Shown here piece by piece: positions 1 through 64,000 of a stretch of 64,000 nt of DNA. This stretch comes from Pegea sp. RAD2-039 (taxonomy: Eukaryota; Chordata; Thaliacea; Salpida; Salpidae). The stretch lies in the NCBI GenBank assembly GCA_034620365.1, contig JAQGEQ010000263.1:1054001-1118000 (forward strand), given 5' to 3'. The position numbers and the translations under genes were made by a program. The notes below the pieces were generated by a model that saw only the letters and a program-made list of their open reading frames with translations, ran no database searches and was not told where the DNA came from. Within the stretch, counting starts at the first letter, position 1; each line of letters begins with the position of its first letter.

Positions 1-121
1 ATTTAAATGGTAGATACAAATATGTTATTGTACTTTTTTCTTCTGTATGTAAACAAGTTTGAGAATAAAAATTAATCGGAAAATATATTACAGCGAAATT
101 TGTAACTTTTCTTTTCAACAG

Positions 122-744
122 ATACGATACTAAAAAGGCTGAATTAGAAAAATCAAGTTATATCTACGAAGCAGACGCAGCATTTGAAGATTCTAATAAT
201 AAAGGTAAAAGAAAATAATTATAAAAACAATATTAATGAATATTTTAATCCAATATAAAATTAATCAACTTATATTACAAACATGAGTTAAATATAATTT
301 TAATTATATAAATTATTATATATTATTATATAAATTATGTTAATATAAATATAATGTTGATTGGATATTTATAACTTTAGTAAAAACTGTTAGTTGATAC
401 TTTATCGGTAATCACAACGATGTTAAAAGTAAATTATATAAATTTTAAACATAAAACACAAAACCGTAGATAAACAGTTTTACAAAATAAATACAATTTC
501 TGAAAACTAAAGTATTTTAAACTATCCAAGATCTTAAGATTAGACAAAGTTTAAATCAAGCAAAAAGGAAACTTTATAAATAGTATTTACTTTACTCATA
601 TTATTACTTTTAAGTTTTCTACTAACTAATTTTTTTACAGACAACTTTAAGCTTCTTATGGGAAATCGAGTTTTAACTTACTCAAAAATTGAAGTGGATT
701 ATCTAGGGCAAGAAAAATTAGGAGATGTTCTTAAATGCCTGTAG
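122..744 (+). CDS. 3'-terminal two exons of an unrecognised gene (5' part outside window)
   Basis: Two exons with matching phase. Exon 122-204 follows a pyrimidine-rich acceptor (TTTTCAACAG) and ends at AAAG|GTAAAA. Exon 641-744 follows TTTTTTTACAG and ends in a TAG stop at 742-744. They encode about 62 residues; the first exon is acidic and probably helical (includes AELEKSSYIYEADAAFED), the second ends with GQEKLGDVLKCL. The last four residues read K-C-L, not a CAAX box. The single junction keeps frame (one leftover base joins two). I do not recognise the family. The rest of the gene must lie left of position 1. The intron of 436 bases holds nothing notable. Confidence 0.55.
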
Positions 745-2541
745 AGGTTTATAATTAGATGTAAATGTAAAAAAAAGCTCTACTAAAATGATTCTATAAT
801 AATTTCCGAATATTTTGGGATATTTCTTTTAAGTATTTATATTCACAACGTTTCTTCGATAGAATTTTCTCAAACAATTGTTGTGTCTGCGTTCTTTTAG
901 TAATTTTCTTTCTTACATAAACAATAAAACATGAAACAAAACTTCTGCAATTTACTAATATTTCAGAAATAGATTGATGTATAGTAGAGTCACTCTCACG
1001 TGATGTGGATTACATTCTAACTTCTTTGTATTTGTAACAGATATTTTGGTTTTTATAATTATAAAAAATTAAAAAGGACTAAAAACAATTAATTTTGGTG
1101 ATTTACGTAAAAGCATAAAGATTACCCCAAATTTAACAGCCAATAGTTTCTATCTGAATAGGTTTTGATGATGGTAGATATATAATGTAAAAACGGAAAA
1201 TAAATTTTTATACTATTTAAAAAAACGAAAAACTTAAAACTGATTCTTCTTCAGAACAAATTTATGATAAATTGTTTTGTTTAGGTAAATCATTTCTATA
1301 GTTTCTCTGCAACTATATTTACCAAAGGCTAAATACGATAAACAGAAAAAAACTTTGAAGTACAAGTGAAGACAGAAAACAACAGCTTGAAAAAATATCT
1401 TTTTGAGCTAAATTTATAATTTTAAACAGCTTGAAAAAAATATCTTTTTGAGCTAAATTTATAATTTTAAACATTTAAAACTCTAATTCAACAAAACTAC
1501 GACTTCTAGGGACACTTTAAGAAATAAAATTTTACTTTTTGTGTTCGGCAGTACTTCAGACTCAGCTATAGGAGCGTGATGAGCAACATCAATGAAACTT
1601 CCTCTCATATTTAACACTTTAAAATAGCTTAAAATAAGAGCTAAAAAATTAAAAGCTAAATTTTTTGAAACTAAATTATTAAATAGGTTAAAAATAGATC
1701 CATCTAAAAATACATTTTACTTTTATTGAAAGTATTCTACCAAAATAAAGCTTAGTATTAATTAAGTAGCAGTTTCTTTCTAAAGAAATTTTGTTTTGAG
1801 TTTAGTTTTTATACTTTTAAATTTCAACATCTTTGTATTTGTCTTATAGAACTAAAACTTGTAGTAATTGAAATTCTGAGTTATGCAATACTTACTTTCA
1901 TTAACTATGTGAAAAAAATCATACTTGCTACTATTTTTGTTAAACTTTATTTTCATAAAAAATATCAATCTAATAATGATTTGAAAATTTATTATATTGT
2001 TATGAAATTCTTTTATATTAAAAACCTTATTGAGGTTTCTTGAAAGTTTTTTAATAGTTGATTCAGTAGTTATCATTTTAATTAAAGTTAGTATGTTTTA
2101 GAGTTAAGTATTTAGCCAATTTTTTTTAGAATTAGTATCAAAAGTTGAAATAATATGAGAATAGTCAAATCAAGGATTATGTAGATTTATTAATTTAAAA
2201 AACTTTGATTGTGAATGTTTTTATCATTAAGTTATAAGGTAGAACAACCATTTACTTGTAGTGTATTTCAGACAAACCAAAAGTTATAAGCTAAAAATAG
2301 AATTATTCGTTTACTCTAAAAAAGGTGTATTAATTAATCTGACTTTAAAATTTTTTTAAACACTATAAATTGAAAAATTTATTAAGTTTAGCTAAAAATT
2401 ACAGACTAATTAGAATGATTTTTTAACTTTATCTTATAATAAAACTTTAATATCTTTTTACAACTACCAAAATAAATATTTTCTAAATTTTTTTATATTC
2501 TTTATCCTAGAGAAAATCCTATTAAGGAATTTCGTCGAATT
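745..2541. other. Intergenic, AT-rich, no gene seen
   Basis: No coding pattern, RNA gene or element is supported here. It separates the 3' end of the left-edge gene from the first Rab-like GTPase. The only structure noticed is the short tandem duplication at 1382-1470. Confidence 0.5.
1382..1470. repeat. Two-copy tandem duplication, about 44 bp unit
   Basis: Two adjacent nearly identical copies start at 1382 and 1426, each beginning ACAGCTTGAAAAAA and ending in TTTATAATTTTAA. They differ by one A in the poly-A run. This looks like a recent local slippage or duplication in non-coding DNA. Confidence 0.85.
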
Positions 2542-3126
2542 ATGGATAGTATGAGGTCAATTGGAAAGTTTTTTCACAAATTATCCAAAAAGATTTTTTC
2601 TTTTAATAAAACCAACGTTGATGAAAAGACTTTAGAAATATTTGTGGTTGGAAACACTGGAGTTGGAAAAACTTCTTTTTTGCGACGGTATATCAATCAA
2701 TATTTTTCACAATTTTTAGATAAAACAAAATCGATTGGATTTTTGGCAAAAGAAATAAAAAAAAACGGTAAGAAAGTTCGGATTTATTTCTGGGATACTT
2801 CTGGTTTAAAAGAGTTTAACCTCCAAACTAATTTTATGTATCGACGAGCCCAGGGCCTTATTCTAATGTACGATGTCTGTAATAGATCTAGCTTTGAACA
2901 AATTGAAGCTTGGCTTAAGCTAGTAAAAAAAACTTCTCCTGAACAACTTGGTTTGATTCTATGTGGTAATAAATGTGATAAAGAAAGTTTAAGACAAGTT
3001 TCAACCAAAGAAGGTAAACAACTTGCTAAAAAAGTAGGAGCTTCGTTTTTTGAAACAAGTGCAAAAACTGGCAAAAATGTTGAGAAAGTCACTTTATCTC
3101 TTTTTAAAGATCTATTACACAACTAA
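2542..3126 (+). CDS. Rab-like small GTPase with Leu at the catalytic Gln position (copy 1)
   Basis: Intronless ORF of 194 residues starting at ATG 2542. Small-GTPase motifs in order: P-loop GNTGVGKTS (37-45), switch I region with SIG where Rabs have TIG (about 64-66), DTSGLKE (85-91) in place of the usual DTAGQE, GNKCD (142-146) and ETSAK (171-175). RQVSTKEG and the helix after ETSAK resemble the Rab8/10-like branch. The catalytic Gln is Leu89; in classical Ras and Rab proteins that change strongly lowers GTP hydrolysis, so this copy may stay GTP-bound (inference). The C-terminus is KDLLHN with no cysteine, so prenylation is not expected. Copy 2 shares long near-identical DNA stretches around the GNKCD region, pointing to recent duplication. 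The lack of introns, unlike Rab11 in this window, suggests a retrocopy origin. Confidence 0.85.
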   Translation: MDSMRSIGKFFHKLSKKIFSFNKTNVDEKTLEIFVVGNTGVGKTSFLRRYINQYFSQFLDKTKSIGFLAKEIKKNGKKVRIYFWDTSGLKEFNLQTNFMYRRAQGLILMYDVCNRSSFEQIEAWLKLVKKTSPEQLGLILCGNKCDKESLRQVSTKEGKQLAKKVGASFFETSAKTGKNVEKVTLSLFKDLLHN

Positions 3127-3375
3127 GTTTATAAACCTTGAAAGAAAATGAACACAGTTTTATATTTTTGTAGCATTTAAGTAGCTGTGCTTGTCTATTT
3201 TATTTAGTTGTATTACGAAATACTGCAAAATAAATAGCTTTTTGCAAAAACTTTAGTTTTAAGTTTTTAAATTTGCAGTAATTTTATTAAACTGCAAAAA
3301 GAGTTTTCAAAATACAATTTTTGTTTCTTCAAAAAATAGAATAAAAATTATTTTTCTACATTTTGTTATTTCTTT

Positions 3376-4034
3376 CATGTCAGTGCATGGATACCATGTC
3401 AAATTGGTGATATCAAAAAAATCAAATCTGTTCAAGCAAGATTCACGAGATTGGTATGCAGAAAACTTAATATTAAATACGATAGTTATAAACATCGTCT
3501 CAGATTCTTCAATTTAGATAGTTTGGAAATTCAACAAATTAAATACGACTTGATTCTTATTTTTAAAATTATCCACGATTTAGTTCACCTTGAGTTCGAT
3601 GGTTTCGTATCCATTAGTCCTTCCTTCAAGTTATATCAATTCAGACGACACACATTACATCTTAATAAGTCCATATACCCGGTACAGTAATCAGAGCAAA
3701 TTTTTTCTCATACTGCATAATTAGTACTTGGAACCAGATGCCATCAGACATTGTCATGTCAGAATCACTCACGTTGTTCAAGCAGAAGTTGAACTGTTTT
3801 AATACTGCTAACATTGCCATTTATAAACTGTGCTTTTTTCCTTTTTTTAATACTATTAACATTTTATGTAATTATTCAGTGTTATATGTTTTGGGGACTA
3901 CTGAAATGCCATGTCTTACATTTTCTCTTTCTATATTTCTAACTTTAAAGGTATTATTTGTGAGAATGTGTGTTAGCGAGAGGTACTCTCTTCAGGAACC
4001 CTCCTTCGCATTTATTGTAACAAATAAATAATGT
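3376..4034 (+). mobile_element. 5'-truncated non-LTR retrotransposon 3' end (CR1/jockey-like), copy 1
   Basis: Decayed end of a LINE-type endonuclease-reverse transcriptase ORF followed by its 3' UTR. Readable pieces across frames include SVQARFTRLVCRKL, NLDSLEIQQIKYDLILIFKI and YQFRRHTLHLNKS, the post-RT tail typical of CR1/jockey-type LINEs, with frameshifts between them. The 3' UTR contains GTGTTAGCGAGAGGTACTCT and CCTCCTTCGCATTTATTGTA, also present in the copies at 59.67 and 63.3 kb, and ends in a short run of AAAT units. It begins abruptly at about 3376 compared with the longer copy at 59.67-60.40 kb, which fits 5' truncation. Confidence 0.8.
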
Positions 4035-4593
4035 CTTTGTTTAGATTTGACATGCATTCTTTTTATCATTCTGTTTAAATGCATCGTACAAAATGATAAC
4101 ATGAATCTGAAATTAGATTAATTCATAAAACCAGTTTGCATCTACTACAAAAGTAAATCATTACAATTCTGCTTTCACAGATTTGCTTATTTAAATAATT
4201 TCCTTAAAAATAAATTGTTTAACAAAATTTATTCTGATGAAACAACTTGTGCAAGTTTTTAGCATAAATACAGATATAAAAAAGTTTAAATTTTAACCTG
4301 CTTAGATTTGAAATATATTATCTAAAAGATTTTTTTTGAGAAAGTAAAAGTTAGACTTATTTACAGATTTATCTATTGGCAGAGATAGCATGACAGCTTA
4401 AGTAATTTTGTTTTGTAGAATTTTTAGTGGTAGACTCAAAAGGATGGTAACTTTTATACAAGAAGTTGTTGCTTGGTGTTTATTTAAAAAAATGTTTTTT
4501 TTAGTTCTAGAAATTATCGACTTTTAATAAAGTTTGAACAGATTAAGTTTCATTTTAATCGAACTATTTGCAATCGATAAATTTAAAAAGTAA
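4035..4593. other. Spacer between LINE fragment and GTPase copy 2
   Basis: AT-rich, no ORF or RNA gene supported. It must contain whatever promoter serves the GTPase at 4594, but no element stands out. Confidence 0.4.
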
Positions 4594-5772
4594 ATGGAAA
4601 ACCAAAGCAATAGAAATAGCTTCACTTCTGAAGCTGGTGAAGCTCGTAGAAATGAAGTCACTAATCAAACATGGATGCAAATTATTGTCCTTGGTTCCTT
4701 TGAAAGTGGTAAGTCCTCGATCATCCAGAGATACATCAAAAAAGAATTCTCACAAGACAAAAAGAAAACAAAAGTAATGGACTTTATGGCAATAGATAAA
4801 ATTGAGGAAAACGTCCGAATGTGTTTGTGGGATACACCAGGAAGAATGATTCTTCATCCAATAACAGCTTGCTTTTACAGACAAGCACATGGTTTTGTGA
4901 TCTTGTACAATGTGTTTAACAGATATAGTTTTAACAAAGTCAAGAGCTGGTTAAAAATTCCCATGAGCTTTTGCCAACAAAAGGTTGGTTTAGTCCTTTG
5001 TGGTAATAAATGTGATCAAGAAGGTTTAAGAAGAGTTTCAACTAAGGAAGGTGAACAACTTGCTGAGGAAATTGGAGCTTTGTTTTTTGAAACCAGTGCA
5101 AAAACTGGTCACAATGTTGAGCAAGCTTTTGATGCAATTTTTCATCAAATAATAAATAGTGACCAATACAAACATATCTTTAAGAAAGATGAAATTTTAT
5201 TAAACGTAGAAAACAAAGCTGCTGATGAAACTGTAGCTGGTGAAACTGTAGCTGGTGAAGCTGTAGCTGATGAAACTGTAGCTGATGAAACTGTAGCTGG
5301 TGAAGCTGTAGCTGGTGAAACTGTAGCTGGTGAAGCTGTAGCTGGTGAAACTGTAGCTGATGAAACTGTAGCTGGTGAAACTGTAGCTGGTGAAACTGTA
5401 ACTGATGAAGCTGTAGCTGATGAAGCTGTAGCTGGTGAAACTGTAGCTGATGAAACTGTAGCTGGTGAAGCTGTAGCTGATAAAACTGTAGCTAATGAAG
5501 CTGTAGCTGATGTAACTGTAGCTGATGAAGCAGTAGCTGATGAAACTGTAGCTGGTGAAGCTGTAGCTGATGAAGCTGTAGCTAGTGAAACTGTAGCTGA
5601 TGAAACTGTAGCTGGTGAAGCTGTAGCTGGTGAAGCTGTAACTGATGAAAATGTAGCTGATGAAACTGTAGCTGGTGAAACTGTAGCTGGTGAAGCTGTA
5701 GCTGGTGAAACTGTAGCTGGTGAAACTGTAGCTGGTGAAACTGTAGCTGGTGAAACTGAAAACTGTAGCTGA
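4594..5772 (+). CDS. Rab-like small GTPase with long ETVAG repeat tail (copy 2)
   Basis: Intronless ORF of 392 residues from ATG 4594. GTPase domain about 27-190: P-loop GSFESGKSS (34-42), switch I with VMD instead of TIG (so no Thr35 equivalent), WDTPGRM (79-85), GNKCD (137-141), ETSAK (166-170). The DxxGQ glutamine is Arg84, and proline replaces the usual alanine before the glycine. From about residue 209 the protein is a run of about 36 pentapeptides E-[T/A]-V-[A/T]-[G/D], encoded by a 15-bp minisatellite and strongly acidic. The ORF closes as GETENCS only because a 7-base insertion near 5757-5764 shifts the frame; a further 2-base shift near 5797 restores it and the same frame then stays open to a TAG at 6022-6024. 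So the true tail may be longer, or polymorphic. The C-terminal cysteine is not a standard Rab prenylation motif. Confidence 0.75.
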   Translation: MENQSNRNSFTSEAGEARRNEVTNQTWMQIIVLGSFESGKSSIIQRYIKKEFSQDKKKTKVMDFMAIDKIEENVRMCLWDTPGRMILHPITACFYRQAHGFVILYNVFNRYSFNKVKSWLKIPMSFCQQKVGLVLCGNKCDQEGLRRVSTKEGEQLAEEIGALFFETSAKTGHNVEQAFDAIFHQIINSDQYKHIFKKDEILLNVENKAADETVAGETVAGEAVADETVADETVAGEAVAGETVAGEAVAGETVADETVAGETVAGETVTDEAVADEAVAGETVADETVAGEAVADKTVANEAVADVTVADEAVADETVAGEAVADEAVASETVADETVAGEAVAGEAVTDENVADETVAGETVAGEAVAGETVAGETVAGETVAGETENCS

Positions 5773-5975
5773 TGAAACTGTAGCTGGTGAAACTGTAAAG
5801 CTGTAGCTGAAACTGTAGCTGGTGAAACTGTAGCTGGTGAAACTGTAGCTGGTGAAACTGTGGCTGATGAAACTGTAGCTGATGTAACTGTGGCTGATGA
5901 AACTGTAACTGTTGAAACTGTAGCTGATGAAACTGTAGCTGATGTAACTTTGGCTGATGTAACTGTAACTAATAA
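5221..5975 (+). repeat. 15-bp coding minisatellite, consensus GCTG[G/A]TGAA[A/G]CTGTA
   Basis: Roughly 50 tandem 15-bp units that read ETVAG/EAVAD in the GTPase frame. Units vary mainly at three positions (GGT/GAT, AAA/AAG context, occasional GTAACT), and variants are interleaved, as expected from unequal exchange or slippage. The array continues past the stop of the GTPase ORF, with irregular units at about 5757-5764 and 5792-5802. A long antisense ORF across it is a by-product of the repeat. Confidence 0.95.
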
Positions 5976-6201
5976 AGTTACAGCGGATGAAGTTGAAATG
6001 GATAAGAATAAAAATATTCAATAGTAGTATATATTTATTTTTCTTTAATCTTATGATTGCCTTCATATTATGATTCAATAATTTATAAAAAATTATATTA
6101 AATTATCAATTTTTCAAATTTGTTTGTAAATTTAAATATAATTATTGAAAGTTCTTTAAAAGTTATAAAAGTTCTTTTATAAGAAGCATTTTGTTTTTGA
6201 A

Positions 6202-6348
6202 ATGGACTCCATGAATTTTTTCAGTAGGATTTTTACTCGTTTTTATTCGAAAGCTTTCGATAGAAAAGTTAAACTCTTTTGGAAAAAATTTAAGATTATA
6301 GGTTCTCAAGGTTTATCTATAGATGACTTACAATTAAGTAAAGATTAA
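6202..6348 (+). pseudogene. Truncated Rab-like GTPase copy (48 codons)
   Basis: ORF from ATG 6202 to TAA 6346-6348. Its N-terminus MDSMNFFSRIFTRFYSKAFD resembles the start of GTPase copy 1 (MDSMRSIGKFFHKLSKKIFS), with the same basic, aromatic leader. It then reads FWKKFKIIGSQG, where copy 1 has LEIFVVGNTGVGK; the P-loop is not completed (no GKS/T) and a stop follows. Downstream DNA to 7434 gives no convincing GTPase remainder. It is most likely a broken duplicate, although a short peptide made of just the leader cannot be excluded. Confidence 0.45.
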
Positions 6349-7434
6349 GATTTAGTTTTTGTTAATTGGGAATTAAAATCATTTTTCTAAAACATTCAGA
6401 TTTACTTTTAAGGCTACATATTTTTCTAACTCGTTTTAATTGATTAACAAAAAAGTTTTTCATAAAATTTCTCATTTGTAAAACGATAATTAAATCATTT
6501 AAGCAATTATATTTTAATCAGAGCAAGGAATATTTCGCAAGAACAATTTCAAAATGTAAAAAAGAATTTACGATTTTTAAATAATTTAAATTTTTGTAAT
6601 TATTTTCGTTGACATTAACAACAAAATTTTAGTATTTTTTTATTTTTTTTTACTGACCAACAAAAATTTGGAAATATTTTGAAACGATTTAAAACTTATA
6701 TATACACTGAACTAATGGAAAGATAAAAATCAAAGTCTTTGTAAAATTGATTATAAGTTTAGTTATTTAGTTTGCTTGCTGTAAAAAAATCGCGGATATT
6801 TTGATTAAAGTAAATTGATAAGACTTCTGTATTGTGACTGTTCAAAATATTTATATATCTATTTTGGTTAATTAAACAGTCTAGATGACGAAAGAAACCA
6901 GTTTCGTTGAGAACTTTATTCTGATCAATTTAAAAGATAATTTGTTTTGTTGCTTTCTGCAACTTTAAAAACAAACTACTGAACTTGTTGCAATGGAAGC
7001 TGTTAGTTTTAACTTAATGATGATGAAACTATAAATTCTCCTGGCTGTGGTTTACGTCATGACCAGGAAATTGTTGTTTAGAACTAAACGAGGTTATGTC
7101 AGAAGTTTAACGGCCTAATTTTTATTATTATCATCTTAGAATAATTAGTCAACTTTTAAATTGGAAAAGTTATTTTTTAACATCAGCACAAGTTTAGTAG
7201 TTTTAAAAACATAACTGCTTAAAACTTTCATTTCAAAGTTTTAGTTCAAAGTTAGGTTTTAAGTTTTTAAATTAGTTAAATAAATTTTACAGCATTATAA
7301 AGTATTCTAACTTTGCTTTGTTAAATCTTATTATTAGAGCTTTTTGCTAACTTTGGATGATATATTGAGCTTACAAATTAAAACTACATTTATTTAAGTT
7401 AGGTTTATGGCTTAACTTGTTTTAAGTATAAAAA
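6349..7434. other. Spacer inside the GTPase cluster, no intact gene
   Basis: Non-coding as far as I can see. Around 7016-7081 a short open stretch with DDETINSPGCG could be a remnant of a cluster member but is too short to call. No RNA gene or element is supported. Confidence 0.4.
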
Positions 7435-8040
7435 ATGGCAAAGCGTAAATACGATTGTAGTTATTCATTATTTCTAATCGGTGATGTAGGAACTGGGAAG
7501 ACTAGTATCATAAACTGTTTTAAAGATCCAAGCAATAAAACTTCACCAGAACCAACTCTTCTACTTGATTCAGTATACAAAGATATTAAATTGTTAAACC
7601 AACGAATCAGATTACAAATTGTTGATACATCAGGATTGGAAAAATACAATTCAGTTTTAGCTTCCTACTACAGTAGAGCAAACGGTATTATACTTGTTTA
7701 TAGTGTTGATGATGAAACAAGTTTTAAACGAATCCATTTTTGGATGGATCAAGTTTCAAGCTATATTAGAGAAGATACAATTTTTTTGTTAGTAGGAAGT
7801 AAAAGTGATTTAGAAGAAAAGAGACAAGTTTCAACTCTTCGAGGTGAAGAATTAGCGAAAAGTCTAAAAATAAACTTTATTGAAGTGAGCAGTAAGCTAA
7901 ATCAAAATGTAATTGAAGCTTTTGATACAATAGTTAAAGATATAAGTACGAAAAAGCAAAATATTCCAGAAACAATTAAGTTAACTTTAGTTGATATTAT
8001 ACAAAAACAACTTTCAGAATTTTTTTATGGTCATTGTTAA
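7435..8040 (+). CDS. Divergent Rab-like small GTPase (copy 3)
   Basis: Intronless ORF of 201 residues from ATG 7435. P-loop GDVGTGKTS (16-24), DTSGLEKY (64-71), GSKSDL (121-126), EVSSK (150-154). The catalytic Gln is Leu68, as in copy 1. Two guanine-specificity motifs are also altered: NKxD reads SKSD and SAK reads SSK, so nucleotide affinity or specificity may differ (inference). RQVSTLRGEELAKSL is clearly Rab-like. The protein ends GHC, a single terminal cysteine, not the CC or CXC of most Rabs; prenylation is uncertain. It is more diverged from copies 1 and 2 than they are from each other, so it is the older duplicate. A plausible Kozak context (AAAAATGG) supports the start. Confidence 0.85.
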   Translation: MAKRKYDCSYSLFLIGDVGTGKTSIINCFKDPSNKTSPEPTLLLDSVYKDIKLLNQRIRLQIVDTSGLEKYNSVLASYYSRANGIILVYSVDDETSFKRIHFWMDQVSSYIREDTIFLLVGSKSDLEEKRQVSTLRGEELAKSLKINFIEVSSKLNQNVIEAFDTIVKDISTKKQNIPETIKLTLVDIIQKQLSEFFYGHC

Positions 8041-8259
8041 TGATATTATATGGCCTTTTTTGCTTCAACGTTTCTAGATTTGATTATTTAGTAGTATGTA
8101 ATCTAATTTTTTCTTTGTTGCAATGTAATCTTTTTCAAATAAGAAATAAATTTTGTTTTACATTATTTACTACTTTCATATAACAGTTTTACAAATCGTA
8201 TACTAGATATTCTTGTAACCTAAGCTTCTAGAGCTAATCAAGTTGATTTGGCAACTTAA

Positions 8260-8427
8260 CTTGCGAAACTAATTGACCAACAACACCAAGTCAATAATAA
8301 CTGGTTTTACAAACAACACTTGCACTTGGTAGTCAAAAGTACTGAAGACTCATCTGCTTCTAGCATAGATAGCTTGAGAAAGTTAAAGATCATCGAACAA
8401 GATTATAATTACAATAATTTTGTATAG
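8260..8427 (+). pseudogene. Short open reading stretch, possible exon or GTPase-cluster remnant
   Basis: After a TAA at 8257-8259, 55 codons stay open to TAG 8425-8427, with a varied, coding-like composition (LAKLIDQQHQ, VVKSTEDSSASSIDSL). The same frame is also open for about 11 codons before the TAA. There is no start codon in good position and no clear acceptor, and I cannot match it to a family. It could be a decayed C-terminal tail of a cluster gene or chance. Confidence 0.25.
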
Positions 8428-8589
8428 GTTAAAAAATTAATATGTTTGCTGCTTGGAAATGACAATTACATTTTATACATGAAAAAGTAAAATATGTTTA
8501 AATATTTTATTTATTCACGGCGTTCGTTCACAAACAGAAAATACAAATTAACTTCACAGAAACAGCTGACATTGAAAATACAAAAAAGA

Positions 8590-11500
8590 TTATTTAGGAA
8601 CACAGTTTCCCTCCTGTTTCATTTTGTTTTTTTCTATCAAAAAATTAATATTTGTATTTAATGAAAAAAAGTAAAATAAAAAAAATCAAATTACTTTTTC
8701 TAAGACATTTAAACGTCAAAATATTCCAAACAATTTTTCCAATTCTTCTGATTCTCTAAAATTGTTTAATTAAAATTTAAAATATCCAAATTTTGAATCA
8801 AAACATAAATTACAAAATACTTTACTGGTAACACAAAAACTTACAGATTTTCGTTTTGGTTTAACAGCTGGTTCCTGAAAACGACATTTGTTGAAAACTA
8901 ATGCAACAAAATAATTATTTAAACGAAGATTTAAAATCATAAAATACTTAAATAAGTGGTTAGTTTATAATTTTTAAATGAATAAGTAATTGAAATCAAT
9001 CAATTGTTCTAGCTTATTATAATAATTTAAAATTTTTAGAAACAATACATTAAAAGAAATTTTCAAAAGAAGATAAAACTTACCAACACTTCAATTTGAT
9101 CTGTATCAACATTCTAGATAAAAAAGAGATTTTGAAATAAACAATATAAGCAAGTAGCAAAACTTACAGAAATGTACCAGGGTGTTATTGTATTTGCTTC
9201 TATCAAACTCAATTGACCCTGAAGACAAAAATCACTTTTAATACAATTTAATCTGATAATTATTCAAACAAATATTTTTGTTCATAAAATAAATTATCTT
9301 TAATTTTTAGGTAAATTATCATAAAGAATTAAATTGACCTTTCTATTAAACATAATGAAATAATTGAAACTAAATTCATAATTATATTGATCATCTTTTG
9401 AAAAGAGAAATAAACGGAAATCTTACTTTAAGAGTACTACATCTTGGATCAAGCAGCTTGTCTTTAATCATTTTCTTAGTATTTGTACAGCTTACTTCTA
9501 AAACAAATTTTAATATTTATTAACTAGAGGTTATTGTTATTTTTCTAATAAACAATTATCATATTTTTTGAAATAAAATTATTAATGTTTATAATTTCAG
9601 AATGATCTTTAAAAAAGTTAAACAATTTTTGATTAACAATTATAAGCTACAAACTTAATAATGAGTAATTTTTACCTCTTTTTTCTGGTAAGACTGCAAC
9701 TAAAAGATCATTCTGCAAAATACAATTTATTTATACAATTCAAATAAAAAGTCCCAGAGACAAATAATTTTGAAATATTAAAAGAAAATAGTGAAAGTTG
9801 ATATAAAATCTACCTTTTGTTGAGAGATATTGACTTTTAAAGTCTTTTCAGCTTGATTTGCAGGGTTAACACAAATGAAATCTTCAATTTTGAACATTTT
9901 CAAATGAGTGAGTTGAAGATTAATACATTTGTCTGCAAAATATAAATTTTTTTATCACTATAGATTATAAGATATTTATATGGACACTTGATATACAGAA
10001 TATAAAAAAAATTTCTATTATCTTTTTGTGTCAGATATTTATGATTTTCTATATAAACTTACTAATCATCCAATGTGAATACTTTGTCTGAAAAAAAACA
10101 AAACTTTGTGAAAATATTCATTTTATTTAAAACTATTACTTCTAAACAGTTGCTACTCAAATTTACAAACTTTTATTTTACTATAAGAAAGTAAAGCAAC
10201 ATTTTATACACACCCAAACTTCTACATTCTGTAAAATGTTGTAGATGCTTGTCTGCATTAATAACAATCACTTAAATTTTTGTGGTTTGATAATCATTTT
10301 AATTAATTTATTAATATTTAAAAGAGACAAAATCTTTTGAAACTTTTGCTTATTTTTAAATATTATTTGTACTGTGAATAGAGGCTTTAATAAAATTTAA
10401 AATTTTGTTTAAGTCTTTAAGTTGAAAAAAAATATTTTTTTTATTTTTAAACTACCTTCAAAAACTGTAATTTAAAAAAAGCACTCTAAATGTTTATCTT
10501 TTCCATAATTACTTCAGTCTTAAATATTTGATTTTTCAAAGTAAATGATACCTACATATTTCAGTTTTGAATTAAAACTTTTATTTCGGTTTGATACTAA
10601 AGCTAATTTAAGCTTTTCTTGTTTGAATTGTTCTTTTACTTCATAATCTGCTGCAAACAAAATTTAGGTTTGTGCTTACTAGTAAAGTATACTTCAAAAC
10701 ATCGAGTATTTGTACTATTTAATATACAATAAAAATATCACAACATGACTTACTTCCAGTACAGCTCTTAATAACTGGTTCAGTTTTTCCATTTGTCAGC
10801 TACAAAAATTATATAATTTCTTTTATTGAAATTTATTTAATTATGAAATATCAATCAAATAATACAAAATCTTGTTTTAGATTTTTAGAAGCGCTTTTTA
10901 CAGGATTATACATTTTTAATAAATTCATTATCTACAATTTGAAGTTTTAATCTAAATATATAGTAGATATATTAAACAGTTTGTAGTTTCTGGTTTATTA
11001 AAGTAATTAGCACTTACATATTGATGTTTATAATCAGCTTTAGTTTTATCTTTTTTGGTTTCCACAAAACAGGTTACTAAAAGTATAAAAATGATATTAT
11101 AATCTACCACAAAAGATAACTTAAGATTTATTAGTTTGTAAAATAACAAAATAACTGCTAAGAACTTCATAACTCACGTTTTCTAGAGACGCTACTAGTT
11201 CGTCTCTTTTCTTCATTTGCCTGCTATCAAATTTGTACATTTTTAAAATTTGCGGTTTTTTTCTAATCATTTAAATCACAATAAACTATTTAATGAAATT
11301 ATTTATTAAACAATTTTATAGTTTTAACAGATATGATTAATATATTAAACCATAGTTGAGAGCTTGTGTTTAAAAATTTTTGCAAATAATTATTTTAGGA
11401 AACATTATTGCTTTACGTTCTAATTGTTTGTGATAATCTAAAGTTCTGAAATTTATACTGAAAAGCAAGCTACCTGTGTTATCACCAAAAGATTAACAAG

Positions 11501-12962
11501 CTCTGTTAGCTCAACTTTCATTGACCCACCTTTAAAAGACAAGTTTTGTGAAACTTTTGTAAGCTCATGTTGATTTTTGAAAATTAACTAAAATGATTTA
11601 AGTCTTTATTTATTGATTTAGTTTAAGTTAAATAGTTTATCAAAATCCATAAAAGACTTACTCATCATCAATTGTGAGTACTGCACCTGTAAAAGTTTAA
11701 AATTAATTAGACATAAACATTCTAAATGATAAACAGATATTCATAGAAATTTTTCATTTATAACATCATTTTATAAAAGTGTAAGTTGTAACTTTTTTGT
11801 TATGTAAAAGTAATTTTAATCAAACTTTTATTTGCATGAAAATTATCGCATACAAAGGTCTTATGAGGTTTCACTTAAACATAAAATGCTTAATAATTAC
11901 AAAATATAATTGTTGTACATACCCACATATCTCTACTAACAATCGAATTGTAAAGCACCTACATTTAAAAAATGTTAAATTGATGAACAATTTTTTTGTG
12001 TTAAATAATTGAGGTAGATTTTAAATACATTCATTTTATTTTTCTATTTTAGTAGCTTCATTTGTAAATAATTAAATTGTTTAGTTTGTTATAAAATCTC
12101 TTAATTTATTTATCTTTAAAAGTTTTAAATATTTATTAACTGCAAATTCAATGTATATGTAGCAAAAGTAAGAAAATTAAAGAACCTTCATCAGTTTCAA
12201 GGTAGACTTTTTAGGTTGATTTTTATTATTCCATTTCTATATTAAAATAAATATTTAGTTACAAAAATGAATTTAAAATCATTTTTAAACCTTTTGAAAC
12301 TAAACAAAACTAAGTTAACTTTTTATTTAAATATCAAAAGAAATATAATTCTCACTTTTCTAGGTTTCAACTTATTTGAAGCTACAAGTTCTTCTATAAA
12401 CAACAGAATTACAAAAATTTGTTAAAATCATTATTAATAGTTTTGTTAACTATTATCAGAAATTTGTTAATGAAAACTTTTCTAATCAGAAGCTAAACTA
12501 AACTTGATTGTACATAAACAAACCAAAAACTTAGATTTTTATCAACTATTACAAGTGAACTGGTAAATGTTTTATGTTTGAAGTATTCAGTAATTCTTTT
12601 TACCTGGATGTTGAATTACTATTTGTCTATTCATCGCAAAGTAAAAGTTATCTTCAAAATAATGGATAATATTTATTAGTGTTTATTATGATTTTAAAGT
12701 TAGTAAGACTCATAAAAAGATTGTAAAAACATCTTTGAAAAAGTTTAAGTTTCAAATAATCATTAAATTACTAATATTGAAAGCTTTTAAAGTTTAAAAA
12801 AAGTTCTTTTGTTTTGATGAATAATTCTTAATATATTTTATTATTATAACATTTCAAAAACTTGAAATATCAATTTGATTAATTTAATAACAACGAGTTT
12901 TATTTAAAAAAAAGAACACTTAATAGAATAAAACAGCACGTACCTTTTTCGTGTATACTCAT
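8590..12962 (-). CDS. Unrecognised lysine-rich protein encoded by about 18 tiny exons
   Basis: Hand-built model, all junctions GT-AG and in phase. Exons (high to low): 12944-12962 (start ATG), 12604-12651, 12356-12393, 12186-12236, 11662-11686, 11474-11529, 11178-11223, 11018-11076, 10754-10799, 10556-10650, 10063-10087, 9814-9932, 9676-9712, 9427-9497, 9168-9218, 9084-9113, 8845-8874, then one or two terminal exons near 8.59-8.76 kb whose phase I could not settle. About 282 residues before the tail. No signal peptide or membrane segment. It is rich in Lys, Ser and Thr, with segments such as FICVNPANQAEKTLKVNISQ and ETKKDKTKADYKHQY. YSQLMM and YSHWMI, both encoded by 25-nt exons and preceded by Lys-rich stretches, suggest an internal duplication. 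Tandem AATAAA signals (minus strand) lie at about 8506-8515. The donor of exon 12186-12236 (GTTCTT) is weak. The function is unknown. Confidence 0.6.
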
Positions 12963-13580
12963 GAAAAAAATTAATTAAAGATGAAGAAAACATTTAATTT
13001 CAGTAATCGATTCATTCAGGGATTATGACATCATAAGTAAATGAGTTAAAATGAAATTATCTTGTGGTACATCACCCTGACAACAAAACAAGTCAAAAGA
13101 TCATATATACGGTACTAAAGAACTCTATCAGAATCTAAAATAATCTTTATTTCATAAATTACTTTTTATTAGTACAAACAGAAAGTTTTTAAATATCTAC
13201 AAGTGAACTATCAGTACATCAAATCACTATTTTACCTTTGTAATAACTTTTTTAGATACTTTTTTCTTCTTGTTATTATCAAAACGAAGTAAGTTGTTGT
13301 CTGATTGCTTTCTATGATGTTAAGTTTTACTTGCAGTTTCCTTAATTATCTGTTTATTAGTTTCTCTTAATCAGCTAAACTTGAACTGAACTTAAAATTG
13401 AACTGCAGTTGGTTTTGAAATATATGAGAAATAGTATGTATACATATACGCAAAAAATTTAAATGAAATTTTGAAGTACCTTGTTATAGGAAAGGAACGA
13501 GATATAAATATAGTGATTAAGATGATAGTCAAAATATTTATACAAAATAAGTGCAAGATATTTGTGTTGATAAAATATTT
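12963..13580. other. Intergenic, no gene seen
   Basis: AT-rich spacer upstream of the microexon gene. It should include that gene's promoter. No element, RNA gene or convincing exon is visible. Confidence 0.4.
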
Positions 13581-13583
13581 TAC

Positions 13584-14059
13584 AGGTTATAAAAGTTTGC
13601 TTAAACAAACCAAGCCAAAATAAAACCGTATACTTGGTGGTTGATGGTATTAAGAACTTGCTTGTGGTAGGGTTCGCTTCTTTTATCTTAGAGAAATCGA
13701 AAATATTATATGTCGTTTGCTAGCGTGATAAAAACATTGATATTTAAGCAGGGGTTCAAGTATGGCGTAAAATTAAAAGTCACCTGGGTTGGTTTAGCAT
13801 TTTGACTTATAGAAATTGTTTACTAACAAGACCAAACCAAGAAAACTTCAAATAAAAAACTTGGTGATCATGAGTGTTAAAAACTGTTTGCTCTAAAACA
13901 CACAACAAAGCATTTATTAAAGTGATGTTCATTCCAAAGGTTAGAACTTTAAAATTAGTAAAGAAATAAGTTTTCTTGAAACTTTCTTGTATAAAGTGAT
14001 TGGTTATTTGGATTTTGTGCTTTTCCAATGATGTACTTAGCAAGATTTTCGATCGCAAA
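13584..14059 (+). other. Exon-like segments with a duplicated piece
   Basis: Four plus-strand stretches look like exons. 13584-13661 runs from TTTTACAG to CTTGTG|GTAGGG and includes NKTVYLVVDGIKNLLV. About 13752-13787 lies between TTTAAGCAG and TGG|GTTGGT and reads GFKYGVKLKVTW. About 13833-13877 is preceded by ACTAACAAG and includes TKPRKLQIKNLVIMS. About 14000-14059 includes DWLFGFCAFPMMYLARFSIA. The first and third resemble each other in DNA (AAACCAAG ... ACTTGGTG ... TTAA-AACT), suggesting duplication. No start, stop or family match ties them together; they might be 5' exons of the candidate gene at 16.0-18.6 kb or remnants. Confidence 0.25.
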
Positions 14060-16023
14060 GTAACATTTTATCCTACTGTTAGTCTTAAGAATTGATATTT
14101 GAATAAATACTTTCAAACTTTCAAAAACTTGCTTTGAATGAACTTTTAATTTCAAGTTAAAAGTTAAATTTAGACTAGGGGCTATGTACTTTCATAAACA
14201 AGTATGCCTTAGCTTTTCATTAATCTGCTAACTCTTAAATAATTAATCTATAATAATTTAGTTATTATATTGGTATGGTTGTCACTGTCAAATGTGATTA
14301 GACTGTTTTCTTATTTCATATTTATCAGCCATGGTGTTATATGTCTAAAATGTTTTAACAATTAAAGTATGCAAAAGTATAATGTATCTTTGCATTTTAT
14401 TGATTTCGCTGAAATATTTCATTTGATCAGTTCGTTTAAGATATTTCACACATAGACTATTTTATTTAAACCCCAAAATTCTAACTCAAACTGGTTTAAC
14501 ATTTTTGGCGTTTTGTAAAAAAGGTTGAGAACTAGTTCTTGCAGGGTTTTTGATTTCTTAATTTAATTTCTTTTATTCATTATTATTATTATTATCATTT
14601 TATTCAGTTGTTCATGTGCACGACTACTAGTTATTTTTTTACTTTTTTATAGTATTAGTTTTATTACTGTTTTATTTTACAATTTAAGTTTTTAATTTTT
14701 TGTTAAGACATCTCAAAGTTAAAGATAAAATAGATTCAATTAACAAACTGATTTGTTATTAAAAGAATGTTTGTAGTTTCCCAAACACTTTGAAAAATCA
14801 TAAAAATATCACAGTAGGTCCTTCGTGATGAGATTTCTTTCTAACTGAGTAAACTTCCATATTGATACTGGTCAACAGAATTTTAGTCCATCCATTTTCA
14901 CTGCTGGTCGCTGTGAATATTTCAAAAATAGAATAATAGAAATCTGAAACTCTAATTTCGCGAACGAATAAACATTTATTTTTACAAAGAAAAATTTAAA
15001 ATATTTATTTTAAAGACTGTTTACAGATGAATTTACAATTGAGCTTGTCAAGTAAAGTTTTATGAATTTAATACAAAATATTAAGAATCTAGAAATTAGA
15101 ATATTTATAATTGGTCTAACTATATCGATTATCTCAAAATAAAACTTACAACAAATGTATAAATACATTATTTTTGATGAAAGGAATCATGAAAAGTTTT
15201 GTGGCAAAGTAGCTGGCTTTGATATCAGGTTATTTTAAAGATTTCAAATTACATGTGTCATATTCTCATATCTAGAAAGTTAGTTTTGTAAACCAAAGTA
15301 CATAGGATGTTAAAATATAAACTAGATACAATAAAAGTATTCAACTGAAACATAAGTTTAAAAAGAATAATTTTCAAATAAAAAAGCTTTGAAGCAATAT
15401 TTAAGTAAAAAGTATTCAAAACGGATAAAAATGTTCAAATACATTATCAAATTATCTGGTAGTCTTACTTGAAGCATTTGATTTAATGCAACATCAACCG
15501 CACTAAAATTAAAACATATTTAGATTTTCATTTACTGTCTGAAATACAAAAATGTATTTTGTAAAAATATTCACAATTATATCGATCACATTATCAAATT
15601 TTTCAGCTTAAAGTTCATCTTTGTTATAAACTTTTAATCTTAATTCGTTATGATTTGTCAAACTAATGGAACAAGCTTACAACAGTTTCTACATCAAGTA
15701 GGAAGTTGACAATCATTTGATTTCTTTTAACTTCATCAGGTTATAAATAGTAGATTTTGAGATATAAAGAGAATTTTTTAAGGAGTTTGTTACCTAAAAT
15801 CAAATTTAATCATTTTAACTATCTTATATCAAATATTTAAATTCATTCAAATATTACTTAATTTAATATTTTTTAACCGAATACTTGAGGCACATTAATT
15901 CGCCTAATCTATTTAAAACTATTTGCAAATTCTATCTAAACAATTAAAGTAAAATATTGGAGTAGTTAGATGAGTCTTTCACTCCTACATGACTAACATA
16001 AGATTATCAATTTGATTAAACAG
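14060..16023. other. Mostly non-coding; scattered exon-like pieces
   Basis: Two minus-strand stretches are coding-like: about 14822-14935, ending in TGA and reading GWTKILLTSINMEVYSV, and 15471-15504, between ATTTTAG and CAA|GTAAGA, reading AVDVALNQMLQ. Their phases do not join cleanly and part of the first is also open on the plus strand, so no gene is called. Confidence 0.25.
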
Positions 16024-18580
16024 AAAATTTGGTTTCCTAATTTTGACAAGATGTAATTTGCTTCTGCTGTATTTTTGAGAAATTTCATCATTACAAGGAA
16101 GATTTTTTAATGATTTTAATAAATCAGTAAAATTCAGAAAACTTTAGAATATCTATTTTACTATTTAAATAATCTTAATAAATTTTTGTATCTCTTAAAA
16201 CATTTAAAATCAGAGCCAAATAAATCAAATTTTATAAAAGTTGAAAAGTATGTTGATTAAAACGTAACTAAGAGATCTAAGTATATTCTTCATTAATAAT
16301 GATCAAAACTTTAAATCAGTCTTCACTAATGTTTCCATGATGCAGTTTGACAATATTTGATCATACATTTTCTGATACCTATTTTTCAAATATTTGTTAG
16401 TTAGTAATATGGTAAAATAATGTTTACTTTATATATAAAAAACTTTTAATTTTAAATTTAAAACAGAAATTTCCTTTCTAATTGTTTTAATTGAAGCATA
16501 TGAGTTATATATACAAATAAAAGAGGTTACAGCACTAATTGAAATTATTTGTACAATAAGTACAGCTTAAATGATTGCGTTTACATAAGAACACAAAAGT
16601 ATAGAATAATATCTTTTATATTTTTTCTATTCTTTTATATTTTTGTATTATTTATACCTTTTACTTATAAGTTTTTTTATAAGTAATATTAAAAAAATTC
16701 AGTAAATACTAATAACAATTTTCAAACTAATTAAAACAAGCATAAAAGGTTGAAAAATAAGTTAGTACAAATTTAATTTGGTACACTATTGTAAATGTTC
16801 AAAATCTCAAACGTCAAAAAGATCTTAAATTTATGATAAATTTATTTAATCGAAATATTTTGATACAATGATTTTAGCTATGACGAATTGAGGATATTAC
16901 GTAAGCATTAGTAAGTATTTAGTTGACATTGTGCAGCAATTTTCTTTGATTTCAAAGATAAATTGCCTTCGGTAAAGGTTACTTAGATTCTATCAATAGT
17001 AATGAATTGATTTTTTTGTATACCACGTTTGTTCGACTTAAGAATAATTACCATTTTTAATGGTAAATCACAAATTCAAATGCCATTATGTTTAAATGAT
17101 TCAACAAAAGACTAATTTATATGAAATTTTGATAAAATCTTATCAAAAAATATGTTTAAAAGATTGCTACTCATAAAATTCTTCAAAATATTTGAAATAA
17201 TTGATTTAATAGCTATCATGAAATGACAGAAACTTGTTCAGTAAATTTACATAATTTGAAAAGTTTGCAAGTTACCACCAGCTTTGCTGAGAGCTACCAC
17301 AGGCGAGCAACTCCTAAGTAGCCTTGACCACCCAACGCAAGATACATCTGTAAGAAAAGTCTTTGTGGCTCAATTTTAACCAAAACTGCCTTTAAAATAG
17401 CTTTTTGTTAAAGTTATTTGTAAATTTAAACTGAAAGTTATGTAACTAGTTCACAAAAAGATTTTCTGAATTCTTCTAGCTATCAGTTTCAAATCTTTAA
17501 TGAAATCTACTTTAAACTATTTCAAAGCTCACAACAACGATAATTTGATTTAATTTTTGCTTGCTAATTAATTCCTTTTTTTTAATTGCAATGGAGTTTT
17601 TGTGTAAGCAATTCTAAACCGATTTTTTTACTTGAGGTCATTTGATTTTTTGATATCAAAACAAAAATTTGTTTTTGTTCAAATAGGTTTACATCAAGTA
17701 CTTCTTATTGATTTAATTTTATCATAAAATTGATTCATGAATGCAAATTTATAGTTCAGTATGAACACAATCTTGATAATTTTCAGCAGTATCCTATTTT
17801 CACCATTTGCTGGTAAATTATTTTCTGAAATGTTCAGGAGAAAGTTTTCTTTCGATTAGCGGAAATAGGTCTGTAATGAGCTAAAAACTCCAAAATGTGT
17901 GTTACTTGTTTCTTTTTGTCATGTTTTCTCATTAACAATATTCTTTATACAAAAGCCAACTCTGCATAATTGAAAATGTTTCCCAAAAGTTGTGATAGAA
18001 AATATCTGAAAATATTGATATTGATAATTAAATGAAGTAAGACTTTAAGTAATATTTTCCAACGATTAGCTGTTAATGCTTATTTTTAAAAGTTTAATAA
18101 AAGCTGAAGAGACAAATTTTAGGGGTTCAAGCACAAATTCGATAAGAATAAATTCTGATAGCTGCAAGATATGCATTGTAGGAACCTGTTACTTTTTTCT
18201 ACTTTTTAAAATGTTATTTTCTAAGGTACTTAAAAGCTTTTTGATACAAGTTAAAATCTTTAGAAATTCTAGGTTAATAATGTGCAATAATTAATTTTAT
18301 GATTAATCTGAGATTAAAATATTTGATTAATTTATTAATTATAGACTTGTAAGTATATTACATTAGAATCAGCAACAATTACATTTAATATCTTTTAACA
18401 TTCTTAAGATAAATTTCAGAAAACTTCATAAAAGTTTTCTAAATTAGTTGTAAGATGCAACAAAAAATTATTTTGTTAATCGAACTTAAGATTGACTTTA
18501 GTTGTTATCTTACAAAGGGCGAAAGTGATTCTACAAGCTTTTTTCTTAAATTATCTAGCCACCGTTACGCCAGGTCTTAG
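16024..18580 (+). CDS. Candidate spliced gene, 3' part (unrecognised)
   Basis: Chain of eight phase-compatible plus-strand exons: 16024-16052, 16346-16399, 16878-16900, 16937-16971, 17272-17349, 17838-17872, 18123-18177, 18518-18580 (TAG). It would encode about 124 residues, with pieces KIWFPNFDK, FDHTFSDTYFSNI, ILPIFFDFKDKLPS, LPPALLRATTGEQLLSSLD, EKVFFRLAEI and SDSCKICI. All joins are GT-AG; acceptors at 16937 and 17838 are good, those at 17272 and 18518 weak, and several donors (GTTAGT, GTAATG) are only fair. Exon 17272-17349 is noticeably less A+T-rich than its surroundings. The 5' end is not found and no family is recognised. Because borders were chosen to keep frame, chance agreement is possible for some exons. 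Confidence 0.4.
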
Positions 18581-21500
18581 GTCAGTGAAACAGTGTTGGT
18601 TGTTTTAAGAACTATTTTAATAAAAATCAATATTCAATTACAAAGTCATAAAAGATTTATTGATTTTGTTGTGAAATTCAAAATAACAAAATTTTATTTT
18701 TTGAGCAAAGTATTTTGTCATTTTAAGTGATTTATAACCAAAAATTCAAAAATAAATCAATTTGAATTAACAGTTCTAGTATTATTTGATTTAACGAAAT
18801 ACTTTAACCTGAAACTTTAACATCAAACAAATTGTAAACTTTTTTTCGCGAACAAACAAATATTTATGCTGAAAACCCCATCATATAAGTATTTATGATT
18901 GTAATAGATAAAAACAATTTAATAAGCTACAATAAATTTCTAACAACTGTCCAAATGTTAGTTTCGTTAGCTTATTATAATATTTGTATAATATTTTGAC
19001 ATTCTAATTCCTTTACGAGAAATTATAGTCATTTCACAACGATGTGAAATTTGTTAAAAATAGAATAAACAACTTAATGAAATAAAAACTTTTTGGAACT
19101 CTTATTGATCCCAAAAATTTTTCAAAATTTAATTTTTGACTTTTTATTCTTAAAATAGAGCACTGTAAGCAACTTAAGGAGTTAAAATTGAATTGCTTTT
19201 GAAGAATATTTACTGAAATAATTCAAATATGATGGAAGTTTACGTAGAAATGATATTTCAAGTCATTTTTAATATCGACTATGTGAAAGGTATCTATTAA
19301 AATAAAAAATCTTTACAATGAAATTACTCTAAGTCAGAATTTAATGAATTAAAATTGAATATAATAGTTTCTTTTAACATTAGGCTACACAAGAAAGCAT
19401 TATGAATTTTTTGATCATAAATTTAATGTAAAATCATTTTAAACAAAGTAATCTGGAACATTTCTAAATGCTACATTAACCTTTAATCTGGTTTTATGGA
19501 TTGTAATTGAATGACATTTGCATGATTCTAATGCAACTCAAAAAATAACTGCATTCTTTACACAAAATGTATTAAAAAAGATCAACTATCTTACTATTGG
19601 TAACATATTAGTAGAAATAGCAAAGATAAGATAAACTAATTAGAAGCTTATAGAAAAATAAAAAAAGTCAATATATTCCCAAAAAAAATAAAGTGATTTA
19701 TGGTTTGTTAAAAATAAAAATACAGTACATACTTTAACGATATTATATATACTTAAAAAATTTGTGAGCTACAGAATATTAATCTTAATTTCACAAATTA
19801 ATCTATAATTAATCTTTGAGATGAAAATAGTTTCATGAATGAATTTTCAAATGCTTTTTATATAACAAATTGAAGTTTGGTTTAATGTCGACTTAAAAAA
19901 ATATTTAAAAAAGTGGGAGAAAAAACATTTGTTAACTAAATTTAAACTACATTCAAATTTAGTTTCAGTAATTGCTTTTCAAATATAAACATTATGGCAT
20001 TTCTAAAAAGCAATTAAAGTAGGGAAGTGAATAAATTACTACTTAAAAAAAGTATATTTGTATGTTTTGTATTGAAAATTTTAGTTTTATCAATTAGTTT
20101 AAGAAAGTTTACTAAAAAAATTTAAGATTTCTTAAAAATTTTTAACAAGAAAATTTGATTAATAAAAATGTTAACTTGTGAATACAATATTTCTTTATTG
20201 GGTAGATTAAGCAAGCATTTGTGATTATTTCTATTTCACTTTTTCTAATATTTTTATACCTATAACATAGTTTATATTAACTATTCAAGAGTTACTTTTA
20301 CTTAATGAAAAACCCAAAAATATAAAACGATTTTGATATCTTTTGTAAGAAAATAACAAAATTGTGAAGAAACAGAACATATCTCTAATAATACATTTTA
20401 GAAAAATAGTTTCACTTCATAGGAACATCATAACGTCAACCATCAAGATTAAGGTTTATGATCAAAACAAATTTTACTGGCTTATTATTATAAGTAGAAA
20501 TGAAATCAAGTGGATATCTAGACATGATTTTTATTAAACTGCTTAAAGAAATCATTTAAATCATGATAAGAATTGTATGAAAAGTAGCTATGAAATAAGT
20601 TAAATGGTCCTAAACTTCTTTTTGCTTCTTACTCATTAAATATTGAAGGTGTTGTAATATAAAACTATTTATTTCTTCTTCTGAGAAATTTTTGATTTTA
20701 GGTAAATACATGATGCAATTATCTTGTGAAAAATAAAGGATTTTCTTAGTTAATGCTTTGTTTGAATGTTTTCACTTGGATAAAAAGCCATATAAGCAAG
20801 TCTGAAAGAGCTTTAGGACAAATGGGAATTCTGTTTTCATATAAAATTTATTGATAAGTTTACTAATTAGGTACCACTTAGGTTACTTTGTATTTTGCTT
20901 CAATAAAAAAAGGTTTGTTTTTAATGGAATGACCATTAATTATAAAATGCCAAGATTGCTTTGGGCTGGCTTTTTGTAAACAAGAGTATTTTCTAATTAA
21001 ATAGGGCGTTACTATAAAGTAATTTCTAATTAACCTTAATTTAAAAAACCCAATAAATTGGAAGCGGTTTTTTCAATAAAGTATCTTTAATTTTAGCTAA
21101 AAAATCTTTAAGAAAAAATTAGATCTTTTGATTTTGACTAATTTACATTTAATTCTAATCTTAAATGCAATTTTTGAAAAAAAAAACTCGTTTGATAAAT
21201 TCTTATTGGATTTTATCTATTTGTTTATGCTTGGTGATTGTGGAATAAATACACTTTGACAAAATGAATAAATGTTTGCAAAGTCATTACCAAGTAATAC
21301 ATCATATACTTGATCACATTTTAGAGTTTATTACAATAAAAAATGTAATAAAAATTTGCTCAATTTGGTAATTCAAACGTTTGTATTTTTTAACAAATTC
21401 AACTTTGTTTGAATTATTTGAGGTTAATTCAGACTTATTACATCATTAAGAACTGTTGGATAAACTTAACTTTTAAAGTATTTTATTTTGAAAGATGTAG

Positions 21501-22471
21501 TTATCCGTAATTAACTATGTAATTAAGTTTTAAAAGATAGTGTAAAGACATTCAAACAAAAGATATCAACATAGTTAAACAATCTTTTCAAAAAATATAG
21601 TCTGCTTATTTTGTTTAAAGAATACTTACTTTTTAATTTAAAGTGTTAATATAATACGATAGAAGTGTTACAAATGAATTATTTATGAATATATAAAACC
21701 TAAGCAAATGAAATATTAATGAAAAATTTATCTGTAATCTATTGTCAGCATTAAAACTTTAGCTAAAATGCTTTCAACCAAATCGATTTCTAAGAAATTA
21801 TTTTTACTTTGCGTTTAAAATTAAGATATATAAAATTACAGTTTGTGAAACATTTTGTAATTTTATTTTCAACATGTAACTAAACAAAATCATTTCTGAC
21901 AATAATCTCAATGAGTACAAGCTAAATAAAAAGAACTAACATAAAAGTAAATTTATTTGAATAAATATCAATGAAAATGTATTTTTTCTAATGTATTAAC
22001 ATCTGAGAAATAAGTCTAATAACAAACTGAAGAATTTAAAATCCGGCAAATTTCCATAAGTTAATGAGGCGACAGTTTATTGCTTAAAATAGGGATCTTG
22101 GGGTTTTCTAATAGCTGTAAGTATAGTATCCAAACAACTTCTGGGTAGTTACTTGCTAGACTTCTTATAATTCAATTTAATAAATGAAACTTACTATACA
22201 TCTTATGATACTGTACAAGAAAGAAAAAGAGTCAATTAGGAATCAATTATTCTATAAAAAAGTTCATATAAAAAGATAAAAGAGAAAGTTGAAGAAATAA
22301 ACTTGAGTTCTGCGAAATTACAGGAAAATAAAAACAGTTTTTGATGTTAATTTATAAAAATCTGATATAATTATTTGATTGAAAAAGTGTCATAAATAAA
22401 GAAAAACTTATTGACAATTCTAAAGATTTCTTTTAGAGAATTGAAGTTGAAACGAAAGAAAAACTATTCCT
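18581..22471. other. Gene-free AT-rich stretch
   Basis: About 3.9 kb with no exon chain, RNA gene or repeat that I can support. The right end should contain the 3' UTR of the GPCR on the minus strand. Confidence 0.5.
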
Positions 22472-24283
22472 TTAACTATCAGACGGCTGAGACTGAAACG
22501 CTGACATCATACTAGTCACGTGAGTGTGCGCGGTACCGCTACTTTTAGTTTTCTTCCAAATTGTTACTAAGGTCCGTTTTGTGATATGCCAAAACCTTGT
22601 CGAGTAGATAAAAGGGTTAAGTGCACTGTTTATAGGCAAAACAATGACTGTGAATGTGTCTAGTATTGGATACATTTTATCAAGAAACTGATGGTACTCA
22701 GTACTATGTTCTTTCATTGTTGCTGTCTTAATAGTGAAAGCTACTGCTAGAAAGCAGAGAGGAACCCAACAAAAGAAATCGGTTAGTATCATTACAAGTA
22801 TTCTTCGCTGCATTCTACGATTTTCTCTACCTCTTTGACACTTGAAAACAACTGTTTGAATTCGACTTCCTGATGAGCAAGTCGTTGACATCCGTGAGAT
22901 TGACAAGCGAGATAGACTGAGATTCTTTAAAGATACTTTTGGGGATTTCTTATTGATATGTCCCAGTGATCCTGATTGTTTTTTTGAGCTTAATACGTGA
23001 GTAAGATGCTTTAAATCAGATTTTTGTTTTCCTACATAGTTAGAAGATCTCCAAATCCAAACGTAAGCAAAAATGATGAAGACGAAAGAAATGAGATTAA
23101 AACAAACAACTGCCATCGTAAATGGCATTGATGAGCTAGTACTAGTCGGGAAGTAGGTAGCTGTACACACGCTACGCTCATTGTAGTAACCATAGTAACG
23201 AATAGTTTCATTTGTGGAGATTAGATGAAGCTGCTTTGCTGCTTTAACCAGTTGCTTCCAGGTCGTTGTTGAACTTATCATAGGAGCACTTTGACCACAG
23301 CGGCTAAGCGCTTCTGATGTCAACTTCACAACACGTGAAAGAAACTCATAATGAACTTCGGGGTGCTCTTGATTTGCGTAACAGAAATTTGATTGGTCAA
23401 ATCGGATGAAGTTATTGAAACGTATACCAACAAATTCGATCCCAACAACTGGTGTTAGTGCAACAATAAGCCAGAAGCACCAAGCTAACGTCGTTAGCAC
23501 CATCGCTTTCTTAAGTTGCTTTCTACCATTGATATTAAACGGATTAAGAGTTGTTTGTAATCGAAATGACGTAATAATGATAAGAAGAGTCACTGAGACT
23601 TGGCTGGATGTAAATGACATCACTCCCATAGCAAGACACGCGCGACTCTCCATCCACTCAAGGAATTCTAACCGATTGTACTTACCCTCATGATCAGATT
23701 CCTCATTTCCATGCATATGTTGAAAGGCGTAGATGATGAGGTAAACTCCCATCAGAAAATCTGCCAATGCTAAATTGAGGATCAAAAATCGGTGGACCTT
23801 TGCTGAAGTTCCAGACTTTTTCTTCTGGATATTGAGCCAAATACAATGAAAAGCAACTCCTAAATTTCCTATTACAGCTGCAAGTGCAAAGAACCAAACA
23901 ATTAGTTCAACAAATTTGTGGTCCATGTTTAAAGCGTTTTGTTCGACAGATAACCGGTCGGTGTCGTTTGTTTGGCAATTCTCCATCGTGATGACCTGGT
24001 TACTACTAGGACTGGATTGGTTGCCACAGTAGAACAAAGGAGGGTTTTCATTTGAATGGTTTGTTTTCCAATCGTTCGTGAAATTACAACAAAACATTTG
24101 TAGCAAAGTTTTATTATTAATTTCAGAAGATTGTAAACTCGTACAGTTGGTTGTAGTTCCTTTAAATGTTGTTTGGTTGTTAAACGTGCAAAAGTATTTC
24201 TCTTTCCCGTTGTACTGACCACCTGCCCATTGAAAGCTATACACAAGATCAGATTGAGCTTGCAAATGATGCGAGTGTACCAT
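22472..24283 (-). CDS. LGR/relaxin-receptor-like GPCR without visible leucine-rich repeats
   Basis: Single-exon ORF of 603 residues. Seven membrane spans at about 125-150, 164-188, 213-240, 259-282, 386-411, 494-519 and 538-562. LGR-type signatures: LNLALADFLMGVYL in TM2, VMILTDFFCWVPL in TM6, VLPINSALNPFIYS in TM7. The TM3 cysteine (216) and an ECL2 cysteine (373) are present. Unusual features: ECL2 is about 100 residues long, the E/DRY region reads ITSFRLQ (Arg kept, acidic residue lost), and ICL3 is long and Ser/Lys-rich. The 125-residue ectodomain has several N-glycosylation sites and cysteines, no LRR and no obvious signal peptide. Just upstream the frame closes at a TAG lying inside a good acceptor (TTTTTTAG, exon would start at 24328), so an upstream exon carrying a signal peptide or more ectodomain is possible. 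Its A+T content is clearly lower than the flanks. The ligand is unknown. Confidence 0.85.
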   Translation of the reverse strand: MVHSHHLQAQSDLVYSFQWAGGQYNGKEKYFCTFNNQTTFKGTTTNCTSLQSSEINNKTLLQMFCCNFTNDWKTNHSNENPPLFYCGNQSSPSSNQVITMENCQTNDTDRLSVEQNALNMDHKFVELIVWFFALAAVIGNLGVAFHCIWLNIQKKKSGTSAKVHRFLILNLALADFLMGVYLIIYAFQHMHGNEESDHEGKYNRLEFLEWMESRACLAMGVMSFTSSQVSVTLLIIITSFRLQTTLNPFNINGRKQLKKAMVLTTLAWCFWLIVALTPVVGIEFVGIRFNNFIRFDQSNFCYANQEHPEVHYEFLSRVVKLTSEALSRCGQSAPMISSTTTWKQLVKAAKQLHLISTNETIRYYGYYNERSVCTATYFPTSTSSSMPFTMAVVCFNLISFVFIIFAYVWIWRSSNYVGKQKSDLKHLTHVLSSKKQSGSLGHINKKSPKVSLKNLSLSRLSISRMSTTCSSGSRIQTVVFKCQRGRENRRMQRRILVMILTDFFCWVPLCFLAVAFTIKTATMKEHSTEYHQFLDKMYPILDTFTVIVLPINSALNPFIYSTRFWHITKRTLVTIWKKTKSSGTAHTHVTSMMSAFQSQPSDS

Positions 24284-27200
24284 GGCAGACGAGAAACAAA
24301 CTTGATTTAAATTTTTGAAAATTAAATGCTAAAAAATTATTAAAATATTTTTATTGAATATTATTTTTTTAATGATTGTAATAAAATAGCATTTTGCAGA
24401 ACAAAGAAAATCTTAAAAACTGAACTTAAAATTCACTTATGTAACACATTTTGCATAAAAATCTTTTACTTCAAGTTCATTCTTTCAAAAAAAAGCGTAG
24501 AATTAACTTTCAAAAAATGAAATAAACTTATAAAAAGTCTTTTAAAAAAAAAATAAAGATGTCAAGTACAAGTAATTCTGCGTTTTTTATTCATATACTC
24601 GCTTGTCATCTATTTAATCTGTGTGTAACTTTTATCTTAAAAAAGTTTTAGCTTTGTCTGTTGAATTACAGTTAGTGGAAAGATACTGGAAAAATATATC
24701 GGATAAAAAGAAATAATAGTTTTCACATTTATTATTTCTTTTTCCGAAACTTAACCTCGATTAAAAAGTTAGGACATTTACTTCAGGCTAAAACAAAATT
24801 ATCCTCAAAAATGGATAATTAGCAAAGTATTAATTAATCTGAAGAATTTCTTGCAGAAATTCTAAAAGTCACAAATATAATAATTAGATAGATAGTTAGA
24901 TCTAAAATAATCATACTATTTAAATCTATTTAAGGATCTTTTTTCTTAACTTACATGACTGAGCAAATATGATTAAAATTACATTTATTTTAAACGTTGT
25001 TTTATTCTATTAAAAATACATTTTTCTCTTTACTGTAACAAGTAAACTTCAGGTATAACTCTTAACTTTCAAAGAGTTTAAAGAGGTTTTATTAAGTATA
25101 TTTCTTATTCAATTACTTAATTGCTTTATATAAGTACTAGTTATTTACTTCAAGTCAGTCTAATAACTTTGAAGTGCAAGTTGTTATTATTTATGTTTTT
25201 GTAAACTCAAGGTCACTATTCTGATAACTATTTGACATAAAGTCAAGAATGTAAGGGGACAATGTGTTGAGCTTCATCCGATAAGCTATCTTTCTATCTA
25301 TCTTTTGTATTTGTTGAATATTCGTTTTTGCGACTCATAAACTAGTTTTACATAACCTTTAAAAATTTTTACAAATATACAAGCAACAAAAATAAGCAAA
25401 AGTTTAAACTAATTTTTTTGCGTAATTAAAGAGTTCAGTATTATTTTGTAGGATAATTATTTTACAATTAGCTTTTAGTTTTAACTAAGTAGAAATATTT
25501 TTTTCAATTTATTAACTATACAATAAAAAACAAAATACCAAATTGATAAAAGTTGTAGTAAATTTGCTTTTAAATCTGCTAATTGTTTTGCTTTTAAAGT
25601 TTACAAAATTAAACTTTTATAAATTTCTAAAGATAAAATTAAATAGAAATTTCTTACTTGCAATATTCAGTTGAAAAACTTTACTTAGTCGTCACGTGTT
25701 TATATCTCAAGCTCTTACCAAGTAACTAGGTCTTCAGCTGTTTTAATCTTTTCAAATTTTACATTACGATTTAAAAAAAGATAAAATTAAACAGATTTTC
25801 TTCATCCAGTATTTTTCAAAATTATTTGAAAAAAAAACGTTTCAGTCAGTTTACTTGTGGTGGACTTAATTCTTAATTGGACAAATTGAATTAGTTTAAA
25901 GATTTTTTGGTCAAGCTCATTAAAAAAGTGGTCGCATTTTGCAATTGATCTAAAATTCTATCGATGTTTTTAAACGAAACAAATACAAATTAAAAAGACA
26001 AAAAGTTGATTTCCATTAATCAAGAAAAAAAAACTATAATTTAAATATTTCATTCATAAATATTTGACATAATACTTTGCTTTTAATATTTTTATAAATT
26101 CACTTTTAATCTCAAAGTAAAATACTTAATAATCAATTTACTGTGAATAAATCTGAAATTTTTACAAGTCTAGAAGTGAAACCAGTAAATAAGTTCTTTA
26201 AATTCATGAATTACGGTAAACCATCAAATATATCTATATGTAAAAAATACGTATACACTTAAAGAGTTGACCTATTGAAACAAGACGTTCCTTTCATTGA
26301 TACAGAAAAATGTTAAAATATGTTTTTCTATTCTTCTGTTATAAAAAGGTGAACAAGTTTTGATCTAAAGCTACTGACCGTTAAATGCTGGAACAGTATT
26401 TTAAGCTGTCCGCGTTAAATAAATTAAATTGATTATCATTTGAGTTTTAACAAGTTTAATATTGTTTTCAATTACTCTTAGCTTAACTTCATGGTAACTC
26501 TCCAATTTCAAGCTTTTTGAAGAAAAATCAAAAACTTTGTTCGGAATAAATAAATAAATTGAACTGATAGAAATTTCTTTTTTACAGGAATACATTTGAA
26601 AAATAAAACATTTTCATTCAAGTTATTCATAAAAAATTAATGATAATCTTTATTTTTTAAACTTAAAAATAACCAAGTATCACCAATGTTACTCTGTTCA
26701 GCATTATTTAGTTTAACGCACCTCACAAATATTCATGTAATTGATTACGAGTGCCAAAACATTACTATCAAACTCAGTAACAATAAATAAATAATTCCCT
26801 CAAAAATGTTTATCTAGTATTAATTATTAATCTACCTAACAATTATTATTTTAGCAGAATTAAAGTTCAGTGTTTCATATAAAAAAGTAACAGTAATAAT
26901 TATAGAAGTTTGGACTACGTGTTTACATAACAAGCACTTGAAGTAACATTAAGTATAAGTTTTTGCAAATTTTGTTTGTGGTAAGTTTTACTTATGTAGA
27001 ACTTTTGTTAAATTTTATTTATTAAGCTTCATATAATACAACTTTTGAAAAGTATGTTTTATAAACTTATAAAGGCATCGACAAACACAATATTAATAAA
27101 TCAACTTATATTTCTAAGGTACTTCAGATAATATAATATCTAACGTCGTTATAAACAGTAAGTTTGCCTAAAAAACAAAACCTAACTTTGAAATAACAAC

Positions 27201-30200
27201 AACTTTGAATAATCTTTAAAAAAAATTCTAACGTTCTTTTGCTAATAACTGATTCATAGAATTTTTTCATTAAAATAGTCTTTCTACCAACTACTTGTAT
27301 TAGATTGGTATACATTACGTGTAGTAAGTAACATTTTGTAACAATCACAACTTATGACTTTGGATTAGCTTTCAAAACGGCTATACGAAGCTAATAATCT
27401 CTATTTAACTTCTCTAACTTAAAAGACTTTGTTAAAATAACATCTAAAGGTCAAAAAATTGTTTTAATTTCTTAATTTAGGTTTTTAAACTAATATGAAA
27501 GCTAATTAGAAAAAAAAACAATTCACCAGAAATTCACATTGATATCTCAAATCAATGTATTTAAACAAAGTTTAATACATTACCCACTTTATCCATTCAT
27601 TTATAATTTAATAACTTTATTGATGATTAAGCGACACTTGAAACTTTCTCTAAGTACTTTATTTTTATCATTCTAAAATATCTTTGATCAAAAAGGTTAT
27701 TACAACTCTACTTAATTATTTATCTTTTAAATACCATCACTCAAACTTATTCTTATAGTTTTAAAATAGCCATAAGCAGTTCTTGAAACTTATTTAGTCA
27801 CTAAGCAGCAGAACTTATCAAACTTTATGTTCTTGTGAAACAAAACACTAGTAAAAAAGTTTGATAAGGTAGTTGTGTTTCAGTTCTACTTTTTATCAAA
27901 GCATATGTTATTTACTAATAAATGTTAAATTGTTATAAAATATTACTTTATTAGATTTTTATACACAAAGTAAACTAAGTCACAAAACATACTTTCAAAA
28001 ACTTTAAAAGGTTCAAATATAAAAAACAAAATATTTTATTCTTTTATTTGAAACTTAGTTTCTTGATTATTTTGCAATCAATGATATACTTCCTGAATAT
28101 TCTGTTTGTCGACATACTTAAAAACATTAAAAAATCAAAATATTAAAATTCTTTTTTGTTCCTTTTTTTAAATATTTTATTTTAGCTTAGGTGTATCATC
28201 GAAAAACTAACTCAACTGTTCAAAGAAATAATCTCAATCGTGTGATTATAATGATGACATCAAACCAACTTAAAGTAAATGTTAGAACTTTATTCTATTT
28301 AATACGATGATTTTAAAATAAAATATAAAAAACTTAAGTTGAGAAATATACAAAGAATTAAAACTTTAATAACATTAAAATCTGATTCAACTATTAAGTA
28401 AGAAACCTTAAAATGTTGAGTTAAATTTCATTTTAAAGATTTTAAAACTTAATTTAAAATGTGAAGATGATAAAAATGAATCAAACAAAATTTTGCTTGG
28501 CAGGTAAAAAAGATTTTAAAGTTTTATATTTATTGAGATTGAGGCAAAGCATAAACTTTTTTGAAAATCAATATAATTTTTTCTTCTTTAAATTCAAAAT
28601 TCAGTTCATAAAAAAACCGTAAAGCACCAGTTTAAAAGAGTTTAGAAAAATTTAATTTCTAGTCAAATATCAAAAATAAATTATTATTAATCATTATGAG
28701 AAATATGTTCAATGATGCTTTTATTAAAAATGAAATTGATTTTTTTAGATTTATACTGAAAATATTTTTAAACTTTTTGAGAATTAGTTTAATGAATATT
28801 GTGTTATGTACTGTGCTTCACTAATTCAAATTCTCAGACCAAATCTCAAACACAACCTGTAATAAAGAAATTAAAAAAAATTGTCGATATAAATTTTCTA
28901 CAAAAATATCAAAATTGTTGTTCATATTCCACAAAAAACATTTTTTAATAAAAATCAAATTGTAAAATTAAATATGTAATTTTTTTATTATTTAATCTCA
29001 CTGTTTTATTCGAAAAACTACTTCTTACTAGTTTGGATAGTTTTTTAAACAAATGATACAAAAAACAAGTAGAAACAGAAACTGAAGCCTTGAATTTAAA
29101 ATCAAAGCTTCAATTTGCAGCCAAAAACCTTTTTGAAACTTTTCTATTTAAACGTTTTTTAATTTGCTCACTAAAACATAATAAGTTACGCAAATTTTAT
29201 TTTCAAAACGTATTTTCAAATATAACACATATCTATAAAAAAATCAAGCACAATTAATTTGTAGATTTTAACTATGAGTCTTGCAAATTAATGATAACAT
29301 TGGTTGGAGATGCAAATATTTCAATTTAAAAAATGCAATTTTCAAAGTCTCAAATTACTTTTATCTCAATCTAAAAGCATTTAGAACTCTTTTGTTATTA
29401 ATCAATACTTTCCATAAAATATATGTAAGCAGATTTATTTTTAGCGCTTTGCTCAACAGATTTACTTTACAAATTTACTACATCAATAACTACCAACCAA
29501 CTTTTTTCTGACTTGTGAATTCTTGGTTTTCATAAATCTGATACAAAAAAAATTATATAATAAATTCTACTAAACAGCTTTATGCGTTAACAAATTACTT
29601 TTATTAATAGATATATATTTTTAGCAATCGATTTATAATTATTATTTTATTATTATTTATTTTTATTTATATTATCAAATGCTTTTTAATATTTCTGGTA
29701 GATGAGTTATTGAGAATATTATTTGTTAAGCAGGTTTAAAATTCTAGAAAAAAATAGCAGATGTAAAAGTATTTTAAATGAAATATCCAAATAATTTTAT
29801 ACAAAAAAAGGGTTAAAAGTTCGTAGTAAATAAAATCAAGAAATTTTATTGTAAATTAAAAATTAAATTTCAAACAAATATAGAAAAAATTGTAAACAAA
29901 GCTTTCAAAATTACAAAAACTTTTTTTAATTTTTTCAACTCAGTTAGTGCAATAACGTGATTGGAATCAACAGTTGGTCAATATTTAGTAGTTTACAAAC
30001 AAACGTCATTGCTTGAACTTCTCATATAAACATCTTTACAAAAAACTGTTTACTACCTTACAAATTTAATTTCTTAAAATTTCTAAAAAATATAAATACT
30101 GAAATATCTTACAAACATTTTGACGTCATTACTTTGTACATCAACCGAATAAAAAGAAGCATTGCCAACTATATCTTATATCTATGTTGACTATAATCAA

Positions 30201-33200
30201 CTTTTTCCTTTTTTTCTATTCTTTTTCATATTCTCTTTTTTCTTACTCTAAGACTAAATAAAACTTTTCTCTTTCTAAAGAATGTTTATGACAGATAAAA
30301 TGTTATCCCAACAGACCTCCTAATAGCTATTAGCTCTTAATGCTGTGCGGTTAATATTGAGACTGTCCAATTGTTTGACCTATCTGTATAAAACTCAGAG
30401 GTTATATCCTGGTAGTCAAATAAGATTTAGTCTGAGACAGGATGTTAAAGTCATTCATATTTTGAATAAGAGCTGATTCTTACAAATTAAAAAAAAATTA
30501 TGATTAAAATGAACTCTTTTATTAATTTGATAGGTTAAGTACTTTTATTGACAACAAAAATAAGTTATCATCATTTTTATGTTGAAAAATAAGTTGATTA
30601 TATTACTTTTATAGTTCTAAATTTGACTACATAACAATATCTTTTTCTTGAAATTGTTGTATATGTGTATGCAAGTATACAAAACAGAATCTACAAGAGA
30701 TTACCTTGTAAAGAACTTTTTATTCGATTTTAGCTTTATTTAAATATATTTTGCAACATCAAGTGCTAAACTTATGTAGCAAGTATTAAATGATTACTTT
30801 TCATGCATTTATGGTTTATAAACGTTCTTGATATTATATAATGAAAAATGTCTACATCAAATAATTTATCAAATAGTTTTTAAACAAATCAGTTTTATTT
30901 CACAACGAAAATTATCTTCATTGTTTTAATTAAAAATCTGAAAAATTTGTTTATTTGATTTATTAAAAATATTTATTTTTCAATTATATGTAAATAACTG
31001 TTTTAAATTAATTCTTTGTTACAAGTTTAAATCTCCATAAGTGTACCTTCACAGCAGCATAAGATCAATATTAAAACATAATAAATTGAATAAAATATAT
31101 TTTGTTTTGTTTGTACAAGATTTTCTAATATTTTAATTGTTTTACAATAAAACTAAAAGAGGATTTTGACACTAAAAATTCTAAATTTCAAATCCTGCTT
31201 CAAAACGTCCAAATGAAATTTACCTAAAATTTTTATTGGAAGTAAAAATCCGAAACCATTTCTGCAAACACTGCCAATTAAACACTCAAATTTTCAGCAA
31301 ACTTATTTTGACATTTAGCAAGTAAATTAAATTTATTGGGAAAAGTAAATTGAGTATTTAATAAAGACTTTTTAAAATTATAAAATGAGAGTTGACAAAA
31401 TATAAATAAAAATTAACTTCGTTTTCTAACTCTCAACAAACTAAAAGTTGATATTTTATAATGTCTTTTTCCATAAATATCTTTTTACAAACTTTTTACT
31501 TTGAATTAAAAACTGATTATGAAAATGAACAAATAGAAGGATAAATCTATAAGTTGATTTTATGTTTTATAAAAATTTTGAAGACAAAAAAACTGGTTTA
31601 AGAAGTTTTAATTTTGTTTGTTATTTGAGACAGTAATTAAAACTAGTAAACAATTTGTCATCAATTTGTAAAGAAACATTTATATTTTGAATTACCAAGC
31701 ATTTATTATACAGAATTGTCGACATGCATATAAAATTATTTTAAAATTTTTATTTAATATAATTTCATGTGTTGAAGATTTTATTATTTTGAAATATACT
31801 AAAATGTTCTTTCTTTCATAGATTTTATATGAAACACTTCATCTAGAGCCGAAAATAATCTTATACATTTTTTAAACATCTCAAATTTTATTAGCCTTGG
31901 CATGTATAAGTTTACTTTTTCAACAAATAAAAAATGTTGTAATTTCAATGAATAAAATAAAGATTCATTTTTCAAGTTGGAATTTTTCAGAAACTATAAA
32001 AGTAAAATTTTGAATACCCATCTGTTAGATGATGACTTGTTTTAAGAAATTTGTATTTTAGAAATAAACTAAATATTATCGCCTAATATTCTAGAATATT
32101 AGAACCATCATTTTTTTTTTTAGTTTTTTTATTCTTACAACTATTTTTTTGTAATTTTATCTTAACACTGTTTTTTTTTAGCTTGCAAACAATCAAGTTG
32201 TAATGAATGAATATCTTTCCGGCTTTAATAGTTGTTAAATTTATCTTTTTTATTTACTCTTTACATAGAACGTCAAAATAGTACAAAATAGTTGTAGAAA
32301 CTAAGTAAACATGTTTTGAAATAAGTTATAATATATATACCTACAAACAATTTCAAAGATATTATCCATTTTTCAAAGATCTTTATAAAAGTACTTATTC
32401 TCTTTATTAAACAAAAAATGTTTTCGAAATCTTTCAAAATATAAACCCAAGATTTTTAATGAAATTTAAGTAAATGAATTATTTTTCCTGTTAGTCAGCA
32501 AGAATATAATTTTACAAATTTAATCACAACAAATGATATAACACAGATGAAAATACAAACACATAACAATATGAATATAATTCATAAGAATTTATAAAAA
32601 AAACTTCTAAAAAAAATAAAATAGAGATAAGATTTTTTTTCAAAAACTTTTATAAAAGAACTTATTCAAGCACATAAAGTAACAAATTATTATTTATTTA
32701 ATTAAACTAGAATAAATTTAAGGATTAAACTGAATTTGTATTAAAAAGATTTTATTGGCTAGATAAAAATAAAAACTAAGAGCTTTTTGTGAAATATTTT
32801 CAATCAAATTTGCTAGAAAGTTGTCACATTACTTTTACTGATACTACATTAAATTTAGTAAAGAAATAATGAAACTGATGAGGTTTACCTCAGCTGATTA
32901 ATCTTGAGTGCTGATTCAACTTATTTTTGAAATCGACTATATTTTGGAAACAATTAAAAGCAAAAGAAGTAAAAAGCTGAATAGTTTTATCTTTATTATT
33001 TTATGTCCTTGTAGATACCCACTAATTATTTACTTTAATAAATATCTAATTAATTTATAATCATTTAAAGTTTCAAAAATCAAATTTAAATCAACCTAGA
33101 TTCAGCTGAAATATTTCTTTTTTCAAAGAAATTATTTTACAGTTTTGTTTATTTATCTTTTCTGTTCAATCGACAACTTTAGTAAAGTTTTTGCTCATAA

Positions 33201-34740
33201 AAAAACCTTTAAAATATTTATTAATTGACCGATATTAACATAAAATTAATTTAATAATTTACAATAAATTTTCTGTGATAAAAGTTGATATATAAATCTT
33301 ACTTGAAAAGTTTAGAATTGAATATTTATATTATTTTAATAAATGACCAAAGTTAGGATTAAAAACAATTTCTGGAGGAAATAAAAGGAGAAAGTCATCC
33401 GGAAATCACGATGCTTAAGATTTATATTTGACGTATATTTAAACTAATTGATTTTTAATAATATATCCATTAAACATCTAAAGTTTATTTCAAAATATTT
33501 AAATGATTGAATATATTTAAAATTATTCAATCTGAAACTGTAAAGCAGATGATTGATCCTAAAAATCTAATCAATGAATCTTTCAACATCCAAACAAACT
33601 TGAAAAGAGCTGGTTTACAACATTTGTATTTTTTTATCTTTTCTTGTAACATTGTTTTCAACTTCAAGAAAGTATTTTGATGAAAATGTTGAATTTATTT
33701 TCATTTTAATAGTAAGCTAGTAAACAAATGAACCTTAGAAGGTATATAAGTTCAAAATAAATTGCCAAAATATTCTGAATCAACAAATAAATGAAACTAG
33801 TACCTCATAAACAAAAGTATTTTTCTTTTAGAATGGGAACCACAAATAACAATAACCTTTACGATATCAGATTTTCGTTAATTTTTTTTTTCATGAATAA
33901 ATTATATGATCTTATCTTTTAAATTGTTTTTTTTTATTAATCTAACTATTTTTTTCTCAGTGTTCCCTATTTTTTGTTCAAATTTGGAAATAGATTTCGT
34001 TGAAATATTTTAAGATGTAATATAGAGTTTGTAAAAATCAAAATATTGAGTTTTTTCAAATTTATTAAATCAAAAAGGTGTTTAAGGTGGATGAAACAAA
34101 AGAAAAGAAAAAATAGTTCATCTGCTAAAAAAAAAGTTTAAACAAATAATTATTAATCAAAAACAAAATCAAAAAAATCTTTTTCAGAAGCCAGTAAAAA
34201 AATCGATTCAAATTTATTGTAATTTCTTTAAATTAATTCTAATTTATTTATTCTATTAGATGGTAGGCAGAAAAACAAATCGTAAAATAAAATTTAAAAA
34301 TTGAGAAAATGTAAAAAATTGTAGTGTTTGAATAGGATAGGTATAAATAGGAGAAGACAAAAGTCAAATTAGGTAACTGCACCATTTAACCATCAAAAGT
34401 GTGTCATGATGTAGAAAAAAATTACATTCATCAATTAAATAAAGATCTAAACTAAATTAAATTTCTTTTTAGAATAATTAAAGAGTCAGATGTCTTTCTG
34501 GCCTCTTCTTGTAAATGTCTAACATAAAATGATAAGTTTCAATAAGAAGATGTAATTTGAATTTGTAAAATATTGGAAATATTTAAGTTGGAAATATTTG
34601 CATCTTAGAGAATAGGGAGAGTGTTTGGTGTTTTTACTGTTTGTTATGATACAAAAATGTTGTAGCTGTTGACAAGATTAGCAGACAGAATTAGAAAAAT
34701 TATTTCCTAAATTACGGCTTCAAAAAACAATCTGTTGATC
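24284..34740. other. 10-kb region with no supportable gene
   Basis: Very AT-rich with homopolymer runs. I found no exon chain, RNA gene, tandem array or transposon signature. Small isolated open stretches (for example a short one near 33370-33430 reading FLEEIKGESHPEITMLK) lack splice sites or starts. If the GPCR has upstream exons, they would be here. The part near 34.3-34.7 kb is presumably nicastrin 3' flank. Confidence 0.45.
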
Positions 34741-37700
34741 TCAAACAACAGCTCCATTATAGAATAATATTCTCGAATATTTGTTGATGAAATATGTCAT
34801 CAAAAAACTGGAGAAGAAGAAGATTAAACCACAAAGTAGAACAAGACCCTAGAATAAAACAAATTTGAATCAAATTAAGATGAAGAAAACTTCACAATTT
34901 AATTTAACAGATGTGATTGAATGCTTTATGAAGAAATTATCATTTTTTATTTTAATTGAAATCTGTCAAATTTCATGATTGTGTCAACAAGATTGTGAAA
35001 TTAAAGATACTTGAGAAAATATATCTTACATCATCAGTAGGACTTTGAATGAGGAACATTCTGAGCGAGAAGGCGTTGGTATCCCATCTACTTTCAGTCC
35101 ATAAGCTGGATGTGTCATCTAGATGAGGAAGAAAAGTTTTAGATCAGTTAGAACAAGGTCTTGAACCCACAAGATTATTTCCGTCATCAATAGGTTTTAA
35201 ACAAAAAGTAGAATAATTGCGAATTGACAATTTGTAGAAAATTAATTAAATAAAAGTTGTTGAGATGAGAAGCTGATTACTAAAAGAGGTTTGAATTAAA
35301 TCCAAATAAAAACTTGGATTAAATTCAAAGTATAGAGATGGATTAGTAGTGGATTTGTCAAGCACAAGTTAATCGTTTAAAGATGAATTGTTTGAGTAAT
35401 TTAAAGATCATCTGTTGGGAATTAATTCTTCAAAAGTGATGAACAAAAATTACAAATCTGTCTTCATTGCTTTATATCCAAATTTTTACAATTGACTAAC
35501 CTGACGATTGGGTTGCTTGGGGAAGGGACACAGATGACCAAAGACACACACTCATATTGCTACTTGTGTCTTGAGGATCCAGCTTATAGTACAAGAAGTT
35601 GCCATTCAAAGTCTAAAGTAAAAATGTTGGGTTATCATCAAGGGCGTGAAGATGATATTTCAGCTAAAAACAAAGATTAAAAAAGGAAACCAACATCATT
35701 TGCAAGTCCTGCGTTACAGTTTGATTCAGATCGATTGACTTTTGAACCAGTATAAGCGATAAGGAAGTTGTATATGATAAGAGGTGCAATTTTGTAACTG
35801 ACATGAGATTGAACAACAGAAACATATCTGAAAATGAAAAAAAAACTTCAAAATTGACATCAAATTCCATTTAAATCATGAAAAAATGTTTTGAAACTAA
35901 TCGAATTTTCAGGACTAACTCTTCAAGTACCTCTAGATTTTTTGAGTAATTATTTTTTTGGTGAAATTTATTCAACATTTAATGAAAATTGAAATAAATT
36001 TTTTACTTTTAATCTATTTTAAATCTAAAAATATCGAGAATTATTTTTGGGATTTAAAAAGTCATTTAATCAGCATTAGAGTAGATGTGGAAAGAGAAGA
36101 TGATCACTTAAAATAAGATTCAGGAAAGACTTCATTGAATAACAGACTTGAAGTTAACAACTTTCGAACGCTACTAGTTTGTTGATTGGTGAAAAAAACT
36201 TGGAATAAATCAAAGATTGAATTGGAATATTTGAATAATTCAGGATTATTTTAAGATTCGAATTTTCAGAATCATTTAATTAGCGATCAAATATTCCTCG
36301 TATATTTAGTAAGGAAATAAAAAAGAAGTAGAAAGTTAAATTAAAAATGGTGGTGAAGTAGAATAGATACAAATATGAAATGTATGTCTTGATGTTGATT
36401 ACAAAAAAAGTGTTTGGAAGCTTTTTCAGAAATATAAACATTCATTAAAAACAAAATATCTCAAAAAGTTTTCTTCAAAATATTTCGACATTTTTTATTT
36501 CTGGCTTTTTGCAAAAATCGTTGAGCTAAGAGAGGAGTAATCTAAAACTACATCTCTTAAAATAAAAGATTTATGTAAAAGGTCTTAGGATCAAAATAAA
36601 AATAGATAACAAAAAAAATTTCAATTTATATTTAGAAATAAAAGTTAAACGAATTAAAAAGTTTGTTGTTACAGCCTGCAACAAACAACTTGGCATCAAC
36701 AATTTTTGTGGAATATCCATTGATCTTTATATATCAAAGATTAAATCTTCTTTTATTTCTATTTTTTATACTTTCACACAATTACCTGCTGATTGGCTGG
36801 TTGTTGAGTCGAACCTGGAATTTACTGGACATATATTTTTCAATATAGGAGCAATTGCTTTGATGTAAAAAGCAAAATATCAAATGATTGATCTGTAAAA
36901 AGTCCAAAGGATTACAAACATGAAATTTTATTTCTGATTTTCAGTTTTATAAAAGAAATTTGAAAATTCTTTAAAAACTATCAACTAGTATTTGATATTT
37001 TGTTAAAAATCTTCTAAAACCATTTATTTTGAAAGAAAAAAATAAAAATGAAAATTGATTAAATTGTCTTTACTTAACAAGGATAAGATAAAACTGTCAA
37101 AACTAAATTAGAGTGAATCATAGTTTTATCAACTAATTTAAAACTGGCTAATTAATCTTCGCAGTAATTTCTTCAAAATGACAAAATATGACAAAACTTG
37201 TCCACAGCGCCCCCTAGCGGAAATCAAAATAAAAAAATGAGCAGATAAAACATACCTCGTCTTCATGAACTTTTAGTTCAGTGATAAAAGATGGTTCCTT
37301 ATCTTCATTTGCCAATACAACTAATGCTTTTGCTGTAGTCAACGCAGTTTCAGCTAATTTCTGAAAATATATTCGTTAAACTCTGAAAAAATGATGTTCA
37401 AACTACCAACATTTGTTGATTATTGTGAAATATTTGAAAATCGAAACTTAAATGAAAAACTAATAAAAATTTTTAAGGTTTCAGTCAATGAACAGAAAAA
37501 TTGGATTTATAAAGATGTAATTAATAAAATTGATTTTTAGTTTCAGCTGAATTTTTAATTTGATTCATATAAAATTAAAAGAATTATTTAAATTTTCAAT
37601 CTCTATACAAAAAAAAGATTTTCAATAAAATAAATTTGAACTTTTTCAAAGTTTCACCTTAAATTCAAAAAATAGAAAAAATAAAATCACAAAAAATTGA

Positions 37701-40700
37701 CTATGAAAGTTTAGATTAAAAGTTTGAAGCACAAACCTTGGCTAGAGGTTTAATAAGTTCAAACATCTGTTTCTCTGTTTCATTACCAATTAATTTTACA
37801 CCAAGATATCTTAAAGTGTCGTATCTGCTTAAATAATGTCTGCACGAAAACACATTTAGTGTTACACAACAGTTTTTCAACAAATTTTTCAATTTAGTTA
37901 CAAACACTTTGATGTCTTAGAGATATTAAGACTTACTTGTTAGTGAAGCTAGAATCAAACTCTGTCAACAGGATTGATGGTATATCACGTGATTTCAAGA
38001 TGTTTTGTATACTAGATTTAGGGATGCCAGCATCTTTAGAAGGCTTACTGACTTTTAATGTCGATGTGGAATAATCCTGTAGCTTTGAAACTATATTTTC
38101 AATCTACAAATGCATTTGGTGAGATATAAAAAGCAGAAACAAGTTGCTACTCACTTTAGTTTTGTTTTTATTATATGAAATAGGGTCGAAATGAGCAAAT
38201 AGCTTCCCGTTGATCAATCCTAATTGTCTCAACTCAATAATTTCACTGATTTGATTCAATGTGATGTGAGTCTGTAAATAGATGATAAAAGTCAAGTTGA
38301 AGGACTTGATGTGGAGGTTTCCTTCTCGTCTGCGCATGCGCTTTGATTATTGAGTAACGTGCGCTACAACCTCCATTCTTTAAATCTTATGTCCGGTAGC
38401 GCGGCCCAGTGACCTTAAGGTCGACAAATTGCTGGTTTTATTTGCAACTTTCCCTGTCCTAAGTGAGTTGCTTACCAGGGCTGATGAGGAACATTGACCC
38501 AGGATTTTATTGGCCCAGTTTTCTCTATAATCTGAAGTTGTCTCTATTTTCATCCGAAGCAACCACAAACTACTGACAACTGGTTGTAATTGAATTGTAC
38601 TTTTCGGAGCAGAATGAAGAGTTAATAATTAATATCGAAAGGAAATTGCTACAAAAACCAGTTAATTTACCAAAAGATTTCGAAGTTTAAATCATGGAAC
38701 AACTTGAAATAAGTTTTGACAAATTAGTAAAAGTGTTTATCTGAATATTTCATAAGACAGAAACTTTCAAAGCTACTTTAGTTACTGTGAGACCTTTCAA
38801 AATCTTTTTTTGTATTGAAACTGTTGTAAGCAGATGATTAAACATCAGGTCATCAAATAGCGTAGGAATTTCGCGTCTTTCGACCGAAAAGTACAAGGCT
38901 TATAAACTTTATGGAACTAAATCAACTCAACCTTAGATTCAAACTAGATTTATTGATACTGCAAACTTCTTAACCTAATTCTAAATTTTGGATCTAAATC
39001 ACAACAATCATCAAAACTACTAGACCTTTAATTACTTTAATTAAGTTAATATCCAGAATATTCCAACTAAGTATCAACAAAAGTACAATCCTGACTAATT
39101 GAAGACACAATCACATGAAGAAGCAAACCATTAAATTTTCTTGTGGAATTATCTTAGTACTCACCGATTTGTCAGTTTTGAAAGGAAAATTTCCTGATGT
39201 CATATCAACTACCATTCGCTTGCTTCCAATACCATCGAATGCCTCCTGTGTGAGAAATTATCGATCTTTATCGGCTACGTCATTAAAATATTCACCACAA
39301 ACTGATTTATGATTAAATTGATTTACACAGAGTTTTAGAAAACGTTTCAAACTAACACCATCTAGTAGCACAAAGGCGATGTTTTTCTTTAAAGATTCTT
39401 TCTGAGTGATACTGAGGGCCCCAAGTGATCTAGCAACAGCAAGAGCTGTTATAAAAGCTGCAGCTGAGTCTGCATTTGTAGCCGAGCTGCCTTGGATCAT
39501 TGAACGAGTATCAATCTGTTAAAATGTAAAAAGTTTTCAACAAAAATTCACGATGTTTTGATACAAGGTGTTTCGAAACTTCCAAATGATAAAAATTTCA
39601 AATCAAATAAGATGAAAGTACAAACTGGAGCTAGTAGAAGAATTGTCGGAAGGTTTGTATCATTTTTGACGTCTTCCAGACTTTTTAGCGATGCAAAGAC
39701 GTTGTTACCACCAAGAGGGTCACAATATTTCGCTGGAAAAAACGTTAAGTTGTTAAATGAGGTTGCTTCTTTCAATAAATCAACTTTAATCAAATAAAAC
39801 CAAGTAATTTAGCTTTATCTATTTAATAAAATGTCGGATGAAACAAAATATTAGTTTATCTAAAAACTAAGATACAAGCTTCTTACTTGGAGGTATAAAC
39901 CCTTCAGATATTGAACCTCTTCGGTTACAAACTGTTGAACTGACGGCACCATGCATAAAAGCTTTCATTTCTACTCCGCAATGAGGATAACTACTTCCTT
40001 TTAAGTTGTACTTCTCATAACACTAACATACAATTACAATTTATAAATATGCTCTTATATTAATGTGACTCACTCACTTCAAATAAAAGGTTTTTTGTAT
40101 CTTGGTTAGTAATGTAAAATATAGGTATAGGTACTGATACATCTAATAAACCATCACCAACTTGATTTAAATTCATTGAATTTTTACTGCATTCAGCATA
40201 CTTTGGTCCATATTTATCATTATAAAACTCTAAAATAAAAATATGTCATCAGAATTTATTGAAACTAATAAAAGATTTGAATTATTATGATACTTAGATA
40301 TTTAGTTTGTAAAGGAAATGACATAAATTCATAAATAATATACCAGGGTATTGCACCGGGCATTTGTTAGCAGGTGACCACTCAAATTCATCTAAGTGAT
40401 TAGAAGAACTATAAATTAAAATTCCTTCAACTTTGTTTGTAGCAAGTAAATCAACAAGGAGTTTTCTGTAAAAAACCATTGTTGATAAGTAACCCAGTTA
40501 TTTTTTTATCAATTTATTACTTATTAAAATTTTTTTCTTCAACAAGCATAATATAGTCATTTAGGTTTGCATTAGTGGTAAACTCTTTCAAGTCAGAAAT
40601 AGTTTCTAGGGCATATAAGATACCAACATTGCCAGAAAGAGATGCTGAAAAATTAAAAATAATGAAAATTAGTTGTATACAATAAAAATATCTGATACTA

Positions 40701-41088
40701 CATTCATTTTCAACTTTAAAAACTAAGTAATAAATACATAAGATTTACTTTCATAATTTTGTAAAAGTTAAAAAAAAATTTGATTAAGAAAGAAAAATTG
40801 ACATTGAGCAAAAAAATAGAAAAAAATAACAAGGAAACCCACATTGACATCCAAATTCATGTGTCTTATTGAATATTCTTATACAAGCATCAAAGTTATT
40901 ACTAGAAAGGTCTTCATATATCATTTTATAAACTTTCGAAGATGCTTTTGTAAAATTTTCTGTTAAATTGAAAATATAAATTACCGTGCAAAATTAAAAG
41001 GTTAAAAACAATTGATACCATTTAGGAGAACATTGATGAGAGATGAAATGAATAAAATTGAAAATAATCTGTAAATAAACTTTTTCAT
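34741..41088 (-). CDS. NCSTN: Nicastrin, gamma-secretase subunit (18 exons, complete)
   Basis: Nicastrin is the large glycoprotein of the gamma-secretase complex (with presenilin, APH-1, PEN-2) that gates substrates such as Notch and APP stubs. Exons: 41019-41088, 40843-40959, 40521-40644, 40344-40465, 40078-40229, 39887-40022, 39626-39732, 39357-39515, 39165-39245, 38155-38271, 37937-38103, 37737-37839, 37256-37360, 36786-36892, 35695-35827, 35501-35612, 35030-35118, 34741-34848. All GT-AG and in phase; 702 residues (human 709). N-terminal hydrophobic signal peptide; peptidase-like ectodomain with IDTRSMIQGSSATNADSAAA and GEAFDGIGSKRMV, matching human DSRSFFW and GETFDYIGSSRMV; membrane-proximal SLWTESRWDTNAFSLRMFLI; one membrane span near 668-690; short tail. 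Glu330 matches human Glu333, but the Tyr of DYIGS is Gly. Intron 9 (38272-39164) holds a GC-richer insert. Confidence 0.93.
38290..38590. repeat. GC-richer inserted block in nicastrin intron 9, unrecognised
   Basis: About 300 bp whose base composition differs sharply from the intron around it, with GCATGCGC, GTAACGTGCGCTAC, CCGGTAGCGCGGCCCAGTG and CTTAAGGTCGAC. The block contains no credible coding exon and is not homologous to nicastrin. CGGTAGCGCGGCCCAGTG faintly resembles a pol III A box, hinting at a SINE, but no convincing B box follows. An interspersed element is the likeliest explanation. Confidence 0.4.
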
Positions 41089-43487
41089 ACTTATTACAGT
41101 CACTAAATATCAACAAGTAATCAGATAATCAAATCTTTTAATAAATGACAATCTGTAAGAAATTAAACAGATTTATTTTAATAAAAAAAGGTTATAAGGC
41201 CTTATGCAATAAAAGTTTAATAGAAATGAAAAGCTATACAAAGTATTACTGATGATAAATGATTTAAAAAATTAATAATTTCAACTTTAATGAATTTAAA
41301 CAAAGTTTTGCTACATAAAACTAGTTTTTTAAGAGTATCAATTATTACCATTAAAAATATTATATTTAAAAATAAATTTGGTTATTAATAAATTAGCAAA
41401 AATATTTATCAGATTTTTAGACTTATTTACAAAACACAAAGTATTTATTAAGTTTTGTCTTTTGCAAGATATTTAAATGATAACTTTATGTAATTTAATT
41501 TATTTATATAATAGATATAAATAACTTTAAGTCAAAAAGTTTATAACATTAGAAAATTAATCTAACAAAAAATTGAAGTTTATAAAATGAGAAAAATCAT
41601 AAATAATTTTGTAAATAGTTTTATGATGTATGTTTTATATACGTTCTATGAGACAAAACAAGTTATTTGAACACATTTATATTTTTTAAGTATTTTATTT
41701 TAAAGAATAGAGATAAAATAATCGTAAAAAACAAAAGTTTATGAAAATAAACTAAGTAGAATGTTAGTTATAATATTAATTTTGAATAGATTAAAAAATG
41801 ATAACATCATCTAAAAAAATTACTAAATTTATAAACAAAACTTAATTCTTTATAGCATGTCAAGAAATAATTCTGAAAATTTAAAAAATCATAATTTATT
41901 TTTTTAAATTAAAAAAATGGTATAAAACTGAACAATACAAAATGTCAATAAAAATTATTTACAAAAGTCCATAAAAACTTAAATTATAAATTTGCATGAC
42001 CATTATGGTTTAAAAACAATTGTTGAGTATCTGACTTTTTCAACATTCACAGCTGTTTTTTAACATTATTTAGTAACGGATAATCAACTTTTAAAATTTT
42101 AATTGCATTTAATCATATTTTTGGAAACGTATCAACAATTGATAAATCAAATAAATAATTAGTCATAAATATATTTTAAGATATAATAACAAAAAAATCA
42201 GTTGGTCAAGGTTTTGAAGTTCAATACTTTGCTCATTATATTATGTAAAAGAACCTACAAGCAACTAGGAGAAAACTAAACTTAACAGAGACTGATAAAG
42301 AATGGCTGGATCACATACCAGTTTTGGAGAAATACTTGAAACAGTTATGTATGGCATTAGGTTTTTGTTACAATTATTTATAGAGGCACTCCAATATCGC
42401 TTCACGGTTAGCATAACATTTCAATATTTTATGCAATTCAAGTCTAATAGGTTGCCATTTCTGGTTGTGCTTTATTTGTATCCCTTAAAAGAAAGCAAAC
42501 TTGTATTTCTTCTTTCAAAAGTAAAAATAACCTTTTTTCTTGTTGAATAAACATAGAAAAAGTTATCGTTTCTATTTAAACTATCTTTCAAAGGCAAAGA
42601 ATGTATTCAGTAGAAACAGATATCTGAAATACAAGATTCTAGAATAACTTAGTTGAATTATCATACAAATAAATGGAACAAAACTATTGCAGATGATATT
42701 TTAGGCTTTTTTAATGATTGTGACTGTAATAATAAGTTATTAAGCATCTTACTGAAAAATATTTTATAAGATTATGTTAATCAAATTCGTTGTTTCTTTT
42801 AATATGATGTAGATTAAAGAAACAACTTTTTTTTTCAAAATAATTCTGAAAATACAATCAAAAGTTACCAGCATGCAAAACTATAATTAAATCAATTATA
42901 GTTCTGACAAAATACTGATAGGCAAATTTAACTAAATTAGTTATATTTAAACCTTTTTTAAAGTTTTTTAATCTTTTGAGGAGATTTACTATGGTTTTCA
43001 AGTTGTATCATTTTTTAAGAAAAATATTTAAATTTTCCGCTAGAAAATTATACTTTAAACTTGATTGTTAATTGGTAATTAAGGACGCTTGTTTTCAATC
43101 GATAAGTTCTATAATATTATTTACAATAAGTAATTACGTATTTGGAGATTATTAAAGTTGTTTCTATTGCTTATTAAAATAAAAGATTTATAGTTTTTAA
43201 AATATTTAACTTCTTATTTAATAATTAGCTAGCTTACATTTTTATATTCCACCAACAAATTATTTAGCTAAAGTAAAAATTAGCGAAGCTAGTTTATGTA
43301 ACAATTCGGCAAAATTAAAACACTTTGAAAAAACCTAATATTTTTTCTATAAACTAAAGCTGGTAAATTTAAATATTTATTATGAAAATTTATTTACAGA
43401 TTATTATTTACAAAAAATTATTTACTTTTAATTATCCTTAAATTATACTCCAAATGTAATTTGTTTTGGATTAATGATATATTATTA
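41089..43487. other. Intergenic between divergent nicastrin and Kelch genes
   Basis: Divergent promoters should lie at both ends. It is extremely AT-rich, with one small candidate ORF at 42302. No RNA gene or repeat is supported. Confidence 0.4.
42302..42406 (+). CDS. Possible small first exon (35 codons), hypothetical
   Basis: ATG in good Kozak context (AAGAATGG), followed by MAGSHTSFGEILETVMYGIR and an amphipathic or hydrophobic stretch, ending at ACG|GTTAGC, a usable donor. Codon use is coding-like and the piece is less A+T-rich than its surroundings. A second exon after GATGTAG near 42812 would keep frame but is unconvincing. Without splicing the ORF runs to 42550 (82 codons). No family is recognised. 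Confidence 0.25.
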
Positions 43488-46400
43488 ATGTCTTCCTCTT
43501 CTTTAATTAGTGGTGGTGTTCCTGCTCCGTCAGTTTGTAAGAAAAAACACCATCCTTGTTTGCTGGATTTTCTCAAAGAGTAATTTTTTATCAGTTTGAA
43601 TATTCGATAAATATCTATCTAACATAAAACGTTTTTCACATAACTGTTTATAGTTTATCACAACTAATAAATAACCATTTAGAGAAAATTTAAGCCTTTA
43701 TCTTTGCATTTAGTAGCTTCAAAATCTTTTTAAAAGAAAAACTTACAAACTTATTTTTTGTTTGTTTAATTATAATTTTTTAGCAAATCTCTTTAACCTT
43801 TTCTAATGTAGTAATTTATGCAGAAACCGTTTTGAAGATTATTGCATTGATGTTGAACTGATATTATCAAATGGAAGAACAATTAAAGCAAATAAAACTC
43901 TATTAGCATTTAACTCCCCATATTTAAGAAACATCATAAAATCAAAGGTATTACTTAGTTAAACAGTATCTTGGTTAAATATTCTGTTTTATTTTAGTTC
44001 TAAAACCATAAAGTAGTTAAACTTCAGCAATTATTATCAGAGTTTTATTATAGAGCTAATGCTCAACTGTTTAGGTACCAAACTTCAAGGAAATTGATTT
44101 AAGCAGTCTAAATGAAGATATTTTAACTTTAGTCGTTAACTACATGTACTCAGAAGAAATTAAATTAAATCCTGGAAATATAGAAGATGTATTATACATT
44201 TCAAATTTGTTTGAAATGGAATGTAAGTCAATTACAGTTGTATAGTATAACTTCAAACTAATTTTAAAAAAAATATTTTGTTTATTTTTGAAATTACTTT
44301 GATATTATTTACTTTTGAAGGCCCATACTACTGTTTTATGCCATTGTTATTTACAGTATTATATATTTATTTCACGAAATAACGCATAGATGTAGATAGC
44401 AAATTATACAACTCGTATTACAAACAGAACAATATGATTGCAGAAATGAGATTACTACGTTCTTACTTGACATTCTTTTTTACAGGGCTGAAAAAGTTTT
44501 GTTTTGAATATTTAGAGTCAACCATCACACCTGTTAATTGTTTTAAGCTACATAACCTTGCCGAAACTTACAGTTCTGACATTTTGCAATCAAAAATTAC
44601 TCAATTTATCAATTTGAATTTTGATGAGATTGTAACAAAAGCAGACTTTAGTAGTATAGATTTTAAGATGATCAACTTCTTTATTGAATCTGTCTTACAT
44701 TCACCAATAGTTAGTACTACAAGTTTAATTTAAATTAATTTAACTATTTTTGATATCAAATTGTTTAAATAACATGTTAGTTTCTACTTGTAACTTTTAT
44801 TTGTAATGAAATATTAATTTTATATAGATATAGAAACTAAAAAGTATTTTTGTAGATTTCTCAAAAATCTATTTACAAATGTATTTTGAAGTGGACAAAG
44901 TCAGATGAAGACTCCCGTAAAGTTCATTTTTATGATCTTCTATGCAAGATTCATTTAGATGAACTATCTTCTGATTTTATTCGCAATGATGTTACTAAAG
45001 AAGTAAATTAGATTTTTCAACATATCAAGATAAAATTGAAATATCAAAACAAAAATTCTGATTATATTTTTTACCAGGCCTTGGTGGTTGACTCACATAA
45101 ATGTTCCAACTTATTGTTGGAAGCAGTTACAAAGAAGCTACAGTATACTAATGGTTACTTTTGAATCATAGTTTTATTTCATTGTTTGTATTTTTTAAAA
45201 CTTTAAATGGTCTAGTACCTTCAACCCTAAGAATATTTATTTTATTAATAATTAAAATGTTTTTATTTGAAATATAACTTGTTACAAAATAACTTGATCT
45301 CAACTCAAGTGAAAGAACTCTTTTTTGTCACGAAAGATTTATAGATAATATTCTAAGACTGAAACAAAACAAAAATTTTGAGTAAAATCTTGAAAAAGAA
45401 AGATTGTTATGCTTTTACAAACTATACAAGACTTTGATTGATTAGCAAGTGTTGTTTGTAGTTGAAGTATTGAAACCAGTACTGAAGTGTTTACTAAAAG
45501 CCGACATATGTATGAAAATGTTTAATAAAGCTTATGATAGGTCATACATCTTGCTTTATTGTACTTGGTGGAAGCTTTTCGATGGGTAATATAATGATGA
45601 TGTATGAAATATCAGTTAATACATGGAAAATGCTGCCGGTAAAATCTGTTGTTTCAATTTGCATAAATAACATAAAGTTAAAATGATACTAAAACATTCC
45701 AAGCTGAAATAAGATTAACTTTTTTATCAAAAAGATTTTCAATCGTAGATAATACCTAAAGGACGCCGCAATGCAATGGGAGTCTCCTTAAAGAATAATG
45801 TTTATTTTATCGGTGGAATATACAACAGGGATATAACAACTGGACGAGTTGATTGTTACGACTTAGATGAATCCAGATGGAAAAGTTTGGAACCTATGTT
45901 AGAACCGAGATATTGTGCGGCATCTTGTACCTTACAAGGTCCTTTAATTACCAAGTCTACGTGTCTTGTATATCATAAATTTCACCTTATTTACATTTAA
46001 ACACAACAAACATATGCGATGAATTATAATAACATTTTTTTGTTGAAAATCTCATTCAGGAATGATATATATTCTTGGTGGATGTAATAATGAGTTGAAA
46101 TATTCAGTAGAAGTTTTTTCACCAAACTTAAACCGATGGAAACTTGTTGCTGGTTTGAAATTCGTTCGTGCTGGCCATGCAGCAGTTTCATGCAAAGGTA
46201 GCTTGAATCATTAGTACTTTCTTTCATCAAATTGTTTTGTATTTGGTTAGGATGTGTCTACAGTATTGGTGGACACGATGGTAACAAATATTTATCAACT
46301 GTTGAACGTTACGATCCGACTTTTAACCGTTGGGAAAGTGTTAGACCTCTTCAAAAGTCTCGAAGATGGTTATGTGCTGTTGCTACTGACAAAGCTATTT

Positions 46401-46822
46401 ACGCGATTGGTATATTTATCTCTTTGCTTTGACTTTGACAAATTGTTATAAATAAAGGTGGTAAAACTGACACTGAATCAAAACCATTACGGTGTATGGA
46501 AAAATATGACCCAGAAACTAACACGTGGGTATACTGTTCTAATATGGCTTATCGTCGAGACAGTTTTTCAGCTTGTGTCCTTTCAGGATATATCTACGTG
46601 GTAGGAGGGTATGAAAACAGTTTTCAATCACTTATTTCACTTATTAAGCTATCTGCTTTCTCATTGAAAACTTAGTTTGCTAATTTAATGTTCCTTTGCA
46701 GTAATGGCGAAGAAGATGTTGTTGAAACAGCTGTAGAAATGTACAATCCTCAAAATGATGTCTGGACAACTTTATGTAAAACTGAAAAACAATTTGTTAA
46801 TCATATATCTGTTGCAATATGA
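43488..46822 (+). CDS. Kelch-like BTB-BACK-Kelch protein (12 exons)
   Basis: Proteins of this build usually act as substrate adaptors for cullin-3 E3 ubiquitin ligases. Exons: 43488-43579, 43824-43947, 44075-44222, 44486-44709, 44856-45002, 45078-45153, 45541-45638, 45749-45938, 46060-46197, 46251-46409, 46458-46608, 46702-46822 (TGA). All GT-AG and in phase; 555 residues. BTB domain about 28-140 (DYCIDVELILSNGRTIKANK, LAFNSPYLRNIIKSK, VNYMYSEEIKL); BACK domain about 140-300 (NCFKLHNLAETYSSDIL, FDLLCKIHLDEL-like segment); then six Kelch blades, each with GG and a downstream W (FIGGIYNRD, YILGGCNN, YSIGGHDGNKY, IYAIGGKTD, YVVGGNGEED). The first blade is the most degenerate (VLGGSFSMGN). The family is clear but I cannot assign a specific KLHL orthologue. 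No retroelement lies in its introns. Confidence 0.92.
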
Positions 46823-49800
46823 GTTTTTATTGGACAGTAAACCAAACAAACATAGTTCTTGTCAATTTATTGGTCACCTGTTTAAATCTTTACAGTTATT
46901 CTTTGTATCAATAAAACTTGAAATTTTATCTTGGAAAAATCAAACCATGGTTATCTTTAACAAATTTAAAGAAATCTATTTATAAGCATTATTGATTATC
47001 CAGTTTAAAATATTGGAAATGGTTTACAAGTAAATGTCTAAAAAACTTTATATACAACTTTATTCTGCTTTTTCAAATGAAATTTTAAACCAAAATATTT
47101 ACTCCATATTTAGTATTTAAGTCGTTAAATAACCTGCAGTTTTTACTCGCAGCCGTTGTAAAGCTAGGATTGAATAATTAATGTATTTTGAGATACTAAC
47201 AGAAAATATCGTCTTTTTGAAATATGCGAAGATGGATGATTTGAATCAAAAACTTTCAAAAATTGCACATTCAACAAAATGAAGCAGTTAAATAAAAGTT
47301 GATTACAACAGTTTTTAATGTATGTATGAGATATGAAAGTAAACCTCAAGAACAACCTAATGTAACTTACAATCATCAGATTACTTTCTGTTTTTTTGTA
47401 AAAGACATATAATCTGGTTCAATATATAATCTTCGTTTACAGTTGACTCAAAAATTTAAAAAGATAACTTTGTAAACGCCAAAAAATGGAATTGGATAAT
47501 ATAATAAATTCAAAGTGATATAAAAAGTTTGATGAGCTTTTAATAAATTTAAATAACCAAACACCAGACAAATAGTTAAACATATTAAAACAACTAAACG
47601 ACAGTAAAAATTCCTGGATCAAAAAACTTCAACTGCACTGCCTCACTATCATATTGACAATCGACAATAAGAAGAAGCTAAACTACTGACCGCTAAAACC
47701 GTTTTATTTGGAAAGTGTATTCGCGGTCACCAGTATGCTTTACTAAAATTTACAAAGAGCATACATGCTTTAAACGTCTTTACCGTCTGGCTTAATAGAG
47801 TAGGTTTATATTTTTAAACTAAGGTTTTAATTGTATAAATTAATATGCCAAATGAAACTGAATATCTTTATATTGTAAGTGAGATTAGACCAGCTTTGTG
47901 GGAACACCACAGTTCTTTTAGCAGGTGAAAATGTATAAAAATATTAATGACACCTTAGAATAAATTCCAGTTAGTTAAACTGGATAGATTCATTTTAACA
48001 GATTTTGTCTGAAAAGGTTAGTCTAAAAGATACAGCTACAGATAAGAGTATTATTATTACTCGGTTCTATGTTGTTTTACTAATTTTGGATATAGAAAAA
48101 TGTAGCTTTACAAGAATTTATTTGTTCAAGTCAAAAATCAGCTTTTTTATTGAATCAGCTATAATATTTTTATGGAAGAACTACCAATGCACAAAATCCA
48201 AGAAAAAAGTTTACCTAAACATCATACATGAATTATAACAGTGCAATTACGCTTAAAATTATATTTTATTAAATAATCCTTACCTGATCAGCTAGGCATG
48301 TATAGAAAGGTAAGAGTGAATAAGAAAATGTTGTGTATATAACCTTCGAACAAGAGATGACAGAAAAAAATCGGTACGAATTAAAAAAGATTATACAGTT
48401 ACGTTCTAATCTCTTACGGTTACGTAGCTAACTATGAGATAAATAGATTTTAAATAGTGAAAATTTTTAAATTATCAACGTTATTATACAAATTATTCAT
48501 TTCAACTTATATAGACTTGAAATAATATTTCTAATGAGTCATTGAAAAAAGTGAATTAGTAATATAGTTTAAGTATGATTAAGTTTAGTCCCCATATAAT
48601 TAATTTTAAAAACTGATATGAGCTCTACGACAAATAGAACTTACTAATAATCGAAAAATTGCTGCACTATTTTATCAATTTTTTATAAATAAAGTCTATT
48701 AACTGATTTACCTCAATTTTTACTGGATATTTAGAAAAATTACCAGTAAGTTCTTACGTAATTTCTTCCTACTTTTTGGTAAAATCAAAAGATAAATCTT
48801 TTTAAAAGATATGTTAAATAATTCAAACTGTATTTGTTTATAATATGCTATGCAGATGGCATAAAAGACTTCCTTTTTATATTTCGTTCGTTTATCTAGA
48901 ATTTATTTTATTTTATCATATTTCTTCATATATTATCTAAACAAATTTTAGATAGATTTTTCTTTTTCTTTTGGCATCATTATTAAATCAATCTAAAATT
49001 AGCATCGTTAAAAACCGACGTCCTACCTATATAGCTTTTGTCAATCTATGGTCTAATTGGGTGTGTAGTTCTTCATATCGAAGTTCAACTGGTTTGCTGT
49101 TGTTTATCCCACATACTTTGACGCTTACTCTTATTTTACTTTGAACTAGTAGTCGATAGTTTATTTATTTGTGGTTAATTATTAATAAAACTTGTTTTTA
49201 TACTGTTATAGTTTTAATAGTTATGTATAGGTTTATTTTTATAAAATTAATTGGATTACACAAGCAAAATCTTACGCCACGCTAATAGTTGTTACTTGTT
49301 ATAATCATTAAATTAATTATATAATTTAAGTTCAATGTTGTATAAAAATACTTTTATATTTAAACTTTTCAAAATGTATTTCTACTTTATAATTTTTTTC
49401 TGAGCTAGAATTTAATTAAACATTTCTTATAAGTAGGCTTTGATTAACTATTTTTTTATTATTAGAATATCAAATTAGATATTGGAATATAAAATAAACT
49501 CATTTAATTGAAAAAAGTTTGATTAATTTAACCTATAATAAGTGATATAGGGAATTATTTCATTTTAAGATATCTTTATAAACTCTATAACTAACTGTTT
49601 GTTTTTATCAAACTTGCAAATAATTCTAAGAATATATCTTTTTATTATATATTTTTTTCTTTATTTAATTATTATGTTTATGATAAAAATTATGATAACA
49701 GTTAACATTTGTTTTGAAATTTAATATAATTAAAAAAGTTGTTACTGATTGTTTATCAACAATGGTAATATATACTTTGTAAAACTTCTATAATATTTTC

Positions 49801-51076
49801 TACTTCTCTAAAAGAAAATGTTGCTAGTTATCTTAAATATAAATCTCATTAATTTTTATTTTATGCTTCCTTATAATGTTATATCCATTAAAAACAAAAT
49901 TAACTATGATTAGGTCATTTTTTAAGTTTAAAAGATTAAACATAAGCCTTATTATATCTAGTCAACTTTTTAAATTAAAAAAATATTCCTTTTATTTTAA
50001 TAGATTCTCTTAAATTATAAGTAAGCTTTTGATTAGGATGTATCAGCTAAATATTTCAATATATACAAACTTATGTGTGAAAATTTAAGTTTAAAATGTT
50101 TAAATCTTTTAAGTGTTTTATATTATAGGTAGTAAATTATTTAGCTAATTAATAATTTATATAATTTAATAAAATTAATGTTTAGCAATATATAAAGTAC
50201 CATATTCATATTGTTTAAATCTTTTGCTAAGCAAAATATAATAACATTTCTGTATTTATTTATTTTTTATTTACAAATATATATATAAGTTGTTTATTTA
50301 TTAACTTTTGATTAATCTTGTATAGTTTAAAATGATTATTTTTAGTAATATCAATATATTATATATATGTTTTCTTTATTTTTTAGAAAGTTCTTATTCT
50401 TGAAAATTATAAAACTATTTATGAAATGTTTCCAATAGTTTTTCAACTTAAATTCTTCAGATATTCTTTTATAATATTTATTTTAGACTTAATTTTTATA
50501 TTATAATAAAGATCATAGAATTAAACTCAAAAAGATTATAAACTTTAAAGGAAGTTTGAATATCAAAAGCTTGTTTATTATATAATGTTTATTTTATAGC
50601 AGACTTAAACTATCTCTATTTTATATGAAAACTTTGATTAAAAGCTTACAGTTTAAGTAAACTTAAAATGATTTTAAATTTAGTTTTAATCATTACATTT
50701 ATTACTTTTAGAAATGTACTATATATAGAATCATTAAGACTAAGAATTCAATATATGATTTTCTTAGAAATTCTTTAAATAAAGCTTATAAAACAATTTA
50801 TTATAAAAATGTTAAAAGTTTTTGTTGAATTAACAAATTTTAAGTTTTAAATTTGAAGAATCTGCTGTCATCTAATTATGCAGTTTATTTTTTGGTTTTG
50901 TTTTCAAAATTTTAAGGTTTTTTTGACAATCCTAATTTAAAGCAGTTTAAATTAAGTGCAAATTTGTTTTTGTTTTTTTGTGCTGATAAAATTTCATCTT
51001 ATCATAAATCATTTCTAATGTAATTTCAGCCAAGAACAACTTATTAGCAAGTTAGAAAAACTATTTTTTGGAAATT
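46823..51076. other. Gene-free AT-rich stretch, including a very T-rich part
   Basis: No exon chain or RNA gene was found over 4.2 kb. A slightly GC-richer patch at about 47650-47790 (CGCGGTCACCAGTATGC) has no readable product. From about 49.1 to 51.0 kb the sequence is nearly pure A/T with T excess. An acceptor-like TTTCAG at about 51025-51030 suggests a 5' UTR intron of VMA21. Confidence 0.45.
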
Positions 51077-51403
51077 ATGTCTTCTCAGCAAGCTACTATC
51101 AGTCCTATTAATGATGATCAACCTCTTAATTCAGTTGAAAAACAGAATGAAATTGAAAATCAATCAATAACTAATAGAACTCTTTCACAAGTTCTTTTCT
51201 TTTCATTTTTAATGTTTTCAATTCCTCTCCCATCTTATTTTATTGCTAAAAAAAAGCTCTTTGAAGAGTATCTTGATTTTGATGTGCATGATAGTGCCAT
51301 ACCAGCTGCAATGATTGCTTTCTTTATGGTTCATATTATTTTGGTGTTGTATGTTTACTTAGCATATACGGAAGATATACCCAAGAAAAAAAAGTCTGAA
51401 TAA
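51077..51403 (+). CDS. VMA21: VMA21, V-ATPase assembly chaperone
   Basis: Small ER membrane protein needed to assemble the Vo sector of the vacuolar-type proton ATPase. The ORF starts at ATG 51077 (an in-frame TTG nine bases upstream is not a plausible start) and gives 108 residues, close to the family's usual size (human 101). N-terminal 40 residues are hydrophilic; TM1 about 44-62 (LSQVLFFSFLMFSIPLPSYF), a short loop with KKKLFEEYLDFD, TM2 about 77-97 (AAMIAFFMVHIILVLYVYLA), then a lysine-rich tail PKKKKSE suited to ER retrieval. The loop and TM2 match human VMA21 (YAAIVAVVAVHVVLALFVYVA). No intron in the coding part; an acceptor-like sequence just upstream suggests a spliced 5' UTR. Confidence 0.88.
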   Translation: MSSQQATISPINDDQPLNSVEKQNEIENQSITNRTLSQVLFFSFLMFSIPLPSYFIAKKKLFEEYLDFDVHDSAIPAAMIAFFMVHIILVLYVYLAYTEDIPKKKKSE

Positions 51404-52799
51404 TTTAGAATCATATTTAGGATTAGAAAAACTTTCATTGTTACTGTTTTGTAACTTCTTTACTTTATTGAAATTATTTAATAACTTATTTGATGTAAAT
51501 ATTGTTATAACTTGATTAACTATTATGTATACTTTAAAGTTTTTAGGCATGTTTTCATATTATTTGGTTACTTCTTTGACAAAATATACTTTTTTCTTCC
51601 AGATTTAGAAAAAAAAATTAAATTAATATTTGCTTTCTTATCTTTCTCAATTTTATTTATCAAAGTAAGTTTTACCTTTTTATTTATCTTCTAAAATAAG
51701 TAGTGAAAATATTTAATCATTCTTATAGAGGTGTTGATGTTTTAATAACTTTCTTCAAAAGTTGCATATTCTAATTTGTGTAGTTTATTTATATCTATAT
51801 CAATAATTATGTCATCTTTACTTTGTTACATTTATAATTTTTGTTAGAAGTTCTTTAGTACCTCTTCAAATACTAATTATTTTATTAATTAAATTTTCTA
51901 ACTTGTATAATGACTTATATTATCTTTTATTATTTGATTATGTTATGATGTTTAATTAAAGGTTTATTTTCATTTGGTTCTGGTTTCATTAAATGAATTA
52001 GTACATATTTTTGTTTTCATAAAAATCACTTTTCAATAGTTTTTTGTCCAATTTTTTTGAACTGTGTTTTCAAATTACTTTTATTTCTTAAGTTAAAATT
52101 ATATGAACTTTTTTATTGTTATGCATTTGTAAAAGATACATAAAGATACTTTATAATTTTAGGATGAAACATTTGATTTAAATATTTGTATATCTAAAGT
52201 TTTCTCACTTATTATTACTATCTATTTTTGTTATAAAATTTGTTTTCTCATTTTTGATATACTTTGTATATGATTGATCTTAAACTTCTTAAATATAAAT
52301 GTATAGGGTGTGGTTGAACAAATAGACCCTGTGTTAAGACTTGATGATTATGTATTCATACATTTTATTTATTATATTAATCAAACATTAACTATTGATG
52401 ATGTGATATGTTTACTTTATTTATTAGCTTAGGTATTTTTTCTTTGTCAATTAATTTGGTAATTTTTGTATTTTTATCTTTGATATTTTAATTTGAAAAA
52501 ATTATTTATATTTACAAGTTTTATTAAGACTATTTGAATTAGTATTTGGATAATAATTTGAATATTATGAGAAAATTGTTTGAAAAACTTCATTTGATAA
52601 GTTGTTAGATTAAAAATTAAAAATCCATTTTTTAGCATATCATATTTTCAATTTTGTAAGTAACTACAGTGTATTTTTTATATGTTTCTCTGTTTGTATA
52701 TATATCTGCTTTATTCTTATGATTTAATAAGTTTCATTTTCTTTTTATTTTCATAAAACTTTCATTATTTTTTTTTAGATAAAATTCTAACTAAACATT

Positions 52800-55357
<2,558 letters not shown>

Positions 55358-56180
55358 TACTCGATGAATCTTTCAAAGTACCCGGGCAAACACGTATACG
55401 TTCGAGCTTGCTTGCTTGTTCGCTAACTCGTGTTCCTTCCATACTTGACAAGCAACCTGTGCAACTTTGAGCACTTTTCTTGTCAACTGAGAAAGTTTTC
55501 TATTCAGTTGATGAACAAATCCATTTGAGGAACTTTTTCAGTTTCAATCTTTCTACCATTCTCATAATAACTTATCTTTTACCCTGGCTCTATATATACA
55601 TATATACATGTAACCGATGTAAGTGTTTTTAATCATTGATAAGAGCAGGGGGTCTTTGTGATTCAAAGATGATCACTTTATCTGTGTCATTTACATACTT
55701 CTTGAGATCTTGATTGGTCTCAGTCTGTTCTAGGACAAATGATGCTTTGCATTCCCATCAACCATTTCTTTGACGTCCTTCAATCGTAAACCTGGTAACT
55801 ATTTCATTTCTTCTCACTTCAAAAGTTCTTTTCATGATACCAGTTAGTGGTTTCTGCGCATGTTAAATTTGTGTGCAAATTTCTTGTAACCAATTCAGTA
55901 GATAGAACCAAGGCGAATTCTTCTTCTAAATTCTCCTTTTTTTCTTTATTACTTCGCCGGTTGGTTTTTGAGCCAAATTATATTTTCGATGCAATCTTTG
56001 TGCTTGTGTGTTTTGCAAGAATTTCATTGGATCAAACCAACTTCATTTGCATATTACATCTACTAGCTACAAGAATGATCCTCTCTTTTGATTGGTTGCA
56101 GTAACTTAAAGATTTTTGTAGGATCTGATCAAAATGATTAACCATAGACGTTTGTAATTATTCATTCAGTTTAATAAAGA
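55358..56180 (+). other. Probable Rab11 3' UTR
   Basis: Downstream of the TAA the sequence is clearly less A+T-rich than the intergenic regions for about 700 bases, without a coding pattern, and an AATAAA lies at about 56173-56178. It is most simply read as the 3' UTR with its polyadenylation signal. Confidence 0.4.
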
Positions 56181-59100
56181 CATATTTGTTCAAAGTCTAG
56201 TTCTTACAAATAACTTTATCTCCTAAAAGACCCACCAGCACTTTGCGATCATTAGTAAGTCATTTCTGTCTTGCTTTTGGTTTTGTTCTCTATAAAAAAT
56301 AAAATGTTTCTAAACTGAAAACTTTCTTGTTTATGATGATGGAAACTATAGCGGAAATTTTTAATGATTTATTATTTTAAGCTCACATAACTTCAAGTGA
56401 TTTCTACAATTGTCTCCTATCTCTTCTTTCAATTTTTTTTTGCTGGTTCTACTTCAATAAGAGCGGCTGGTATAGAAACTGATTTCTTTAAACACCTAAT
56501 TTTAGATATGTCAGTAGTTCTAGTTATTTTTTCTTTAGTTTTTTTTTTGGTAAATTAGCAATGAAAAGGATTATTGAAAAGACATGAAAATAGAACTTGC
56601 TGAAATTGGTAGTTGAGAGCAATTGTTTTTGTGTACTGCTATTGTTTCATGAAACTTTTCAACTATTGTCTTAACACCTTACATTGCATATTCAAGTTTA
56701 AATAAATAACAATACCAAATACTTTCTGGTGGGTTTTCTACAAGTTAAATGGAAGTGATTTATGTAAAGAAGTAGCAATATTTGATCAATTCATTGCAGC
56801 TCAAATTGCTTCCTCCTTATTCATAAAGATTAAATTGAAATTTAACACCAAAGTTTGACATCAAATGCTATAAAATTGTCCTTATCACTTTTAATATTCA
56901 CTGAATCATAAAATTTGAAAGATAAAACAGTTTCTTTTTGAATTTTCATAAAATTGTACTCATTATTTTCAATTTTTTTGTGAACTTTCTGAGGTAGCTT
57001 TTACAATGTTGTAACACCACATGATTTAGTTTTGTAATCGATGTCTTGGTTACAAGATTAGATAATAAATTGTTTGAAAAAAAATTGAAATTAGAATCGA
57101 ATATTCATCAAAAATATGTTTAGAGGATTTGTTACTAGCAAAAAAAGGTTTTTGGTTTGATAAAAATGCTTTTAGTGAAGATGTTTACAACTAGTGATAT
57201 TCTTATGAAGATATCTTTGAATGAGTCATGTAAATCTGGATAATTTTAACTCCTTTAAAATTACCTAATCTAATGAAACTCTTGAATTTTGTGTAAATAA
57301 GCTTTTCATGAAATACAATTTCTTTTCAAACCAACTTATTTTTTAGAGAATTATTTGTTTTCTAGATCTTAGGGTTAAAAAATAAACAAATTGAGTTTTA
57401 ACTCGTAAAAATTCAGATCATTTTTAAAATAAATTTTTAATTTTGTTCTAATGTTTGAACATTATAGATAATTGTTGCTTGATTACTAAGTTAGATCTAG
57501 TTTTGATAAATATTCTATAAAATACAACATTTACTTTTTGAAAGACAATTTATTCAGCTTTCTAAGCTTCAAGTCAGCAAGTTATTCAACACACTTAAAT
57601 ATTTATGAGTTTAATGATATTTTTTACTTGTAAGCATTTATGTAATAAAGTTGTAGCATAAAAACCTTTTTGAAAGAAATTCAAAAATAGTTAGTTTTAA
57701 ATTCAACTAATTTTGCCCTTCAAAATCTCTTTTTTCTGTTGTAATAACAAGACAATTTTAAAACAATTCAGTTAACCACAACTTTACTATTTGTCAAAAT
57801 CAAGCCAGCTAAAATACTACAACACAAAAATTGTTTGTTGAAGCAACTTCAGTTGACATTTCATTCAACAACTTTGTATTTCAGGAACTAAAGGTTAATC
57901 ATAGAGGATTTCTTTGAAAACATCTTTTAATGCTTTAATAATACCTAAGAAAACGACATGTGCTGTACAAACTTTTATCAACTGTTAAACCAGTTTCTTT
58001 AAGTAACATAACCCCCCTAACACAATTGTATTGATTTTTTAATAAAGCAGTGAGCTTAGATTATTAATAATTTGTTAAATACTTATTTAGATTTTTAAAA
58101 TTTGTTAAAAGCTCATCTACCAGCTGATGAAATTATATTTTCTTGTAATGTTTGTTAAAAACATAATTTAGGCGTTAGTTCATAAACAAAGCATATGCAA
58201 AGATCAAGTTTAAACTTAAACAATTGTTTACAGAAAAAAAAATTGCTTTTTTTTATCAGAAAAAGATTAAATATTAAGAAAATACTGGTGCGTTTAAATA
58301 TATTTTTTATCTTGGTTTAATTTTCAATCACAAATTACCTGTAGCATTTTAAACTTAAATAAAAATACTTTTGTTAAAATGTAAACTGAAATCTTATAGA
58401 ATAAAGTTCATTCTTAGTATATGAAAACAAAGTTTATTCCTGTTTGTAAAACAGGAGGAAGTAATAGTTTAGCTACGTTTTGGTTCTGAATAATAAGAGT
58501 TAACATAAAATATTAACGAAACAAAAATACTAATATTCTTTACAGTACCTTTCAATTTATTTACTTTATTTTACACCTATGCACAGGATAAGGTACTTAT
58601 GATGATTTTTTAAAAGATTGTTTTGTAGAAAATATTTCTAAGAAATTTTATGCAGTTATAATAAAATCGACTAGAATAATTATCTAACTCGTCGGAAAGG
58701 TAGGACAAATAGAAATCATAAAGATGTCTTTCTCAAAAGTCAATGAATAAACAAAATATTTTCAATTCTAATTTTGGCTTGAAAAAAAATTTGCTGATTG
58801 CTTAAATTTATGCATGTTCATCAACATGACAGTTTTGATTTTTAAAACTAGTAATGTCATTCTGAATTCTAAGTGAAACACAAACAATTATTAAAAATTT
58901 AATTAGGACGGTATAGGATTTTGATCTGTACAAGTCCTCAGCCAACAAAACCAAGTAAAATTTTGTTATGGACAAATATTTCGCTTAGCGAGTAAAGGTA
59001 ATGGAAAGTTTGTTGTCTATAGCAGCATGTCAAAAAGTTTCTACAAAACTCATTTTTCGTATATTAGTTGTCTGCTTGAGTAATCACAAGATTATTTTTA

Positions 59101-59660
59101 GCTTAAATTTATAATCGGAAATTTTATTGTATTTTACAAATAAATGTTTTTTTTTAATAGAATCTAAAATTAAAAAAACTATTTAAACATATAAAGAATT
59201 TTTTTATGGTTTGCAAATAGAGCTCTGTACCGACTTAATAATTAAATATTCCAATAAATAACTAAAAGAGAAAAATCCCACTTAAACTAATATATTTTAG
59301 TATAAAATGTTTGAGAGCATACATAAGTCCGTCTAATAGTTTTCGGTTTAATTTTCAGTACACAACTTTTATCTCAATAAACTCACTTACTCATTAATCA
59401 ACTCACTTACTCTTATACTCTTCATGACTTGTGTTAACTCTCTTTAGAATGTATGAATGAAGGTCAGTTTATGTTAACCGCAAATATTTTCTCTTACTTT
59501 TGTTTTATCTTAAATGAATTTTAATCAGCATATAGAATAACCGCAGAAGAGGTTATAAAAGATGAATTGACAGTAAACTAACCCAATTCAACCAGGTTCG
59601 TTGTTACAACGTTTTATTGAACATCTGAAAATTATTTTTGTGCTTTTACAAAATGATTTT
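56181..59660. other. Intergenic, no gene seen
   Basis: AT-rich. A perfect 8-bp hairpin stem (TCCTGTTT / AAACAGGA) sits at about 58437-58455 but has no known context. No exon chain, RNA gene or tandem array is supported. Confidence 0.4.
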
Positions 59661-60400
59661 TACTTTTTTATTTATTTATTACAGTAAATGCGAAGGAGAG
59701 TACCTGAAGAGAGTACCTCTTGCCAACACACATTCTCACAAACAACACCTATTAAGTCAAAAATATAGAAAGCGAACGATGTAACACATGGCATTTCGAT
59801 AGCCCTCAAAGCATATAAAAATAAACAATTACATAGAATTATAGTAATTAAAAAAAGGAAAAATTCACAGTTTAGAAATGGCAGTGTTAGTAGTATTATA
59901 ACGGTTCAACTTCTGCTTGAACAGCTCAAGTGATTCTGACATGACAATGTCTGATGGCAGCTGGTTTCATGTACCAAATGTGCGGTATGAGGAAAAATTC
60001 GCTCTGATTAATATACCGGGTGATATGGCTCATTAAGATGTAATGTGTGTCGTCTGAGCTGATATAACTTGAAGGAAGGACTAATAGAAAAGATATCATC
60101 AAACTGAAGTTCAATTAAATTTTGGATAATTTTAAAAATAAGAATTAAGTCGTATTTAATTTGTTGAATTTCCAAACTATCTAAATTGAAGAAACAGAAA
60201 CGATGTTTATAACTATCATATTTAGTATTAAGTTTTCTACATACTAATCTTGTAAATGTGGCCTGAACAGATTCGATTTTTTTATATCACTAACTTGATA
60301 TGGCATCCATGCACTGAAATTGTATTCAAGAATTGGACGTACGTACGATTTGAAGAGATTGATAAGGAAGTATGGATCCTTTATTGATTAAAATACTAAT
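59661..60400 (-). mobile_element. Non-LTR retrotransposon 3' fragment, copy 2 (longest)
   Basis: On the minus strand: decayed reverse transcriptase C-terminal part with IKDPYFLINLFKSYVRPILE, then AWMPYQVSDIKK, the motif KxYVRPxLEY...W being typical of CR1/jockey-type RT. It continues with the same tail as copy 1 (LNTKYDSYKHR, LDSLEIQQIKYDL equivalents) and the same 3' UTR, ending in TAAATAAATAAA at 59661-59680. At least one frameshift, so dead. It reaches further 5' than the copies at 3.4 and 63.3 kb. Confidence 0.8.
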
Positions 60401-60690
60401 ATCATCGTTAAGGGTGTAGCAGGCCGCGAAATGTTATGTTCGAGCTAACGAGGGCGGGAAGTATCTTTAATAACTATGCGTAAATAGTTCCACTGCCCTA
60501 TGGTTACTTTGGCAGAAGCAAAGATTATGAGAATCAACCGAAATAGAAAATCTATAATCCGTTGAGCATGATGCCACTATCCCAGCTTATTAGGGCTGTT
60601 TCACCGGGAAGCAGGATTAAGGAGTGAGGTATGTTAGCGCACGATAGTTTCCACTATAACCAAAGCCAATATTCAAGCATAAAGGGGAGT
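60401..60690. other. GC-richer block next to LINE copy 2, unrecognised
   Basis: About 290 bp containing GTGTAGCAGGCCGCGAAATG, CGAGGGCGGGAAGTATC, CACTGCCCTATGGTTAC, TTTCACCGGGAAGCAGG and GTTAGCGCACGATAG. Composition is quite unlike its surroundings. No readable protein on either strand. It does not match tRNA, 5S, spliceosomal snRNA or the rRNA segments I can recall. It may be a SINE or another element abutting the LINE, or a structured RNA. Confidence 0.35.
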
Positions 60691-61020
60691 ATAGATGTCA
60701 GATTCATTTCATTTACTTGTTTAGAAACCATCTAAAGCCCATAAAAATTTGCCAAAAAGAACTAAATAATGAGCACTAATGACTATTTAAAACAGTGAAA
60801 TAGTTGTTATTGAATTTTCTAACACTATGTACATCACATTAAAAACAATATGTTTTCATTAATTGATAAGGGTCTGAAGATCAAGCTATCTAAACGTATA
60901 TTTTTTCACTAAGGATTAAAAAGATTGTAAGACCCATACTAGTCAAAATCATTCCCCACCAATAAAATGCTAGTCTTTAAGCTTCCTAAAAATAGTTTTT
61001 CTATAAAGCAATATTTTGTA

Positions 61021-61119
61021 GAGCTGAAAGTTTATCTCCAGATCAGTTTAATCTTCTTGAAGCAAAAGAGACTTCTTTTAAAGAGATTTTAGGATTTAAA
61101 TTTCATAAAATTCGTAAGG
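61021..61119 (+). CDS. Isolated exon-like ORF, unrecognised
   Basis: Preceded by an acceptor (CAATATTTTGTAG) and followed by a good donor (CGTAAG|GTAACT). It reads AESLSPDQFNLLEAKETSFK then EILGFKFHKIRK, an even, charged, coding-like composition standing out in AT-rich DNA. The frame is also open upstream to an alternative acceptor near 60996. A continuation after TTTTGCAG near 61252 would add only about six residues and a stop. Other exons, start codon and family are not found, so it may be the 3' end of a gene I cannot trace or a relic. Confidence 0.35.
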
Positions 61120-62028
61120 TAACTTGCATTGAAACAAATAATGTTTAACATTTTTATTAAATCAATTATATAAGATATTTTGAAAGTGATTTTAGAAATA
61201 TTTGAGATAGTGGTAATTTTTTATTTGAAAATAACTTTGATGTTTTGCAGATATGTTTCAAGTTGGTTTAAAATTATCGTCTTATAAATGAAATTTATTA
61301 TCATAAACCAAACGTCCTACTACTTTACTAGTCTGAAATTGGTCTTTGATTATTTGCAAACTAAGTTGGTTGCTAGCTTGATGATCTGTTAGCCTTTTAC
61401 GATTTTATATTCCAAATAATTTCAGACTGACTAATTAATAACTGGAATAATTCTTACAAAATTTTGTTGAAAATTTCAAACTAAAGATTCTCCAAAACTG
61501 AAGTATTCAGGATCCTAACAAAATGTTAAACTAGTGAAGTAATAAATATTTCTAATCACATCATCGATTGATTAGTTTCAAAATTTTCCACTTCAAATAT
61601 CAACATCATCGATTAGAAGATCTGAATGTTAAAAACTGAAACGTCAATTAAAAGTTTGTTAACTAGATCACCAATGAAGATATGTACATGTTTTATTCAA
61701 TCACTTTACTTGTAGAATAATGATTTCCATTCAATATAAAACACATAACAACGTAATAAGTTATAGGAATCGTATCATAATAGATGCCAAATGATTACTT
61801 AAAAACTACTACTTGTAAGTCAACTTCCTAGCAGAGAATATTTACTATCGATGTTAAACCAGCAAATTAATTTTGTAACTTTTCTAGGGCTGCTTTAAAG
61901 AAAAAAACACAAACAAAAAAGCTGGGGGTGAAAGTGATTTGAAATATTAACATTTGAACGTTAGCAAAGTAAATTTTGAAATTATAATCTTGCTAACGTC
62001 ATCTTACAATCCTGATCTGGTCACTAAT
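61120..62028. other. Spacer before the prohibitin-2 3' end
   Basis: AT-rich. It contains the prohibitin-2 3' UTR on the minus strand near the right end. Nothing else is supported. Confidence 0.4.
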
Positions 62029-63990
62029 TTAAGCCACAGTTTTGGAATCAGTTGCTGATGTGACACTGAAAATAACAAAAATAATTTCAAAAATTTCTGC
62101 TGAATAGAAACAAGAACTGAAACTTACTCTGCATTATACAGATCATCTGAGATATTGAGCATAAGACTTCCAGCGTCGAGATAAACTCGATTCTGTGCTT
62201 GAGACATCTACAATCATCATCAATTACAATCTGCTATGTTTAAGGTGTTTACTCACTGTTTGAGCGATTGTTTGAGCAGCTCGTATACGACGAAGTTTTA
62301 GGTAAGCTGGGTTCTTACTGATAGCTTCTCCTAGGTAAGCAATAAAGTTAAAGAAAAAGTTTCAGTTGCTGATAAAAATAGATGATAGATTGGATAATTA
62401 AAAGGATATAGTTCTAGCAATTTCAGCTTCTCCTTCAGCCTGGACTATCTTCTGTTGACGTTCTTGTTTCGCTCTTTCAACAATATATTGTGCTCTTTGA
62501 GCATCTTGCTGAGCTATTGAAACAAACATCATTTAGTTTATCATCATCTGGCTGGTCATCAGAAGCTTACCAATTTGCTTTTTCTCAACAGCAGCAGTAT
62601 ATTCACGACCAAATGTCAAATCAGTGATTGCCACATCATCCAAAATGATGTTGAAGTCTCGAGCTCTTTGCTCCAATTCACGCTTGATTAAAAGCGATAC
62701 CTGGAAACAATTTTCATCAAAGTTTTAAGTGTAAACAGGCGAGTACTTGGCACCTTCAACCACCAAACACAAATCTTTGACAGATTTAAGGTGCTACATT
62801 CAGCAAATGGATTTGTTTCAGGTGTAAACCAAACTTTTTTTATTTTAATCAAACTAAAAATTTTTTAAAGAAGATTTCATAACAAAAAAGAATTCTCAAC
62901 ATTTGATACAAAATATTACCTGAGCACGTTGAGTAATTAGCTGAGAGGCGTTGAACTTTGCCACTACACTTTTTAATACTTCATTTACAATTGAAGGTAA
63001 AACCTAAACAAAAAAATATTCATTATTTAATAGATTGAGATTAAAATAACAAAGTTTTACATTTAATATTAAACCAAAATATTAAAAAAAGTTTAAGAGA
63101 AGCAGACAAACCTTCTCATCATAATCCACACCCAAAGATTGAGTTAGAAATGGCAACTTAGCTGGATCAGGCCGGGTCAAAACTCTTAAATTGATGTTTA
63201 CCATTTGCAAGTCTTTGCTACCTAGATTCAAGTAAAAGATTTATCTTAATTCAAACATTTTATGAGAATTAATCTATAAACTATCAAATTTATTTATTTA
63301 TTTATTTATTTATTACAATAAATGTGAAGGAGGGTGCCTAAAGAGAGCATCTCTCACTAACACACATTCTCACAAATTAGATCTATTTGACCTGTAAACG
63401 AAAAAGTATATGACAATGAAGAATTGCACAGAATCATAGTATTGTAAAATAGAAAAATTCACAGTTTAGAAACGGCAATGTTGGCGATGTTATAACAATT
63501 CAGCTTTTTCTTGAACAGCATAAGTGATTTTGACATGACAATCTCTGATGGCAGATTGTTCCATGTACTGATTGTGCGGTATGAGAAAAAACTTAATCTG
63601 GTTAACGTAGCTGGTGGAGTGGGCTTATTAAGATGTAATTTATGTCTTCTAAGTTGATATAACTTTTTTATATTTAAAAAAAACTGAGTACCAGTAAAAA
63701 TAGAATGCTGAAGGTTTACCTGTTGGAGAACCAACTTTAGAAGGTCTTGAACGAATGTTATAAACAATTGGATATTGAAACCAAGGTATTCTAAAGAGAA
63801 TTTTCAGTTGAATATAATCATAAACTTAAGCAAATTTAAAAGGCTTTCATAGATTAGAAAATATTTTTATTATTGTTGAAGAAAGTCATCACCTAAAATG
63901 TAATCCTTCACCATATACATCAGATTTTACACCTCCAATTCTACTGAACATAACGGCTCTGTGACCACCTTCAACTGTAAAAATGGATTC
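62029..63990 (-). CDS. PHB2: Prohibitin-2 (N-terminal exon(s) outside window)
   Basis: Prohibitin-2 forms ring complexes with prohibitin-1 in the inner mitochondrial membrane. Exons: 63893-63990, 63720-63790, 63112-63221, 62920-63003, 62571-62700, 62410-62513, 62257-62334, 62128-62207, 62029-62065 (TAA). The visible part starts at [13 protein letters not shown], corresponding to about residue 39 of human PHB2, and runs through [69 protein letters not shown] and [15 protein letters not shown]. Very high identity to PHB2 rather than PHB1. The N-terminal membrane anchor lies beyond 64000. Eight of the nine exons join by GT-AG; the intron between 62513 and 62334 is AT-AC. An intron of about 500 bp (63222-63719) carries a retrotransposon fragment. 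The C-terminal end, ATDSKTVA, is less conserved. Confidence 0.95.
62335..62409 (-). other. U12-type AT-AC intron in prohibitin-2
   Basis: 75-nt intron. The minus-strand 5' end is ATATCCTTTT, identical to the U12 5' splice-site consensus RTATCCTTT. Near the 3' end TTTCTTTAAC resembles the U12 branch site TTCCTTRAY, about 13 nt before the terminal AC. Removing it joins EIART to [11 protein letters not shown], exactly as in human PHB2 (EAAKM-LGEALSKNPGY), in phase 0. No GT donor exists at the exon end, so a U2 GT-AG re-reading fails. Confidence 0.9.
63290..63700 (-). mobile_element. Non-LTR retrotransposon 3' fragment, copy 3, inside a PHB2 intron
   Basis: Same family as the copies at 3.4 and 59.7 kb. 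The minus-strand coding remnant [14 protein letters not shown] ... [20 protein letters not shown] is intact in frame over about 60 codons and more complete at the protein level than the others. The 3' UTR with CTCTCTTTAGGCACCCTCC follows, and then a TAAA-repeat tail at 63290-63315. It is in the same orientation as PHB2 and lies between its second and third visible exons. It is 5'-truncated at about 63700, roughly 20 bases from the PHB2 donor. Confidence 0.85.
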
Positions 63991-64000
63991 CTAAAATAAA

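Follow-up and report, generated by a model that had tools for sequence, protein, structure and literature searches.

Three adjoining intronless genes of Pegea sp. RAD2-039 encode Rab-like GTPases without the catalytic glutamine, with Leu, Arg and Leu in its place, as the first-pass annotation had reported and our analysis confirms. They lie in the window, the whole 64,000-nucleotide stretch of DNA analysed here, and their features are listed in Table 1. The best explanation as a whole, to which we give a probability of roughly 0.6, is that they belong to an intronless, unprenylated Rab-like family in which Gln was lost at least twice and whose genes became mosaic through gene conversion; with less confidence, its proteins may serve as GTP-state partners. 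Such loss beside paralogues that keep the Gln amounts to a test set by nature of the extent to which Rabs depend on hydrolysing GTP. In the mosaic, gene conversion would act on one half of the GTPase domain, with divergence in the half that faces effectors, which makes it a testable case.

Table 1. Features of the gene cluster, with positions in the window
Feature	Position	Strand	Description
Copy 1	2542..3126	+	Uninterrupted ATG-to-stop ORF, intronless, 194 aa; G3 DTSGLKE; PF00071 154.9 bits
Copy 1, codon at catalytic Gln position	2806..2808	+	TTA (Leu)
Copy 1, G4-G5 segment	2948..3088	+	High identity retained in five genes of the family
Dispersed repeat between copies 1 and 2	3377..4031	+	86% to 60320-59668, 72% to 63665-63302
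Copy 2	4594..5772	+	Uninterrupted ATG-to-stop ORF, intronless, 392 aa; G3 DTPGRMI; PF00071 135.9 bits
Copy 2, tract over G3/switch II (DTPGRM)	4813..4898	+	82/86 (95%) identical to decayed copy 2' (C40)
Copy 2, codon at catalytic Gln position	4843..4845	+	AGA (Arg)
Copy 2, G4-G5 segment	4985..5125	+	84.4% over 141 bp to 2948-3088 of copy 1
15-bp tandem repeat	5221..5967	+	Unit GCTGGTGAAACTGTA, 50 copies; codes A(G/D)E(T/A)V
Copy 3, stretch nearly identical to decayed copy 3' (C40)	7375..8040	+	Upstream 56/60; CDS 435/451, then 136/153
Copy 3	7435..8040	+	Uninterrupted ATG-to-stop ORF, intronless, 201 aa; G3 DTSGLEK; PF00071 152.4 bits
Copy 3, codon at catalytic Gln position	7636..7638	+	TTG (Leu)

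Copies 1 to 3 are Rab-like proteins with a Ras-type G domain, nearer to Rabs than to other branches of the Ras superfamily among the best 60 PDB sequences per copy (from lists of 854, 805 and 764), all of which are Rab, Ypt or Sec4. Copy 1 matches Rab3, Rab12 and Rab10 best, copy 2 Rab3, and copy 3 Rab10 and Rab8 (entries 1zbd, 4rke, 1yu9 and 1z0k, unnamed in the sequence listing, are Rab3A, Rab2, Rab4A and Rab4 by their PDB titles). Against Rab3, copy 1 reaches 133 bits, compared with about 106 against Rab11A; the trees contained no Rab11. A gene at 53329-54394 of the same genome, which we take from its sequence to be Rab11-like, has DTAGQE. By fold, the best PDB matches of copy 1 are Rab8, Rab10 and Rab3, at 29-38% identity among the best 50 of 1996, which likewise all belong to the Rab branch. 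The AlphaFold2 models, each built on six sequences, have pLDDT 67.9 for copy 1 (below 50 in its N-terminal helix) and pLDDT 71.7 with pTM 0.71 for residues 1-199 of copy 2. The ancestor of the family was probably of the Rab3/Rab8/Rab10 type.

Each of the three codons at the Gln position is at least two bases away from both CAA and CAG, so a single-base error explains none of them. The nucleotide-binding motifs are largely kept, as had been claimed: copies 1 and 2 have NKCD and SAK at G4 and G5, copy 3 carries SKSD and SSK in their place, and the switch I Thr (T62 in copy 1) is invariant in all six intact family members. At the P-loop, copy 1 has GNTGVGKT and copy 3 GDVGTGKT; GSFESGKS of copy 2 is atypical of Rabs.

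In addition to the catalytic Gln of DTAGQE, the three proteins lack a second feature of canonical Rabs, the C-terminal prenylation motif. Judged by eye, an end of the CC, CXC or CAAX type is absent from all six intact members; copy 1 has zero Cys among its last 10 residues, and the C-terminus of copy 3 has a single lone Cys. The last ∼180 of the 392 residues of copy 2 are an acidic 15-bp/5-aa repeat, whose reading frame shifts out at ∼5757, is restored by ∼5800 and then stays open to 6024. The ORF itself ends in GETENCS and the regained frame in NKNIQ, so the true C-terminus of copy 2 is uncertain. Pfam matches of copy 2 to HC2 and GETHR were taken as composition matches to this repeat, and a minus-strand ORF at 5200-6066 is merely the repeat read backwards. 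Copy 1 has a cationic amphipathic N-terminus (18-mer moment 0.66, matched by 7 of 5000 shuffles).

The dispersed repeat at 3377-4031 presumably resembles, in translation, a LINE 3' end. We considered ORF 6202-6348 (MDSM...) as a truncated relative of copy 1 and rejected it, with a best E of 0.13 in the DNA comparison and no Pfam family. The flanks compared share only a 23-bp upstream match, found with this ORF (E 0.007), and, on the downstream side of C40a and copy 3, a 65-column match (72%, E 0.005), which we do not take as convincing; the downstream flank of copy 2 was outside the comparison. Genes with 7tm_1 and VMA21 domains were also detected with Pfam.

We count a minimum of six intact genes in the family, plus four or more decayed copies or fragments (C40:315113, C40:316018, C40:317805 and C32:1047171), on contigs C32, C20 and C40; both counts are lower bounds, since the genome search scored the best 150 of 193 candidates. 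Three intact paralogues keep the Gln: L001 and L007 on C20 and L005 on C40, named C20a, C20b and C40a in the trees. The earlier statement that all copies lack it thus holds for the cluster and its decayed C40 duplicate and fails for the family as a whole. Nor are the three window genes simple tandem duplicates, as had been proposed, since copies 1 and 2 are nearer to the C20 and C40 genes than to copy 3. A pattern scan of the collected loci gave 20 distinct G3-like strings: within the family, three with Gln, three with Leu or Arg and two decayed ones without Gln; outside it 12, of which eight have Gln, two lack it (L016 His, L038 Glu) and two were taken as chance matches (L020 DVPGI, L062 DTAGC). 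The pattern misses degenerate motifs, e.g., own_C60, with Lys at the site. A viral origin was set aside after one scan of the family alignment over viral contigs, which gave 54 pattern matches and zero relatives.

The whole-domain tree used 14 of 18 rows (leaving out own_C127, own_C60, own_C6_3092k and own_C121_ral), and the trees of the 5' and 3' parts used 12 (leaving out own_C115 and own_C11_rab as well). Copy 3' is represented in the trees and the dN/dS analysis by the 151 codons before its frameshift. Rab12 of 8vh4, which has Leu in the chain, presumably an engineered change, was excluded from the count of Gln states.

Could one ancestral loss common to all copies explain the pattern, with the Gln keepers having regained the residue or being misplaced? 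The first-pass annotation had supposed that the ancestor already lacked Gln, and all cluster genes and the decayed duplicate do lack it. However, the three intact keepers speak against this, and they form one clade with copies 1 and 2 (support 99/97 on the whole domain, 85/87 on the 5' part). With the Gln site masked, a tree that unites every Gln-less copy in one clade is rejected for the whole domain (p-AU 0.0228) and for the 5' part (0.0408), and the codons differ (TTA, AGA and TTG). The same test on the short 3' part (43 columns) gave 0.077, above rejection, and a loss common to just copies 1 and 2 is compatible with the trees (p-AU 0.27 on the whole domain; 0.14 and 0.32 in the partial trees). 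A single ancestral loss is in our judgment highly unlikely. The best tree has three changes at the site; given the keepers in the genome, the rejected single clade and a possible shared loss in copies 1 and 2, the minimum is two. On these trees, the loss of Gln is secondary and occurred at least twice within the family. It is also tempting to see the genes as decaying Rab retrocopies that lost Gln through drift: they are intronless, four decayed relatives or fragments are known in the genome, the DNA separating copies 1 and 2 holds a dispersed repeat, and the frame shifts inside the copy 2 repeat. Against this stand three full-length ORFs in AT-rich DNA (20-36% GC per 2 kb of the window) and the dN/dS check that had been suggested, in which each copy is distinguishable from 1. 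Tip values (with LR against 1) are 0.14 (27.2) for copy 1, 0.27 (7.5) for copy 2 and 0.03 (33.6) for copy 3, whose tip dS is saturated; the copy 2 signal is modest (6.3 under the alternative topology). When the test is restricted to the 5' part, where dS is near saturation (tips 0.87-3.59), LR is 20.1, 4.5 and 9.5 for copies 1, 2 and 3. In simulated neutral decay from the first 194 codons of C20a or C40a (substitutions only, no indels), stop-free frames among 5000 numbered 297 and 266, respectively, at 0.1 substitutions per site, 34 and 26 at 0.2, 6 and 2 at 0.3, and 0 and 0 at 0.5. Decay is therefore quite improbable; as judged by sequence, the three genes are open, under purifying selection and not pseudogenes.

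The genes also show an unforeseen patchwork of identity. In all 10 pairs formed by five genes from three contigs, the G4-G5 segment (108-219 bp) has 76-91% identity, versus 54-60% outside it, and its start differs between pairs. With data and shuffles scanned on one grid, none of 500 shuffles attained the gain in identity for nine of the pairs, and a single one did for C20b/C40a. Copies 2 and 2' agree at 482/717 positions outside their 86-bp tract, the score of which was reached by 0 of 2000 shuffles; this is a probable gene-conversion tract. Copy 3 and copy 3' are more diverged in their flanks (upstream 319/455, downstream 153/190, gaps not counted) than in the stretch between. We infer that gene conversion between paralogues, decayed ones included, is the simplest reading of these high-identity tracts. 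Such conversion could carry a switch II state, e.g., DTPGRM, from copy to copy.

Selection on protein and nucleotides might instead conserve the G4-G5 segment, which holds the guanine-binding motifs, and recombination would then be unnecessary. From the 5' part to the segment, tree dS without the copy 3 tip falls from 6.95 to 3.11, and dN falls too, from 1.29 to 0.25, so selection could imitate conversion. However, synonymous codons are also shared: sites with the same residue have identical codons at 0.67-0.89 inside the segment versus 0.39-0.63 before it (chance 0.49). Canonical Rabs have the opposite gradient, 60% in the 5' part and 48% in the 3' part (mean of six pairs of four PDB Rabs), and separate C32-C40 tracts cover other parts of the genes. 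We thus consider selection doubtful as the explanation and favor conversion. In an extended form, conversion would hold the guanine-binding half uniform as the switch half diversifies, and short tracts would spread Gln-less switch II regions between copies; the outcome would be a set of Rab decoys, unprenylated and locked with GTP, that differ in their effector surfaces. We think this unlikely. As for function, a constitutively GTP-bound or non-hydrolysing state of the family is plausible, as had been proposed. Tentatively, at less than even odds, copies 1 and 2 would bind GTP through the P-loop, switch I Thr, NKxD and SAK, with slow hydrolysis, and as long-lived partners hold or titrate the effectors of ordinary Rab3/8/10-type proteins. 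GDI cycling would be bypassed because the prenyl tail is absent, and in copy 1 the N-terminal cationic amphipathic helix may stand in for the lipid anchor. Copy 3, with SKSD, may bind nucleotide more weakly. The proteins could also be hydrolysing switches. TBC-type Rab GAPs bring an arginine and a glutamine finger (in a passage of PMC10978497, citing Pan et al. 2006). A Rab lacking its own Gln therefore need not be GTP-locked; cycling would persist and the change would have little effect. Two of the three Gln keepers are changed elsewhere in their GTPase motifs (ETSG in C40a, NKCE in C20b), which suggests that the family tolerates such change. However, divergence is greatest in the part that holds switches I and II (mean amino acid identity 41% among five members), making recognition by ordinary Rab GAPs questionable, and we are inclined to doubt continued cycling.

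Our literature search, with subscription papers mostly beyond its reach, found no publication on this Rab-like family, though natural Gln-to-Leu Rabs and unprenylated Rab-like proteins are already known. Rab3, Rab8, Rab10 and Rab12, the nearest in sequence and in the case of copy 1 also in fold, have the Gln and a prenylated tail; copy 1 differs in having no tail Cys motif, and the switch regions have diverged. Rab25 (Rab11c) is prenylated and belongs with Rab11. In vertebrates it has a natural Leu at the G3 Gln (DTAGLE) and is said to be constitutively active (a passage of PMC4359700). Copies 1 and 3 share this Leu, whereas copy 2 has Arg, and all three best match Rab3, Rab8, Rab10 or Rab12. 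The family fits the RABL kind, a Rab-like GTPase domain without a prenylation site, as a kind and not as orthology. RABL proteins are old and mostly single genes, in contrast to the repeatedly duplicated family here. RABL2, RABL3, RABL4/IFT27, RABL5/IFT22 and RABL6 lack the C-terminal prenylation site, with intraflagellar transport roles for RABL4 and RABL5 (a section of PMC7818423); IFT27 is also given as unprenylated in parts of PMC4003483 and PMC3425129. Lineage-specific Rab duplicates occur in the Rab6 group of primates, for which a passage of PMC3425129 mentions a reactivated retrotransposed copy. That group is likewise a young expansion including a retroposed copy. The copy is presumably Rab6c. 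Neither mosaic structure nor Gln loss is described for the group in that passage. Single Gln-less Rabs are known; here a family shows repeated loss.

The three Rab-like genes of the window all lack the catalytic glutamine (Gln) of the Rab G3 motif DTAGQE, as the first-pass annotation claimed: the site reads Leu (TTA) in copy 1, Arg (AGA) in copy 2 and Leu (TTG) in copy 3. Protein searches of the genome (105.7 Mb, 387 contigs) recovered three more intact, intronless members, C20a, C20b and C40a, and Gln is kept in three of the six intact members found. The family, known here from one animal genome, may be special to this lineage. The annotation's claim of preserved nucleotide-binding motifs holds for the P-loop pattern GxxxxGK[ST] in copies 1 to 3 (GSFESGKS in copy 2) and for NKCD and SAK in copies 1 and 2, with SKSD and SSK in their place in copy 3. 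The switch I Thr (T62 in copy 1) is the same in all six, and no C-terminal prenylation motif was seen by eye in the intact members. Odd motif residues also occur in two Gln keepers (ETSG in C40a, NKCE in C20b).

Rab-like family members and other features; window positions refer to G000:C32:1054001-1118000
Feature	Position	Strand	Remarks
Copy 1 Rab-like ORF	window 2542-3126	+	uninterrupted, Ras domain
Copy 2 Rab-like ORF	window 4594-5772	+	uninterrupted, Ras domain
Copy 3 Rab-like ORF	window 7435-8040	+	uninterrupted, Ras domain
Copy 2 tail repeat	window 5221-6024		15-bp repeat, 50 copies
C20a (L001)	C20:716417	+	intact, intronless, DTSGQKE
C20b (L007)	C20:709845	-	intact, intronless, DTSGQKE
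C40a (L005)	C40:307997	+	intact, intronless, ETSGQVA
Isolated G4-G5 remnants	C40:315113, C32:1047171
Dispersed repeat	window 3377-4031, 60320-59668, 63665-63302		86% and 72% identity between places; translation of 3377-4031 presumably resembles a LINE reverse transcriptase at its C-terminus
Intron-containing Rab-type gene	window 53329-54394		45 kb from cluster; presumably Rab11-like, with G3 motif DTAGQE
Large exon, rhodopsin-type GPCR	window 22472-24283	-	7tm_1, 63 bits
VMA21-like ORF	window 51077-51403		50 bits
L038, Ras-like exon outside the family	C3:961510		DTAGEE (Glu for Gln)
L016, Rab-like domain, then J-domain-like C-terminus	C6:3092491		His in G3; presumably DNAJC27/RBJ-like
L019, Ras-like open frame	C60:45575		187 aa, degenerate G3 motif

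The AF2 model of copy 1 (six-member alignment; mean pLDDT 67.9, pTM 0.68) has Rab8, Rab10 and Rab3 as its best PDB fold matches (TM about 0.70 on the query). Residues 1-199 of copy 2 (pLDDT 71.7, pTM 0.71) show a similar strand/helix order; confidence is low at 51-65, around switch I. Along the repeat tail of copy 2 the frame is lost and then regained; as a by-product, the repeat also leaves 288 codons open on the minus strand. Residues 2-19 of copy 1 are predicted, at low confidence, to form a helix, and its N-terminal 18-mer MRSIGKFFHKLSKKIFSF carries a charge of +5 and has a hydrophobic moment of 0.66; when residues 1-30 were shuffled 5000 times, 7 shuffles reached that moment.

It had been proposed that the cluster's ancestor already lacked Gln; our trees, built with the Gln site masked, speak against this. 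Copies 1, 2, C20a, C20b and C40a form one clade (99/97), with weak inner branches and copy 3 outside, and the best tree needs three changes at the site. A single Gln-less clade was rejected for the whole domain (p-AU 0.0228) and for the 5' part alone (0.0408), but not for the 43-column 3' part (0.077); forcing copies 1 and 2 together was not rejected (p-AU 0.27). Most simply, the family began with Gln and then lost it at least twice. Tip dN/dS on the six-gene tree was 0.14 for copy 1, 0.27 for copy 2 and 0.03 (saturated) for copy 3, with LR against dN/dS = 1 of 27.2, 7.5 and 33.6 (a second topology gave 24.8, 6.3 and 34.6) and, for the 5' part only, 20.1, 4.5 and 9.5. The three tip dN/dS values lie within the Gln keepers' range (0.10-0.27) or lower; for the 5' part of the keeper C40a, dN/dS could not be told apart from 1 (LR 0.7).

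Leaving copy 3 aside, the other five members are mosaic. From G1 to just before G4, mean protein identity is 41% and synonymous-codon agreement (0.39-0.63) about chance (0.49); over the following 43 codons (G4-G5) these rise to 78% and 0.67-0.89, a gradient opposite to that of four canonical PDB Rabs (60% then 48%). All 10 pairs share a high-identity segment of 108-219 bp whose start differs by pair, its gain matched by 0/500 shuffles in nine pairs and 1/500 in C20b/C40a. Parts of window 4050-8365 are also colinear with stretches of C40 at ~315.5-319.1 kb, where window 4899-6312 (the rest of copy 2) has no match; one further match, out of order, is the dispersed repeat. There, decayed copy 2' has three stops within its match, and copy 3' has lost 2 bp and repeats part of its own 3' end. 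Copies 2 and 2' share an 86-bp tract spanning DTPGRM (82/86 identical, versus 482/717 outside), and copies 3 and 3' are 96.5% identical over the 5'-most 451 bp of the CDS, versus 70% in the upstream flank. Gene conversion can account for the G4-G5 segment and for both the copy 2/2' and copy 3/3' tracts. For the G4-G5 segment, where dN drops too, strong selection is a possible alternative.

The window genes' products are most likely unprenylated Rab-like proteins that would bind GTP, turn it over slowly, and hold effectors or compete for them. GTP-locking of the Gln-less copies, as earlier suggested, is not certain, since TBC GAPs supply their own Gln (excerpt of PMC10978497). Rab25 also has Leu at the G3 Gln site, DTAGLE (excerpt of PMC4359700), and RABL proteins are likewise described as unprenylated (excerpt of PMC7818423); what is unusual here is recurrent Gln loss inside one family together with a half-domain mosaic.
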